IMG/VR virus record: IMGVR_UViG_3300003322_000406 | Span: 1-47,348 of that record | Direction: 5' to 3' (one strand) | DNA from: a virus | Length of the DNA stretch: 47,348 nt | Program-made: the position numbers and the translations under genes | The notes under the pieces: model-generated | What the model saw: only the letters and a program-made list of their open reading frames with translations | What the model was told of the DNA's origin: nothing | The model's database searches: none | Part shown: one piece after another, positions 1-47,348 of the stretch | How the letters are laid out: every line of letters starts with the position of its first letter | Numbering within the stretch: the stretch's first letter is position 1

Positions 1-29
1 TCTTTAACCTTCCTTACAAGCTGAAAAAC
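1..29. repeat. Terminal direct repeat, left copy (circular overlap)
   Basis: Bases 1-29 are identical to 47320-47348. A 29-bp exact end overlap is what an assembler leaves on a circular or circularly permuted molecule. The open reading frame that crosses it supports joining rather than a true short terminal repeat of the virion DNA. Confidence 0.9.
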
Positions 30-131
30 ACCCCGCCACTCCGGGGTGTTTTTCTTTTCGTTCCACAAGGCTGCCGGTACTTCGCTTTCCACGTTAGTGG
101 TGCGGTTGCGGATAACTACAAAGGGTTCCAT
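1..131 (-). CDS. Junction-spanning small protein, 5' part (64 aa in the circular genome)
   Basis: The ATG at 131 opens a frame that stays open to base 1 and, because bases 1-29 repeat 47320-47348, continues on the right end from 47319 to a TAA at 47256. The whole gene is 65 codons. The product begins MEPFVVIRNR, has a charged middle and a Lys/Ala-rich basic tail. The start lies two bases after the stop of the 220-aa gene at 134-796, so it is translated in the same operon, just before the scaffold gene. No family is recognised. Its position between head genes suggests a role in head assembly, but this is inference. A perfect 12-bp inverted repeat (24-53) lies inside the coding sequence. Confidence 0.75.
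   Translation of the reverse strand, partial: MEPFVVIRNRTTNVESEVPAALWNEKKNTPEWRGVFQLVRKVK
24..53. other. Perfect 12-bp inverted repeat with T run, inside a coding sequence
   Basis: Arms 24-35 and 42-53 are exact reverse complements around a 6-base loop, with A5 at one end and T5 at the other, so it looks like a bidirectional intrinsic terminator. It lies within the 64-codon junction gene (codons for K-N-T-P ... R-G-V-F). It could act as an attenuator ahead of the scaffold and capsid genes, or be tolerated in coding sequence. Confidence 0.55.
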
Positions 132-133
132 TG

Positions 134-796
134 TTACCCTTTTTTAAGGTTTGCCACTTCGGGCGGGGTGGCAACGATCTGCCGCCAGCCGTCCTGGTTG
201 TTGTTGCCGTTCATGCGCTGCCAGGTAAGTGCGGTAAACACCTGTTCCTGGTTGCCTTTGCGGGCCTTTACGTAACCTTCGCCGTACTTCTTTACCAGGC
301 TTTCGTGGTCGTCTGCCTGGGCCATCTTCGCCGTTTCTGCCTGGCTGTCCTTTTTACGGTAGCCTTCCAGGAACGTGGCTATGGCGTCGATTTCTTCCTG
401 GTTCTGTACAGGGTTGGCCTGCAAATAATCCGGGATAGTAAACGGCGCGTTCGGATGCGGCGCCACGCGTGCGGTGTTTTCCGCTTTGATCGCGTCGGCC
501 TTTTGGTCGTCCGTCAACTGGTCCGCAGCTTTGGCCGCTTCCAGGTTGCTGCCTGGTAACTGTTCGCCCTGCGCTACCGGTCCGGTGGTCTTTTCTTCGG
601 TGCCTGGGATATCCGTACCTGGCTGGCCCTGGGCCTGGTCGCCCAGCTTCGTGGCTTCGTCTTTTACGGCTTCCTGGTTAACCTTGTTTTCGCCGGTACC
701 TTCGGCTGCAGTCTGCGTGCCTGCTTTCGCGGCTTCGTTCAAAATGTCCGCTTCCAGGCTCTTGTCCTTTGGTGCGGTGTTCGTGGCTTTTGCCAT
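134..796 (-). CDS. Hypothetical protein, disordered N-terminal half (220 aa)
   Basis: No family is recognised. Residues 1-110 are low complexity, rich in Ala, Glu, Thr and Gln with many acidic residues, and are probably disordered. Residues 120-220 look ordered, with a Trp-containing C-terminal segment (ALTWQRMNG). It lies in the head-gene operon, downstream of two membrane-protein genes and two bases before the junction gene that precedes the scaffold. An acidic, low-complexity head-region protein could be an assembly or decoration factor, but nothing in the sequence proves this. The ATG follows an A/T-rich leader without a Shine-Dalgarno sequence, four bases after the previous stop. Confidence 0.8.
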   Translation of the reverse strand: MAKATNTAPKDKSLEADILNEAAKAGTQTAAEGTGENKVNQEAVKDEATKLGDQAQGQPGTDIPGTEEKTTGPVAQGEQLPGSNLEAAKAADQLTDDQKADAIKAENTARVAPHPNAPFTIPDYLQANPVQNQEEIDAIATFLEGYRKKDSQAETAKMAQADDHESLVKKYGEGYVKARKGNQEQVFTALTWQRMNGNNNQDGWRQIVATPPEVANLKKG

Positions 797-800
797 TGCT

Positions 801-1223
801 TTAAAGTTTTGTGATTAGAAAATATGAACCAATAAGCAACGATACCAGCAAAAACAGTTCCTTATAACCTCCATTAGCGCCCAGCACCCGACGAACCGCC
901 ACGTCCAGGGGTTGGTCCCCTTCAATGGCTTTAATAGGCCTTTTCCTAAACAGCTTTAACGCATATTCAAATAATACGCGCCGGTTAACCAGTAGCGAAA
1001 ACACAACCGGCACGGCTGCCCAGGTGAACCCCACGGCCAGGATGGAAACACCGGTTACCAGGGCAACAACGCCCAGGTAATAAATGGCGCTCCACCTATG
1101 CTCCCGGCGGTTCAGGTCCGCATAGTTCGGCAGGGCTGGGTTCTTTAAGGCTATAACGATGCTTTCCAGCTTTGCCTCGATAACGTTGATAATTGAAAAC
1201 AGGATGAAAATAAGCAGGTACAT
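801..1223 (-). CDS. Membrane protein of the head operon (140 aa)
   Basis: Start chosen at the ATG at 1223 (MYLLIF), just after the stop of the 155-aa gene at 1228; the upstream extension of this frame overlaps that gene and is not credible. The N-terminus is hydrophobic (residues 1-13). Two more hydrophobic stretches lie near residues 48-80, and another near the C-terminus (LFLLVSLLIGSYFLI). This suggests an integral membrane protein with three or four segments. A basic loop (FRKRPIK) follows the middle segments. It forms a pair with the preceding membrane protein. Membrane proteins inside a head-assembly operon are unusual; function unknown. Confidence 0.75.
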   Translation of the reverse strand: MYLLIFILFSIINVIEAKLESIVIALKNPALPNYADLNRREHRWSAIYYLGVVALVTGVSILAVGFTWAAVPVVFSLLVNRRVLFEYALKLFRKRPIKAIEGDQPLDVAVRRVLGANGGYKELFLLVSLLIGSYFLITKL

Positions 1224-1227
1224 AGGG

Positions 1228-1695
1228 TTACTTTTTGGGAAACAGGGCGTCCAGGTTGTCGCGGGCCGCCTCGAATTGTTCAGGGGTAAGGGTCGTAATG
1301 TAGTCGATCGCGCCGTGCCGTAGCACAAAGCCCAGGAAGATAAGCAGCGCCCCGCCCAGCCAGGCTACCATGATCGGCACCCAACTGCCCTGCTTAACCT
1401 CTTTTTCCACGTATGTAATGTAACCATACGTACCGCCCGCGGCCACAATAAAGCCCAGGATAACCAGGAACCAGTTACCGGCCCAGTAGTCTGCCCACTT
1501 TTTTGCGGGCGACGCCTCCACGCTGTACGTTTCGGGTGCAGGCTCATAACCCGCGCGTAAAACTTCCGGGTGGTGGACCACTTCGGGCGTGTGGTCAACA
1601 TTCACCAGGATAATGGATAAGCCGAAAAAGAACACCGGAACAAGCGTTAAAAGTAAACGGTTGTTCTTAAACCATTTGTCTGTGCTGTTTGCCAT
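1228..1695 (-). CDS. Membrane protein of the head operon (155 aa)
   Basis: Three hydrophobic segments are visible: residues about 13-31 (LLLTLVPVFFFGLSIILV), about 74-95 and about 105-125. A soluble loop of about 40 residues lies after the first, and the C-terminal tail is charged. It is probably an inner-membrane protein. It stands next to the 140-aa membrane protein and between the MuF-like head gene and the 220-aa gene. A TAnnTTTG-like element (1728-1735 on the minus strand) lies 33 bases upstream and might be a weak promoter. No family is recognised; a role in DNA delivery or in modifying the host envelope is speculation. Confidence 0.8.
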   Translation of the reverse strand: MANSTDKWFKNNRLLLTLVPVFFFGLSIILVNVDHTPEVVHHPEVLRAGYEPAPETYSVEASPAKKWADYWAGNWFLVILGFIVAAGGTYGYITYVEKEVKQGSWVPIMVAWLGGALLIFLGFVLRHGAIDYITTLTPEQFEAARDNLDALFPKK

Positions 1696-1745
1696 AGCGT
1701 GTAAAAATTTTGTTGTTAAAAGATTTCCAAAAGTAGGGAAAAACT

Positions 1746-2633
1746 TTACTTATTGCGAAGTTCCGGGCGCAGGGCGAAGGCAACGGCTTCGGGTATCCAG
1801 TTCAGGTGGTGGCGGCAGCCATAGCCGCCCAGGTCAGTGAACGGGTTATAATTCGGCGGCTTTGCTTCCGGCGGGTCAAAGTCCGCAATTTCTTTCTTTG
1901 TGAACACTTTGCCGTTCCGATCGCGGCAGAACTTCCGGCTGGTCTTTATTAGGCCGCCTTCGTATATCGCATATTCAAAGCCCAATTTGTCCGCGAATAT
2001 CTTCGCCTGGGTTCGGTCCACCTGGCTAAAGGTATCGTAAACGAAGTTTCGGTAATACTGCTGCAATGCCCCGGCCTTTTGCGGGTTGCCTGCAATGTAG
2101 TTTTTCAGGTCTTTTTTAACCTCGAAAAACCCCTTTTGCGAAACTACCGACTTAAACACGCTGTCCCGTACCGTGTTCCGTATGGTCGGGTCAGAAAGCA
2201 GCCGGTTTAAGTACCCGTTTTCAACCAGGCCGCCGCGTTTGGTAATGCCCAGCCAGTCGCCTATTTGGTCGCGCGTGTCGGCCATGATCTTCCCCAGTTG
2301 GGCCTTCGTGGTGAATATGCCGTAATACTTACCGTTGAAGTTCAGCACTTCGGAAACGCCTTTTACGATCGTTTCCACAATCTTCACCCCGCTTTGCTGC
2401 ACGTACTGGTTATATACCCGGTCCAGTAGGTCCAGTTTCCTTTTATTACCCAGGGTGTTTTTAATGTTCCCGGCTTCGTCGGTTTCCAGTTTTTCCACAA
2501 AGTCCTCCACGATCGTGCGCAGAAGTTCCTGCTGGGCGCTGCCTACCTGCTTTTCCATTTCGGAAATAATGGCGTCCACCAGTTTGGTGCGGTCGCCGGT
2601 CAGCTTTTGTATTTGTTTGCTAAGGTCAGGCAT
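1746..2633 (-). CDS. MuF/SPP1 gp7-like minor head protein (295 aa)
   Basis: Start chosen at ATG 2633 (MPDLSKQ), which overlaps the preceding stop by eight bases; the longer frame has no good start. The N-terminal 200 residues are helical and charged. The C-terminus carries the pattern of head-morphogenesis proteins of the Mu gpF/SPP1 gp7 type: SRKFCRDRNGKVFT near residue 240, then GYGCRHHLNWIP near residue 280, with the Cys-Arg and Cys-Arg-His-His residues placed as in that fold. Position just after the portal and a small spacer gene is the usual one for this family. The protein is expected inside or at the base of the capsid, near the portal, possibly injected with DNA. Confidence 0.75.
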   Translation of the reverse strand: MPDLSKQIQKLTGDRTKLVDAIISEMEKQVGSAQQELLRTIVEDFVEKLETDEAGNIKNTLGNKRKLDLLDRVYNQYVQQSGVKIVETIVKGVSEVLNFNGKYYGIFTTKAQLGKIMADTRDQIGDWLGITKRGGLVENGYLNRLLSDPTIRNTVRDSVFKSVVSQKGFFEVKKDLKNYIAGNPQKAGALQQYYRNFVYDTFSQVDRTQAKIFADKLGFEYAIYEGGLIKTSRKFCRDRNGKVFTKKEIADFDPPEAKPPNYNPFTDLGGYGCRHHLNWIPEAVAFALRPELRNK

Positions 2634-2970
2634 AGTACTGCTGTAAAACTGATTTAATGGCGTCGCGCGTGCGCGTAGCCCAGGTTTCAAAATCGCGGCT
2701 TAAAAATACCCGCTGCTGGTGGTCGTTAAAGTAGCAATATTTGAGCGTCCGGCCGTCATTGTTGCGCTTGTGGACCATGTTAAATAAAAGCTGGTTCCAG
2801 GACGGTTTTTTATCCCAGGGCGTTACCAGCCATTCGTGGATGCCCTGTTTAAAATACCGTTCGTCGGCCTTGCTGCTATCAAAGCGGAAAACGCGGGCCT
2901 GCAATTTGTTCCACTCAATTGCCTGCCTGCGTTTCGCTTCCGTTGTCGTTATGGCTTTGGGGGCCTTCAT
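2626..2970 (-). CDS. Hypothetical protein between portal and MuF genes (114 aa)
   Basis: A basic protein with many aromatic residues (WNKLQARVFRF, HEWLVTPWDKKPSWNQL). Its start overlaps the portal stop by four bases (ATGA-type coupling), and its end overlaps the MuF start, so the three are translated together. No family is recognised. The tight coupling suggests a stoichiometric partner in head assembly. Confidence 0.8.
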   Translation of the reverse strand: MKAPKAITTTEAKRRQAIEWNKLQARVFRFDSSKADERYFKQGIHEWLVTPWDKKPSWNQLLFNMVHKRNNDGRTLKYCYFNDHQQRVFLSRDFETWATRTRDAIKSVLQQYYA

Positions 2971-4991
2971 GCGTTATTGTCCGGGTTGTCCGGGTTGCCG
3001 TCGCCCGTCGGGTTGTCGTTCCCTGGGTTTCCGTCGCCATTGTCCGGCGTATCGTTACCCGCTCCACCGCCTGGGTTATCTTCCCGCAGGCTGTCCACTG
3101 TAACCGTGGGCTTTTGCGCCTTTAGCCGCTCCATGAACTGGGTAACCTTTGCGGCCACCAGTTCCCGCTGCTTTTTTATGTCGGTCATGGTCCAAAATTC
3201 CGGGTTTTCCGCTTCCAGTTCCTTAAATACCGCGTCGAAGTTGCTATACAAAACCTTCGGTTCATCCGGCACGTACTGGCTGCCCAGTAACCCGGCTATT
3301 TCGTCCGGGGTATTGCCCGAAAATGGGAAATACCGACGCTTCACGCGGTAACGTTGCATCCCCAGCGGGTCGCCTGCGTATATAATTCCGGCCAGGTCGT
3401 CGTCTATGGTTTCGATCAGGAAACCAGGGGCGCCGCTGTCCGTGGCTGTCTTACGTTCTGCCAGCAATATGTCGCCGGTTTTTAACTTGAAGTCCGCCGG
3501 GAAGTCGTGTATTACGTCCACGCCTTCCAATGGCTCCCCTGCCAGTACGCCGAAGGTGGTAACCAGGTCGCGCCATACCTCGCTATACTTTTCGGTAAAT
3601 GGTTCCAGGGCGTCGTAAACGGACTGCATGTTATAATCCACTTCGGTGGCGGTCTGTATCGGCTGGCCCGTGGCGCCTGGGCTGTTTCCTTTCTTCACAA
3701 ACACCTGGCTATTAAAAACAGCCTGGTGCGCCTGTTTTTCCAGTTGCTGCGCGTACTCGTTTTGAAACTTTATTAACTCAATGGGCGGCGCTTTATATAC
3801 CAGGATTTGCTCCAGGTTGATCATATCCTGGGCGCTTTCCGGCATCGGCAGTAAAATAGCGTCCTGGGCAGTTGTGTGGACCTTGTAGCCGCTGCCCTTA
3901 CATGCCGGGCATTGTGTGCCATCTTGCAGGTTGCCGCCGTTGCATCGTTTTTCACGGCTGGGGCCTTTACACTTTTGCACGTATTGCAGCTTTTGCGGGA
4001 ACGTGTGCAGGGTCATGGTTAGGTCCAGTTCCGAAACAGTTTTTAACGATTTATCGAAATAGCAAAGGGCGTCATGCCACGGGTTCACGAAAGTGCGGCC
4101 GTTGGTCACTTCGTCGCGCTTGTAGCCTATGCGAAAAACAGGGGCATAACCCACGTTCGGGGTGTATGAACGAACGATATACGTTACGTCCTTAATCTTT
4201 ACCAGGGCTTCGCCTTCGGCCAATACGTAGCCTATGGCTTTCAGGTGTTCCGTATCCACCTGCTCAAACACCACCGTAACATCTTCATCGTACAGGGTGA
4301 AGCGGTTGCCCTGCTGTTTTGCCGCCTTGCCTGGATCTGCTGCTGGCTTCACGGCGCCGGGTGCGGTATTGTTTTCACCTGGCTGTATGCCGGTGCTGCC
4401 GGTTGCCTGGTTGCCATAGCCCATAAACTTAATGGGCTGCTTTACAAATAGCCACTTAACCTCGTCATTGACTACGAAAAAGTTAACGGCCTGGTCGGCG
4501 CTTACCTCAAAGGGCCGCGGCATTATCTGTTGGCTGCTGTCCTGCGGGGTGTCCCACTCCACTACCAGCCAGCTATTGGGGTCTATAAATTCCAGTTCCA
4601 CAAACCTGGTTTTCATCCAATAGTCCAGGCCCCGGTTCATCTTCCTGGCCGCGCCATAAAACCCCTTTATCATTTTTTCGATAAGCTGTTTACGGCCTTC
4701 GTTCTTAACCTTCACATCTTTACGCACGCGGTCATTGCGCACCACCTTATTGAAGGGCTGCCGGATACTGGACGCCACGGCCGGGGTTATGGATTTGGTC
4801 AGGGCCATGCGCTGGTCGAAAAGGCTTTTTTCTTCACGCTGTACGAACTGGATTAACTTTTTGGCAATATCGCAGCCGGTTATATAAATCCGGTAAGTTT
4901 CGGCCAGGTCGGTGGTGCGTTTGTAGTCCTGGTGTGTTTCGCCGGTTTCAATAAGCCGGTTTACCAATATAAGCGCGTCGGGTAGTTGCAT
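2967..4991 (-). CDS. Portal protein with an embedded zinc-finger-like insert (674 aa)
   Basis: Called portal from length, position between the terminase block and the MuF-like gene, and overall character: helical N-terminus, a mixed core, a clip/stem-like helical region around residues 430-560, and a disordered Asp/Asn/Gly/Pro-rich C-terminal tail of about 50 residues. The portal forms the dodecameric DNA channel at one capsid vertex. The odd feature is an insert near residues 345-375 with four cysteines (CKGP..., then RCNGG, then CPACKGSGYK). The last part matches the CxxCxGxG zinc motif of DnaJ. The start is ATG 4991, with a candidate -7 promoter element (5009-5016) and a terminator directly upstream. 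Confidence 0.75.
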   Translation of the reverse strand: MQLPDALILVNRLIETGETHQDYKRTTDLAETYRIYITGCDIAKKLIQFVQREEKSLFDQRMALTKSITPAVASSIRQPFNKVVRNDRVRKDVKVKNEGRKQLIEKMIKGFYGAARKMNRGLDYWMKTRFVELEFIDPNSWLVVEWDTPQDSSQQIMPRPFEVSADQAVNFFVVNDEVKWLFVKQPIKFMGYGNQATGSTGIQPGENNTAPGAVKPAADPGKAAKQQGNRFTLYDEDVTVVFEQVDTEHLKAIGYVLAEGEALVKIKDVTYIVRSYTPNVGYAPVFRIGYKRDEVTNGRTFVNPWHDALCYFDKSLKTVSELDLTMTLHTFPQKLQYVQKCKGPSREKRCNGGNLQDGTQCPACKGSGYKVHTTAQDAILLPMPESAQDMINLEQILVYKAPPIELIKFQNEYAQQLEKQAHQAVFNSQVFVKKGNSPGATGQPIQTATEVDYNMQSVYDALEPFTEKYSEVWRDLVTTFGVLAGEPLEGVDVIHDFPADFKLKTGDILLAERKTATDSGAPGFLIETIDDDLAGIIYAGDPLGMQRYRVKRRYFPFSGNTPDEIAGLLGSQYVPDEPKVLYSNFDAVFKELEAENPEFWTMTDIKKQRELVAAKVTQFMERLKAQKPTVTVDSLREDNPGGGAGNDTPDNGDGNPGNDNPTGDGNPDNPDNNA

Positions 4992-5008
4992 GTGGAAAAA
5001 AATTTAAT

Positions 5009-5016
5009 CAAATGTA
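5009..5016 (-). promoter_or_regulatory. Candidate Bacteroidota -7 promoter element for portal gene
   Basis: The minus strand reads TACATTTG, matching the Bacteroidota -7 consensus TAnnTTTG, 18 bases before the portal ATG. It sits directly at the end of the T run of the preceding terminator, the same terminator-then-promoter arrangement seen at 5360, 45092 and 13661. No clear -33 TTTG is present. Confidence 0.45.
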
Positions 5017-5019
5017 AAT

Positions 5020-5046
5020 AAAAAAAGCCCGGTATTGCTCCGGGCC
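5020..5046 (-). terminator. Intrinsic terminator after the 89-aa gene
   Basis: On the minus strand the arms GCCCGG (5045-5040) and CCGGGC (5032-5027) enclose a 7-base loop and are followed by a run of T. It lies between the stop at 5071 and the portal promoter. Confidence 0.75.
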
Positions 5047-5070
5047 ACCTTCATACCGTAACGCAGGCAG

Positions 5071-5340
5071 TTACACCAGGACTGCGCCCAGGTTTTCAAT
5101 TGTAACATTACAACTGCCGTACTGGGGTTCGTCATTGGTTGAATACGCATGCCCGTTGGCGGACAACTTCAACACGGGCGCGGGGCCTGTTTTGTTGAAA
5201 TTCTGATTAACAAGGTTAACCAGGCTGGGCATGGCGGCGTCAAATTCCTGCTTTGAAGCGCCGGTAAGCCTTTCGCTTTCGGCTTGCAGTGCTTTGTTGA
5301 TGTTGTCGGGATTGCCGACGAATGTAATGGACCAACTCAT
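5071..5340 (-). CDS. Hypothetical small protein flanked by terminators (89 aa)
   Basis: Start at ATG 5340 (MSWSITFVG); the 14 codons upstream lie over a promoter and terminator and are not used. The product has a compact alternating pattern, with GHAYSTND near the C-terminus and a final NVTIENLGAVLV strand. It resembles small phage proteins of unknown function. Its own terminator on both sides and a -7-like element (5360-5367) suggest an independent, strong transcription unit, as would fit an abundant virion protein such as a head decoration protein. That role is inference. Confidence 0.75.
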   Translation of the reverse strand: MSWSITFVGNPDNINKALQAESERLTGASKQEFDAAMPSLVNLVNQNFNKTGPAPVLKLSANGHAYSTNDEPQYGSCNVTIENLGAVLV

Positions 5341-5359
5341 GGCGTAAAGTTTTAGGGAA

Positions 5360-5367
5360 CGAATATA
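5360..5367 (-). promoter_or_regulatory. Candidate -7 promoter element for the 89-aa gene
   Basis: The minus strand reads TATATTCG, one base from TAnnTTTG, 19 bases before the ATG and directly after the T run of the upstream terminator. Confidence 0.35.
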
Positions 5368-5391
5368 AAAAAAGCCCGGCATAACCGGGCC
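5367..5391 (-). terminator. Intrinsic terminator after the 77-aa gene
   Basis: On the minus strand GCCCGG (5390-5385) and CCGGGC (5379-5374) form a 6-bp stem with a 5-base loop, followed by seven T. Stem arms are identical to those of the terminator at 5020-5046. Confidence 0.75.
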
Positions 5392-5419
5392 AGTTTTCCA
5401 GTGTGTGGGTAACGCACAC

Positions 5420-5653
5420 CTACGCGCTGGTAACAGCTTCCCAGGCCGCTGCCACGCGAACGTTCAGCTTGTGGGTTGTCATGTTGTAAATTACCAGTCC
5501 TTCGTAAAGGTCCGTACCTGTCAACGCGTCCCGCTGGGTTGTGGTCAGCTTAGGGATAACGTTTTTTTGCAACTGGATTTTTTGCGACGCCGTAGCGTCT
5601 ACATTACCGGCGAGCATGTTCTGCATATCGCCTACGCCCATAGTGTCGGCCAT
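5420..5653 (-). CDS. Small fibre-like structural protein, paralogue A (77 aa)
   Basis: Residues 33-77 carry a module common in phage fibre and structural proteins: PKLTTTQRDAL, then GLVIYNMTT, then a C-terminal W. The 61-aa product of the next gene upstream (5689-5874) carries the same module (PKYTTAERDKL, GMWIYNTDT, W), so the two are paralogues. The N-terminal 30 residues are unrelated. The leader AAAATTTTACAGTT before the ATG resembles the one before the probable tail-tube gene at 33614, suggesting good expression. A role as head fibre or decoration protein is inferred from location between the terminase and portal genes. Confidence 0.75.
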   Translation of the reverse strand: MADTMGVGDMQNMLAGNVDATASQKIQLQKNVIPKLTTTQRDALTGTDLYEGLVIYNMTTHKLNVRVAAAWEAVTSA

Positions 5654-5688
5654 AACTGTAAAATTTTAGTTGCTGCAATATACCCCTT

Positions 5689-5874
5689 TTACCGTTGCGC
5701 CGGTAGTTCCATCCAATGTGTGCCTGTGTAGCGGTTCGGCCGCTGTGTGTCGGTGTTATAAATCCACATTCCAGGAAACAGCACCGGCGGGGCCAGCTTG
5801 TCCCGTTCTGCTGTGGTGTATTTCGGTCGGAACCCGGTTTTATCCACGGGTTTGGGTTGGCTTGTCGCCTGCAT
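5689..5874 (-). CDS. Small fibre-like structural protein, paralogue B (61 aa)
   Basis: Almost the entire protein is the TTxERDxL ... IYNTDT ... W module also seen in the 77-aa protein at 5420-5653. It follows the large terminase gene with seven bases between. Such modules normally form part of a trimeric fibre, so finding them as free-standing small proteins next to the terminase and portal genes suggests small head fibres or a decoration pair. Confidence that it is a real gene is high; the function is inferred. Confidence 0.75.
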   Translation of the reverse strand: MQATSQPKPVDKTGFRPKYTTAERDKLAPPVLFPGMWIYNTDTQRPNRYTGTHWMELPAQR

Positions 5875-5881
5875 GTGTCGG

Positions 5882-7474
5882 CTAATTGTGGGTTATCAAA
5901 TGCTTACAGACTTCTGTAACCAGGTATTCCATAGCATCCGTAGGGTGGCCGCGCTTTTCAAAACGCTTTTTAGTAATAGGGTCCAGGGTTTCCTCTTTTA
6001 CTTTGCCTTTCGGGCCTTTCTTTACGTGTTCGCAGTCTTCCACTAAGTTAGGGCAGTTTTCCCCGTCTATGTATATTTCCACGCTGGGAATTTTCCCCGC
6101 GAATATCTTGTTAAGCAGGTCGCGCCTGGTGAACGGCGCCACATTGGGAAACTTCACCTGTTTGCTGTCGTTGTGCATGAACATATACAACTCGTTTTCC
6201 ACAATCTTGAACTGGGTAAGGCTGCCCATGCCTGGGATACGGGATAAGCCCGAACCATCCCCGTAATACAAAACTTCGTCAAACGCCGGATCGTGGTCCT
6301 GCTTAAACGCTTCGCAGCTTGCCTCCGTGGTATCCTGCGGCGGCGGCAAACAATACTCTTTGTAAAAGGAAATTACCATTACTTCCAGGGCTTTGTAGCC
6401 TGGTGCTGGCTGGTCATGCTTTGTTCCGGTTTCGTCCAGGTATCGGGTTACAAAGTCGATATGTGCCAGCAATTGGGTAACGTATGGCGTTGCGTTGAAG
6501 TCCCAGGTTTGGTGGATTGCCAGCCCACGCCTGTACGCGCACGGGCGCACGTGCCGATCGCGCCGGAAAAACGGGAACCATTCGCCGCCGGTCTTCGCAA
6601 ATGGGTAGCCATACACCAGCTTCAATATTTTTTCTTCCTCCAACAAATTGGCCTTTTGATTTTCTATGTAGTTGGGCGGCAGGTTGTGGGCGTTGTGGTG
6701 CGTGCTGTAAATAACCACGGCTTTATTGTCGAACTCCCTGTAAAAAAAACCGCGTTCTTCCTTCAATACTTCCGTTTTTATTTCCTTTTCAAAACTGCCC
6801 AGTTTAAACATATTGTTCAGCCAGTCAACGCCCCCCAGGGCCGGGCTGGTATGGATATACAACGGGTTCCAGGCTACCCAGCCGCGGGCTGCAGCCTGTT
6901 CTGCCGTTATTTGGTCGTCAAAATACAGGTCGCCGGTTCCCTGGTCATACCATAGCCCATATTGTCGCAAACGGCCCAGGATAACGTCTTTTAACGCCTG
7001 CTCCTTAGTGTCCTTTGTTTCGTCCAGGTGGCCCCATGCGAACTCCTTACCGTCGTGCGCCTGGTAGTTTTCCAGGGAACCAATGAACACGCGGGCGCCG
7101 TTCCAAAATGAAATTACCCCGTCATACGTACGCAGGGCGGGGTGTAGCTTTTCGAAGTGGGCGGGCGGCTTCTTATCCACCACGAACGCACCGCCGGGGT
7201 TTTCCTTCGGGTCATACTCCACCAGGCCGAAGTCCTTAGCCCAAACTTTGTAAACGGCGGCCAGGGTGGACTGGCTTAACTGTAAGTAAGTATTTGCGCC
7301 CAGGAACCCCTTTGCAAGCGGGAACGATTCAATAAGCTGCGCCGATACGTAGCCAATAACCTGGCTTTTGCCACCGCCCTGCCCTGCCATTTGCAGGATA
7401 ACGGACGCGCGGGACGCCATTACCGCCGTTTGCGGTTCACTCAAAAGTATTTCTATGTCGTTACTGTCCTGCAT
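5882..7474 (-). CDS. terL: Terminase large subunit (530 aa)
   Basis: ATP-driven DNA packaging motor and nuclease. Walker A lies unusually near the N-terminus (AGQGGGKS, residues 30-37). The Walker B and catalytic carboxylate are at WGHLDE (Asp-Glu 151-152). The C-terminal half is the expected size for the RNase H-like nuclease, with DGSGLSR near residue 410 as a candidate nuclease-region motif and RGHPTDAMEYLV near the end, matching the H-x-D-A-x-x-Y ending typical of phage terminases. It overlaps the upstream 97-aa gene by 14 bases and is followed by the two fibre-like genes and the portal, the standard packaging order. Confidence 0.9.
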   Translation of the reverse strand: MQDSNDIEILLSEPQTAVMASRASVILQMAGQGGGKSQVIGYVSAQLIESFPLAKGFLGANTYLQLSQSTLAAVYKVWAKDFGLVEYDPKENPGGAFVVDKKPPAHFEKLHPALRTYDGVISFWNGARVFIGSLENYQAHDGKEFAWGHLDETKDTKEQALKDVILGRLRQYGLWYDQGTGDLYFDDQITAEQAAARGWVAWNPLYIHTSPALGGVDWLNNMFKLGSFEKEIKTEVLKEERGFFYREFDNKAVVIYSTHHNAHNLPPNYIENQKANLLEEEKILKLVYGYPFAKTGGEWFPFFRRDRHVRPCAYRRGLAIHQTWDFNATPYVTQLLAHIDFVTRYLDETGTKHDQPAPGYKALEVMVISFYKEYCLPPPQDTTEASCEAFKQDHDPAFDEVLYYGDGSGLSRIPGMGSLTQFKIVENELYMFMHNDSKQVKFPNVAPFTRRDLLNKIFAGKIPSVEIYIDGENCPNLVEDCEHVKKGPKGKVKEETLDPITKKRFEKRGHPTDAMEYLVTEVCKHLITHN

Positions 7475-7754
7475 CGTTCAGGTATTGCATTGCATATTTA
7501 AATCCGGCGCATGGTTGCGGGTTAGCCTGGTCGCCCATGTGGCAAAGGAAGGTGCCGTAATAGGCTATACATTCCACGGCCTGCCGTATGTTTTCTTCGT
7601 CCAGGTTGGCCTCTGTGCCTGGCCGGAAGGCACACCCTGAACACATTTTGCCGCACTCACCCAGCCCCGCGCCCGCGCGTGCTACTTCCACCACCCAGGT
7701 GGACCAGTTTACCGGCTCCTTTGGCTTTAATATGGGCGGGTATTTAATCGGCAT
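7461..7754 (-). CDS. Cysteine-rich small protein between terminase genes (97 aa)
   Basis: The gene overlaps both its neighbours, terS by 11 bases and terL by 14, so translation is coupled. The product has a dense cysteine pattern: GECGKMCSGCAFRPG near residues 33-47, then ECIAYYGTFLCHMG, then PCAGF. Six cysteines and one histidine could bind zinc or an iron-sulphur cluster. No family is recognised. Its place between the terminase subunits suggests a packaging accessory factor, but this rests on position only. Confidence 0.8.
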   Translation of the reverse strand: MPIKYPPILKPKEPVNWSTWVVEVARAGAGLGECGKMCSGCAFRPGTEANLDEENIRQAVECIAYYGTFLCHMGDQANPQPCAGFKYAMQYLNDAGQ

Positions 7755-8364
7755 TTTGCTGGGTTATGATCTGCGGCGCCGCGCTGGTTTCCCTGGTCTT
7801 AAACACCACCCGGCGTATTACGGTGGTGCTGGTGCTGTTGTTGTTGGTATTGTTCACCTGGACGGCTACCTGCGGAACCTCAATACCCAGGATTTTGCAC
7901 CGCATTTCAACGCACCACTGGATCCCGCGCAGGTACTGCGGGTCGCCCGCTCCCTGCTTATGGTCTTCCTTCACCTGGGCCACGGCCATGCGTCCGCCTT
8001 CGTCGCCCTTCTTTTTGGTTTTGCTGGTGTTCTTCACTATCTCGCAGGAACGGCGCCACGCGTCCCAGTACGTCGTTTCCAGGGCGTTTATTTTAGCCAG
8101 CTCGATAGCCTTGTGATTGTCCACTAACTGGCTTTTATGTTCCTTCCATTCGTCGATGGCTTCGTTAACATATTTCGCCACGGTGTGCCTGGTGAAGTTG
8201 TGGCCGCCGGTTTGTTCCCTTGCCAGTTCAGCGACCTGGGCCTGGGTATGGCCTTGCAGGTATAGGCTAACAATTAAATTTTTCCACCCTTCCACGCGTG
8301 CCTTAGCCGGGGTAAGTGTGGGTTTTCCACCGCTTTTTGTTTTCGGGTTTCGGTTTCCTTTCAT
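7744..8364 (-). CDS. terS: Terminase small subunit-like DNA-binding protein (206 aa)
   Basis: Start at ATG 8364 (MKGNRNPK); ten upstream codons lie over the terminator and are excluded. A helix-turn-helix is visible at about residues 30-75 (LQGHTQAQVAELAREQ then FTRHTVAKYVNEA), with basic flanks. The middle is helical and charged; the C-terminus is rich in Asn, Thr and Ser. Size, HTH and position one gene upstream of terL fit a terminase small subunit, which recognises the packaging site and forms the recognition ring. It is the first gene after a strong terminator, yet no clear -7 promoter was found upstream. Confidence 0.7.
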   Translation of the reverse strand: MKGNRNPKTKSGGKPTLTPAKARVEGWKNLIVSLYLQGHTQAQVAELAREQTGGHNFTRHTVAKYVNEAIDEWKEHKSQLVDNHKAIELAKINALETTYWDAWRRSCEIVKNTSKTKKKGDEGGRMAVAQVKEDHKQGAGDPQYLRGIQWCVEMRCKILGIEVPQVAVQVNNTNNNSTSTTVIRRVVFKTRETSAAPQIITQQNAD

Positions 8365-8383
8365 TTTCCTTTCAGTTTTGCGA

Positions 8384-8426
8384 CAAAAAAACACGGGTAG
8401 CGGTTTTGCCGATCGCTGCCCGTGTT
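8384..8426 (-). terminator. Strong intrinsic terminator between early and packaging genes
   Basis: A 13-bp stem with one wobble (8414-8426 with 8390-8402) and an 11-base loop is followed on the minus strand by seven T. It lies downstream of the gene ending at 8472 and directly upstream of the small terminase, separating the early region from the late region. Confidence 0.8.
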
Positions 8427-8436
8427 ACAAATTACG

Positions 8437-8466
8437 CGCTTTTCGTGCGTTTTATGCGGAAAAGCG
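8437..8466. other. Second hairpin before the early/late terminator
   Basis: Arms 8437-8444 (CGCTTTTC) and 8459-8466 (GAAAAGCG) are exact complements around a 14-base loop, between the stop at 8472 and the main terminator. It may extend termination or protect the 3' end of the transcript. Confidence 0.5.
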
Positions 8467-8471
8467 TACGA

Positions 8472-9332
8472 TTATCCCGCGTTACTGCCTTCCTGGGCAT
8501 CCCTGCGCGGGTTTACCACGGCTTCGCCGCCTTCCTCTATGTCACGCTTCGTGGTATGTGTACGGCCGTCGCCTGTCTGTACAACGCCGCCGGGCGGGAA
8601 TGGCTTACGGCCCAGCACTTCGCGCCCGTACCACTGTTCCCGTGCCTTTACTGCGTTATTGAAAGCCACCAGGCCATTGACCAGGTAGGCGGCCAGTATA
8701 AAGTCCGGCGTATCGCTGTCGGCTTCCTGGCTGTACCGGTTCACCAGGCTGGTAAGTTCCTGGGCGAACGTCCGCGGCGTATTGTCTTCCAGCCTGCGCA
8801 CCGCTTCCGCGGCCGCCACTATGTCCTTCGCGTCCTGCAATACGTCGGTTAATTCCTGGTCGCGCCGCAGCCCTACACTGGGGTCGTGTATGTTATCAGC
8901 TTCCAGGGTTTCCAGGTATGGTATTGCCGCAGTCAATGCGCCCAGCCAATCGCCGGTATGCTTTGTATAGGTTGGGGCTTTCGGCTCGTCGTGTGGCACA
9001 TCATGGCCGGAAAATTGGCCGATCATGTCCACCACCGGTATGCGCATGTCCGCGGCCAGTTGCCGCTCCGCCCTCATGCCTGGGCTTAATTTCGGGCCGG
9101 TTAGCCACATTTCCTGGATAATGCCGGACCGGATAACGGCCATATCGTTGGCAATACCACGCTCCCGTTCTTCCGGGCTGTGGTCGTCCAGGCTCACAAT
9201 GTCGGCGTAATAAGGCACCAGGGGCACCACGTCGGGCCTGGTTAAATTGATTTCCCGAACTATCCGGCGCAGGTCGGCCAGGTTTGCGGCCACGTCGCCG
9301 CCAATGCAATGGGCTATATAAACGATCTTCAT
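8472..9332 (-). CDS. DUF4406/deoxyribosyltransferase-like domain fused to a phage C-terminal domain (286 aa)
   Basis: Start at ATG 9332 (MKIVYIAHCIGG). Residues 1-125 resemble the DUF4406 / nucleoside 2-deoxyribosyltransferase-like fold: KIVYIAHCIGGD at the start, a central PLVPYYADIV, and ER.IANDMAVIRSG with a conserved acidic region. Residues 160-250 form a second domain (TPDFILAAYLVNGLVAFNNAV, then REQWYGR) that I recall as a separate phage family in other phages. The fusion suggests a nucleotide- or nucleoside-metabolism role, but I cannot name the substrate. It is the last gene of the early operon and is followed by two hairpins. Confidence 0.65.
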   Translation of the reverse strand: MKIVYIAHCIGGDVAANLADLRRIVREINLTRPDVVPLVPYYADIVSLDDHSPEERERGIANDMAVIRSGIIQEMWLTGPKLSPGMRAERQLAADMRIPVVDMIGQFSGHDVPHDEPKAPTYTKHTGDWLGALTAAIPYLETLEADNIHDPSVGLRRDQELTDVLQDAKDIVAAAEAVRRLEDNTPRTFAQELTSLVNRYSQEADSDTPDFILAAYLVNGLVAFNNAVKAREQWYGREVLGRKPFPPGGVVQTGDGRTHTTKRDIEEGGEAVVNPRRDAQEGSNAG

Positions 9333-9396
9333 TTTGTTGAATTGAGTGTTTAAAAGTTGTGGATTTCCGGCCGTTTTGGCCTGTATTGGATATAAA

Positions 9397-9415
9397 AACG
9401 GGGCGTTTTCCCGTT
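9397..9415 (-). terminator. Small hairpin terminator after the 249-aa gene
   Basis: On the minus strand AACGGG (9415-9410) and CCCGTT (9402-9397) form a 6-bp stem with a 7-base loop and run into TTTTA. It lies in the 116-base gap between 9332 and 9449. The rest of the gap is A/T rich, with no clear promoter. Confidence 0.6.
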
Positions 9416-9448
9416 GTGGTCGAAATAAGCAAAACAAAATATCCTTAT

Positions 9449-10198
9449 TTATGGAAAAGTAGCCGTAACGCCGCAGCTATTGCACCGGTACGTTGTCGTG
9501 CCGCTGGGGCTGGTGCCGCCATCCTGCACCATTTCGCCGTCTTCACATTGTTCGCAGGGCCAGTCCCGGCAATCTTCACCGGCCAGGGCCTTGCCGATTT
9601 TATTACCGTCTGTTTCCACGTCCAAGTATTCCGGTTCTTTAAACGGTTGGTATGTGCTGGGGCGCCACCGCACTACCTTGTCCAGCATATCCGGCAGCCC
9701 TTCGCATATTTCGGCCTGTTCCCGATCGTATCCCCAGCCCTCCAATTCGTAGGGGCTAACTATAAGGCGGTTTGAACTGGTAACAACATTATAAAACCCT
9801 TCCTTTTTAGGCTTTTCTGTCGCTTCCCGCCATATCTCTGAAAACTCAAAATCGGGAATGTATAAGCAGCCGCAGGCGGGGCATTTTGCCAGCTTTCCAC
9901 GGTCGTTATATTCCAGGTCGGCGTACTTATGTGCATCATTGCAATGGCTGCACTTTGACCATTCCCGCTCCGGTAGCGGTTCCAGTTCTTCCGCGCGGGC
10001 GCCTATGTTGTCGTCGTTGAAAAACCGCAGGACCTTAACGGTACCGGTCCGGGCCTTGCCCCGCCGGTACGCCTGCTTTCTAAAAACCCGTTCTTTACGG
10101 ACTACCTTAAACGGCATACCTGCCAGGTGTTTGCGTGTGGGGCTGTCGCTGCCCACGAAATAGTAGGTTTCGCCTACCACGATCTCGCTTTTTAGCAT
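9449..10198 (-). CDS. Zinc-ribbon protein (249 aa)
   Basis: Two cysteine pairs suggest a zinc ribbon in the middle (WSKCSHCND near residue 82 and KCPACGC near residue 105). A second one is at the C-terminus (CRDWPCEQCEDG and YRCNSCG), which looks like a restored or degenerate ribbon. The N-terminal 60 residues are basic (KARTGTVKV). Nucleic-acid binding is plausible; no family is recognised. The ATG follows the early leader motif (AAAAATCGTTACAC then ATG), so the gene is part of the leader-motif set. Confidence 0.75.
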   Translation of the reverse strand: MLKSEIVVGETYYFVGSDSPTRKHLAGMPFKVVRKERVFRKQAYRRGKARTGTVKVLRFFNDDNIGARAEELEPLPEREWSKCSHCNDAHKYADLEYNDRGKLAKCPACGCLYIPDFEFSEIWREATEKPKKEGFYNVVTSSNRLIVSPYELEGWGYDREQAEICEGLPDMLDKVVRWRPSTYQPFKEPEYLDVETDGNKIGKALAGEDCRDWPCEQCEDGEMVQDGGTSPSGTTTYRCNSCGVTATFP

Positions 10199-10200
10199 GT

Positions 10201-10211
10201 GTAACGATTTT
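10201..10211 (-). promoter_or_regulatory. Early leader motif AATCGTTAC, copy 1
   Basis: The minus strand reads AAAATCGTTAC, two bases before the ATG at 10198. One of eight near-identical leaders in front of early genes. Confidence 0.75.
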
Positions 10212-10483
10212 TAATATTTGAGTTTACCCCCTTCGCTGGGCTTACCATCCCAGGTCCAGGAATTAATTTTATTTACTGCAACGGATATTTCCAGCCCTAA
10301 GCGATACCACGGCACCTGGTCGCACTCCAATAGCCACCCGCCGTTCCTAACCGCGTAACTGGTTGCAGGATGCCAGGATACTTTTATATTAGTTAAACCC
10401 TTTTGATAGGCGGCAATTACAATTTTATGGTTTTTGCTTAATGGGCCGTTCGGATTGTGGGTATATACTTTTATTTTTCCCAT
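10211..10483 (-). CDS. Hypothetical protein (90 aa)
   Basis: A small protein with regularly spaced aromatic residues (WHPATSYAVRNGGWLLECDQVPWYRL; only parts are distinctive) and a basic N-terminus. Its start shares a base with the stop of the preceding gene (TAATG coupling). No family is recognised. Placed in the early operon between a 143-aa gene and the zinc-ribbon gene. Confidence 0.75.
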   Translation of the reverse strand: MGKIKVYTHNPNGPLSKNHKIVIAAYQKGLTNIKVSWHPATSYAVRNGGWLLECDQVPWYRLGLEISVAVNKINSWTWDGKPSEGGKLKY

Positions 10484-10914
10484 TACTTAACGTTTTTTGG
10501 GTTCAGCCTTGAACTGGCCCAGGCTTCGCGTAACGCCTGTAACCGCTCATATTCCTGCGGGTGGTTGGCTTTCTGCCAGGCTTCCACGGCTGCATCTGTG
10601 TCGCGCCATAACTGCGCGTCCAGCCGTTGCCACTGGGCCTCGTCTACCTGGGCCACGATTTCAAAGGCGCCCGGCTGTATGTGGCGGCTCATTTGCCCAG
10701 GCCCGCCCCGGCTTTCTGCCTTATCCAGTCCGCTGCCGTCGCCGTTGTCAATGTAAAATTTATACCCTTTTTGGTCGGTAACTTCCACGGCCTGCCTGGT
10801 TTGTCCGGCAAATGCGTTTTGCCAGGCCAGGGGTGGATCTGCTACCGCTGCCAGCCGGACCAATACCACACGGTACTCGGTCGGCTCTGTGTAGTTCCAA
10901 AAGCCTTTTTTCAT
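10483..10914 (-). CDS. Hypothetical protein (143 aa)
   Basis: Start at ATG 10914 (MKKGFWNYTEP), which lies just after a copy of the early leader motif; the upstream extension of this frame overlaps the helicase gene and is not used. The N-terminal half looks like a beta-rich domain (PTEYRVVLVRLAAVADP, YKFYIDNGDGSG). The C-terminal half is helical and charged with several Trp. No family is recognised. It follows the helicase gene with twelve bases between and may act with it in DNA metabolism. Confidence 0.75.
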   Translation of the reverse strand: MKKGFWNYTEPTEYRVVLVRLAAVADPPLAWQNAFAGQTRQAVEVTDQKGYKFYIDNGDGSGLDKAESRGGPGQMSRHIQPGAFEIVAQVDEAQWQRLDAQLWRDTDAAVEAWQKANHPQEYERLQALREAWASSRLNPKNVK

Positions 10915-10916
10915 TT

Positions 10917-10927
10917 GTAACGATTTT
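10917..10927 (-). promoter_or_regulatory. Early leader motif AATCGTTAC, copy 2
   Basis: The minus strand reads AAAATCGTTAC, two bases before the ATG at 10914. It overlaps the stop region of the helicase gene. Confidence 0.75.
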
Positions 10928-12125
10928 AGTTTATGATTATTCGCAGCCCTTCCGGGGTCCTTACCCTGGATAATGCTACATAGTCCTGGCCCTTCATAAA
11001 ACAGGGGCGGCGCAGGTCTATGGTACATTCGTCGAAGGTCAAGCCCTGGGCCTTGTGGATGCTCAACGCATAGGCCAGCTTAAAAGGAAACTGGGTAATA
11101 CTGCCAAGTTCTTCCAGTTCCAGGCTGTCGCTGGCTTTGTTGTAAACATATTGCTTTTTCGTAATGGTTACCGGCTCCATTGCGTAGTCCACGTTTCCCA
11201 CGCGTATGAAGTGGCAGCCCTGGTGGCTTACAAATATGCCCAGCGTGCCGTTGCGTAATGGGTTTTCCTGGCTGTTCACCAGGTACATAATTTTGCAGCC
11301 GTTTTTAACCTGTATTTCGTTTTCCAGGTTAAAGTCCTGGGGCTTCGCCTGGCCGCTTATGGTGGCCGTAAACGTGAACTGTTCCCCGGCCTGGGCTTCC
11401 AGCCCCGCCTGGTTATAGGCGGCCACCGTAGCGTTGTAGGGCGCCAAAATAATGCCCTTCGGTTCGGTATGGATGAACTGCCGGAAGTATGGCGCTTTAA
11501 TGCCTTCGCGCACCAGGTTCAGGGCTTCGATAAATTCCGGGTTGTCCTGCCTTAAAACTTCGTCCAGTTCAATGGTTACAGGTTGCAGCTTCTTAAACAC
11601 CTGGGCGAACTGGAACGTGTCGCCGTCATAGGTTTGGTACAGGACGCTGCGGGTATTGTCTTCCAGGATAGGCGGCAACTGTTTCAGGTCGCCCACAAAA
11701 ATGATTTGCTTACTATCCAGGCCCTTTAACCCGTTTTTGCGCAGTGTCCAGTTCATGCCGTCCAGCACGTCCGGGCGCAACATGCTAACTTCGTCAATAA
11801 CGACGGTATCGGCCTTTTGTAGTACTTCCCTGGCACCCTTCCGCACAAAGTTGCAGGCGTCATAATCCAACACGCCAAACGGTGGCAGCTTAAACATGCT
11901 GTGAATGGTTTGCCCGTCTATGTTGTTGGCTGCTATTCCAGTCGGTGCCACGGCTATAACCTTGCGGCCCGCCTGCTGTAGCTTTTGGATGGCCCGACGC
12001 ACAATGAAGGACTTACCGGTACCGGCCTTACCGGTTAAAAAAACGTTCTGCCCATTACCTACGGCCTGCAAAAAAATTTCCTGTTTGGCGGTTAAAATTT
12101 CCGATTCCTGGCTAATTGTTTCCAT
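10926..12125 (-). CDS. Pif1/RecD2/Dda-type SF1B DNA helicase (399 aa)
   Basis: All main superfamily 1 motifs are visible: Walker A GKAGTGKS (residues 32-39), motif Ia APTGIAA (60-66), Walker B VIDEVSM (109-115), motif III GDLKQLPP near 145, motif V-like SIHKAQGLT near 352 and motif VI VALSRV near 383. The order and spacing match a Pif1/Dda-like 5'-3' helicase with a short accessory region between motifs III and V. It would unwind DNA in phage replication or recombination. It overlaps the preceding zinc-finger gene by 14 bases. The C-terminus ends soon after motif VI, so no extra domain is present. Confidence 0.9.
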   Translation of the reverse strand: METISQESEILTAKQEIFLQAVGNGQNVFLTGKAGTGKSFIVRRAIQKLQQAGRKVIAVAPTGIAANNIDGQTIHSMFKLPPFGVLDYDACNFVRKGAREVLQKADTVVIDEVSMLRPDVLDGMNWTLRKNGLKGLDSKQIIFVGDLKQLPPILEDNTRSVLYQTYDGDTFQFAQVFKKLQPVTIELDEVLRQDNPEFIEALNLVREGIKAPYFRQFIHTEPKGIILAPYNATVAAYNQAGLEAQAGEQFTFTATISGQAKPQDFNLENEIQVKNGCKIMYLVNSQENPLRNGTLGIFVSHQGCHFIRVGNVDYAMEPVTITKKQYVYNKASDSLELEELGSITQFPFKLAYALSIHKAQGLTFDECTIDLRRPCFMKGQDYVALSRVRTPEGLRIIIN

Positions 12126-12390
12126 TGGCAGGCGTTTGGGCTGGGTTATACCATAGGTTTACTTCGTTGCTGAACGCCTTACGATCGCGGCGCCATAGCG
12201 TGTCCAGGCGGTTAAATTCGCGGGTTATGATAGGCTGCGTTTCCCTGGTTGCTTCGCCCAGTTGGGCCTGCAGCCGCGCCTGGATAATGCCGCGCATGTT
12301 CTGCCAGTCGTTTAAACAGGTGTTACAAAGGGCCTGCCCTACCGGCGCGGCCTTTTTACAGTGGTTACATTCGTGTGTTTGTTCTGCCAT
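12112..12390 (-). CDS. Small zinc-finger protein (92 aa)
   Basis: Start at ATG 12390 (MAEQTHECNHC). The N-terminus carries a C-x2-C ... C-x2-C zinc finger (CNHCKKAAP, then LCNTC) within residues 8-30. A helical, Arg-rich C-terminal part follows. The end overlaps the helicase start by 14 bases, which suggests coupled synthesis and perhaps a helicase partner or DNA-binding adaptor. No family is recognised. Confidence 0.75.
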   Translation of the reverse strand: MAEQTHECNHCKKAAPVGQALCNTCLNDWQNMRGIIQARLQAQLGEATRETQPIITREFNRLDTLWRRDRKAFSNEVNLWYNPAQTPANGNN

Positions 12391-12409
12391 AAAGTAACAA
12401 TTTTGAGGT

Positions 12410-12604
12410 TTAAAAATCCACGCTTTCCAGCGTATCCCAGCGCCATAGCTGGTTAATGTTTTCACGTTTTACCCGCCACTTTGGGTTCAATCCCGCGGGT
12501 AGTTTCGACGGCTTCGGCTTCGCCATAAGTGCAGCAAACCTGGCCGCAATATCCGGCGCCATCGGTTTAACTGGGTAAATCTTGCCTTTTCCGCGTTTTG
12601 GCAT
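12410..12604 (-). CDS. Basic small protein (64 aa)
   Basis: A strongly basic N-terminus (MPKRGKGKIYPVK) and a Trp-rich C-terminus (LWRWDTLESVDF). Spacing of 19 to 21 bases on each side and shared orientation with the methyltransferase and zinc-finger genes support a real gene. It may bind nucleic acid; no family is recognised. Confidence 0.7.
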   Translation of the reverse strand: MPKRGKGKIYPVKPMAPDIAARFAALMAKPKPSKLPAGLNPKWRVKRENINQLWRWDTLESVDF

Positions 12605-12625
12605 TTCATCGGTGGTTTATTTAGG

Positions 12626-13306
12626 TCATTTAAAAAGGGTGTCCTGCGTTGGTTGGGCCTCTCTTTTCAGGGCGGTGGTTATGTTGTCTTCGTCCAGTTC
12701 AAACCCGTAATAGTTCCGGTTCAGCTTTTGGCATACCACCGCCGTGGTGCCGCTGCCCATGAACGGGTCCACGATCGTGTCGCCTGGTTCGCTGTTTTCG
12801 CGCACGATCTTTTCAATAATTTCCAGGGTCTTCTGTGTTGGGTGGACCTTTTCGCCGTTCGTAGCCTTTGCACCGGCGGCAAAGCCAGGGGACCGCCATA
12901 TATTGCCGCCCTTCTTTTTCGCGTCATTCTGCACACAATGGAACATTATAAACTCATGCTGAAACGCGTAAAAGTTCCCGGCGCCGCTCATTTTGTCCCA
13001 TACGATCAGGTTACGGCAACCCAGGATGGCATCGAAAAGCGGATAGTAAAAGGCATAGCCGCGCCAATCTGTGAACCAGTACACCTCCCCGTCGGGGCGT
13101 AGGATGCGTTTAATTTCGCTGTACAGTTCTTTGTAAAACGGCTTACATATTGCCAGGTCCACAAAGCTGCCGCGCTGTCCGTTGTGGGTCATGCCCAGGA
13201 AATACGGCGGGTCTGCCACTACCAGCTTCGTGCTGCCGCTGGGTATCAATTTCACACCGTCCAGGCAGTCCATGTTGTGGATACGGTTTATTTCCAGCGC
13301 GTTCAT
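12626..13306 (-). CDS. Orphan DNA methyltransferase, DPPY type (226 aa)
   Basis: An amino-methyltransferase acting on adenine N6 or cytosine N4. Motif IV is ADPPYF (residues 31-36) and motif I DPFMGSGTT (about 180-188), in the order IV then I, as in beta-class enzymes. WDKMSGAGNFY and HPTQK in between are family features. There is no linked restriction gene, so it is an orphan enzyme that could protect phage DNA or mark it. It is translationally coupled to the 113-aa gene upstream (ATGA overlap at 13303-13306). The target site cannot be read from the sequence. Confidence 0.88.
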   Translation of the reverse strand: MNALEINRIHNMDCLDGVKLIPSGSTKLVVADPPYFLGMTHNGQRGSFVDLAICKPFYKELYSEIKRILRPDGEVYWFTDWRGYAFYYPLFDAILGCRNLIVWDKMSGAGNFYAFQHEFIMFHCVQNDAKKKGGNIWRSPGFAAGAKATNGEKVHPTQKTLEIIEKIVRENSEPGDTIVDPFMGSGTTAVVCQKLNRNYYGFELDEDNITTALKREAQPTQDTLFK

Positions 13307-13644
13307 TGGCCTTTATTTGCAGGGTCAACGAATTGGCCGGGGTTCCCGCCCACTTTACGCGCAGTTGCCTGGGCCTTACCCTTCGCCTGCTGTTCGGCCA
13401 TAAAGGCGCGGGCCGCTTTACCCGCCCACTTTACGCGCAGTTGCATGGCCCACTGCCACAACTTGAATTTTAACCGGTCCTTTACATTGAACAGGGTTAA
13501 CGCTGCACCAATGATGGCCGCAACGCCTTCCACCAGGTAAGGGGTAAACACTTCAAACCAGGATAACGCGGGGCCTGTCCTGGATAGTTTGAAATACAGG
13601 GCCAGCAAAAACAGGCCATCGAAAACGCTAAATTGTCGCTTCAT
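13303..13644 (-). CDS. Membrane-associated protein, first gene of an early unit (113 aa)
   Basis: One or two hydrophobic stretches lie near residues 8-17 (VFDGLFLLALYF) and 36-52 (LVEGVAAIIGAALTLF). A basic, Ala/Lys-rich C-terminus follows. A promoter with the shared operator motif lies directly upstream, so this gene heads the transcription unit that runs through the methyltransferase and helicase. The coding sequence contains two exact 24-bp copies of one sequence, read in two different frames (see repeats). No family is recognised. Confidence 0.75.
   Translation of the reverse strand: MKRQFSVFDGLFLLALYFKLSRTGPALSWFEVFTPYLVEGVAAIIGAALTLFNVKDRLKFKLWQWAMQLRVKWAGKAARAFMAEQQAKGKAQATARKVGGNPGQFVDPANKGQ
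13345..13368. repeat. 24-bp direct repeat, copy 1
   Basis: Identical to 13421-13444, 76 bases away. Because 76 is not a multiple of three, the two copies are translated in different frames of the same gene. Confidence 0.9.
13421..13444. repeat. 24-bp direct repeat, copy 2
   Basis: Identical to 13345-13368. Here the minus-strand frame gives QLRVKWAG, while in the other copy it gives ATARKVGG. Confidence 0.9.
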
Positions 13645-13660
13645 TGTTTCGGTTTTGTTT

Positions 13661-13689
13661 CAAAAATAAGTATAAAAATGTTTCGGAAA
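13661..13689 (-). promoter_or_regulatory. Candidate promoter of the 113-aa/methyltransferase/helicase unit
   Basis: The -7 element is TATTTTTG (13668-13661) and a TTTC (13689-13686) lies 17 bases upstream as -33. GTTTCGG-type half sites flank it: CCGAAACA overlaps the -33, and ACCGAAACA lies between the -7 element and the ATG at 13644. A terminator stands immediately upstream. Confidence 0.55.
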
Positions 13690-13691
13690 AA

Positions 13692-13724
13692 ATAAAAAAG
13701 GCCCAAACGCCGAAACGCTGGGCC
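13692..13724 (-). terminator. Terminator after the 66-aa gene
   Basis: GGCCCA (13724-13719) pairs with TGGGCC (13705-13700) on the minus strand, followed by a T run (13699-13692). The loop contains a GTTTCGG copy. Confidence 0.7.
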
Positions 13725-13766
13725 AGGGTGTTAACCCCACTTACTACCATTAAATTCGGTGGTAAG

Positions 13767-13967
13767 TTAAAATAATTTCTGCGGTTGGCCCCCTTGCATT
13801 ATTGCGGCGGCCAGGTCGTCCACTTCCCGCTCCAACTTCCTGGACTTATTCAGCCAGTCCTGGGCAACCGTGGGAAGGTTCATTTTTCGGCTTTTAAAAT
13901 ACTCCTTTTGAGCGGTGCGCATATCCTGCACCAGCTTTGCGAAGGTTTGTAAACTACTGTTTTCCAT
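13767..13967 (-). CDS. Small helical protein (66 aa)
   Basis: A charged, helical protein (MENSSLQTFAKLVQDM, then KLEREVDDLAAAIM) without membrane segments. The ATG is three bases after the early leader motif. It overlaps the preceding 96-aa gene by 14 bases. No family is recognised; a small regulatory or adaptor protein is possible. Confidence 0.7.
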   Translation of the reverse strand: MENSSLQTFAKLVQDMRTAQKEYFKSRKMNLPTVAQDWLNKSRKLEREVDDLAAAIMQGGQPQKLF

Positions 13968-14244
13968 GTTGTAACGATTTTGAAGTTTCGGCGGCCTGCG
14001 CGGCCTCCATAAAAATTTTTAAGTCCTGTAAAGAAAGGTAAGCCAAAACATACAACCGGTTAAAAGGGTCGGCGTGGTGCGCTTTCATTCGTGCTACTTG
14101 TGTGGAATAATATTTATCTGTGTCTATGATCGTGGCCCAGGCTTTCAGCTTTACCGGTGGCTTTGGTAATGGCTTACCTTCAAACCAGGCCAGCATGGTG
14201 GCGCCTTTGGCTTGTAAGGCGGCCACCTTTTCCTCCCTGGTCAT
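13954..14244 (-). CDS. Hypothetical protein (96 aa)
   Basis: Start ATG overlaps the stop of the HNH gene by four bases. The protein has a helical N-terminus (MTREEKVAALQAKG), a Pro-rich hinge (KPLPKPPVK) and a helical C-terminal half (LYVLAYLSLQDLKIFME). No family is recognised. It is part of a tightly coupled group with the HNH protein and the exonuclease. Confidence 0.75.
   Translation of the reverse strand: MTREEKVAALQAKGATMLAWFEGKPLPKPPVKLKAWATIIDTDKYYSTQVARMKAHHADPFNRLYVLAYLSLQDLKIFMEAAQAAETSKSLQHGKQ
13971..13981 (-). promoter_or_regulatory. Early leader motif AATCGTTAC, copy 3
   Basis: AAAATCGTTAC on the minus strand, three bases before the ATG at 13967, inside the end of the 96-aa gene. 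Confidence 0.75.
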
Positions 14245-14675
14245 TTCTTTGGCCGGAAATATACCGGCACCCGGCGCCGTTCATTGTGCGCTATTTCTTC
14301 GTAAAACTGCGCCACCCGGTCAACCAATACCGGGAAAATAGGCATAGCCTGCACGAAGTCGGCGCCCTTGTTATCGTAGTCCGTATGGCAGTCGCCGCAC
14401 GCGTACCACCGGTTTAACGGATGCAGGGCCACCGACGGACAACCCTGTTTTTCTGATTTCGGGATAATGTGGGCAACGATCGCGGCCGGGTTTATCGCTT
14501 TGGTACCTGCCAGGCTTTTGCCGCAGTTTTCGCAGCACTTTGGCGCCTTTGCTACCTGGTCGGCAAAATAAACGCCCTGGGCCTTCTTTTCCTTCCGCTT
14601 CGCCCCTTCCGGCTTTGGCCCGTTCAGCTTCATTTGCTGCCGCTGCTGCCAGTAGGGTAGTTGTGCTTTGCTCAT
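14241..14675 (-). CDS. HNH-type nuclease or zinc-binding protein (144 aa)
   Basis: A Cys-His pattern of the HNH type is visible: CENCG (Cys 48, 51), VAHIIPKSE (His 69), then YACGDCHTDYDN (Cys 93, 96, His 97). The first metal-binding His of the beta-beta-alpha-metal fold would be His 69, and the second zinc knuckle is complete. The N-terminus is Gln- and Lys-rich. Starts with ATGA coupling to the exonuclease. Its clean fit into the operon and lack of an intron or odd composition suggest a resident early enzyme rather than a homing insert. Confidence 0.75.
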   Translation of the reverse strand: MSKAQLPYWQQRQQMKLNGPKPEGAKRKEKKAQGVYFADQVAKAPKCCENCGKSLAGTKAINPAAIVAHIIPKSEKQGCPSVALHPLNRWYACGDCHTDYDNKGADFVQAMPIFPVLVDRVAQFYEEIAHNERRRVPVYFRPKK

Positions 14676-15286
14676 GGCTTTTTAATGGTTGGTAGTTCAA
14701 TAATGCCGCGGCGGACCAACTCAAAAAACGATACACGGCACGCCGCCACGTCATTACCTGCATCGTGCGCACCGTCGAAGCCTTTTTTAAAAAGGAACTG
14801 GTGCAGTTCTTCCAGCTTCGGCCATTTGTAACCGCGGCCTCCCCTGGCAAATGGTATTTTACAAAGGTTCACCGTGCGCTCCATCGTGCAAATTTTCACG
14901 CGGTTGGCGTTGTTGGTTGCCTTCTTTTTGTAGCGTAGCAATTCGGCGCCGGTTACCGGGTAATCAAATGCCAGGTTATGGGCAACCATTACGTCGCATG
15001 CGTTCAAACCGTCCAGGAAGGTATCGAGTACACCTGGCATGGGCAGCCCTTCCGCTTCGTTTTGTTCGGTGCTGTAACCGTTGTCAATCCAAAATTTTTC
15101 TTTCGGGATTTCCCAGCCGTCGGGCTTAATCAGCATTTTGTGGGCGGCCTTCACTGTTTCGGTTTCGGCTTCCACAACTTCCCAGGCTAACTGGATAACG
15201 CGGGGCCAGTTGTCCAGGTCATGCATGGGCGCCTTGTAGTTTTTCGGCACCCCGGTGGTTTCTGTGTCAAAAAATAAAATATCCAT
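14672..15286 (-). CDS. DnaQ-like 3'-5' exonuclease (204 aa)
   Basis: DEDDh exonuclease. Exo I is FDTETTG (Asp 7, Glu 9), Exo II is AHNLAFD (Asp 108), and Exo III is HDAGNDV (His 174, Asp 179). All four carboxylates and the histidine are present. It resembles free-standing proofreading-type exonucleases; no phage DNA polymerase is encoded here, so it may act with the host polymerase or in recombination. It is coupled to the HNH gene downstream and preceded by a hairpin at 15300-15321. Confidence 0.88.
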   Translation of the reverse strand: MDILFFDTETTGVPKNYKAPMHDLDNWPRVIQLAWEVVEAETETVKAAHKMLIKPDGWEIPKEKFWIDNGYSTEQNEAEGLPMPGVLDTFLDGLNACDVMVAHNLAFDYPVTGAELLRYKKKATNNANRVKICTMERTVNLCKIPFARGGRGYKWPKLEELHQFLFKKGFDGAHDAGNDVAACRVSFFELVRRGIIELPTIKKP

Positions 15287-15299
15287 GCTGTAGATTGAA

Positions 15300-15321
15300 G
15301 GCCCAGGCTGTGACCTGGGCC
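15300..15321 (-). terminator. Hairpin between the 279-aa gene and the exonuclease
   Basis: A perfect 8-bp stem (GGCCCAGG and CCTGGGCC) with a 6-base loop, but no T run. It may be a partial terminator or a processing site within the operon. Confidence 0.45.
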
Positions 15322-15327
15322 GGTTAA

Positions 15328-16167
15328 TTACTTTGTTTCTTCGTCGTCGTGTACTTCGATTTCACCGCCTGGGGCTTCGGCGCTTTGTGCTACCTTCTTT
15401 TTGCGCGTTGGGGCCTTTTTACCGGGCTTTCCTTCGGGAAGGGCCTTTGTATCGGCGTTCTTTGTTTCCTCCAAAATTTCGGCTTCCTCGTGGTCCATAG
15501 CGGCAACGCGTTTCATGGCTTCCGGGTCGGCCTGGGTGATCTTCGCGCCGTTCGGCGCCTTAATGTACAGGTCGGTAACATCGGTTTCCACGCCGGTAAC
15601 CATTGGTTCCTTAAACACCGGCTTTTCTTCCGGCAGTACCTGCATTTTGTTCACAACCTCTTTTTTGCCTTCATCTTCAAACAGGTTTAACTGGGCATCG
15701 GCGCCACGTTTGGATCCGTCCACGTACGCCCTTACTTCGGTGTCCAGCCGGTCCAGGCGTTCCTGTAGGTCGTCCATAAACACGTAGCGACTTTGTTCGC
15801 TTTCGGTGAACCGGCGGAACGGGGTGTTTAATATTACCGCTTTACCGTCGGGCAGCAACTTGTGGCCGGAAATTACCACGCCCTGGTCGTCTTCGTCCCC
15901 GCCAATGCTGTAGCTGGTAACGTGGAACCCTTCATAAAGTTCCGGTTTGGGCGTTTCAATGTCCTTCACCTGCTTACTGGCTACATACCCGCACATTACT
16001 GCCAGGTGTATGCCCAGGTTTTCAAATGCCTGCTTTAAGTCGGCATGTATTGGCGCTTTCAGGCTTTCGGAACCCTTCGACTTTGCGCCCTTGTCGTCGG
16101 TTTTGGTGTACGTATAATCCAGGGTTTCACCCTTCACCAGCTTTGCCTTTTCAATTGTTAATTGCAT
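15328..16167 (-). CDS. Early protein with disordered acidic/basic tail (279 aa)
   Basis: Residues 1-150 form an ordered beta-rich domain: KGETLDYTYTK, a central LAVMCGYVAS, and VVISGHKLLPDGKAVILNTP with FMDDLQERLDRLD at its end. Residues 160-279 are disordered: acidic stretches, a Lys-rich patch (GKKAPTRKKK) and an acidic end (EIEVHDDEETK). The tail reminds of single-strand DNA-binding or annealing partners, but no motif proves this. The gene belongs to the unit headed by the 510-aa coiled-coil protein. Confidence 0.7.
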   Translation of the reverse strand: MQLTIEKAKLVKGETLDYTYTKTDDKGAKSKGSESLKAPIHADLKQAFENLGIHLAVMCGYVASKQVKDIETPKPELYEGFHVTSYSIGGDEDDQGVVISGHKLLPDGKAVILNTPFRRFTESEQSRYVFMDDLQERLDRLDTEVRAYVDGSKRGADAQLNLFEDEGKKEVVNKMQVLPEEKPVFKEPMVTGVETDVTDLYIKAPNGAKITQADPEAMKRVAAMDHEEAEILEETKNADTKALPEGKPGKKAPTRKKKVAQSAEAPGGEIEVHDDEETK

Positions 16168-16178
16168 AGCGATTGTAT

Positions 16179-16526
16179 TTATTTGGTTCTTAAATGCTCC
16201 GGGATGCTGTCGGTAATGGCCTGTTTGCTTTTGCCGAACTTAACCAGGTAGCGGGCCAGGTCTTCGTTCATGCCTTCCAGGGTTTTGGACCGATCAATTA
16301 TTTCCTTAATGCGCCGTTTGTGGTTTACTGGCACCTGTATCGGTTCACGGTACACGTATTCCGTTTCCGGCTCAATCTGTTTGCCGTCCTTATCCTTCGT
16401 AACGCCCTCATAAATCAGTGTCCTGCCTGGCACCTTCCGCACGCGTTCGGTGTTTTCCAGCACGTCCTCCAAAAGCGGTAAAAGCCCTTCAACAATTTCC
16501 TTTTGTTGCTGCCTGGGTAGCTTCAT
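16179..16526 (-). CDS. Hypothetical charged protein (115 aa)
   Basis: Helical N-terminus (QQQKEIVEGLLPLLEDVLEN), a short beta hairpin (TEYVYREPIQVPVN), then a helical basic region with LARYLVKFGKSKQAI. No family is recognised. It lies between the coiled-coil gene and the 279-aa gene in the same unit; partnership with them is likely. Confidence 0.75.
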   Translation of the reverse strand: MKLPRQQQKEIVEGLLPLLEDVLENTERVRKVPGRTLIYEGVTKDKDGKQIEPETEYVYREPIQVPVNHKRRIKEIIDRSKTLEGMNEDLARYLVKFGKSKQAITDSIPEHLRTK

Positions 16527-16542
16527 GGTTTAAAATAGTTAT

Positions 16543-16565
16543 GGCCGGGACGCGTGGCCCCGGCC
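16543..16565 (-). terminator. G+C-rich hairpin after the coiled-coil gene
   Basis: GGCCGGG and CCCGGCC arms enclose a 9-base loop on the minus strand; a weak A/T run follows. A partial terminator is plausible. Confidence 0.45.
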
Positions 16566-16581
16566 GGTTAGGAAATTTTAT

Positions 16582-18114
16582 TTACTTGCCTACGTTGTCC
16601 AGGATTAAACCAAGGTCTTCGACTGCACCGGCCACGGTACGATCGAAGGCGGCGAAGGCTGCGGAAATTTTGGGGTCGGTAATCTGCGGGCGTTTGGCTA
16701 TGGCTTCCCCGAAGGTCCGCAAAAATTCGTTTACGCGCTCCACATCAGAAAGGGCAGCCTGCCGCGCAGCTTCGGCCTTTTCTGCGGCTTCTTTGTGCAG
16801 GCGTTCCTGCTGCTGCTGGGCGCTATACTTTTCGTCCTGTAGGCGCTTTATTTCAGCTTCCCAGGCTTCGGCGTCGTAGTTTTCCAGTTGGCTTTTTGTA
16901 ATCAGTAGCGGGGCTATTTCCGGGAAGTCAAACACGCGCTTAAATGAACCGTCGGACTGTTCTTTCGCACCCAGGTACGCAAACGCTTCGGCTTTCCTGT
17001 TCGTAATAAGGGCCTTTTTGGCTTCGGCAGCCACCCGTTCGTCTTCCAGGCGCTTACGTTCGGCGGCTTCCTGGTCGGCGCGTTCCTTGTCCTTTTGGGC
17101 CTGGCCTTCCTTCATACCCTTAATTTTCGCGGCCAGGTCGTCGTATTCTGCCTCCCACTTTTCCTCGTCCAGTCCTTCAACGGTACCCACTGGCAAGGTT
17201 ACGCGGCCCATGTCGAACGTGCCGAACTGCCACACAAAGCTGGAATAATTGTAAGTCATGCCCAGGGCTTCCAGCATTTTGGCGCGGCCCTTTGTACGGG
17301 CGGCCAGTAGGTCCTTCCGCTGCTGTTCCAGCTTTTCGCGTTCTTCCTGTAACTCCCGGTCGCGTTCGGCCTGCTGCCGGTCTTTTTCTTCCTGGTCTTT
17401 CCGCTGCTGTTCCAGGCGGTCGCGTTCTTCCTGGGCTTTGCGTTCTTCCTCCGCTTTGCGGTCAAGTATGGCCTGGTTTTCAGTCTTAACGCGGTCCAGT
17501 AAACGGCCGTAATCTTCGTCGCTCATGGCCTTTAATGTAACCACGTCCATGCTTACCGCTTCGCCTATTGCGTAATAACTGCCGTTGAAACTCATGCCGT
17601 TTTCCAGTAGTTCCGCAACCCGGCCCTGGAGCTTTTCCTGGGCTTCGCGTTCCGCTTTCTGCCGGATGGCTTCGCGTTCCGCTTCGATGCGGTCCAGTTC
17701 AGCCTTTAACGGGTCTTCGATTTCTTCCAATAACTTAACCAGGTCGTTTTTTTCGCCGTCAATGGCGCGGGTTATAACCAGGTAATCAGCTTTAAGGGCC
17801 TTGTGCGACTTTTCTACGGCCAGGCGTTTATTGCGGATTTCCTGCCATGCTGCGTGTACGGCTTTTTGTCCTTCCTTGTCTTCCAAGTTGGCAATTGTTA
17901 GGGCGCCGTATATGGCCTTTTTTTCGGCAATCCAGTTGCGGGCAACGTCAAAGCGTGCCACTTCCTGTTTTGCCTTTTCTTCGGCAGATATAACAGCGGG
18001 TAGGTGCTGAACCGGGGCGGGTATTTCTTCCACTGGTATAGGTGTTTCCTTTTTACCTTCCACCAATGCGGCGGCGGGGCCTTCACCCGCCTTTTTACGT
18101 GTTGATTTTGCCAT
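16582..18114 (-). CDS. Long coiled-coil protein with three globular repeats (510 aa)
   Basis: Start at ATG 18114 (MAKSTRKK), just after the early leader motif; twelve upstream codons lie over that leader. The protein alternates highly charged Glu/Lys/Arg/Gln coiled coil with three related roughly 45-residue modules. Each begins with an alpha-helical turn and a small aromatic beta hairpin and ends in a D/E-W or D/E-D rich helix: LLENGMSFNGSYYAIG (about 175), MLEALGMTYNYSSFVWQFG (about 290) and FAYLGAKEQSDGSFKRVF (about 390). Similar to DUF1351-like phage early proteins, but the triple repeat is notable. Perhaps a scaffold for replication or recombination proteins. It is the first gene of a promoter-operator unit. 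Confidence 0.78.
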   Translation of the reverse strand: MAKSTRKKAGEGPAAALVEGKKETPIPVEEIPAPVQHLPAVISAEEKAKQEVARFDVARNWIAEKKAIYGALTIANLEDKEGQKAVHAAWQEIRNKRLAVEKSHKALKADYLVITRAIDGEKNDLVKLLEEIEDPLKAELDRIEAEREAIRQKAEREAQEKLQGRVAELLENGMSFNGSYYAIGEAVSMDVVTLKAMSDEDYGRLLDRVKTENQAILDRKAEEERKAQEERDRLEQQRKDQEEKDRQQAERDRELQEEREKLEQQRKDLLAARTKGRAKMLEALGMTYNYSSFVWQFGTFDMGRVTLPVGTVEGLDEEKWEAEYDDLAAKIKGMKEGQAQKDKERADQEAAERKRLEDERVAAEAKKALITNRKAEAFAYLGAKEQSDGSFKRVFDFPEIAPLLITKSQLENYDAEAWEAEIKRLQDEKYSAQQQQERLHKEAAEKAEAARQAALSDVERVNEFLRTFGEAIAKRPQITDPKISAAFAAFDRTVAGAVEDLGLILDNVGK

Positions 18115-18116
18115 TT

Positions 18117-18127
18117 GTAACGATTTT
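18117..18127 (-). promoter_or_regulatory. Early leader motif AATCGTTAC, copy 4
   Basis: AAAATCGTTAC on the minus strand, two bases before the ATG at 18114. Confidence 0.75.
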
Positions 18128-18147
18128 AATAAATGAAGTTTGAGGCA

Positions 18148-18178
18148 CAAATATAATAATTCCGAAACAATACCGAAA
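18148..18178 (-). promoter_or_regulatory. Promoter of the coiled-coil unit
   Basis: -7 element TATATTTG (18155-18148) with TTTC (18178-18175) exactly 19 bases upstream, matching the Bacteroidota promoter layout. The -33 lies within the operator element 18160-18186. Confidence 0.6.
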
Positions 18179-18186
18179 TATTTTTA
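18160..18186 (-). promoter_or_regulatory. Operator-like element, copy a
   Basis: The minus strand contains TTTCGGTATTGTTTCGGAA, two TTTCGG boxes 11 bp apart. All 27 bases of 18160-18186 recur exactly at 28308-28334. It covers the -33 and spacer, so a bound protein would block or recruit RNA polymerase. It extends three bases into the 3' end of the 163-aa gene. Confidence 0.65.
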
Positions 18187-18675
18187 TACTATTTTAGAAA
18201 TTGCGGCCAGCAAAATGCGGGCAGCTTGCCTGGGTGCCAGGCCGCGGCCCTGCACGGAAACGCCGCAGCCTTTGAAGTTTACAAACACCACAATACTGCC
18301 GGTGGCGGTTTCGGACGTGGGGAAGTCTTCGCGGAAGGTTTGGGGTATTTCGCTGGTGGTTGCGTGTTCGCGGATCTGTTCCTGGGTCATTACGCCGCGT
18401 TTTGGTTCGGGCTGCTGTAATGTCCGGCCCAGGTCGAACAGTGGCACCTGGGCGCCTGGTGCCAGGCTTCGCCCGGCTCGTTTTGCGCCTTTCCTGGGGT
18501 TTTTCTGTGTGTAGGGTTCCTTTGTGTATTTAACAGCGCCTATTTGGCTGCGGCGCTCCCGTACGGCGTTTTCCGTACGGTTTAGTAACCGGCCTATTTT
18601 GGCGTCGGTCTTACCTTCTTTCCAAAGGGTTTTTAGTGCTGCGTCGTCCACTGGGGACCAGGTTTTTGCTTTCAT
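18184..18675 (-). CDS. Myb/SANT-like HTH DNA-binding protein (163 aa)
   Basis: The N-terminal 45 residues match a Myb/SANT-like or GcrA-like HTH: WSPVDDAALKTLWKEGKTDAKIG, LLNRTENAVRERRSQIG (quoted in parts), with the expected Trp/Leu/aromatic pattern. The middle is basic (KNPRKGAKRAG) and disordered. The C-terminal 50 residues contain GSIVVFVNFKGCGVSV, which looks like a beta-strand domain. A DNA-binding regulatory role is plausible. The ATG is directly joined to a copy of the leader motif. Confidence 0.7.
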   Translation of the reverse strand: MKAKTWSPVDDAALKTLWKEGKTDAKIGRLLNRTENAVRERRSQIGAVKYTKEPYTQKNPRKGAKRAGRSLAPGAQVPLFDLGRTLQQPEPKRGVMTQEQIREHATTSEIPQTFREDFPTSETATGSIVVFVNFKGCGVSVQGRGLAPRQAARILLAAISKIV

Positions 18676-18686
18676 GTAACGATTTT
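18676..18686 (-). promoter_or_regulatory. Early leader motif AATCGTTAC, copy 5
   Basis: AAAATCGTTAC ends directly at the ATG of the 163-aa gene (18675), with no spacer, the tightest of the eight copies. Confidence 0.75.
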
Positions 18687-18692
18687 AACGGG

Positions 18693-19091
18693 TTATACAA
18701 TTTGAATTTTAATGCCGTGAAGCGCCCACATAAGGGCTTTTTTGATACGGAACACGGCCAGCCCTTCGGTGGCCTTGCTCTTTACGTCCACCACGGTAAT
18801 GCTGCCGTCCGGGTGGTATAACACGAAGTCCGCACGGTATTCGGTTATTTTTTCTCCGTTCACAATTAGCGGGTAAACCACCTGCCGGTCAAACTTCAAA
18901 AGCTGCCCGATCTTAACGCGCAGCTTCAATTTACCGTAATACTCCGCTTCTTTTTTGCTGTCGAAGCGTATGCCGTCCACTTCGGTGTGAATGTTCCCGA
19001 ACTTTAACCGGGTAGCCTGGGCGTTGCTGCCCTGCTTTTTTGCATGGTATTGCCGGTATTGTTCCGGCGTCCAGCGTTCCTGCTCACCCAT
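18693..19091 (-). CDS. DUF1064 nuclease-fold protein (132 aa)
   Basis: Matches the phage DUF1064 family, predicted to be a Holliday-junction or other structure-specific nuclease. FDSKKEAEYYGKLKLR (about residue 43) contains the Glu that opens the fold; EYRADFVLYHPDG (about 84) and VVDVKSK (about 101) supply the Asp and the Asp-x-Lys of the PD-(D/E)XK core; FRIKKALM follows. It may resolve replication or recombination intermediates. Located next to the initiator and recombination genes. Confidence 0.8.
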   Translation of the reverse strand: MGEQERWTPEQYRQYHAKKQGSNAQATRLKFGNIHTEVDGIRFDSKKEAEYYGKLKLRVKIGQLLKFDRQVVYPLIVNGEKITEYRADFVLYHPDGSITVVDVKSKATEGLAVFRIKKALMWALHGIKIQIV

Positions 19092-19865
19092 TTACTGGCC
19101 TTTTTTGGGTTTGTGATTGTTTTTATAGTTCGGGTTCTTAGTGATCTGCTGCCGGGCTTCCGCTTCGCTAATACCTGGGCTGTTTTCGCGCAGCTTCCTG
19201 GTAAGTTCACCAATAGCACCGGCCACGTTGTCCAGCTTGCTGCCTTCGTTGGGTTTTTCCTGGTATCCTACGCCCTCCACAAAAATCATTTCCTTACCAG
19301 CGTCGGGGTGAAATACCTGGGTTTCGGCCTGCACGTCGGCGTCCCTGGCTTCCTGGCCTGCCTTGTGGCGCCGTTCCCAGTATGCGTCCAGGATGGCGGT
19401 AATTACTTGCAGGTCGATACGATCGTAAATTTTAACCAGGTCGCCCTTCTTTGCAAGGGCAAACATCATGGTATAATCTTCCAGGCGGAAGTTGTCACAC
19501 TCATTTAGTAACATGGCCGCGGCTTCCAGTATCTGGTCTTCGTTCATGTTGCGGACCACGTTAAGGCTGCCGCAAAAGTCGCGTACCATGATCGAAAGGA
19601 TAAGCAAAACGGCCGGTTCGCCCATTTGTCCCACAAGCGAAGCCACGGGGGGAAACTTCACCACCTGTAAATAGTTCGGTTTCCCGCCCGGCATCAGTTC
19701 GTTAGTAATTTGAATAAGTGCCAGTTTATTGGCCTGCCTGGTTTCCGGGTCCTGGTTAGGCGCTCCCAGTGCCAGTATAGTGCTTTGCAATCGCACCGGC
19801 AAGGCTGGCAGTGCTGACCTGCCCACCAGTTGGTTGTCCTGACTGTTTGTTTTTTGAATGTCCAT
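19092..19865 (-). CDS. Hypothetical replication-associated protein (257 aa)
   Basis: Mostly helical. QILEAAAMLLNECDNF and MMFALAKKGDLVKIYDRID (about residues 110-145) resemble conserved parts of Bacteroidota phage or plasmid proteins encoded just after replication initiators, perhaps helicase loaders. The last 70 residues are basic and disordered (NPNYKNNHKPKKGQ). The start used here, ATG 19865, gives a 110-base overlap with the initiator gene; no alternative start removes the overlap without losing the likely helical N-terminus. Function not established. Confidence 0.7.
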   Translation of the reverse strand: MDIQKTNSQDNQLVGRSALPALPVRLQSTILALGAPNQDPETRQANKLALIQITNELMPGGKPNYLQVVKFPPVASLVGQMGEPAVLLILSIMVRDFCGSLNVVRNMNEDQILEAAAMLLNECDNFRLEDYTMMFALAKKGDLVKIYDRIDLQVITAILDAYWERRHKAGQEARDADVQAETQVFHPDAGKEMIFVEGVGYQEKPNEGSKLDNVAGAIGELTRKLRENSPGISEAEARQQITKNPNYKNNHKPKKGQ

Positions 19866-20733
19866 TTTTCAGTTGGGTTATGATGTTTTGAATGTTGCTA
19901 TTTATGTCCAGTAACCGGGTTTTACCCTGCAAAAAATTATCCAGGCGGTGCCAGTTGTCCAAAACGTACTGCCACGATTCCAGGGCCTTGCTGTCGGTAC
20001 CCGCTTCGTCCAGTATGTGGCCGCTGGCCTTTGCTTTCTGCCCGGCAATGTTCCGAAAATACGTTATAAGTGATTTTGCAGCGTTGCCGTTGCCGTTGTT
20101 ATATTGCGGCGGCACGCCGTCGTGCAGCTTTTTAAACCACCGGTCGTAAATGTCAATAAATCGCTGGTAGGTTGTGGCCGGTTTTTCGCCCTGGGGGGGC
20201 GCCGCGGAACCAGGGGGGGCTTCTTCCGGCTTTGCCGGTTGATCATTACCTGGAAGACTACCAGGCGAACCGCCTCCAGGCGGTACCTGTTCCTGGTTAG
20301 TACTTTGTTTTTTAGTACTTGTTCCCTTAGTACTTTTTTTCTTAGTACTTAGTAGTGGGCGGGTTTCCTGCTGCTGGGTTTCCGGCGGCCGGGTTTCCGC
20401 CTGTCGGGAACCCGTCGCCTGGTTTTCCGCAACTTTTGGCGGGCAGTCATATACAATATAGCGGATTTCCCCAAACTTTCCACCTTCGCCCCGTGGTTCC
20501 CGTTCGGTCTTTATGAACCCTTTTTGTTCCAGTTCTGCCCATGCTGTTTTGATGGCGTCCCGGCCTTCCTTCATGTTTTCGTATAGCCAGTTTTTATATA
20601 ACACCCAGTCGTCCGGCAGGTGCAGCACGTAGGTAAGCAGCCCAATGGCTCGAAGGGATAAGTTAGAGTTAAACACCACGTTGGGAATGATGGTAAACCC
20701 TTTTTCGGCCTTAATTCTGATTATTCTGTTCAT
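19756..20733 (-). CDS. Winged-helix replication initiator (325 aa)
   Basis: Residues 1-80 form a winged-helix domain typical of phage replication initiators or DnaD-like proteins: FTIIPNVVFNSNLSLRAIGLL, LPDDWVLYKNWLYENM and AWAELEQKGFIKTE are the helices and wing. A long disordered linker (about residues 95-190, Gln/Pro/Thr-rich, with repeated STKxx) precedes a helical C-terminal domain (RFIDIYDRWFKKLHDG to DNFLQGK). The linker is encoded by four DNA iterons (20297-20350), the organisation of lambda O and its origin. It probably binds the origin and recruits the host helicase. The leader is long (about 80 bases) with a hairpin and T run. Confidence 0.78.
   Translation of the reverse strand: MNRIIRIKAEKGFTIIPNVVFNSNLSLRAIGLLTYVLHLPDDWVLYKNWLYENMKEGRDAIKTAWAELEQKGFIKTEREPRGEGGKFGEIRYIVYDCPPKVAENQATGSRQAETRPPETQQQETRPLLSTKKKSTKGTSTKKQSTNQEQVPPGGGSPGSLPGNDQPAKPEEAPPGSAAPPQGEKPATTYQRFIDIYDRWFKKLHDGVPPQYNNGNGNAAKSLITYFRNIAGQKAKASGHILDEAGTDSKALESWQYVLDNWHRLDNFLQGKTRLLDINSNIQNIITQLKNGHSKNKQSGQPTGGQVSTASLAGAIAKHYTGTGSA
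20297..20350 (-). repeat. Four iterons (TTAGTACTT, 15-bp period) inside the initiator gene: candidate origin
   Basis: Exact 9-bp TTAGTACTT occurs at 20297, 20312, 20327 and 20342, spacing 15, 15 and 15 bases. Each contains the palindrome AGTACT. The intervening bases are A/T rich. In the protein they read as repeated S-T-K. Iterons with dyad symmetry in the linker of the initiator gene, next to A/T-rich sequence, is the layout of lambda ori. Confidence 0.75.
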
Positions 20734-20747
20734 TAGGGGTAGAAAAG

Positions 20748-20776
20748 AAAAAACCGCCTCGGAGTGGGCCGTGCGG
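20748..20776 (-). terminator. Leader hairpin with T run ahead of the initiator (attenuator or sRNA terminator)
   Basis: On the minus strand CCGC-A-CGG pairs with CCG-AG-GCGG around a 6-base loop, followed by six T (20753-20748). It lies between the promoter (20820-20827) and the ATG at 20733, so transcripts either stop here or read through into the initiator. Confidence 0.55.
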
Positions 20777-20793
20777 GGCCGTCGTCCAAAACG

Positions 20794-20808
20794 GTTAAAT
20801 CGTTACAT
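20794..20808 (-). promoter_or_regulatory. Reverse-complement copy of the early leader motif
   Basis: On the minus strand the leader reads AATGTAACGATTTAA, so that TGTAACGATTT is exactly complementary to the AAATCGTTACA leader of early mRNAs. It also contains the minimal start-stop ATG-TAA. It is the only copy in this orientation. Confidence 0.55.
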
Positions 20809-20819
20809 TTAAAGCCTCA

Positions 20820-20827
20820 CAAATATA
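20820..20827 (-). promoter_or_regulatory. Candidate -7 promoter element of the initiator leader
   Basis: TATATTTG on the minus strand, matching TAnnTTTG, 87 bases before the initiator ATG. No good -33 TTTG is visible, so strength is uncertain. Confidence 0.45.
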
Positions 20828-20875
20828 ATACCCGCACGCATTACATTCGCGGTAGTGTAAACGAAAGTAGGTAAT

Positions 20876-21892
20876 TTATTTTGTCTTATTCAAAAACCTG
20901 CGCACGCCGTTGCTGTCCGCTTTCCACGAAACGTAGCCGTTTGCGCCGAAGTCCAGCCGGTCGCAGACCTGGTGGCCGAAGTCGTTTTTTAATCGGTTTT
21001 CGTGTAGCTGCTTTGTTTCGGTAACCTCTTTGATGCGGGCCGTGGCTTCCTTATGGGCCTGCGCGTCGGCAAGCTGCTGCGGTGTGCCGATCTGTTCCCC
21101 TGGCAGGGCAATGTGGTACTTTTCTTTTAGGAACGCGTTAAACGCGTCGCTTCCATCCGGTTCAGGTTCCAGGGTGTGCAGTTGGGCGTCCAGTTCTTCC
21201 ACCAGGCGCTGGTTAAAGTTCCTTTTTGCCTCAAACTGCTGGGTAACGATCTTACGGGCTTGTTCCACTTTGTCCCAAAATTTGCGCGTTGTGTCCAGGA
21301 TACCGGCCGCAATACTTTCGCTAAACTCAAACGGCAGGACGGTAAAGTCCCGGTTATCCCGAAGTATGGCAATTTCTCCGTATTCGTATTCACATACCAG
21401 CATTTGCGTTTGCACCTGCACCACATATACGGGCGGTATGCCAGCTTCCCACTTATCCACTTCATAACCGCCGATCGTTTTAAGTTCCAGGGCGCCGTTA
21501 CCCCTGCCATCGTGCTGGTTAATTTCCCGGTCCAGTGAAACGAATAACCACGGGTACTTGCTGTTATGCGCGTAGGCGTTCACACGCTTGCACCTGCGCA
21601 CTTTACGGCCCGCTCTGTAGTTTTCTATCATCTTAGCCTGGTCGCCTTCCCAATACTCCCACAACTGCGCTATAAACGGCTCCTGTTCTTTACCCAGGAA
21701 ACGGCTAAGGGTTTCGACACTGTAGCCCAGTTCCTGGCCGATCTTTTCGTAAAATAGTTGTATGCTGGCTTTGTAGGGTGAAAGGCCCATAATTACGCCT
21801 ACTTCGGACGCTCCTATGCCTTGTTTGCGGTACTGTAACCATTGTTCCTGGGTCATGTCCTGGGTGGACACCAGGCGAATGTTTGCTTTCAT
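20876..21892 (-). CDS. YqaJ/lambda-exonuclease-like recombination nuclease (338 aa)
   Basis: Start at ATG 21892 (MKANIRLVSTQ), eight bases or fewer from the early leader motif; the 22 codons upstream overlap the RNA element and are excluded. Family signature: IGASEVGVIMGLSPY (residues 26-40), catalytic Asp 121 (SLDRE), the E-x-K core LELKT (Glu 136, Lys 138) and YVVQVQTQM with Gln 159 and 161. Degrades one strand from double-strand ends and loads the annealing protein encoded upstream. The C-terminal third is helical and may contact the partner or DNA. Confidence 0.88.
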   Translation of the reverse strand: MKANIRLVSTQDMTQEQWLQYRKQGIGASEVGVIMGLSPYKASIQLFYEKIGQELGYSVETLSRFLGKEQEPFIAQLWEYWEGDQAKMIENYRAGRKVRRCKRVNAYAHNSKYPWLFVSLDREINQHDGRGNGALELKTIGGYEVDKWEAGIPPVYVVQVQTQMLVCEYEYGEIAILRDNRDFTVLPFEFSESIAAGILDTTRKFWDKVEQARKIVTQQFEAKRNFNQRLVEELDAQLHTLEPEPDGSDAFNAFLKEKYHIALPGEQIGTPQQLADAQAHKEATARIKEVTETKQLHENRLKNDFGHQVCDRLDFGANGYVSWKADSNGVRRFLNKTK

Positions 21893-21898
21893 TTGCTT

Positions 21899-21909
21899 GT
21901 AACGATTTG
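21899..21909 (-). promoter_or_regulatory. Early leader motif AATCGTTAC, copy 6
   Basis: CAAATCGTTAC, six bases before the ATG at 21892. Confidence 0.7.
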
Positions 21910-21920
21910 AAGTTTGAAGA

Positions 21921-22049
21921 TAAATAAAAACGGGCTGGCAAATTCTGCCGGGATCCATGTGTGGACGGCCGCCGGGTTTGGTTGGGTACCTTCCGGGAAG
22001 GCTGGCAAAGTCCTGAACATGGGCAGCATACTAACCAGCCCGCAGTATG
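21921..22049 (-). ncRNA. Candidate structured RNA between annealing protein and exonuclease
   Basis: The minus-strand RNA can form: an outer helix of eight pairs (CGGGCTGG at 22042-22035 with CCAGCCCG at 21938-21931) followed by TTTTTATTT; a 5' hairpin CATACT/AGTATG (22049-22044 with 22032-22027) whose loop holds the same CGGGCTGG, so outer helix and hairpin would make a pseudoknot or two alternative states; an inner helix CTGCC/GGCAG, CATGT/ACATG and GGAC/GTCC (22026-22010 with 21966-21945); and small hairpins CCTTC/GAAGG and GGCA/TGCC. The segment is the whole intergenic gap and ends as a terminator would. No known RNA class was recognised. Confidence 0.5.
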
Positions 22050-22976
22050 TTAATGCGGCATTTCACCGCCGGTATTGTCATTTCCAGCACCGGCTGCAGC
22101 CTTGCCTGTAGCTTTTTCCTGGGCCTTCTTTATGGCCGCTTCCGTTTCGCTGGTAGCTTTTCCCGCTTTGGTCTTCGGGTCCGGCTTAGGGAACAGTTCG
22201 GCCACGGTGGCCTCCTGGTTCTTAATCAGCGTACACATGCCGCGCAGGGTTGCCAGCTTTTCCAGGTCTATGTCTTCCACGCTTTTCAGTTCCAGAACCT
22301 GGCAAATTTGTTCATCCTTCACGCCCAGGCTGTGCAGGTAGTCCAGGGCCTTTTTACGGCGCGTTGGCAGCGTTTCGGCTGTTCCCTTCGCTACTTCCTT
22401 AATCTTGTCGTAAATGTCCTGTATGAGCGCGGCAGGAACCACCTTATACACCGCATTACGGAAGGCAATAGCGCACGCCGCCTGGCCTGTAACCACCTGC
22501 ATGTCTTCGGTCATGGTTTCCATGCGTCCGGTTTTCCGGTTCTTCCCTGGCCTGGTCGGGTCGGGTTCCCACACGTTTTGCAGGATGGACCGGGAAACCT
22601 CAACCGTTACGCAGGTGTTCGTTTCCAGGTCGTGGCATATACCCTGGGCGGTGATCTTGCGGCCATCGTTGTGAATTACGCGGGCGCCCGCGCGTATGTT
22701 TCCGTAGCTGCTTACTACAATTTCAGCCAGGCGAACGCTGGGACCTTCCAGGGTTTTGCCACCCCTGGGCAGGGCGTACGCGCATGACTGGGCCACGTCT
22801 TCGTTAATCGTGGCTATGCTCATGGTTTTATCCATGAACGCCTTAATCGAACGCGGGAACGCCTTTGCGGTCGCTATCTGCATATCAATTTCGGCCTTTA
22901 AAACCAGGCTTAACTGCGCGTCGTCTTTCAGCACTTCCACGCTATTAACCTGGGTTACGTTGTCGTTTTGCTCCAT
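22050..22976 (-). CDS. Putative single-strand annealing protein (308 aa)
   Basis: Central region matches a phage family with the pattern ALPRGGKTLEGPSVRLAEI, SSYGNIRAGARV (quoted in parts) and TGQAACAIAFRNAVYKVVP, which occurs next to YqaJ or other exonucleases and is thought to be a RecT-like annealing protein. It lies directly upstream of the YqaJ-type exonuclease, supporting a two-component recombinase. The C-terminal 50 residues are Ala/Lys/Gly-rich and disordered. The family assignment is from memory of conserved motifs, not from a search. Confidence 0.72.
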   Translation of the reverse strand: MEQNDNVTQVNSVEVLKDDAQLSLVLKAEIDMQIATAKAFPRSIKAFMDKTMSIATINEDVAQSCAYALPRGGKTLEGPSVRLAEIVVSSYGNIRAGARVIHNDGRKITAQGICHDLETNTCVTVEVSRSILQNVWEPDPTRPGKNRKTGRMETMTEDMQVVTGQAACAIAFRNAVYKVVPAALIQDIYDKIKEVAKGTAETLPTRRKKALDYLHSLGVKDEQICQVLELKSVEDIDLEKLATLRGMCTLIKNQEATVAELFPKPDPKTKAGKATSETEAAIKKAQEKATGKAAAGAGNDNTGGEMPH

Positions 22977-23001
22977 AATGCGGCTTTTGAGCGGTTAAAA
23001 A

Positions 23002-23277
23002 TTATTGTTTCTGTTCTACCTGGTCGGCCAGGTCGTTAAGCTGCTGGGCGGCGCTGCGTTCGTCTTCCAGGCGCTTTTTAAAAAATGCGTTGATCTTGTC
23101 CGGCAGTTCTGGCATGGAAACGTACCCGTATATTAACGCGCGGTCAATAACGGGGCGGCTATACTGCAACTTTTCCGCCATCAGTTCCGGGTCGCCCTTC
23201 CGGCGCAACCGCTTCCAGGCGTCGTGCAGTTCCTGGGATATGGTGCGGGGCCATTCGCGCTTGTTTTGTCGTGCCAT
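23002..23277 (-). CDS. Small HTH DNA-binding protein, candidate regulator (91 aa)
   Basis: Residues 10-60 look like a Cro/CI-type HTH: AWKRLRRKGDPELMAEKL as helices 1-2 and YSRPVIDRALIYGYVSMPEL as turn and recognition helix, followed by INAFFKKRLEDE. The C-terminus is a short coiled coil. It heads the recombination operon under a promoter with the shared GTTTCGG element, as expected for an autoregulated Cro-like protein. It is therefore the best candidate to bind that element; this is inference. Confidence 0.68.
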   Translation of the reverse strand: MARQNKREWPRTISQELHDAWKRLRRKGDPELMAEKLQYSRPVIDRALIYGYVSMPELPDKINAFFKKRLEDERSAAQQLNDLADQVEQKQ

Positions 23278-23305
23278 AAGTAAATATTAAACTGTTTTAT
23301 TGCGT

Positions 23306-23336
23306 CAAAATTAAACATTTCCGAAACATAACCAAA
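23306..23336 (-). promoter_or_regulatory. Promoter of the HTH/recombination operon
   Basis: -7 element TAATTTTG (23313-23306) and -33 element TTTG (23336-23333), spaced by 19 bases, the best match to the Bacteroidota promoter in the window. The start site would lie about 20 bases before the ATG at 23277. The operator-like element overlaps it. Confidence 0.7.
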
Positions 23337-23346
23337 ACATTTTTAT
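23318..23346 (-). promoter_or_regulatory. Operator-like element, copy b
   Basis: On the minus strand: TATAAAAATG, TTTTGG, TTATG, TTTCGGAAA. It matches copies a, c and d with one box changed to TTTTGG. Confidence 0.6.
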
Positions 23347-23413
23347 AACGAAATAGAAAAGCGGGGCGGGTAACTCCTAATTTTTGCGGTTTTGGGACTT
23401 GTTGGGAAGGAAA

Positions 23414-23448
23414 TAAAAAAGCCTGGGCCTTCACGGGGTCCCAGGCTT
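23414..23448 (-). terminator. Strong terminator upstream of the recombination operon
   Basis: AGCCTGGG and CCCAGGCT arms around a 12-base loop, then TTTTTT on the minus strand, after the gene ending at 23489. Confidence 0.8.
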
Positions 23449-23488
23449 CCAGTTATGCCAAACTGTGCGCGTTACCGGTTCAAATATA

Positions 23489-23809
23489 CTAAAATTCAGA
23501 ATCTAAAAACCCGTTTATAAACGCCTCGCAGCACACCGTTGCAGCCGCCGACTTATTCACCGTTAAACAGTTGATCGCTTTATTAAGCTGCTCAATGCCT
23601 ACCGGCGGGCCAGCTATCGAACCAATAGCCAGGCACATCGTACATTCAGCCTTTGTGGGCGGGTTGGTGTCCAAAAGTTTAAACGATACCACCGCGGCCA
23701 GCTTCACCGGTCCCGCTTTCACGGTAACATAGTATCCGTTTTCCTCGCTATCGTGGCGTTTCAGGAAATTAAAAATAAGGTCGGGACCGACGTATAACAG
23801 GCGTTCCAT
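23489..23809 (-). CDS. Hypothetical cysteine-containing protein (106 aa)
   Basis: Contains ECTMCLAIGS and VCCEAFING with several cysteines, and a basic/aromatic N-terminus (RLLYVGPDLIFNFLKR). It could bind a metal. It is the last gene of the unit that starts at 26810, ends just before a strong terminator, and is TAATG-coupled to the preceding gene. No family is recognised. Confidence 0.72.
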   Translation of the reverse strand: MERLLYVGPDLIFNFLKRHDSEENGYYVTVKAGPVKLAAVVSFKLLDTNPPTKAECTMCLAIGSIAGPPVGIEQLNKAINCLTVNKSAAATVCCEAFINGFLDSEF

Positions 23810-24285
23810 TAGCGAAAATTTAGCTTTTCAAAACCGCCGTTACGGATTTCCTGGAAACCGTTGTTACAGGCTTCCGCGTGCCCCAGTAGTTCCTGCGCCC
23901 TGGCTATGTCTTCCCGGATAGCCTTAACCCGGTTTTCCCGGTCCTTCCCCAGTTCGTTAAGGATAACGGCAGTAATTTGGTTTTGGTCGTTGCCGTGGTG
24001 CTGCCTTATCATGGTGAGGCACGCCTGGAGCGTTTCCTCCATTGTCCTGGGCCTGGCATTTACCACGGTGCTGGCCTGTTCGTTTTTTCCGTCCTTAATG
24101 CCTTGTATGTACGCTTTTTCTTCGCGTTCGCTGAACTCCTTACGGATACTTTCGGGCCACACGCCGTCGGTATCCACCAGGTGAACGGTGGCGCCCTTGT
24201 CGAAAACAATGTACTGTTTACCGGCCGGTATAGTAACGCGGCGGCTTTTCGTGCTGGCCTTAACGGCCTGGTTTGCTTTTGCCAT
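23809..24285 (-). CDS. Hypothetical helical protein (158 aa)
   Basis: A small beta domain near residues 15-40 (RRVTIPAGKQYIVFDKGATVHL in parts; GATVHLVDTDGVWP) is followed by a long helical region with ARAQELLGHAEA. No family is recognised. Coupled to the next gene by a shared TAATG. Confidence 0.72.
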   Translation of the reverse strand: MAKANQAVKASTKSRRVTIPAGKQYIVFDKGATVHLVDTDGVWPESIRKEFSEREEKAYIQGIKDGKNEQASTVVNARPRTMEETLQACLTMIRQHHGNDQNQITAVILNELGKDRENRVKAIREDIARAQELLGHAEACNNGFQEIRNGGFEKLNFR

Positions 24286-24294
24286 AATAGCGGT

Positions 24295-24525
24295 TTATTG
24301 ATTGTTAAAAAATACCTTCGGCCAGTCGCGGCGTAGGGTCATATAAATGTCGAAATAGTAGGTACGTGGCCCGTATGTAAGTTCCGGCCGGGCCACCTTT
24401 TCCACGAAGTCGCGCACGTCCTGGTCCCTGGCATCAGCGCCCATAAGGCGGGCCAGTTCTTCGCGGTGCCGGTAAATAAATTCGTACCGGTCGCGCCTGC
24501 GCTCTATCGTGGACCTCATGCGCAT
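24295..24525 (-). CDS. Small basic protein (76 aa)
   Basis: Arg-rich N-terminus (MRMRSTIERRRDRYEFIYR) and a YYFDIYMTLRRDWP segment. The start shares one base with the stop of the SSB-like gene. A second ATG at codon 3 is an alternative start. It may bind nucleic acid together with the SSB-like protein; no family is recognised. Confidence 0.72.
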   Translation of the reverse strand: MRMRSTIERRRDRYEFIYRHREELARLMGADARDQDVRDFVEKVARPELTYGPRTYYFDIYMTLRRDWPKVFFNNQ

Positions 24526-24923
24526 TAAAACGGTAGATCATCGTCCGGGCCTGCCACCGGCGGCTGCCCGCCCTGCGGTTGTTGTTGCTGGTTTTTTGGC
24601 GGTATGCCACCGGTTTGCTGCCTGGTGCTGGGCGGTACCTTTGTGGTGCCGGTGCGCTCCATTTTCCAGCATTTCAGCGTGTTCATAACGCCCTCTTTAC
24701 CGTTCTTTGACCACTTCCGGCCGCGCAGGTCAACGCTGCATTTAACCACGTCGCCTGGCACGAAGTTGTCCAAAATATTAGCGTCGCCCTGGTGAAATTC
24801 CAGCGCGTACGTGTTGGGGTACTGTGCGTCCGTTTCCTGAACCCAGGCTACCCGCTTTTCAAAGTTGCCGAAGATTTCCGACGGGAAAACGTCGGTTAAA
24901 ATCCCCTGAATAATTACCGTCAT
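24525..24923 (-). CDS. SSB-like protein of the DUF3127 type (132 aa)
   Basis: Residues 1-85 look like a DUF3127/OB-fold domain common in Bacteroidota: MTVIIQGILTDVFPSE, RVAWVQETDAQYPNTYALEF in parts, DVVKCSVDLRGRKW and a final strand MNTLKCWKME. The rest is a flexible Gln/Pro/Gly linker ending in the acidic DDDLPF, the typical SSB C-terminal tip that binds partner proteins. It probably coats single-stranded DNA in replication and recombination. Overlaps the previous gene by four bases. Confidence 0.82.
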   Translation of the reverse strand: MTVIIQGILTDVFPSEIFGNFEKRVAWVQETDAQYPNTYALEFHQGDANILDNFVPGDVVKCSVDLRGRKWSKNGKEGVMNTLKCWKMERTGTTKVPPSTRQQTGGIPPKNQQQQPQGGQPPVAGPDDDLPF

Positions 24924-25252
24924 AGTTTGCGTGTTGGTATGTTGTTTAAAAAAGTGTGAATATATGGGGCCGCGTCCTTCGCGCCCTGCTGGGCCAGGTC
25001 CCCGACCAGTTCCTGGACCAGTAACACACTGTCCGGCAATGGTAGGCGGCTGTAAACTTCGTCGAACGCCCAGGCTTTGATATCATTAACCCGCAGTAAC
25101 CAAACCGGCGGCGCGTCGCCATTGCTGGCCTGCCATGCGGGGGCTTCCATTTTTACGGTTTCTTCACCGATCGCGCCCTGGGCCTGCAATACTTTGAATA
25201 GTTCCAGCCAGGTAGGGATCCCGAAAACGTCGTTAAGGTCCTGTTTGGTCAT
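24920..25252 (-). CDS. Hypothetical protein (110 aa)
   Basis: Start at ATG 25252 (MTKQDLNDVFG); a longer frame would run into the upstream gene. Contains LNDVFGIPTWLELFKVLQAQG, in parts, and PPVWLLRVNDIKAWAF, which looks like a small alpha/beta domain, perhaps a degenerate HTH. Overlaps the SSB-like gene by four bases and likely partners it. No family is recognised. Confidence 0.72.
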   Translation of the reverse strand: MTKQDLNDVFGIPTWLELFKVLQAQGAIGEETVKMEAPAWQASNGDAPPVWLLRVNDIKAWAFDEVYSRLPLPDSVLLVQELVGDLAQQGAKDAAPYIHTFLNNIPTRKL

Positions 25253-25269
25253 GGGCCACGGGGTTGTGG

Positions 25270-25671
25270 TTATTGGTTTTGGCTGCGGCGCAGGTCTTCC
25301 ACGTCTTCGGCCAGTTGGTCCGCCTGGGCCTGCATATCGTCCACCTGCTTTATGAAATTGGCCGTTTCTTCCGCTATATACTTCGGCAGCCAATAAGCCC
25401 GCACCTGGTCCATATATGCGCTGCTGGATATGCTGCTGCCGTAGCCGCTTTTTTCATACTGGAAAACCCAATACGGCGCTTTAGTGTCCTGTTTGGGTTT
25501 GTCCTGGCCTTCGCCTTTCAGCATGTTAAACGTAAGGTATGGAAACGGGGTATCGGTTGCCGCGGTCAATCGGTTGCCGCGTATAAATTTCGACACCTCC
25601 ATTAAATCGGCGTCCAGGCGTGCGGCCGCGCGTTTGTTAATGACTTCCTGCAATGTATTTATTTGCTCCAT
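25270..25671 (-). CDS. Hypothetical protein with C-terminal coiled coil (133 aa)
   Basis: Start at ATG 25671 (MEQINTLQEV), one base after the early leader motif. Middle region is aromatic (PFPYLTFNML, APYWVFQYEKSGYG); the last 35 residues are a coiled coil (IKQVDDMQAQADQLAEDVED). No family is recognised. Confidence 0.75.
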   Translation of the reverse strand: MEQINTLQEVINKRAAARLDADLMEVSKFIRGNRLTAATDTPFPYLTFNMLKGEGQDKPKQDTKAPYWVFQYEKSGYGSSISSSAYMDQVRAYWLPKYIAEETANFIKQVDDMQAQADQLAEDVEDLRRSQNQ

Positions 25672-25672
25672 T

Positions 25673-25683
25673 GTAACGATTGC
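25673..25683 (-). promoter_or_regulatory. Early leader motif AATCGTTAC, copy 7
   Basis: GCAATCGTTAC, one base before the ATG at 25671. Confidence 0.65.
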
Positions 25684-25704
25684 CCGCAACCGGCGGGCGG
25701 CGGG

Positions 25705-25950
25705 TTAATTGTTTAACCGTATAAAAAGCAGGGTTTCCGCTTCTTTATACGGCGAAAATTGGGTATGTGTAAGGATTTGAAAGAACTCCCAGGGGTTGCG
25801 CTTGTGCCTTTTAACGCGCCTGTCCACCAGCTTTAACAGATTTTCCAGGCTGTTACTGCTGATTATATAGGCATCCTTCCGGCCTTCCCTTCGGTACTCC
25901 CTTTTTACGTGGAACACTACGCAATATTTTGGCGTCCTGTTCTTTTTCAT
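25705..25950 (-). CDS. Basic small protein (81 aa)
   Basis: Highly basic, with aromatic residues (YCVVFHVKREYRREGRKDAY) and a final hydrophobic strand (AETLLFIRLNN). It lies just after the lipoprotein gene. A nucleic-acid- or nucleoid-directed role is possible; no family is recognised. Confidence 0.72.
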   Translation of the reverse strand: MKKNRTPKYCVVFHVKREYRREGRKDAYIISSNSLENLLKLVDRRVKRHKRNPWEFFQILTHTQFSPYKEAETLLFIRLNN

Positions 25951-25956
25951 AGGGCT

Positions 25957-26307
25957 TTATTTCAGGTCAAAAAATTGGCAGCCAGTGGTACCGGCGGCCA
26001 CGGTAAAAGAAACCTGTTTATTAGCGTTCGGGTTGGCCGGGTCCAGGTAATCGGCTTTATAGCTGCCTGGTGCCAGGCTAATGGCAGCAAACCCGGACGC
26101 GCTACACGCGGGCGCGTTGGCGCTGTAGTTCACCCGGCCGTAATCCTGGCCGGATACCTTCACGGTAATAACTTTCGTCGCCGTTACCATGTTGGTGCTG
26201 TAGAACTTAACGGTGGCCTTTGTGGGGGCCGGTGGTGCTGGGCTGTCCACGGACTTGCTGCACGATACGATCGCCACCAGGGCGACAATGGTTAAAAGTT
26301 GTTTCAT
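25957..26307 (-). CDS. Phage-encoded lipoprotein (116 aa)
   Basis: The N-terminus MKQLLTIVALVAIVSCSKS is a signal peptide with a lipobox (I-V-S-C, Cys 16), so the protein should be lipidated and held in a membrane. A short Pro-rich linker (SPAPPAPTKA) leads to a beta-rich domain with two further cysteines (APACSAS and TGCQFFDLK) that may form a disulphide. It is in an early unit, not in the lysis cluster, so it may act in superinfection exclusion, like receptor-blocking lipoproteins of other phages; an outer-membrane spanin is a less likely reading. Coupled by ATGA to the 32-aa TM peptide. Confidence 0.82.
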   Translation of the reverse strand: MKQLLTIVALVAIVSCSKSVDSPAPPAPTKATVKFYSTNMVTATKVITVKVSGQDYGRVNYSANAPACSASGFAAISLAPGSYKADYLDPANPNANKQVSFTVAAGTTGCQFFDLK

Positions 26308-26402
26308 TGTTTTTTGTTTGAACCGGCGGGCAGCCTGCGGACCAGGATAAACAGGGCCAGCATGATGGCCGCAGCCAGTAGGTTAAGTAATAAAAATTTC
26401 AT
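26304..26402 (-). CDS. Tiny membrane peptide coupled to the lipoprotein (32 aa)
   Basis: ATG at 26402, stop TGA sharing ATGA with the lipoprotein start. The peptide begins MKFLLLNLLAAAIMLALFIL and ends in a basic tail (VRRLPAG, NKKQ), so it is a single-pass membrane peptide. Stop/start coupling to the lipoprotein and codon usage like the neighbours support a real gene. Confidence 0.68.
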   Translation of the reverse strand: MKFLLLNLLAAAIMLALFILVRRLPAGSNKKQ

Positions 26403-26423
26403 GTTGTAAAGGTTGGGAATGAA

Positions 26424-26445
26424 GGCCGGTGCATTACTCCCGGCC
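26424..26445 (-). terminator. G+C-rich hairpin after the 118-aa gene
   Basis: GGCCGG and CCGGCC arms with a 10-base loop on the minus strand, between 26402 and 26454; no T run, so it may be a weak terminator or processing site. Confidence 0.4.
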
Positions 26446-26453
26446 GATCTGGT

Positions 26454-26810
26454 TTAAAGGTGTTGGCCGTATGCGTCGGGAAATTCCATGTAATAACCCC
26501 ACACTTCCTGGTCGCTTCCGCTGTGGTAGAAACGGTTCTTTTCAACTGGCTGCGGGGCGGGTGCTGGTTTTTCCGGTAACATTATTCCAGCCGCAGCGGC
26601 TGCCGCTGGGTGAACTCCCGCGCCCTGATTTACCGCCGCGGTTATAGTTTCTTCGTAGCTTAAAAAAGCGAAGCCCTGCGCTATCATGGCGTCGAAACCT
26701 TCGCTATCCATAGCATGGCGCGAAACGGCTACATATTGGCCGTTAATGGTAAAAAATACGTCGCCTGTACCGTTTTTAAATGCCTCGTTTATGGTGTTGT
26801 AAGTTGTCAT
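26454..26810 (-). CDS. Early protein, first gene of its unit (118 aa)
   Basis: Start at ATG 26810 (MTTYNTINEAF); an upstream GTG lies within the promoter. The N-terminal half is a compact domain (TGDVFFTINGQYVAVSRHAM). An Ala-rich stretch and Pro-rich linker (EKPAPAPQPVEK) follow, then a short C-terminal part with WGYYMEFPD. As the first gene behind an operator-controlled promoter it is probably made early. No family is recognised. Confidence 0.75.
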   Translation of the reverse strand: MTTYNTINEAFKNGTGDVFFTINGQYVAVSRHAMDSEGFDAMIAQGFAFLSYEETITAAVNQGAGVHPAAAAAAGIMLPEKPAPAPQPVEKNRFYHSGSDQEVWGYYMEFPDAYGQHL

Positions 26811-26827
26811 AATTGTGTTTGTTTCCA

Positions 26828-26860
26828 CAAATATAGTAAAGTTTCCGAAACATTACCAAA
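26828..26860 (-). promoter_or_regulatory. Promoter of the 118-aa/lipoprotein/SSB unit
   Basis: -7 TATATTTG (26835-26828) with TTTG (26860-26857) 21 bases upstream. The start site would lie about ten bases before the ATG at 26810. Confidence 0.55.
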
Positions 26861-26882
26861 ACGAAACCGAAATATTTTTATA
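26841..26882 (-). promoter_or_regulatory. Operator-like element, copy c (three boxes)
   Basis: On the minus strand: TATAAAAATATTTCGG, then TTTCG, TTTTGG, then TAATGTTTCGGAAAC. It has an extra box compared with copies a and d and extends into the 3' end of the 62-aa gene. Confidence 0.6.
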
Positions 26883-27066
26883 ACGCGGCCTTAATTTTTC
26901 GCAAAAGTCTGCCTATAACTACCACGCGGATGCCATTAAAAGCCACCAACATGCTGCCGTTTTTGCCACGGATGCACTTACCATCCGGGCGACGAACTGC
27001 ACTACATGCCTGCCCTTTATATTTAGGGTCTGTAAACCGGTCGCCTAAATAAATGTAATCTGCCAT
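26878..27066 (-). CDS. Small basic protein with two cysteines (62 aa)
   Basis: Start at ATG 27066 (MADYIYLGDRF); the longer frame runs into the methyltransferase gene. Sequence includes FTDPKYKGQACSAVRR and CIRGKNGSMLVAFNGIRVVV with a basic end. It resembles small conserved early proteins of unknown function. Its 3' end overlaps the next promoter's operator. Confidence 0.72.
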   Translation of the reverse strand: MADYIYLGDRFTDPKYKGQACSAVRRPDGKCIRGKNGSMLVAFNGIRVVVIGRLLRKIKAAL

Positions 27067-27067
27067 A

Positions 27068-27754
27068 CTATGGATTTGCTGTAAAAAATGCCCGCGCAAA
27101 GCCTGCGGGGGTGTTACTCCTTATTGTCTTCGTACGTTCAGTTTTCCCGCCCGTTTTCGCCATAATAGCGGACGTTTGATATATACGGCCATTTGTGGAC
27201 TGGGCCACCGTAATAGGCTGTACGGGCTTCCTGGGTAGATCGGTGTTAAACTTGCCCCATAGGATGGTTTTTTTTGTGTACGGGTCGCCATAGTCGCACG
27301 GGTTAAAACTCATGGCGCGATACTTCGCGGCATGTGGTACCAGGCTTTCCAGGCGTCCGGGCGGGTTTTCCATTACCCAAAATTTCCAGGGGAACAGGTC
27401 GCGCAGGATTAACACAATGTCCACCAGCGCGGCCGCGTAGTCGCTTACGCTCCAATCCGGGCCGTATGGTTCCGGCGCCGGTGTTCGGTCTTTTTCAGGC
27501 CAATACTGGGCGCCTGCGCTCGATATGTCGGTGCAGGGTGGCGCCGCAATAAGGCCCCACGGTATGTAGCCATTTTCCTGGGCTTCCTCAATTTCCATTT
27601 GCAGCCTGGAAAACTTCGTAAGTATGCAGCCTTCTTTTTTGTAATCCCATAGCAGGGTTGGGTACCCGGCTTTAATATACGGCCTGGGCCACTTTCCTGA
27701 ATAGTCGTATATACTAACTATCAATCGCTGGGCGGGGTATAAAGGTAGCTGCAT
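27068..27754 (-). CDS. Orphan cytosine C5 DNA methyltransferase-like protein (228 aa)
   Basis: Catalytic motif IV is IAAPPCTDISS (Pro-Cys near residue 74), motif VI is VMENPPG (Glu-Asn near 138), and NPCDYGDPYTKKTILWG with TPAGFARAFF at the end are hallmarks of phage C5 methyltransferases. Motif I is unusual: IVSIYDYSGKWPRPY replaces the usual F-x-G-x-G, as in other phage members. The target-recognition region is short. No restriction gene is linked. Given the exceptional number of CCWGG sites here, a Dcm-like specificity is tempting but unproven. Confidence 0.78.
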   Translation of the reverse strand: MQLPLYPAQRLIVSIYDYSGKWPRPYIKAGYPTLLWDYKKEGCILTKFSRLQMEIEEAQENGYIPWGLIAAPPCTDISSAGAQYWPEKDRTPAPEPYGPDWSVSDYAAALVDIVLILRDLFPWKFWVMENPPGRLESLVPHAAKYRAMSFNPCDYGDPYTKKTILWGKFNTDLPRKPVQPITVAQSTNGRIYQTSAIMAKTGGKTERTKTIRSNTPAGFARAFFTANP

Positions 27755-27757
27755 GGC

Positions 27758-28267
27758 TTAGTCCATTAAACCGGTTAATAATGCGCGGGTATGCTCTTTT
27801 TCAACTTCGGGCAGGCTGGTAAGGTCTGCGTTTGTACATTGGAAAACCTGCCCATTGCTTAGAACTATGTAGCGGCCCAGGCAACTGTCCACCCATACAT
27901 TGCCTGTATGCGCTTGCATGTGGAAATAACCGGCGCGGCCGCACCATTCTGCGTCCCGGTTAGTACAACGCGTTTCTTTTTCAACCCGGTATTTTTGGGC
28001 TGTCCGGGCCAGGTGATCGTTCATTTCTTCCAGGCTGAAAAACTGCATGTTTAAAAATTTTGGTAAGTCAAAGCCCAACACGTCGAACATTATGCCGGGG
28101 TCGTCATTCCACTGAAGCAATAGCTGGGCTATCATTTTTTTAACGCCGTCGGTGGTCGGTTCCTTAACTACGTTTTCAATCCCGGCGCCCCATATACTAT
28201 TCAGTTTCGCGGTTGCCTTTATGCGCTCAAATACCTGCGCTTCCAGGTCGGATAATTGGTTTGTCAT
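27758..28267 (-). CDS. Early protein with cysteine-histidine motif, first gene of its unit (169 aa)
   Basis: Start at ATG 28267 (MTNQLSDLE), after the early leader motif. The N-terminal 90 residues are helical. The C-terminal part has CTNRDAEWCGRAGYFHM and WVDSCLGRYIVLSNGQVFQC, a likely zinc site. It is separated from the methyltransferase by three bases and may be its partner or an independent early protein. No family is recognised. Confidence 0.75.
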   Translation of the reverse strand: MTNQLSDLEAQVFERIKATAKLNSIWGAGIENVVKEPTTDGVKKMIAQLLLQWNDDPGIMFDVLGFDLPKFLNMQFFSLEEMNDHLARTAQKYRVEKETRCTNRDAEWCGRAGYFHMQAHTGNVWVDSCLGRYIVLSNGQVFQCTNADLTSLPEVEKEHTRALLTGLMD

Positions 28268-28269
28268 TT

Positions 28270-28280
28270 GTAACGATTTG
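28270..28280 (-). promoter_or_regulatory. Early leader motif AATCGTTAC, copy 8
   Basis: CAAATCGTTAC, two bases before the ATG at 28267, only three bases downstream of the -7 element. Confidence 0.75.
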
Positions 28281-28283
28281 TCA

Positions 28284-28315
28284 CAAATATACACGTTTTA
28301 GAAACATTTCCGAAA
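28284..28315 (-). promoter_or_regulatory. Promoter of the first early unit
   Basis: -7 TATATTTG (28291-28284) with TTTC (28315-28312) 20 bases upstream, overlapped by operator copy d. Confidence 0.58.
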
Positions 28316-28334
28316 CAATACCGAAATATTTTTA
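28308..28334 (-). promoter_or_regulatory. Operator-like element, copy d
   Basis: Exactly the same 27 bases as 18160-18186 (two TTTCGG boxes 11 bp apart after TAAAAATA on the minus strand). Confidence 0.65.
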
Positions 28335-28337
28335 AAA

Positions 28338-28360
28338 CAAAACCCGGCGCGTGGCCGGGT
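28338..28360 (-). terminator. Terminator after the endolysin gene
   Basis: ACCCGGC and GCCGGGT arms with a short loop, followed by TTTGTTTT on the minus strand. It ends the late transcript; the early promoter follows immediately. Confidence 0.7.
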
Positions 28361-28385
28361 CTTTTCGATCTTTAAGGGCTTCCAT

Positions 28386-29045
28386 TTATGCGGCAAGTTC
28401 CACACGGATGCCGCCGATTATCTTACCGCCTACGGTCCGGGTGCGGTTATAAACGCCGTCGCCGTTGGCACTGCCGTTGTTGTTGGTATTCCCTTCCACG
28501 GTGTCCACCACGGTGCTGCGCCGCTGGGTTACAATGAATACATGCCCGGCGCCGTTGCCCAGGTCCATAATAGCCACGTCGCCCTCCTGTAGTTCTTCGG
28601 GCTTCACTTTCTTACCCTTGTATTCGTTCCATTGCCTCATGCACCCGCCGGTTCTTACCAGTGGGTTTTTAAGGCCCAATTGCTGGGCCGCCTGGTCATA
28701 GCACCACACAACAAAGGCCATGCACCAGGAATAGCCTTTTCCCAGGCCCACGGCCTTTAAATACGCTTCCACTTCCGGGCCGTCGTTATTGCCGGTAAGT
28801 TCCCGGACGCCCACCTTGCTTTGGGCTATTTGCATGGCGCGGATAGCCAGTTTATTGCTTTGCGGCTCCATTACCGGGAACAGCTTTGCCAGTGTTGCAG
28901 GACCTACCAGGCCGTCCGCGGTTAAACTGTTGGCCGCCTGGAAGGCTTTAACGGCGGCATAAGTTTTGGCCCCGGCTATCCCGTCCACTTCCAGGGGGCC
29001 GAAGCCGCGGGCGTTCAGTTCGTTTTGTACGCGTTTAATGTTCAT
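28386..29045 (-). CDS. Endolysin: PG-binding domain plus CHAP amidase (219 aa)
   Basis: Residues 3-57 are a peptidoglycan-binding domain (VQNELNARGFGPLEVDGIAG in parts, VKAFQAANSLTADG). Residues 65-219 are a CHAP/NlpC-like domain with the catalytic Cys 108 (YSWCMAFV), His 168 (GAGHVFIV) and a third polar residue near VEGNTN (184-189). It cleaves cell-wall peptides or amide bonds at the end of infection. There is no signal peptide, so a holin is needed. Its ATG overlaps the stop of a 32-aa TM gene (ATGA). Confidence 0.9.
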   Translation of the reverse strand: MNIKRVQNELNARGFGPLEVDGIAGAKTYAAVKAFQAANSLTADGLVGPATLAKLFPVMEPQSNKLAIRAMQIAQSKVGVRELTGNNDGPEVEAYLKAVGLGKGYSWCMAFVVWCYDQAAQQLGLKNPLVRTGGCMRQWNEYKGKKVKPEELQEGDVAIMDLGNGAGHVFIVTQRRSTVVDTVEGNTNNNGSANGDGVYNRTRTVGGKIIGGIRVELAA

Positions 29046-29140
29046 AATATGGCTTTAAAAATGAAGCCCCAAAATAGGGCGGTTAGTAACAAAATTACCA
29101 GGTAAGTAATGGTACGTACCCAGTCGATGCGTGAAGGCAT
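29042..29140 (-). CDS. Tiny membrane peptide in the lysis cassette (32 aa)
   Basis: Begins MPSRIDWVRTITYLVILLLT and continues ALFWGFIFKAIL: one membrane segment with a basic N-terminus. The stop is shared with the endolysin start as ATGA, so synthesis is coupled. It may be a pinholin-like or antiholin peptide or a release regulator; this is inference from position. Confidence 0.7.
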   Translation of the reverse strand: MPSRIDWVRTITYLVILLLTALFWGFIFKAIL

Positions 29141-29156
29141 AAAAATTGGTTTTTGG

Positions 29157-29903
29157 TTAACGTTTTAAATGATCTACCGCCACGCCTGCCAGTATAGCCG
29201 CGGCCAGCGGTTTGCCCCAACGGTTCCACCAGTTCACCCGGTGCGGCACCGTAATGCTGGTTACTCCCAGGGTGGTAATGGCTGGGTTTGTGTTCAGTAC
29301 CTGTACCGTGGTGGACCTGCCCAGGTTCAGGAAACCGGTTTTGTTTACCAGGGTGCGGTAGTGTAGTGTATTTTCAATCTGCACGCTGTCCAGCCATACG
29401 CCCACGCGCGTAACGCGCCCGCGGAACGAAATAGTGCTATCCAGGTACATGAAGGGACGGGGAACACGAACGTAATTACTGTCGGCGCACGGTGCAGGTT
29501 CGGCTGCAGTCCTGGTGGCCGTGTCTTCGGGAACGGGTAAAAACGGGGCCAGCTTGCCGCCGGTCTTAAATTGCTGGATTATCCGGGCATATTCCTGCAC
29601 CGTCTTAACGCGTTTAGCGTCCTGTTTTTTCAGGGCAAAAATAGTGTCGGTTAAATCCTTCAACTGTTCGGCGTTCGTCGCCTGTAGCTGCTTATTTTCA
29701 GCCACAAGCTGCCCGCGGGCGTTTTCGATCTGCACGGCCTGCCTGGCTACGCTGTCCAGGTCCAGACGAAGATCCGCGACGGCCTGCCGGTTGTTTCTAC
29801 ATTCGCGCAGGGATAGGATTAAAATAACTGCCAATAAAGGCAACGCCCAGCGGGATAGCCGGGCGTAAATGCTTTTCAGTTGTGTAACGTTTATCGCTTT
29901 CAT
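29157..29903 (-). CDS. Spanin-like membrane protein (248 aa)
   Basis: Near the N-terminus is a membrane segment (WALPLLAVILILSL, about residues 18-31) followed by a long coiled coil (residues 35-110, rich in Gln, Leu, Asp). A beta-rich domain comes next (residues 145-225). A hydrophobic C-terminus (PLAAAILAGVAVDHL) ends it. The layout resembles an inner-membrane spanin that spans the periplasm, with a second hydrophobic end to reach the outer membrane. It stands between the holin candidate and the endolysin. No o-spanin lipoprotein gene is adjacent. Confidence 0.65.
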   Translation of the reverse strand: MKAINVTQLKSIYARLSRWALPLLAVILILSLRECRNNRQAVADLRLDLDSVARQAVQIENARGQLVAENKQLQATNAEQLKDLTDTIFALKKQDAKRVKTVQEYARIIQQFKTGGKLAPFLPVPEDTATRTAAEPAPCADSNYVRVPRPFMYLDSTISFRGRVTRVGVWLDSVQIENTLHYRTLVNKTGFLNLGRSTTVQVLNTNPAITTLGVTSITVPHRVNWWNRWGKPLAAAILAGVAVDHLKR

Positions 29904-29924
29904 GCTTTGCCTGTTTCGATAAAA

Positions 29925-30221
29925 TTACGGGTTCTTTTCGATATTGTCCGGGGGCGCTGGTTCCACAACCGTGGTTTTTGTTTCCATCGTTGTGGTTGCG
30001 TGTGGGCGCCTGCCTGGTGCGAACTTTTCCAGGACGGTGGTACCCATCCCGACGACGGCCAGCCACATGACTGCATCCACCAGGACCGGGTCGACCTTCA
30101 CGTCGGCCACCAGGTCGGTAATGAACCCGCCAATAATAACCGCGGACGCTACCAGGGAAACCACACGTTTATGGCTTTTGCCCGTGTTGGTGCCGATCAG
30201 GTCCAGCAAAAATTTACGCAT
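29925..30221 (-). CDS. Holin candidate (98 aa)
   Basis: Two hydrophobic segments (about residues 22-39, VVSLVASAVIIGGFITDL, and 50-64, VDAVMWLAVVGMGT) with a basic N-terminus and a charged hydrophilic C-terminal tail, in the lysis cluster directly upstream of the spanin-like gene. This is the pattern of class II holins, which make the inner-membrane pore that releases the endolysin. Confidence 0.68.
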   Translation of the reverse strand: MRKFLLDLIGTNTGKSHKRVVSLVASAVIIGGFITDLVADVKVDPVLVDAVMWLAVVGMGTTVLEKFAPGRRPHATTTMETKTTVVEPAPPDNIEKNP

Positions 30222-30225
30222 AGGG

Positions 30226-30576
30226 TTACTTTTTAAAGATTAGGGATAAAACATAAGTGAATATACCGGAACCGAAGGCGCCGACAAGGCCCCATATCCA
30301 TTTTAGGTACAGGTCCGATTTTACGGCGTTGGTTTTGATCGTGTCCAGTTCTTCCCGCAGTTCTTCGTTCTCTGTTTCAAGCTGCTGAATACGCCCTACC
30401 AGGCCGCCGTCCTTTGCAATGTCGCTACCCATTAAGGCTATGTACATTTTATCCACCTTCATGCCCAGGGTGGCAACTTCGGTTTTAATGGCCGCTACAT
30501 CGTTTTGCATGTGGTTGAACTGTCGTTTTTCGTCTTCGGTCATAACCCAGGTTTTAACTGTTAACATGGCTTCCAT
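30226..30576 (-). CDS. Coiled-coil protein with C-terminal membrane anchor (116 aa)
   Basis: A long coiled coil (residues 15-85, with QLETENEELREELDTIK) is followed by one membrane segment at the very C-terminus (WIWGLVGAFGSGIFTYVLSLIF). XhlA-like phage proteins with this layout assist holins. Located between the second receptor-binding gene and the holin candidate. Confidence 0.72.
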   Translation of the reverse strand: MEAMLTVKTWVMTEDEKRQFNHMQNDVAAIKTEVATLGMKVDKMYIALMGSDIAKDGGLVGRIQQLETENEELREELDTIKTNAVKSDLYLKWIWGLVGAFGSGIFTYVLSLIFKK

Positions 30577-30628
30577 TGTACTGCGATTTTTGGGCCGGGT
30601 TAAATGTGGGTCGGGTCGAATATGGGTT

Positions 30629-30659
30629 AAAAAATGCCCGCCATGTACGGTATGGCGGG
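30629..30659 (-). terminator. Terminator after the SGNH receptor-binding gene
   Basis: CCCGCCAT and ATGGCGGG arms with a 7-base loop, followed by a run of T on the minus strand. Confidence 0.78.
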
Positions 30660-30665
30660 GTTTTT

Positions 30666-31631
30666 CTAAATAGCGTAATTCTGTAAAAAAACGTCCTGCA
30701 TACGGCCGCTTACCAGCTTCATGCCTGCATAGTCCCAGTGGTTTGCGTCGCGCAGGGTAGCGTCGGACGTTACCACCGCGTAGGCGTCCTGCCGCTGCGC
30801 CACCACTTCGTCGATGGCTGTATTATACGCGCTGTAATTGCTCATAAACTTTGTGGCAACGATCGGCACCTGGCCGTACTTCGCGCGTATCTTATCCCAA
30901 TGGGCCAGCGTTTTGGTTTTCCATGTGGCTGTGCTGGTGCCTGCTATTGCGTCGTTAATTCCCTGGGAATAGAACAGGTAAATAGACGGCGCCGAACCGG
31001 TCAGCGTGGTAAGCAGGTCTATGGCTTCGTCCACCCTGGTTTGGAAGGTGTTCCAATAGCCGGACGCGTCGCCTACGTCCCACTGGGCTATGGTGCTGGC
31101 CCCCTGGCCTGTCTTCACCAGATAACACGGCGACGGTATAAACGTGCCAGCTTCCACCCGGTTGGCTAACATCAGTTCCCAGCCGTGCGTGGTCCCGTTT
31201 GATAGGCCCGTATGTCCTATAAGGTTGTTTGTACCAATGTCCAGGGCTTCAAAAACAAGGCTGGTATTATTCAAAATTTGCACCGCGGGCCTGGGTGCCA
31301 GTTCTTCCGTGGTTGCCTCGCTGTTCAAAGCATAACCGCCGCTATTGCTTTCGCCTGTGAAAACTATAAGCGGAACGCCCGCCGAAGCCGTTACCACCGG
31401 CGCCATTACCCAGCTTTGCAGGTCCATGTCTTGCAGGGCTACAATGTAATAGCCTTTTCCTTTTTCAAAACCGGTTATTCCGTTAATCATGCGCCCAGGC
31501 ACGTAGCTTTTTAGCGGATTATCCACTAAGTAAATAACCGCCGTATTAAGGGCGGTTATTCCTGCATTAACGAAAGTAACCGTTTGTTTTGCCACCACTG
31601 AATTGGGGCGGCTTCCAAAAACGTTTACCAT
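30666..31631 (-). CDS. Receptor-binding protein with SGNH esterase domain (321 aa)
   Basis: Residues 8-78 are an N-terminal module nearly the same as in the neighbouring 354-aa protein (see repeat of YLVDNPL, SYVPGR, INGI, KGYYxVA). Residues 85-321 are an SGNH/GDSL hydrolase of the sialate O-acetylesterase-like type. Block I is FTGESNSGG (Ser 95), block III SQGINDA (Gly-x-Asn-Asp), and block V DANHWDYAG (Asp and His). It probably removes acyl groups from host surface glycans while the shared module holds it on the tail. The gene ends at a strong terminator. Confidence 0.82.
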   Translation of the reverse strand: MVNVFGSRPNSVVAKQTVTFVNAGITALNTAVIYLVDNPLKSYVPGRMINGITGFEKGKGYYIVALQDMDLQSWVMAPVVTASAGVPLIVFTGESNSGGYALNSEATTEELAPRPAVQILNNTSLVFEALDIGTNNLIGHTGLSNGTTHGWELMLANRVEAGTFIPSPCYLVKTGQGASTIAQWDVGDASGYWNTFQTRVDEAIDLLTTLTGSAPSIYLFYSQGINDAIAGTSTATWKTKTLAHWDKIRAKYGQVPIVATKFMSNYSAYNTAIDEVVAQRQDAYAVVTSDATLRDANHWDYAGMKLVSGRMQDVFLQNYAI

Positions 31632-31646
31632 AGTGTCAAAGATTTA

Positions 31647-32711
31647 TTAAGTAGTTAAGCCCAGCCCTTCGCCATGCTCTACGCGGCTGGCACCCGAAGC
31701 CAAAATACCTTTTACAAAAATGTCGGTTACCCCGGATAACACACCGGTATGTGTATGCAGTGTGGTGAAGCTGCTGCCGCCATTGGTGGACAATTTTACC
31801 AGCACATCATTGCCGGAAACTTCCAGGCGCATAATGTTACCGGCAGAAACGGCACCCAGTGCGGTGGCGCTGCTGTTGGTCGGGCCTGTTGTTGTGTTCA
31901 TACCGCCGCCGAACTGGTAAACGGTAGCTAATACAACATTGCCTGCGCTGGACCACGCGTAATTGGCGTCGTCTGTAGCGACAAGGGCAATAACAGCCGC
32001 GTTACTATCCCCAACTGTTGGGGGAACGGTTTGCTGTATATAGTTCCCGTTAACCTTAGCCAGTTTTTTAGTGGCCGTTCCGCCTTGTGGGTTTGTTCCA
32101 TTACCCTGAAGATCGCCGCCGCCTGCGTTTGTAGCGTTCTGCAACTGCGCCCACACAATGTCCTCAACCGTTCCGCCTGCGCTTTGGGTTGTTGCGCTGG
32201 AAGTGGCGTAATTACTGTCGGTATAACCGGCAGCGGTCGCGCGTACGCGGAAATAATACGTCGTTCCTGCGGTAAGGCCGGTATTGTTGTAGCTGGTGCC
32301 GGAACCGCTGTAAATGCCGGAAACCAGGCCCGTGGTAAAGCTGCTGTTTGTGGCGCGGTCCACTACGTAGCCGGTGGCGTTTGCCACGGCGTCCCATGCC
32401 AGGTTGATCTGCGTTTGACTGGCCGCCGTTGCCGTAAAGTTTGTCGGCGTGTTCAGTTGGGTAATGCCGGATAATGGCGGCACCAGGTAGGCGGTTAAAT
32501 CCATGTCCACCTTCGCAACCATGTAATACCCTTTATTCGCAACAAAACCGGAAATTCCGTTTATGGACCTTCCAGGTACGTAGCTTAATAGCGGGTTATC
32601 CACCAGGTAAACCACCTCCGTGTTTGTGGCGTTTATCCCGGCATCCACGAATGAAACCGTAGTTTTCGCAACTACGGCGTTGGGCGCGTTGCCCTTTATA
32701 TTGTTTGCCAT
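31647..32711 (-). CDS. Receptor-binding protein with FN3 domain (354 aa)
   Basis: Start at ATG 32711 (MANNIKGNAPN); nine upstream codons have no leader. Residues 8-80 share the anchor module of the 321-aa protein. Residues 85-180 are a fibronectin type III domain (PTNFTATAASQTQINLAWD, GTTYYFRVRATAAG). The C-terminal 170 residues form a beta-rich domain, Gly/Thr/Asn-rich, probably a carbohydrate-binding jelly roll. A second, non-enzymatic receptor binder on the same tail is implied. Confidence 0.78.
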   Translation of the reverse strand: MANNIKGNAPNAVVAKTTVSFVDAGINATNTEVVYLVDNPLLSYVPGRSINGISGFVANKGYYMVAKVDMDLTAYLVPPLSGITQLNTPTNFTATAASQTQINLAWDAVANATGYVVDRATNSSFTTGLVSGIYSGSGTSYNNTGLTAGTTYYFRVRATAAGYTDSNYATSSATTQSAGGTVEDIVWAQLQNATNAGGGDLQGNGTNPQGGTATKKLAKVNGNYIQQTVPPTVGDSNAAVIALVATDDANYAWSSAGNVVLATVYQFGGGMNTTTGPTNSSATALGAVSAGNIMRLEVSGNDVLVKLSTNGGSSFTTLHTHTGVLSGVTDIFVKGILASGASRVEHGEGLGLTT

Positions 32712-32726
32712 TGTGCTGGGGTAAGT

Positions 32727-32753
32727 TAAAAGGGCCACCCTGGAAGGCGGCCC
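32727..32753 (-). terminator. Terminator after the 281-aa tail gene
   Basis: An 8-bp stem with one wobble (32753-32746 with 32739-32732) and a 6-base loop, then TTTTAA on the minus strand. Confidence 0.68.
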
Positions 32754-32768
32754 GTGTTAAAAATGTGG

Positions 32769-33614
32769 TTAGAAGGAAACGGTGCCGTTTGTGAATTGTC
32801 CCGTATGTTCCACCCCGGCCTTGTCGGTGTACTTGAAGTACTGGCCCGTGTAATCGGTGGTAAAATCTACGGTTATTTCCTCAACGCCGCCCACTTCTAT
32901 GCTCATGGTCTGCGGTGTCCCTACCTGTGGCGTGATCGCGTTGAACTCAAACAACTGGTCGGCATCGGTAGCGGTTACCGTACCGGCTACGCCTGCGCCG
33001 CTGTCGGTTGTGGCTGCGCTAAATTCCAGCGTAGTATCGAAGGTTGTCGGAACTGTGGTACCGGCAAAAATCGGGCTGGCTCCGCGTTCGGGGCTGAACT
33101 TCGTGCGCCATGTGATAACCCCGGCAATGGTTTCGATTTCGTCCCGTCCACGGTTCAGAACGTCGTTCATGCTCACACGGGCCAGGAAACCCTCGTTACC
33201 GCCGTAAATCTTTCCGCCTTCGGTTTCGTACCAAAAACGAAATTCGCCGCCACATTCCAGCGCACGCATAAAGTCATAGTTTGCCTGGCTTACGTCGTCG
33301 ATCGTGAAGTTAATAGTGTGGTCCTTACCAATAACCACACGGCGGCCGTTACTGATTTCCTTTAAAACATCGGCAGCGGCTGGCTTATCCCCGATAACGG
33401 TAAGGGGGCGTATGTAGTCGTTGCCGGTGGTGCTGGTTTGGCTCATGCGTGCCAGCCATTCGGTTGCGGCCAGCCAGTTGGTAAACGGGGCGGCCGTCTT
33501 TTTTGCGATAAATATGCGGCGTATCTCGCTATAATTCACCTGGGGGTTACAGTCGTCAAAACTCACCACCGGCAAATTAATGTCGCAGGTCGTCGCGCAT
33601 GTTGGATTTGGCAT
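32769..33614 (-). CDS. Probable major tail tube protein (281 aa)
   Basis: Begins MPNPTCATTCDINLPVVSFDD, in parts. The body is beta-rich with a central helical SQANYDFMRALECGG and a C-terminal Ig-like region rich in Thr/Val/Gly (TATDADQLFEFNAI to FTNGTVSF). Tail tube proteins often have a C-terminal Ig domain. Its gene has its own promoter-like element and a leader shared with the major capsid gene, and is followed by a terminator, all signs of high expression. The position after the tail-tip gene is unusual for a tube protein, so this call is moderate. Confidence 0.6.
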   Translation of the reverse strand: MPNPTCATTCDINLPVVSFDDCNPQVNYSEIRRIFIAKKTAAPFTNWLAATEWLARMSQTSTTGNDYIRPLTVIGDKPAAADVLKEISNGRRVVIGKDHTINFTIDDVSQANYDFMRALECGGEFRFWYETEGGKIYGGNEGFLARVSMNDVLNRGRDEIETIAGVITWRTKFSPERGASPIFAGTTVPTTFDTTLEFSAATTDSGAGVAGTVTATDADQLFEFNAITPQVGTPQTMSIEVGGVEEITVDFTTDYTGQYFKYTDKAGVEHTGQFTNGTVSF

Positions 33615-33620
33615 AAACTG

Positions 33621-33645
33621 AAAATTTTAATCGGTTAGTAAAAAC
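33621..33645 (-). promoter_or_regulatory. Late leader motif ahead of the tail-tube gene
   Basis: The minus strand contains TTTTTACTAACCGATTAAAA before the ATG. TTTTTACTAACC and ATTAA recur in the capsid leader at 46214-46256. Confidence 0.6.
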
Positions 33646-33652
33646 GTTGTGT

Positions 33653-33660
33653 CAAATATA
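33653..33660 (-). promoter_or_regulatory. Candidate -7 promoter element of the tail-tube gene
   Basis: TATATTTG on the minus strand, 38 bases before the ATG. No clear -33 TTTG upstream. Confidence 0.5.
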
Positions 33661-33680
33661 AAACTTTTCCATTTGCTCCC

Positions 33681-34826
33681 TTATGGTTTCTGTACCACGT
33701 TGGAAAACCCGAAGTCGCACCCGAACTTGCCCGCCCAGGCAACCACGTACATACTGCCGTAAAAGGCGGCCACGTCTATGGTAATGCCCGCAGCAAATTG
33801 GGTATTTGTGTAATCAATGCCCACGGCCAGCACCGGCGTATCGGTTGGGCTGTTCAGCCTGTAAAAACGGACCGTCGAACCTGCGGGCGCTGTTCCTGAA
33901 AGTGTGTAGTTGCTGCCTGCCTGGGTTATTGGGTTCAGCCCAGGTGCGGATCCTACGCAGTCGGTAGCCATGTTTTCCCCGCAGCCCTTTTTTAGCAAAA
34001 TGGTTTCCGAAAAAAGCACGTCCACAATTGACAAGGCGCCGGACGCTTCCAGGGCGCTGTTTACGTTGGATTTCTGTATTTCCCCGGTGCGCACCCCGTT
34101 TTTTGTGGTCAATAACACATGGTCGTGCATCGGCAGCAATACCAGGGATTTTTTAAGGAAGTCCGGCACGGGCGCCGTCATACGGTAGGTAATAACAGCC
34201 TTTTGAAAGGTCGGTATTAGTTCGTCGTTCCCGTCCCTGGTGCCGTCTTCCACTATTTCCGGTTCGCTGGCCGTAATGAAGGTATCCAGGTAGGCCACGT
34301 TTCGGAAATAGGGTTTACTGCTGCTTTGCTGCTTATCGTTGTACATGATCGGTCGCAGGTCGTTGTCGTTATACCATTCCAGTTTTATAAACGGTATGTC
34401 GTCGTCGTCGGCAATGTTAAAACCAACTTCCGGCACATAAAACATTTCCGAAAACCGCAGCACGCCGTCGGGCCAGGATAGGCGCGAATAGTACCACCCT
34501 GGTGCCAGGTTCATATTGCCACCGGCACCTGTGGTCAGCGCCCTGCCGTCGTATGTAAAGTATTCCCGGCCTTCCACCAGGCGCACCCGGAAGAAGGGAA
34601 CGCTGGCCGAAATGTCGGCGGCTTTTACCTGGGTGTTTATCTCGAACACTTCCCAAAGGTTTGGCATAAGGCCCGCGGTATCCTTCACGAACTGGAAGGG
34701 TAAAAGGGCATCCCGTGGGCTTACCAGCTTATAATCGCAAACCGGTTCCACGTTTTCGCGGTACCGGTTTTGCTGTTCCAGCTTTTCATACCAGGGGAAG
34801 GCTATAGGCAGTTCATTAAAAAGCAT
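33681..34826 (-). CDS. Tail-associated protein (381 aa)
   Basis: A beta-rich protein with many aromatic residues (PIAFPWYEKLEQQNRYRE, YFTYDGRAL, APGWYYSRLSWPDGVLRF in parts). The first 250 residues look like a baseplate or distal-tail domain; the last 70 form an Ig/FN3-like Gly/Thr-rich module (TQAGSNYTLSGTAPAGSTVRF). It stands between the tail-tip gene and the tube gene. No family is recognised with certainty. Confidence 0.68.
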   Translation of the reverse strand: MLFNELPIAFPWYEKLEQQNRYRENVEPVCDYKLVSPRDALLPFQFVKDTAGLMPNLWEVFEINTQVKAADISASVPFFRVRLVEGREYFTYDGRALTTGAGGNMNLAPGWYYSRLSWPDGVLRFSEMFYVPEVGFNIADDDDIPFIKLEWYNDNDLRPIMYNDKQQSSSKPYFRNVAYLDTFITASEPEIVEDGTRDGNDELIPTFQKAVITYRMTAPVPDFLKKSLVLLPMHDHVLLTTKNGVRTGEIQKSNVNSALEASGALSIVDVLFSETILLKKGCGENMATDCVGSAPGLNPITQAGSNYTLSGTAPAGSTVRFYRLNSPTDTPVLAVGIDYTNTQFAAGITIDVAAFYGSMYVVAWAGKFGCDFGFSNVVQKP

Positions 34827-34837
34827 ATCATTGGTTT

Positions 34838-37800
34838 TTAAATAATTGTATAAAGTCCGGGCGCCAATGTAAGGCTTTCATTTGTATAACTGTACACGTT
34901 ACCGGCGCAATCATATTCATAGTGGTAGTACTCGTAATAACTTCCCCCGTAAAGGTCGTATGTCGTACCTGCTGGAAACTCCCCGTAGGTAAAGTTATAC
35001 CCGCCCCCTGCGTAATATGTGCCGGTTACCTTTATGTTTACTTGCAGGTTCAGGCCTGTTACGTCCATCGGCGTGGTACCGGCTGAATTGCTGTAAAAGA
35101 ACAGCCGGAACAAACCGCGTTGAAGTTCGCCCCCGTCGGTTTCATACCCAAAAGCTGGTGGCGGCGGGCATCGTTGTGTAATGCCTTCATATTGAAAATC
35201 TACCTGCTGCAACCGCACATAAATATCCGGAAGGACGCGCAAAAATACCGTCGCCTGGTCGTTCCCCGTGCCATTGCTGGCCGTGTAAATAAAGCTATCC
35301 ACGCCCACATAGTTTGCCGGTGGCGTGTAGGTAAAGGCGCCATTTGTGCCAATGCTTACACTTCCACCCTGCACGGTTGGGAAGGTTCCGGCCAGTACCG
35401 AAAGGGTTCCTATGCCGGTGGTATCGTTGCCCAAAACACCAGGCGCCGCAACGCTTAAATTTTGGTTTCTCTTTGTCACGTAAACGCCGTCGTCGTTGGC
35501 TACTGGGTTATTCGGGTCGCGCACTTCAATGGTTACGGTAGCCGTATCAGTAAGGCCCGGCGTGTCCTTAATGGTGTACGTGAAAGTGTCGAAGCCCACA
35601 TAACCAGTAGGGGGTGCATAGGAAAACGAACCGTCCGCATTTACCACCACGGTACCACCCTGGGCGCTGGTTGCGTCGAAGGTATCCAGGGTAAACGCCA
35701 CGTCGTCGCTATCGTTTAAGAACAGGCCCAGGCTTTGGGGTATGTTTAACGTGGTGTTTTTGGACGCTATATAACTGTCGTTATTGGCTACCGGGGCCTG
35801 GTTGGCGGGGCGTACAGTGATCGCCACCAGGGCGTTGTTGCTGGGTTGCGCCCAGTCGTCCAGGATGCGGTAAACAAAATAATCGTCGCCCACATACCCC
35901 GTGGCAGGCGTGTACAGGACTGTTTTATTAGGCTGCACCACGGCCGTACCATGCGACGGCTGGAGCATGATCTGCACGGCGGTAATTTGTGCGCCTGCAT
36001 CCGGGTCGGCATCGTTTGCCAGCACATTGACCATAATAGGCACGTCTTGGTAGGTGGTAACGGTGTCATTATTGGCGACCGGCGCCGTATTATTGGTTAA
36101 CCCCTGGTCGGCGGGGTACAGTAGTTCCAGTTCCAGGCTTTCGTCCTTAAACGAAAACGTTGCTTTATCCACGGTTCCAATGCCCAGCGCCGTTTTAATG
36201 GTATTATCCGGGTTGAACACGTCCCCGCAGCACAATGGAATGGTAATTTTTTCGCCCTTTTTGGTCGGCTTCGTGCTGTAAAACTGCGTTTGCACGTTGT
36301 TCATGTTACCGCTGCTTAATGGCCGGTACCATTTGTGGTAATCCCGGTGAAGCTGCGCCCAGGCCAGGGAATTGTTCAGGCTGCTGCCGCCCAATATCGG
36401 GCTTTCGGTTACTATGTAATAGCTGGTTCCGTCGAAGTCGCAGGCCACAAATACAAACCCGTCGTCGCTCACCACCTTGCTATCCGGGTCGGGGTTGCTT
36501 AGGCATAGTTCCACGTCGGTGGTTACCTTGTCCACGCTGTGGGTTTTGATGCTGTCCCGGCTGCCCTGGGAAACGCACCCGCCGCTGTATATGATCGGCA
36601 GGCCCTGGAAGTCGCCGTACCCGGCCTCCATAAACTTAAATTCTTCCCGCGCCGGGATTTCCTCATTTTCATAGGTGTACTTCCGCTTCCCCACCATGTA
36701 TTTGGCCCAGCGGGGCTGTGTAAGGTCAAAGCCCTGGGTTTTGGTAAAATAGCTAATATGTTCCATGCGCACCGTGGTGCCTTCCACCCGCCACCGCACG
36801 TTAAACATTTCGGTAAGGGCTTCCATTAGCTTCTCAAACGAAAGATTTGCCTTTGTGGCGTTACCGGTCGCGGTCGGGCGTTTTACGTCCGACTTTTGGA
36901 ACAGGGTAATAAACCGGGTTTTTGATCGCAGGCCGGTTACATAGTTCACCGTACTGGGTACATCGGGGTTTATCTGAAAGAAATTTGAAACGAATGTAAA
37001 GCCTGGGCAAAAGTTGCCCATAAACAGGTTAATAACATCGGTCAGGCTTAACCCGTTGTCAATGGTTACGTTTGTGGCGCTGTCACCTATTATACTACAT
37101 TGGTAAATAGTCTGTTGGTATGTGTCGCCGTAATTGGGGAACGTGTATTTACACGCATACGTGCGCACGGGACGCGCGTACGTGCGCGAACCGCCGGGGC
37201 AGCTATCGGCTATTAAAATCCATTCGCTGCCTGGTTGGGGGTCGCTACACGCCACGGTGATAACTTCCCGCGCCCAGTCTGTTTGCATATAACACTGGCC
37301 GGGTGTAAAGTCCCTTTCCTCTGTATAAACATACCCGTAAACGCTCCACCCCTGGCTCCACGGGTCGCCGGTGCCGCCCCAGTAGTAGCTTCCGCAGTCG
37401 CCCGTATCCAGTGGCTGCGGGCTGCTGGTATAGCTAACCTTCTCAATTGTTATGTTTGTGGGGTTCAGGTAAACGGTGCGGCGCGTGTAAATGTTCTGTA
37501 GTAGGTTCAGTTCTTTGCTTTTGTTGTCTTCGTAGCACTGTTCCTCTTTAATGTCGTCCAGCTTTATCTCAACTTCGCACCGGTCCAGGTCCCACGTGCC
37601 GTCGTTGAAACTCATGCGGCCGGAAAACCACGGTACCCAGCTTTCCTGCCCGCCTGCCATGCAACGGCGTTCAACGGCTATTTGCACGAAGTCGCACCGG
37701 TAAACCGATTGTTCCAGCTTTAACAGGTTCGCGTAGGCTTCGCCCCGAAACAGTATTTTACTGGGCAGTTCGTTTTTATAGTCCAGCTTCCCCTCGTCTT

Positions 37801-37906
37801 CCCGGCTCCACTCTATCGTAAAATTAGATTCGCCCAGGGGCGCCACTTGCAGCACCCCCAGGCGGTTAGTTACTACGTACCGAAACTTATTTTGTGGTTG
37901 CCTCAT
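34838..37906 (-). CDS. Large tail-tip protein with three cadherin/Big_9-like repeats (1022 aa)
   Basis: The first 600 residues form a folded structural region with many cysteines and aromatic residues, consistent with a distal tail or tip protein. Three tandem repeats of about 95 residues follow (about 605-890), each of the type (N)xPVANxDxYxxxxxxxL, then VLxNDxD, then xGYVGxDxFxY, as in Big_9/VCBS/cadherin-like domains that bind calcium and glycans. The last 130 residues are Tyr/Gly-rich (GGSYYEYYHYEYD). It overlaps the tape-measure stop by four bases. It probably makes first contact with the host surface. Confidence 0.78.
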   Translation of the reverse strand: MRQPQNKFRYVVTNRLGVLQVAPLGESNFTIEWSREDEGKLDYKNELPSKILFRGEAYANLLKLEQSVYRCDFVQIAVERRCMAGGQESWVPWFSGRMSFNDGTWDLDRCEVEIKLDDIKEEQCYEDNKSKELNLLQNIYTRRTVYLNPTNITIEKVSYTSSPQPLDTGDCGSYYWGGTGDPWSQGWSVYGYVYTEERDFTPGQCYMQTDWAREVITVACSDPQPGSEWILIADSCPGGSRTYARPVRTYACKYTFPNYGDTYQQTIYQCSIIGDSATNVTIDNGLSLTDVINLFMGNFCPGFTFVSNFFQINPDVPSTVNYVTGLRSKTRFITLFQKSDVKRPTATGNATKANLSFEKLMEALTEMFNVRWRVEGTTVRMEHISYFTKTQGFDLTQPRWAKYMVGKRKYTYENEEIPAREEFKFMEAGYGDFQGLPIIYSGGCVSQGSRDSIKTHSVDKVTTDVELCLSNPDPDSKVVSDDGFVFVACDFDGTSYYIVTESPILGGSSLNNSLAWAQLHRDYHKWYRPLSSGNMNNVQTQFYSTKPTKKGEKITIPLCCGDVFNPDNTIKTALGIGTVDKATFSFKDESLELELLYPADQGLTNNTAPVANNDTVTTYQDVPIMVNVLANDADPDAGAQITAVQIMLQPSHGTAVVQPNKTVLYTPATGYVGDDYFVYRILDDWAQPSNNALVAITVRPANQAPVANNDSYIASKNTTLNIPQSLGLFLNDSDDVAFTLDTFDATSAQGGTVVVNADGSFSYAPPTGYVGFDTFTYTIKDTPGLTDTATVTIEVRDPNNPVANDDGVYVTKRNQNLSVAAPGVLGNDTTGIGTLSVLAGTFPTVQGGSVSIGTNGAFTYTPPANYVGVDSFIYTASNGTGNDQATVFLRVLPDIYVRLQQVDFQYEGITQRCPPPPAFGYETDGGELQRGLFRLFFYSNSAGTTPMDVTGLNLQVNIKVTGTYYAGGGYNFTYGEFPAGTTYDLYGGSYYEYYHYEYDCAGNVYSYTNESLTLAPGLYTII

Positions 37907-40900
37907 GCCTTTGGTGTTTTAGTCGTTTTGTTGCCTCGTTTTTCGTAATAATGGGTATGATCTTCCCAGCGTTCCACCCGGTCGCGTTCGCGCTGGGCCA
38001 GGTAGGCCACGTTTTCGCCTATGTTCTTCACGTCGCCGCTGATATCATTGCCTGGCACTTCGGCCATTAAAGCAGCCTGTTTATAGTCGTCGCGTTCGCG
38101 GACCACCCGTATAACCGCTTCCGGCGCGTCGCTGCTTAACCGGATGCCCATACCCTGCAACATGGCGCGTAATGCGTCTTCATTCATGCCGCCCAGGTCG
38201 TCGTTGTTGATCGCTTCCAGTAAGCCCGCATACTTCGCCGCCTGGCTTTTCCTGGTTACATGTTCGCCGCCTTCCAGTTCCACCACGTCGCCGGTGCCGT
38301 CCACGGCCTGGTATTTCTTACCGCCCTGGCTGTGTGGTTTACCGTCAATCCATCCACCACCGCCGAACGATTGTTTTTGCTGGTTCACAAGCTGGAAGGC
38401 TTTAACCTTCGCGGCTACGAACGCCCCCGTCATTAAGGCAATGGTGGCAATAGCCAGCGGGATACCTACAAACGGTATTGAGGCCAGGGAACTGAAAATT
38501 TTAGTAGCTGCGGTTATCAGGTTGGACGCCTGCACGATGGTATCGAGTACTAACTGGGCTTTGGCAATTTGCGCCTGTTTGGCTTGCAGTTCTTCCTGCT
38601 GCTTTATTTCGTCTTCCTTCGCCTTCTTTTTTTCGTCCAGTTCGGCCTGTATGGCTTCCACGTTGTTAGCCAGGCCCGCGTCCCGTAGGTCCTTTTCCTT
38701 GTCCAGTTGGTCCTCCAGGTCGTTAATACTGTCGTCTATTTGGTCGATAACTTCCTGTTTTTTATCAATTTGCCGCTGGTATTGGTCTATGATGAAGTCG
38801 GTAATTTGGCTTATACTGTCCAGGGCTTTCTGTGCTGCATCAGTAACGGCCGCGCGTTGTTCTTCGGTCAGTTCGCCCAGGCCCAGCATTTTAAACCAGT
38901 CCACGCCCTGGCTGGTGGCTGCCGCTTCCTTCACCGCCTGGCCCAGCACCTTCTGTAGTTCCTGGACCTGCTTTTTAGCCTGTAGCACTACCGTGCTGTT
39001 TTCGGCGTTGCCCTGCGCTATAAGGGCGTCAAGGGCCTGCTGCGCATACTTTAGCTTCACTTCCAGGACGGCCACCTGTTTCTGTTCCTCAATGCCTGGA
39101 AGATCGGGCAGGAATTTAGCCGCCGTTTCTACTTCCAGCACTGCGCGTTCTTCCTGGGCCTGGATTTGCTTATTTGTAAATTCGTCCTGCGCTTTTTTGG
39201 TATCCCGTATCTGCGCTTCGTTCAGTTGGTCGATAAGCTGCTGCCGTAGGGTCGCTTCGTTTTTAAACTGTTCTTCGATTTCCTTTTTCTTTTCGGCATA
39301 GCTTAACCGTATGGTTTCGATCTCTTTTACGATGCCTTCCTCCCTGTATTGGATGGTAAGCTGGGACGCTTTAAACTGCAACGCCGCCCGGTCGGCGGCT
39401 TCCTTCTTATCAATTTCGGCCAGTTCGGCGCCCAGTGTTATACGAAGCTGTTTTATAAGGGCCTGTTTGCTTTGTTCCGCCTTCGCGCTTAGTGACTTTT
39501 CGTTTTCCAGTTCAGCAATGCGGGCGTTAATGGCTTGCCGTGCCTGGGCGCGTTCCTTGTCGTAGCCTTCCTGCATGGCGTCAATGCGGGCCTTTTCCAG
39601 TTCGGCGGTAAATTTTATCTGCTGTTCCAGGATTTTTTTACGTTCTTCGGCGGCTTTTTTAGCGGCTTCGATTGCCTTTTTTTCCAGCTTGTCGGCTTCG
39701 TCATTCCGCTGTTTGTCGCGCTCCACGCGCTTAATTTGTATTTCGTTTTCGTCGTCGGCCAGTTGTTCCTGCCGCTTTAATAGTTCGTCTTCCAGCTTCT
39801 TATTGTCTTCGGCCGATAACTTCCGGCGCAGGTCCTGGTCGTTGTAAATTTTAACGAAGTCGTTATACGCCTGCCTGCGCAGGTTTATACGGGATGCCAG
39901 GGCCTGGCCTTCAATGGTAGTAATTTCACTTTCGGCCTTGCCCTGTGCTTTTGCCTGGGCCACCAGTAGATCCGTGCGGCGTCGTAGGCTGGCTTCGTCC
40001 AGGTCTAAAAGTAATTTTTGCGCTTCCAGGGCGTCGTTCAGGTCCTTTGTAGCTTTTTCCGCTTCCTCGCTTCCATCGGAAAACGCAATAAGGGCCGTTA
40101 CCAGGGCCGCAATACCTACCAGGATGGCAGTAATAGGGTTCGCCAATAATGCGGCTGTAAACGCACGCGTGGCGGTCGTGGCTGCGGTTGTAGCAACTGC
40201 CTGCCCGGTTTCCGCTGCTGCCAGGGCCGTGGTGGATACTGCGGCGCCCTGCTGCGCACGGGAAAACAGTAAAACACTTAACGCGCTGTCCTTATTCAGC
40301 GCATTGGCAACCGCCTGGATACCTTGCAGGACCGCCATAGCGCCGGTTACCTTTTGGATAACCTTTTGCACGTCTTCGTTTTCATTACCGAACAGGGCGG
40401 CCGCTCCCTGGGCTGCTGTAAATGCACCAGCCAGGGCGCCAATGGCCTGAATACCGGCGTCCAGGTACTTAGTATCCGAAGCCAGCACGCGCACACGTGC
40501 GGAAACGTCGCCTATTTGGTCCTCCAATTCACCGGCACGCACCGCCATGTCTTTAAACTCCTGGGTATCCCCTTTGCCTGCCAGTTCCATCTCCGCCATT
40601 GCGGCCTTTAATTCCCGTAATTGGCCTTTCAGGCTTTTTTGCTTCACTTCGGCGCCACTGGCAGCTTCGCCCAGTCCTTCCAGGAACCCCTCGGCTATTT
40701 GTAACTGGGCGTTCAGGGCGGCAAATTCTTCACTATTGGAGTCCAGGGTTGCCAGGGTTTGCTTCGTAGCCTCTACCACCCCGTTAAGTACTTCCAGTTC
40801 ATCCACGCCGCTGGCTAACAGCTTTTCAAATTCTTCCAGCTTCGCGGTGTCCAGGTTAAATTTAATGGGCTTGTTTGCGTTGGCGCTGAACTTTGCCAGC

Positions 40901-41208
40901 ATGTCGCTGAACTTTTGCACCTTCTTTTCATAATCACCGGTTACGCCTTTGCCGCTCAACGCGTCGCCCAGTTCTTTACCCAGGCTTTTGGCCTGGTCAC
41001 GAAGGGCTGCAGCCTGTTCTGCATCCACCTGCATGGTGGTACCCAGCTTTTCCCCGGCGGCGGCGGCATCGTTGAACCCCTTTTGCATGGTCTTCGTGGC
41101 GTCGGTAACGTCCGCGTTAAGCTGGTCCACACCCTTGTCGATGGCGTTTAAACCTTCAAAAAAGGTGGTCGCGTCCACCCCGAACGGTATTAAATATTCA
41201 TTTGCCAT
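37903..41208 (-). CDS. Tail tape-measure protein (1101 aa)
   Basis: Start at ATG 41208 (MANEYLIPFG), overlapping the preceding stop by 11 bases. It is a very long helical protein: an N-terminal part, hydrophobic segments (LLANPITAILVGIAALVTAL near residue 365 and GIPLAIATIALMTGAFVAA near residue 970), and a central coiled coil of about 500 residues rich in Lys, Glu, Gln and Ala. The length of a tape measure sets the tail length; at about 1.5 angstrom per residue the tail would be about 165 nm, the range of siphoviruses. It is preceded by the chaperone genes. Confidence 0.9.
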   Translation of the reverse strand: MANEYLIPFGVDATTFFEGLNAIDKGVDQLNADVTDATKTMQKGFNDAAAAGEKLGTTMQVDAEQAAALRDQAKSLGKELGDALSGKGVTGDYEKKVQKFSDMLAKFSANANKPIKFNLDTAKLEEFEKLLASGVDELEVLNGVVEATKQTLATLDSNSEEFAALNAQLQIAEGFLEGLGEAASGAEVKQKSLKGQLRELKAAMAEMELAGKGDTQEFKDMAVRAGELEDQIGDVSARVRVLASDTKYLDAGIQAIGALAGAFTAAQGAAALFGNENEDVQKVIQKVTGAMAVLQGIQAVANALNKDSALSVLLFSRAQQGAAVSTTALAAAETGQAVATTAATTATRAFTAALLANPITAILVGIAALVTALIAFSDGSEEAEKATKDLNDALEAQKLLLDLDEASLRRRTDLLVAQAKAQGKAESEITTIEGQALASRINLRRQAYNDFVKIYNDQDLRRKLSAEDNKKLEDELLKRQEQLADDENEIQIKRVERDKQRNDEADKLEKKAIEAAKKAAEERKKILEQQIKFTAELEKARIDAMQEGYDKERAQARQAINARIAELENEKSLSAKAEQSKQALIKQLRITLGAELAEIDKKEAADRAALQFKASQLTIQYREEGIVKEIETIRLSYAEKKKEIEEQFKNEATLRQQLIDQLNEAQIRDTKKAQDEFTNKQIQAQEERAVLEVETAAKFLPDLPGIEEQKQVAVLEVKLKYAQQALDALIAQGNAENSTVVLQAKKQVQELQKVLGQAVKEAAATSQGVDWFKMLGLGELTEEQRAAVTDAAQKALDSISQITDFIIDQYQRQIDKKQEVIDQIDDSINDLEDQLDKEKDLRDAGLANNVEAIQAELDEKKKAKEDEIKQQEELQAKQAQIAKAQLVLDTIVQASNLITAATKIFSSLASIPFVGIPLAIATIALMTGAFVAAKVKAFQLVNQQKQSFGGGGWIDGKPHSQGGKKYQAVDGTGDVVELEGGEHVTRKSQAAKYAGLLEAINNDDLGGMNEDALRAMLQGMGIRLSSDAPEAVIRVVRERDDYKQAALMAEVPGNDISGDVKNIGENVAYLAQRERDRVERWEDHTHYYEKRGNKTTKTPKA

Positions 41209-41410
41209 TGTGCTGCTTTTGTTGTTTTTGTTGGTATAGTTCACGTTCCCGGTTCACCCGGTCCCGCCATAAGTCGAACAGCTTCCAGTACTCGAATACG
41301 TCCGTGGCCTTGATCTTGTCGTATTCGCTTTTAACTCCGCCCGCCATGCTCCACCATACCTCCCGCCACATATTCCGCATGTCCTGGACTTGTAAATAGA
41401 TCGGTTTCAT
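41198..41410 (-). CDS. Tail assembly chaperone 3' part, possible frameshift extension (70 aa from ATG)
   Basis: The ATG at 41410 (MKPIYLQVQD) would give a 70-residue product, Trp- and charge-rich (REVWWSMAGG, EYWKLFDLWRDRV). The same frame is open further upstream, across the end of the 175-aa gene, to at least 41589, so the piece could be made as a -1 extension of that protein, as lambda gpGT. The neighbours (chaperone before, tape measure after) fit this. Alternatively it is an independent gene started at 41410. Confidence 0.6.
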   Translation of the reverse strand: MKPIYLQVQDMRNMWREVWWSMAGGVKSEYDKIKATDVFEYWKLFDLWRDRVNRERELYQQKQQKQHNGK

Positions 41411-41436
41411 AGCGTCCAGCCCGCGCCCTTTTCGGT

Positions 41437-41964
41437 TTACTGGTTCCCCGCCATGTCGCTGCCTGGTTGGCCCGAAATGATGCGGGTAACTGTCCTGTAA
41501 ACTTCTAAAAAGCCACTTACTGAACTGGACGCTACCGTGAAAAAATCCCGCATGTCTATGCCTTCGGCCTTCCAATCGGCAATTTTTTTGTTAACCATGT
41601 CGCTGGTGAACGCGGTACGGTCTTCGTCGTCGCTATTGATGAACAGGGCGCATATTTTCAAAACCGTGGGTTCCCGTTCCTGCACCTTCACAATGCCGCG
41701 CATCATGTCGTTAACCAGCACGGCGCTGTCGGCAAATTTTTGTTTGTTGATAAGCTGGTAAAGTTTTTCCAGCTTTTCGTACATGCCCTTAAATGTCAGG
41801 CCGTAGCCCAGTTCCTTCTCCAAAATTTGCAATTCGGCGTACCTCTCAATGGTTAGCGCCCCTTCAATGCGGTACGTGGTGCCGTTTGCCTCGAACACCC
41901 CGGCCGTGAAGTCGATACGTTTTAATTCGTCTTTCAGTTCTGCCATTTGTTTAGCGGTTTTCAA
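41437..41964 (-). CDS. Tail assembly chaperone (175 aa)
   Basis: An acidic, helical protein (TAKQMAELKDELKRIDFTAG, ICALFINSDDEDRTAF, MRDFFTVASSSVSGFLEVY in parts), just before the tape measure. It resembles gpG-like chaperones that coat the tape measure. The gene contains A7 (41583-41589) at AAC-AAA-AAA-ATT and GGGGAAC just before its stop, candidate sites for -1 slippage into the frame of the 70-aa product. The start at 41964 overlaps the preceding TM gene by 14 bases. Confidence 0.7.
   Translation of the reverse strand: MKTAKQMAELKDELKRIDFTAGVFEANGTTYRIEGALTIERYAELQILEKELGYGLTFKGMYEKLEKLYQLINKQKFADSAVLVNDMMRGIVKVQEREPTVLKICALFINSDDEDRTAFTSDMVNKKIADWKAEGIDMRDFFTVASSSVSGFLEVYRTVTRIISGQPGSDMAGNQ
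41583..41589 (-). other. A7 candidate -1 frameshift site
   Basis: Seven A on the minus strand (AAC AAA AAA ATT). From here the -1 frame has no stop until 41198, at the start of the tape measure. Two further sites are possible: C-TTT-TTA at about 41510 and G-GGG-AAC a few bases before the chaperone stop. Confidence 0.4.
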
Positions 41965-42292
41965 GTTTGTTAATGATCGGGGCCAGGATTATAGCGGTAA
42001 GGATGGCCCCGCAGATTGTTAGTAATAGCCCGAACAGGATAGCCAGCGGGTTGCGGTATCCATCCCAGGCGCCTGCCGCTTCCGTGAACAGGAAAAACCA
42101 AAGGGCAAGCTGGCCGGATATACATTTTACGCAGCCCCACACGGGCGCGAAAAACCACCGGCCCTCGTACCGGTTACCGAAACGGAACCACCAGTTTAAA
42201 ACAGGCTCATAAGCCAAAACGCCCCGGTATATGGCAGCCACAACGCCACAACCCAGGGCAAGCGCGAAACAGTCAAGTAAAAGCGGAAACAT
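41951..42292 (-). CDS. Membrane protein among tail genes (113 aa)
   Basis: Start at ATG 42292 (MFPLLLDCFALALG). Three hydrophobic segments: about residues 1-20, 55-75 (SGQLALWFFLF) and 80-107 (LAILFGLLLTICGAILTAIILAPII). It contains a pair of cysteines (WGCVKCISG). It is unusual for a membrane protein to sit between the tail-completion and chaperone genes. It may act in the host envelope or be a resident foreign gene; it overlaps its neighbour and shares the codon use of the operon. Confidence 0.72.
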   Translation of the reverse strand: MFPLLLDCFALALGCGVVAAIYRGVLAYEPVLNWWFRFGNRYEGRWFFAPVWGCVKCISGQLALWFFLFTEAAGAWDGYRNPLAILFGLLLTICGAILTAIILAPIINKLENR

Positions 42293-42309
42293 GGTTATAA
42301 AATTTAGGT

Positions 42310-42927
42310 TTAAAAACACTGTTGAAGGTTCCAGTTGATGCCGTCCAGGCATTTGGCTGGTACGTAATATTTGCACGTCAAGTCGATGCCGAAAAATTCA
42401 AACGGCGGCCGCAAATATTGCCGGTCCGCCTCGCTGTATGTGTACCGTCCGAACAGGGCCACGTCCTGGGGCGGTATTCGTGCCACGTCCACCGTTAACC
42501 TGGTGAATATGCCGACGTTTTGCGGGCTCTTACCGGCCAGGGTGTCAATGATCGAAGCCATACAACGGCCGGAAATTTCTTTATAGTTATCGCCTACCAG
42601 GTTGGCCCGGTTCAGCCAGCATATTAAGCGCAGGTTTGAACTGTAGCCGGTTTGCCCGTGCAGGCGCCCTGTGGTCGCTATGCCGAAGTCTTCAAAATAC
42701 AGGATTGATTTTTTGCTACTGTCCGGCGTTAACGCTATTTCCTTTCCCTGGCAGTCAACGCCCAGCACGTCATAGCTTACCGGGAACCGCTTAACGATCG
42801 CGGACGCGTTGGGGTCGTCCAGGTTGCTGTCGCTGGTGGTAACGGTCTGCGCCATTCCGGCCAGCACTTCAATAAACGGCAGCGTTGCCAGCTTGTCGCG
42901 CAATACCGTAGCTAATTCTTTGTTCAA
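42310..42927 (-). CDS. Tail completion/connector-like protein (205 aa)
   Basis: Mixed alpha/beta protein: ELATVLRDKLATLPFIEVL at the start, FRRFPVSYDVL-type strand (VKRFPVSYDVLGVD), LRLICWLNRANL and a C-terminal strand with CKYYVPAKCLDG. Size and position after the gp10-like gene and before the tape measure fit a tail terminator or completion protein. No family confirmed. Confidence 0.65.
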   Translation of the reverse strand: MNKELATVLRDKLATLPFIEVLAGMAQTVTTSDSNLDDPNASAIVKRFPVSYDVLGVDCQGKEIALTPDSSKKSILYFEDFGIATTGRLHGQTGYSSNLRLICWLNRANLVGDNYKEISGRCMASIIDTLAGKSPQNVGIFTRLTVDVARIPPQDVALFGRYTYSEADRQYLRPPFEFFGIDLTCKYYVPAKCLDGINWNLQQCF

Positions 42928-42933
42928 TTTGCT

Positions 42934-43347
42934 TTAATTTAAAGGTTGAAAAATATAACCGCCTGCGGTTTTTGCCCTGCCAGATATTACGTTATGGATG
43001 CTTCTAAGATTGATGCCGGTTATTTCGTTCGCCTCCTTTATTCCTGCAAAATCCTGAACTACTTCACCGCTAACAGTAATTTGCCGTATGGCTTTAATGG
43101 GTTCGGCGCGGTTTTTACTTTTGCGTTCCCCTCTCAACATCTGTTTTACCGCTTCCGTAATATCATATTTCCGATGGCAGGATGGGCAAAGCATTATAAA
43201 ATTTTCCCGTTTTTGTTCGTATTCCATGCCCTTGATTAATGCCCATTCAAACCTCTTTGGTTTTTTGCTTTTACAGGCTGGATTTTCGCATTTTGTTGCT
43301 TTACCGAACCTCCTAATTAACCATTTGTGAACTGCGTTGTATGACAT
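42934..43347 (-). CDS. HNH homing endonuclease-like gene with NUMOD1 (137 aa), inserted
   Basis: Residues 17-62 are an HNH/His-Me finger: CENPACKSKKP (Cys 20, 25), then FIMLCPSCHRKYD (Cys 54, 57, His 58). Residues 85-137 resemble NUMOD1 (AGIKEANEITGINLRSIHNV in parts, and GRAKTAGGYIF), the DNA-binding module of phage free-standing homing enzymes. The gene is visibly different from its neighbours: it is A/T-richer and has no CCAGG or CCTGG at all, where the surrounding genome has one every 50 to 90 bases. A recent insertion is likely. Confidence 0.82.
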   Translation of the reverse strand: MSYNAVHKWLIRRFGKATKCENPACKSKKPKRFEWALIKGMEYEQKRENFIMLCPSCHRKYDITEAVKQMLRGERKSKNRAEPIKAIRQITVSGEVVQDFAGIKEANEITGINLRSIHNVISGRAKTAGGYIFQPLN

Positions 43348-43350
43348 TTT

Positions 43351-43962
43351 TTAGGGTTTAAATTGTTCAAGTACTGCTACCACTTCGCCCACTACCACAT
43401 CGGTAAGCGTTTCCCGGTCTTTATCGGTCAGGCCCTTGCCTATGAAGTCGCCGTACCGCTCCCGGTTCCAGTTCATTTTATCCTGGGCCTCTACATTCGT
43501 GGCGCCCAGTGGTGCCAGGACAATGGCGCCGCGCTGTTCCACCTTCACCGGCTGCATGTTCGCCCACATCTTGTTGCTATATGAAAGGTCCACGTGTTCA
43601 GTTTGCAGGCCCTGGGCCGCTCTAAATTCCTTCCAGTTGGTGGTCGTGTCATAGTGGCCGGGGTCGGGGTCGCCCTTCTTTTTGCGGCGCTTCTTTTTCC
43701 CCTCCCCCTGCGCACCTGTTTGGGGGTTTACCCCGTGGTTTTCCAGGAATTTAGTACCGGACGCGTTCAACTCCTTACCATGAAGGAACCAGGCGGGTAT
43801 TTTATTCACGCTGTACACGGCGGCAAACCCTTTGTCTTTAATGTTCCGTTCGGCCAGGGCTTTGGCGGATAGGGTCAGGGTAACAGCAATGTCCGGCAGT
43901 TTGGCCTCCACGGCCTCCCGTATTTGCTTTATCCGTTCCTTGAAGTCTGAAAGGTTTGCCAT
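43351..43962 (-). CDS. Head-tail connector (gp10/HK97 type) protein (203 aa)
   Basis: N-terminal helices (FKERIKQIREAVEAKLPDIA) followed by LTLSAKALAERNIKDKG, a positively charged region (KKKRRKKKGD) and a C-terminal strand/helix part (IGKGLTDKDRETLTDV). Such proteins connect the head completion complex to the tail. The leader AAATCAGTTACACGATATG resembles the early leader motif with one base inserted. Confidence 0.65.
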   Translation of the reverse strand: MANLSDFKERIKQIREAVEAKLPDIAVTLTLSAKALAERNIKDKGFAAVYSVNKIPAWFLHGKELNASGTKFLENHGVNPQTGAQGEGKKKRRKKKGDPDPGHYDTTTNWKEFRAAQGLQTEHVDLSYSNKMWANMQPVKVEQRGAIVLAPLGATNVEAQDKMNWNRERYGDFIGKGLTDKDRETLTDVVVGEVVAVLEQFKP

Positions 43963-43980
43963 ATCGTGTAACTGATTTAC

Positions 43981-45075
43981 TTAGCTGTAAATGCCCGAAA
44001 AAAAGGGCTGGTTTGGTTGCTCCCGGCATACGTAACAATTCGACGCGGTTACGTCGATAACGGCAGCCAGGTAGGTAACGCGGTTTTCATATTCAGCACG
44101 GAAGTGGTTACGCTTCCCCCACAAATACTCCCGCGCCATCGTGGTGTACCGGTTTACGTCCGGCTGTTTTAACACGTCTTCTATGAGCAATTCCCCGGAC
44201 TTGTACCACGTGGCGTAGGCCATCGTTACCGCCACCGCGTCGTCTTCCTGGTATTCCCTGCAAAACAGCTTTTCCGTGTCGCACTTAATTTCAACATCCA
44301 GGATAAGGCCGTGGCTGTACTGGTCGGTAAGCCGGTCGTTTAACATGCTGGTATTATTCAACTGCACGCCGGTAACGGTAATGTAATCGCTGAACGGCGC
44401 CACGCCTTTGTTGCAACTACTGCACTGTATGCCTGTATCCTTTGGCTGCACGGGCGTGCCTGGCTCTGTAATGTCGTACAGTAGGTAATATTCCACCATC
44501 TCACCGTTGTACACCAGCGGCATTTTAATGGGGTCGGTACCCGTCGGCACGATCGTGTAGGCATTGGCCGCCGTGTTCACTGTCCAGGTGCCTATTTCTT
44601 CACCCATAACGCTGTCCAGGAACACCCGGAACAGGCGCACGGTTACGGTTACGGCCTGGTTTAAAACGATCTGCATTTTATTGACCGTAATAAGCCCGTC
44701 CGTGTAGTCCCTGGGCCTTATCCACATGCCCTGGAAGGACCGGGAAACGCCCAGGCTTTGCGCGTAACTCATGCGGCCGATCTGCCCCGCAAAGTTGTTT
44801 TTGTCGCGCTTGTAGCGGTTATTCAGCGCCACAATAAGGTCGTTTGTTAGGGTTTTTATAGCGTTGTCCCTGGCTGCCAGGGCCATCTTCGCCATATTGC
44901 GGCAGGCGTCCATGTTGGTAAGCGCCTTTAAATGCACGCCGCCCGGCAGGTCGTCCATAAACAGCCCGGATTTTGAAGCCCGCAGCTTCGTAAGGTCGTC
45001 GCTGGATAACCCCCGTATAATGCACTCGCAGTCGCTTAGTGTTACGCCCACGATTTCGGTTAAACATTGCATCAT
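43981..45075 (-). CDS. Head-tail or minor structural protein (364 aa)
   Basis: The gene begins with two ATG codons (MMQCLTEIVG). Eight cysteines are scattered through it, including CSSCNKG and CYVCREQ. The main part is helical then beta. Position directly after the major capsid gene is typical for a connector or adaptor. Its own -7-like element (45092-45099) and a terminator precede it. No family is recognised. Confidence 0.68.
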   Translation of the reverse strand: MMQCLTEIVGVTLSDCECIIRGLSSDDLTKLRASKSGLFMDDLPGGVHLKALTNMDACRNMAKMALAARDNAIKTLTNDLIVALNNRYKRDKNNFAGQIGRMSYAQSLGVSRSFQGMWIRPRDYTDGLITVNKMQIVLNQAVTVTVRLFRVFLDSVMGEEIGTWTVNTAANAYTIVPTGTDPIKMPLVYNGEMVEYYLLYDITEPGTPVQPKDTGIQCSSCNKGVAPFSDYITVTGVQLNNTSMLNDRLTDQYSHGLILDVEIKCDTEKLFCREYQEDDAVAVTMAYATWYKSGELLIEDVLKQPDVNRYTTMAREYLWGKRNHFRAEYENRVTYLAAVIDVTASNCYVCREQPNQPFFSGIYS

Positions 45076-45091
45076 GGTAGAAAAGTTTTTA

Positions 45092-45099
45092 CGAATGTA
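45092..45099 (-). promoter_or_regulatory. Candidate -7 promoter element of the 364-aa gene
   Basis: TACATTCG on the minus strand, one base from TAnnTTTG, 17 bases before the ATG and just after a terminator. Confidence 0.4.
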
Positions 45100-45104
45100 A
45101 CAAG

Positions 45105-45134
45105 AAAAAACCGGCCCATTTGCATGGTGCCGGT
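45105..45134 (-). terminator. Terminator after the major capsid gene
   Basis: ACCGGC (45134-45129) pairs with GCCGGT (45115-45110) around a loop of 13 bases, followed by T6 on the minus strand. Confidence 0.72.
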
Positions 45135-45172
45135 CGTGTTTCCGCTATTGTGGCAAAACTGAAAGCCTGGTA

Positions 45173-46210
45173 TTACGCGCCTTTCGTGTAGGATAGCACA
45201 CCGGTAGGGGTGTAGGTGTTTCCACCGATAACCACCGGGCAGCCTTCCGGGTTAAGGAAAATACCGCCGTTGGTTTCAACCCTCCAACTGTGAACAATGT
45301 GCGCCTTACCGCTTACGGTGGTACATTTCAGCGTGTAATAAACGTCGTATTTCACGCCGGGTATTACGCTGGAAGGAACCGTATAACGGGTTTGCTGAAC
45401 ACTGCCGCCGATAACCTGCGGGGTGTCAGGGTTGCGCGTTTTGGTTGTGAACGCTATTGCGCTGCTGGATACCGCGAACGTATCCTCCGTTAAACCGGCA
45501 GGGCCGAAGTTGAACGGGTCGAAATACATACGCAGTTGCGCAATACGGGCCGCGTCGCCCTTGCCGTCCAGGTTGCCCGCGTTAAGCTGGGCATTGGTGT
45601 AAGGCACCCACAAACCGCCGTTATCAATGTAGAACGCGTTCCCTAATTTGTTCATCATGGCGTCGTACATGATTTCCGGGATAAGGGATACGTTGTAATT
45701 GGCCGCCGGTACCGTGGTGGTGCCTGCTGCATACGTGAACGGTTCAGGGCTTACGTTGATGCCCGCAAAGGCTTTCAACTTAACCAGCACCTGCTGCGCC
45801 CACCATTCGTCCAGGACCTTAATAGCCTGGGCCAAACCGCGGGCCGCTACTTCCTCAACGCTGTAAGTGTTGGTACGCAGTTTTTCCGCGTCAACGGAAA
45901 AGCCGGTTTTCTTACAAAGGTCCAGCGTGTAGGTTTTACCTGCTGTTTCCAGTTCCGGCTCGGTAAGGTCGCAATTGCTTTCGCAATCTTCCACCGCTAC
46001 CGCGCAGGGGTTGATGAAGTTTACAATAACCTGGTTTTCCTTTTCCGGGTTTTCCAGTTCCCGGAATGTGGCCGTGCTGTTTGCTTTAACAGCAACGGCA
46101 GCGGCGGCGTTGGCTTTGAAGTCCTGCGCCAGCCTGCTGTCGGTCCACATTTGCTCCGCTTTTAGCTTTATGCTTAAAAGCGCACTGGGTGAAAAGTCGC
46201 CTGCTGCCAT
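45173..46210 (-). CDS. Major capsid protein (345 aa)
   Basis: Called from position just after the scaffold gene, length, and content: a helical N-terminal arm, ALAQAIKVLDEWWAQQVLVKL (parts) as the spine helix, PEIMYDAMMNKLG, and a beta-rich end rich in Thr, Val and Gly. It resembles capsid proteins of Bacteroidota siphoviruses with the HK97 fold. Five cysteines (residues about 70-120 and the end) might form stabilising disulphides. The leader contains two copies of a late motif, and a terminator follows. It should be the most abundant virion protein. Confidence 0.78.
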   Translation of the reverse strand: MAAGDFSPSALLSIKLKAEQMWTDSRLAQDFKANAAAAVAVKANSTATFRELENPEKENQVIVNFINPCAVAVEDCESNCDLTEPELETAGKTYTLDLCKKTGFSVDAEKLRTNTYSVEEVAARGLAQAIKVLDEWWAQQVLVKLKAFAGINVSPEPFTYAAGTTTVPAANYNVSLIPEIMYDAMMNKLGNAFYIDNGGLWVPYTNAQLNAGNLDGKGDAARIAQLRMYFDPFNFGPAGLTEDTFAVSSSAIAFTTKTRNPDTPQVIGGSVQQTRYTVPSSVIPGVKYDVYYTLKCTTVSGKAHIVHSWRVETNGGIFLNPEGCPVVIGGNTYTPTGVLSYTKGA

Positions 46211-46213
46211 TGG

Positions 46214-46256
46214 TAAAAAAATTAATGGGTTAGTAAAAAAATAAACTGGGTTAGTA
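46214..46256 (-). repeat. Tandem late leader motif before the capsid gene
   Basis: TTACTAACCCA occurs twice about 22 bases apart on the minus strand, each followed by an A/T-rich T run, directly ahead of the ATG at 46210. The same TTTTTACTAACC motif stands before the probable tail-tube gene (33614). Confidence 0.65.
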
Positions 46257-46263
46257 AGCTATT

Positions 46264-47208
46264 TTAAGCGGGTGTACCGCCTTTACTTTCTTGCTCCCAT
46301 ACCTGTAGCACGGTGTTACGGTCTTCGGCTTTAATGTTGGTATCGTTGACAATCTTTACCACTTCGTCCCAGGTCTTCGGTTTGGTTATCCCGGCAGGAT
46401 AAGCCGCGCCGCCTGTGCCACCACCGGATCCGCCGCCCTGTTCGTTGGGTTTTCCGTTTCCAGCGTTTCCGCCGCCGTTATTCGCTTTGAACTCGAAGTA
46501 ACCGGCTGCGTTGTCCTTTACCAGCTTTTCAAAATCCAGGCTATGCCCGTGGCCGTCGTCCACTACTTTGCCATCCTTCATTACCACGATGCGGTTGCCG
46601 TTGTCCTGTAGATCGTATTCGTAGCCTTTTAGAACGTTAAGAAAAGCGTTTTGCAGGTTTGCCGCCACTGTGGCATTTGCAGGCAGTACCGGGTTCATTC
46701 CGCCCAGGATTTCCAGGGCCTTTTTGCTCACATTGCTGAACGTTTCAGCCTTTTTGTACTGGCTTTCGCGCTCGTTCAATTTGGTTTCCCATTCAGTCTG
46801 CACCTGTTTTAAAGCGGCTTTGTGTGCCTTTTCAGCGTTTTGGTAGGCGGGGTGTTTACGCACGTCGTCGTCGGTCAGTTCTTTGGGTTTTGCGCCCTTA
46901 GTCTTTTCGGCTACAATCGCCTCTACCAATTCCACGCCGGTGGCGTCGCTGTCAATTTCGTACTTTTCCTTAATGGTCGTTTCCAGTTCGGTAAGTACTT
47001 CCGCTTTCGCTTTCTTATAACCGTCTTGAAAGGTTTGCCCAGGTTTGGGCTTTGAAATTTCCGCTATCCGGGTTTTGTCCAGGCCGATAACCTGCGTTTC
47101 CCCGTCGGCGTCCGTAGTTGAATCAGATAGGAGTGATTCGATCTCCCCGTCTTGCATTTTGTAAGCCTTTGCAAGTAAGGCCCGAAGTAATTTTTTTGCG
47201 TCTGCCAT
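46264..47208 (-). CDS. Scaffold protein (314 aa)
   Basis: Charged and helical: a short N-terminal helical domain (LLRALLAKAYKMQDGEIESL), a long coiled coil (about residues 60-165, rich in Lys, Glu and Ala), a small ordered domain near 170-235, and a Gly/Asn-rich linker with a C-terminal helix (WDEVVKIVNDTNIK), which may bind capsid. It lies directly upstream of the capsid gene. A TAnnTTTG-like element ends two bases before the ATG, so either it is not a promoter or the mRNA starts downstream. Confidence 0.78.
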   Translation of the reverse strand: MADAKKLLRALLAKAYKMQDGEIESLLSDSTTDADGETQVIGLDKTRIAEISKPKPGQTFQDGYKKAKAEVLTELETTIKEKYEIDSDATGVELVEAIVAEKTKGAKPKELTDDDVRKHPAYQNAEKAHKAALKQVQTEWETKLNERESQYKKAETFSNVSKKALEILGGMNPVLPANATVAANLQNAFLNVLKGYEYDLQDNGNRIVVMKDGKVVDDGHGHSLDFEKLVKDNAAGYFEFKANNGGGNAGNGKPNEQGGGSGGGTGGAAYPAGITKPKTWDEVVKIVNDTNIKAEDRNTVLQVWEQESKGGTPA

Positions 47209-47209
47209 A

Positions 47210-47217
47210 CAAATGTA
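47210..47217 (-). promoter_or_regulatory. TAnnTTTG match ahead of the scaffold gene (uncertain promoter)
   Basis: TACATTTG on the minus strand, ending two bases before the ATG at 47208. Spacing is too short for a leader unless the mRNA is leaderless or translation starts at codon 18 (ATG at 47157). Confidence 0.3.
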
Positions 47218-47255
47218 ATTGAAGTTTTGAAATAAGAAAATGATTTTGCCGGGGG

Positions 47256-47348
47256 TTACTTCCCGGCCTTTTGTGTGGCGGCGGCTTTTTTTGCTTTCAG
47301 TGCCACCACTTCCGGCGGTTCTTTAACCTTCCTTACAAGCTGAAAAAC
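47256..47348 (-). CDS. Junction-spanning small protein, 3' part
   Basis: The 3' part of the 64-aa gene that starts at 131. Bases 47348-47320 repeat 29-1; the unique part is 47319-47256, ending in a TAA. It encodes the basic, Ala-rich tail (VKEPPEVVALKAKKAAATQK). The stop lies 47 bases before the scaffold ATG. Confidence 0.75.
   Translation of the reverse strand, partial: VFQLVRKVKEPPEVVALKAKKAAATQKAGK
47320..47348. repeat. Terminal direct repeat, right copy (circular overlap)
   Basis: Identical to 1-29; joining the two ends gives a continuous gene, so this is the overlap of a circular contig. Confidence 0.9.

Follow-up and report, generated by a model that had tools for sequence, protein, structure and literature searches.

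Phage P4 makes a small RNA, CI RNA, from a leader of replication genes, and this RNA base-pairs with phage leader sequences; it terminates the transcription of its own operon, serves prophage immunity and is not known to address a shared start-codon motif. Other short phage antisense RNAs, the c4 RNA of P1 and P7 and the sar RNA of P22, block translation initiation on phage mRNA, and the target described for them is the antirepressor mRNA (PMC12197685). IsrK of the Gifsy-1 prophage is a terminated short RNA that shares one promoter with a read-through mRNA and acts in trans, activating the translation of that same mRNA (PMC4825925). In Bacteroides thetaiotaomicron, whose genus is not known to have an obvious homologue of Hfq or ProQ, the host metabolic sRNA GibS uses its 5' region to base-pair around the start codons of the mRNAs that it represses, two of which have been demonstrated as targets (PMC7366714). 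Finally, the T4 protein RegA represses about 30 mRNAs by occupying their start region, which makes the control of many phage mRNA start regions by one factor a real phage strategy (PMC3014915).

The locus that we compare with these systems is the leader of the replication initiator gene in a phage represented by a virus record of 47,348 bases, the whole of which was analysed and is referred to here as the window. On our reading this leader would yield a trans-acting RNA with a 5' seed at start codons in a Bacteroidota host, a likeness to GibS, which in contrast is not a phage leader and has no shared start-site motif (PMC7366714). Unlike the c4 and sar RNAs, it would face at least nine starts sharing one motif (PMC12197685); unlike IsrK, it would be a regulon-wide early repressor (PMC4825925); and the factor would be an RNA where RegA is a protein (PMC3014915).

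Almost all genes of the window lie on the minus strand, as do all the features described below. The host group was inferred to be Bacteroidota from the TATATTTG promoters, whose six exact copies in the window are all on the minus strand and for which the consensus TAnnTTTG has been reported (PMC7366714). In the initiator leader, a Bacteroidota-type -7 element TATATTTG (20820–20827) is followed by a putative antisense seed TGTAACGATTT (20797–20807; UGUAACGAUUU as RNA) that is complementary to a motif at early start sites. The seed adjoins the 5' base of a predicted hairpin, H2 (20752–20796), made of a 12-bp outer stem, an internal loop, a 4-bp inner stem and a 6-nt loop CCGCAC. A U6 tract (20748–20753) is the predicted 3' end of a short RNA, as terminator or attenuator. 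Hairpin and U-tract end 14 nt upstream of the initiator ATG at 20733; the gene behind the leader (P0001, 19756–20733) has matches to replication initiation families (PHROG 428/186/4707) and to DnaD-like proteins in its N-terminal part. No match at the Rfam gathering score was obtained in the window, and a tRNA scan was also empty. An initial annotation of this DNA had proposed the same layout, and its promoter, complementary stretch, hairpin and U6 are indeed all present; the RNA, which it put at about 65 nt, is predicted here to be about 70 nt long (69–71 nt).

The motif AAATCGTTACA, or a version of it matching at 10 of 11 positions, precedes by 0–6 nt the start codons of eight minus-strand early genes. 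These starts are at 28267 (motif at 28269–28279; first early gene, 169 aa, with a promoter at 28284–28291), 25671 (25672–25682), 21892 (21898–21908; RecE/YqaJ-type exonuclease), 18675 (18675–18685; weak match to a D5-like transcriptional regulator, phrog_323), 18114 (18116–18126; 510 aa, promoter at 18148–18155), 13967 (13970–13980; 66 aa, the motif lying within the upstream ORF), 10914 (10916–10926; in the gap after a Dda-like helicase gene) and 10198 (10200–10210; 249 aa). Most copies have no promoter nearby and are found in short intergenic gaps or within the upstream gene, positions that suit a signal acting on mRNA better than an operator. With up to one mismatch allowed, the 11-mer was found 11 times in the window against 0.80 expected, a count reached in none of 100 shuffles. 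On the coding strand AATCGTTAC has eight copies, each of them at a start codon and with the motif ending 0–6 nt before the ATG, and the sole copy of AATCGTTAC in the opposite orientation is that of the initiator leader; likewise, the reverse complement of AAATCGTTACA occurs only once in the window, at 20797–20807. The exact complementarity to eight early mRNA leaders claimed in the initial annotation holds for seven of them, the eighth (25672–25682) matching at 10 of 11, and a ninth target had been missed, namely AAATTGTTAC (12394–12403, before the start at 12390), which forms one G.U pair with the seed. That the RNA could cover early start codons, as was also proposed, applies to some targets only: the 11-nt pairing core spans about -14 to -3, and pairing over the AUG is predicted for just a part of them.

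The small protein with the weak D5-like regulator family match (18184–18675) bears the motif in both the window and one relative (L051, below), and in two others (L002 and L003/L010) the interval from the resolvase gene to the 18114-ortholog showed no counterpart of it. Elsewhere in the window, a protein encoded at 7744–8394 weakly matches a PHROG family named RNase E (phrog_645); an RNase factor encoded by the phage could be relevant to control through RNA. The sense motif at 20797 was also considered as part of the start region of a divergent plus-strand gene, a possibility rejected because no ATG follows within about 70 nt.

Three other IMG/VR phages share the initiator. L002 (a 34.9-kb contig) and L003 (4.9 kb) were found via a neighbouring phrog_3657-type protein, L010 overlaps L003 at 100% identity and extends it, and L051 (a 48.2-kb contig) was found with a RecE alignment. 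The comparison set thus consists of four phages, two of which are incomplete (fragments). No further relatives came from an initiator alignment against IMG/VR, from initiator and RecE as single queries against viral contigs, or from alignments of both against GTDB genome contigs; INPHARED phages contained distant homologs only. A DNA pattern for the leader returned the same relatives and unrelated chance matches only, and a second pattern nothing new.

A short RNA terminated within a leader calls for a promoter followed by a hairpin and U-tract ahead of the coding gene, and this layout is met in all four phages, where promoter, seed region, hairpin, a U-tract of 5–6 and the initiator ATG occur in the same order; the -7 element is kept in all four and the U-tract is at the same place. 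The sequence of H2 has changed among the phages while its pairing was preserved. More specifically, RNAalifold, run on an alignment that was imperfect, showed changes in both partners for 4 of 14 H2 pairs, and separate folds predicted outer stems of about 10–13 bp, 4-bp inner stems and 6-nt loops in each phage. In the window the seed overlaps AUGUAA (20803–20808), a start codon followed by a stop, where L002 has AUGUAAUGA; this start-stop was rejected as a leader peptide, being absent from the L003/L010 and L051 leaders.

If the leader gives rise to an antisense RNA, its sequence and the motifs at the start sites should co-vary among related phages, and such co-change is seen in all three relatives. 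Along with the seed, which differs among the phages, the motif at the start codons has changed, from AAATCGTTACA in the window to AAATCATTACA in L002, AAAT(Y)CATTGCA in L003/L010 and AAATCGTTAC(C/A) in L051. In L002, the leader reads TGTAATGATTT and AAATCATTACA stands at both targets, the orthologs of RecE (start AAATCATTACATG) and of the 18114 gene (start AAATCATTACATTTTTATG). The same two orthologs are targets in L003/L010, where a leader TGCAATGGATTT faces AAATTCATTGCA at RecE (start site AAATTCATTGCATG, with one G.U) and AAATCATTGCA at the 18114-ortholog (start site AAATCATTGCATATTTATG). In L051, the leader GGTAACGA (CCATACGGTAACGAGTT) faces AAATCGTTACC at the 18675-ortholog (start site AAATCGTTACCAATG) and AAATCGTTACA at the 13967-ortholog (start site AAATCGTTACAGTATGG; 41% protein identity), its best target, with one leader base mismatched to both. 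Two targets were detectable per relative versus nine in the window, and the target proteins in the relatives are 41–75% identical to their counterparts in the window.

We ranked candidate starts by predicted pairing, with every leader segment trimmed in the same way, so that it began 6 nt past the promoter and ended at the hairpin base. With its own leader, each relative placed its targets high (ranks 1–2 of 230 candidate starts in L002, 1–2 of 55 in L003/L010, 1 and 7 of 405 in L051), and in the window eight of the nine targets were within the top ten of 334. Out of 1000 shuffled leaders, none matched the target sum in the window, L002 or L051, and one did so in L003/L010. Leaders swapped between phages were predicted to bind more weakly in most cases; for example, the window targets gave -2.6 to -8.1 kcal/mol with the L003 leader versus -10.2 to -14.9 kcal/mol with their own. 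The window leader also ranks the L051 targets 1–2, and co-change in L051 is therefore only partial. Complementarity to the target start regions is thus better than chance, and compensatory evolution of seed and target is seen in the relatives, in part only for L051. The ranks are not independent P values, because targets were chosen by the window motif and by complementarity, and because orthologs have a common ancestry. When untrimmed leaders were used with a fixed energy cut-off, there was no discrimination in the window and L051, apparently because GC-rich parts of the leader outside the seed dominated; the uniformly trimmed segments did discriminate. Pairing extended beyond the shared core was significant for one of 15 pairs, in L051, where it runs through the AUG (CCAUAC with GUAUGG; flanks that were shuffled did as well with P 0.003). 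Our main argument remains that seed and targets show matched changes; together with the conserved layout and the compensatory changes in the hairpin, they support the antisense RNA suggested by the initial annotation.

The same co-change would be expected if AAATCGTTACA were a DNA operator of a phage regulator, present in the opposite orientation in the initiator leader and co-evolving with its protein, which is close to the alternative that the initial annotation had itself raised, a DNA site used in both orientations. Two sites in the window (18116 and 28269) do lie just downstream of TATATTTG promoters, and all four phages encode the initiator, whose N-terminal part in the window matches DnaD-like and DNA-binding families. 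However, an operator should be placed relative to promoters, and this is not what we observe: all 15 sites are 0–6 nt from an ATG, many of them in intergenic gaps of 9–19 nt or inside an upstream ORF, and only four have a TAnnTTTG within about 60 nt, leaving 11 without. The pairing through the AUG in L051, the variable length of the L003/L010 sites (11 versus 12 nt) and the change at RecE that yields a G.U pair also speak against it, as does the persistence of the motif in L002 and L003/L010, in whose syntenic stretch the 18675 regulator was not found. Because the motif tracks start codons, mostly promoterless and inside operons, and not promoters, we regard a co-evolving operator as unlikely.

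Pairing might also work in the reverse direction, abundant early mRNAs binding the initiator leader and altering its termination or translation, so that the initiator senses early transcripts. The abutment of the seed on the 5' base of the hairpin and the end of hairpin and U-tract 14 nt before the initiator ATG would suit such a role, and the Gifsy-1 leader RNA IsrK acts on its own read-through mRNA (PMC4825925). Yet the targets share only the complement of the seed, with no stretch that could invade a hairpin arm, and a motif at the start codon of each early gene is something that control of their translation requires and sensing does not; we consider this direction quite improbable. That the motif is merely a protein-bound or ribosome-favoured early translation signal, A-rich and close to the start codon like the start regions of Bacteroidota (PMC7366714), and the leader match a chance or neutral inverted copy, is hardly credible given the single antisense copy in 47 kb, located exactly between promoter and terminator, and given that seed and targets co-change in three relatives with target proteins 41–75% identical to those of the window.

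We therefore favour the antisense RNA: a trans-acting RNA of about 70 nt, derived from the initiator leader, likely pairs with a shared early regulon and probably represses it, although no transcript data are available. Transcription from TATATTTG (20820–20827) would stop at the hairpin and U6 tract (20748–20753) and leave a short RNA that has a seed with little structure, UGUAACGAUUU, at its 5' end and the terminator hairpin at its 3' end, which is the anatomy of small regulatory RNAs. On nine early mRNAs the seed would pair with AAAUCGUUACA, at positions of about -14 to -3 and in some cases as far as the AUG, and would block 30S binding at these starts. To our knowledge, Bacteroidota are a phylum without classical Shine-Dalgarno sequences. 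Repression is inferred to be the likelier sign, since pairing at -14 to -3 in the absence of a classical Shine-Dalgarno sequence most simply blocks initiation. Read-through from the same promoter would give the initiator mRNA, and the initiator promoter would in this way turn early genes down while turning replication on; it is by position alone that the RNA is tied to replication initiation, as the leader of the initiator gene. A cis-encoded antisense RNA of the lambda OOP type would lie opposite its target, which is not the case here, as the targets are elsewhere on the same coding strand. Seed-target pairing has strong support from the compared sequences, while the short RNA itself, its end at the hairpin, repression as its sign and its timing are inferred without expression data.

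A second predicted hairpin, H1 (20818–20851), spans the promoter just upstream of the seed, and the 6 nt of its loop, GUGCGG, form an exact complement of the H2 loop. The two loop sequences are exactly complementary over 6 nt in all four phages: the pair is GUGCGG/CCGCAC in the window, L002 and L003, and AGGCCG/CGGCCU in L051, which differs in both loops. In the window and L051 this hexamer makes up exactly the predicted H1 loop; the fold is shifted slightly in L002 and L003. These two phages also carry, further upstream, a match to the 3' arm of H2, AACCGCTTT. H1 is missing from an RNA that starts at TATATTTG, and contact between the loops would then need an upstream transcript or action in trans; alternatively, the true transcript start may be upstream of H1. 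H1 and H2 could form a kissing-loop switch, and a DNA inverted repeat is not excluded. Tentatively, one may imagine a switch with two modes, in which H1 on RecE read-through transcripts kisses H2 and alters termination, while the RNA from the internal promoter, lacking H1, ends as the antisense RNA and shuts down an early regulon barcoded at its start sites; it would be an RNA counterpart of T4 RegA, but we hold it as no more than a possibility.

In L035/L036, which is more distantly related, the leader hairpin is similar and no seed-target pairing is detectable, so that the antisense element is limited, so far, to phages that carry this initiator. The L035 leader, from the RecE stop at about 5178 to an initiator-like ORF, contains a hairpin and U6, with a loop CCCUAAU complementary to an upstream AUUAGGG; no start-codon motif was detectable for it. 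A search of more distant relatives for enriched start-site 9-mers with antisense partners gave nothing comparable to the window. In the literature searched, which left most subscription papers and preprints outside its coverage, no such multi-target phage antisense RNA has been reported.

If the antisense reading is true, an early gene set of this phage would be marked by one short start-codon sequence and controlled by one RNA that comes from the leader of the replication gene itself, a job comparable to the one that T4 does via the protein RegA. The host phylum would be one in which Bacteroides has no obvious Hfq or ProQ. Such a phage would contain an RNA regulon of its own, with a co-evolving address code whose targets may be predicted from sequence alone.
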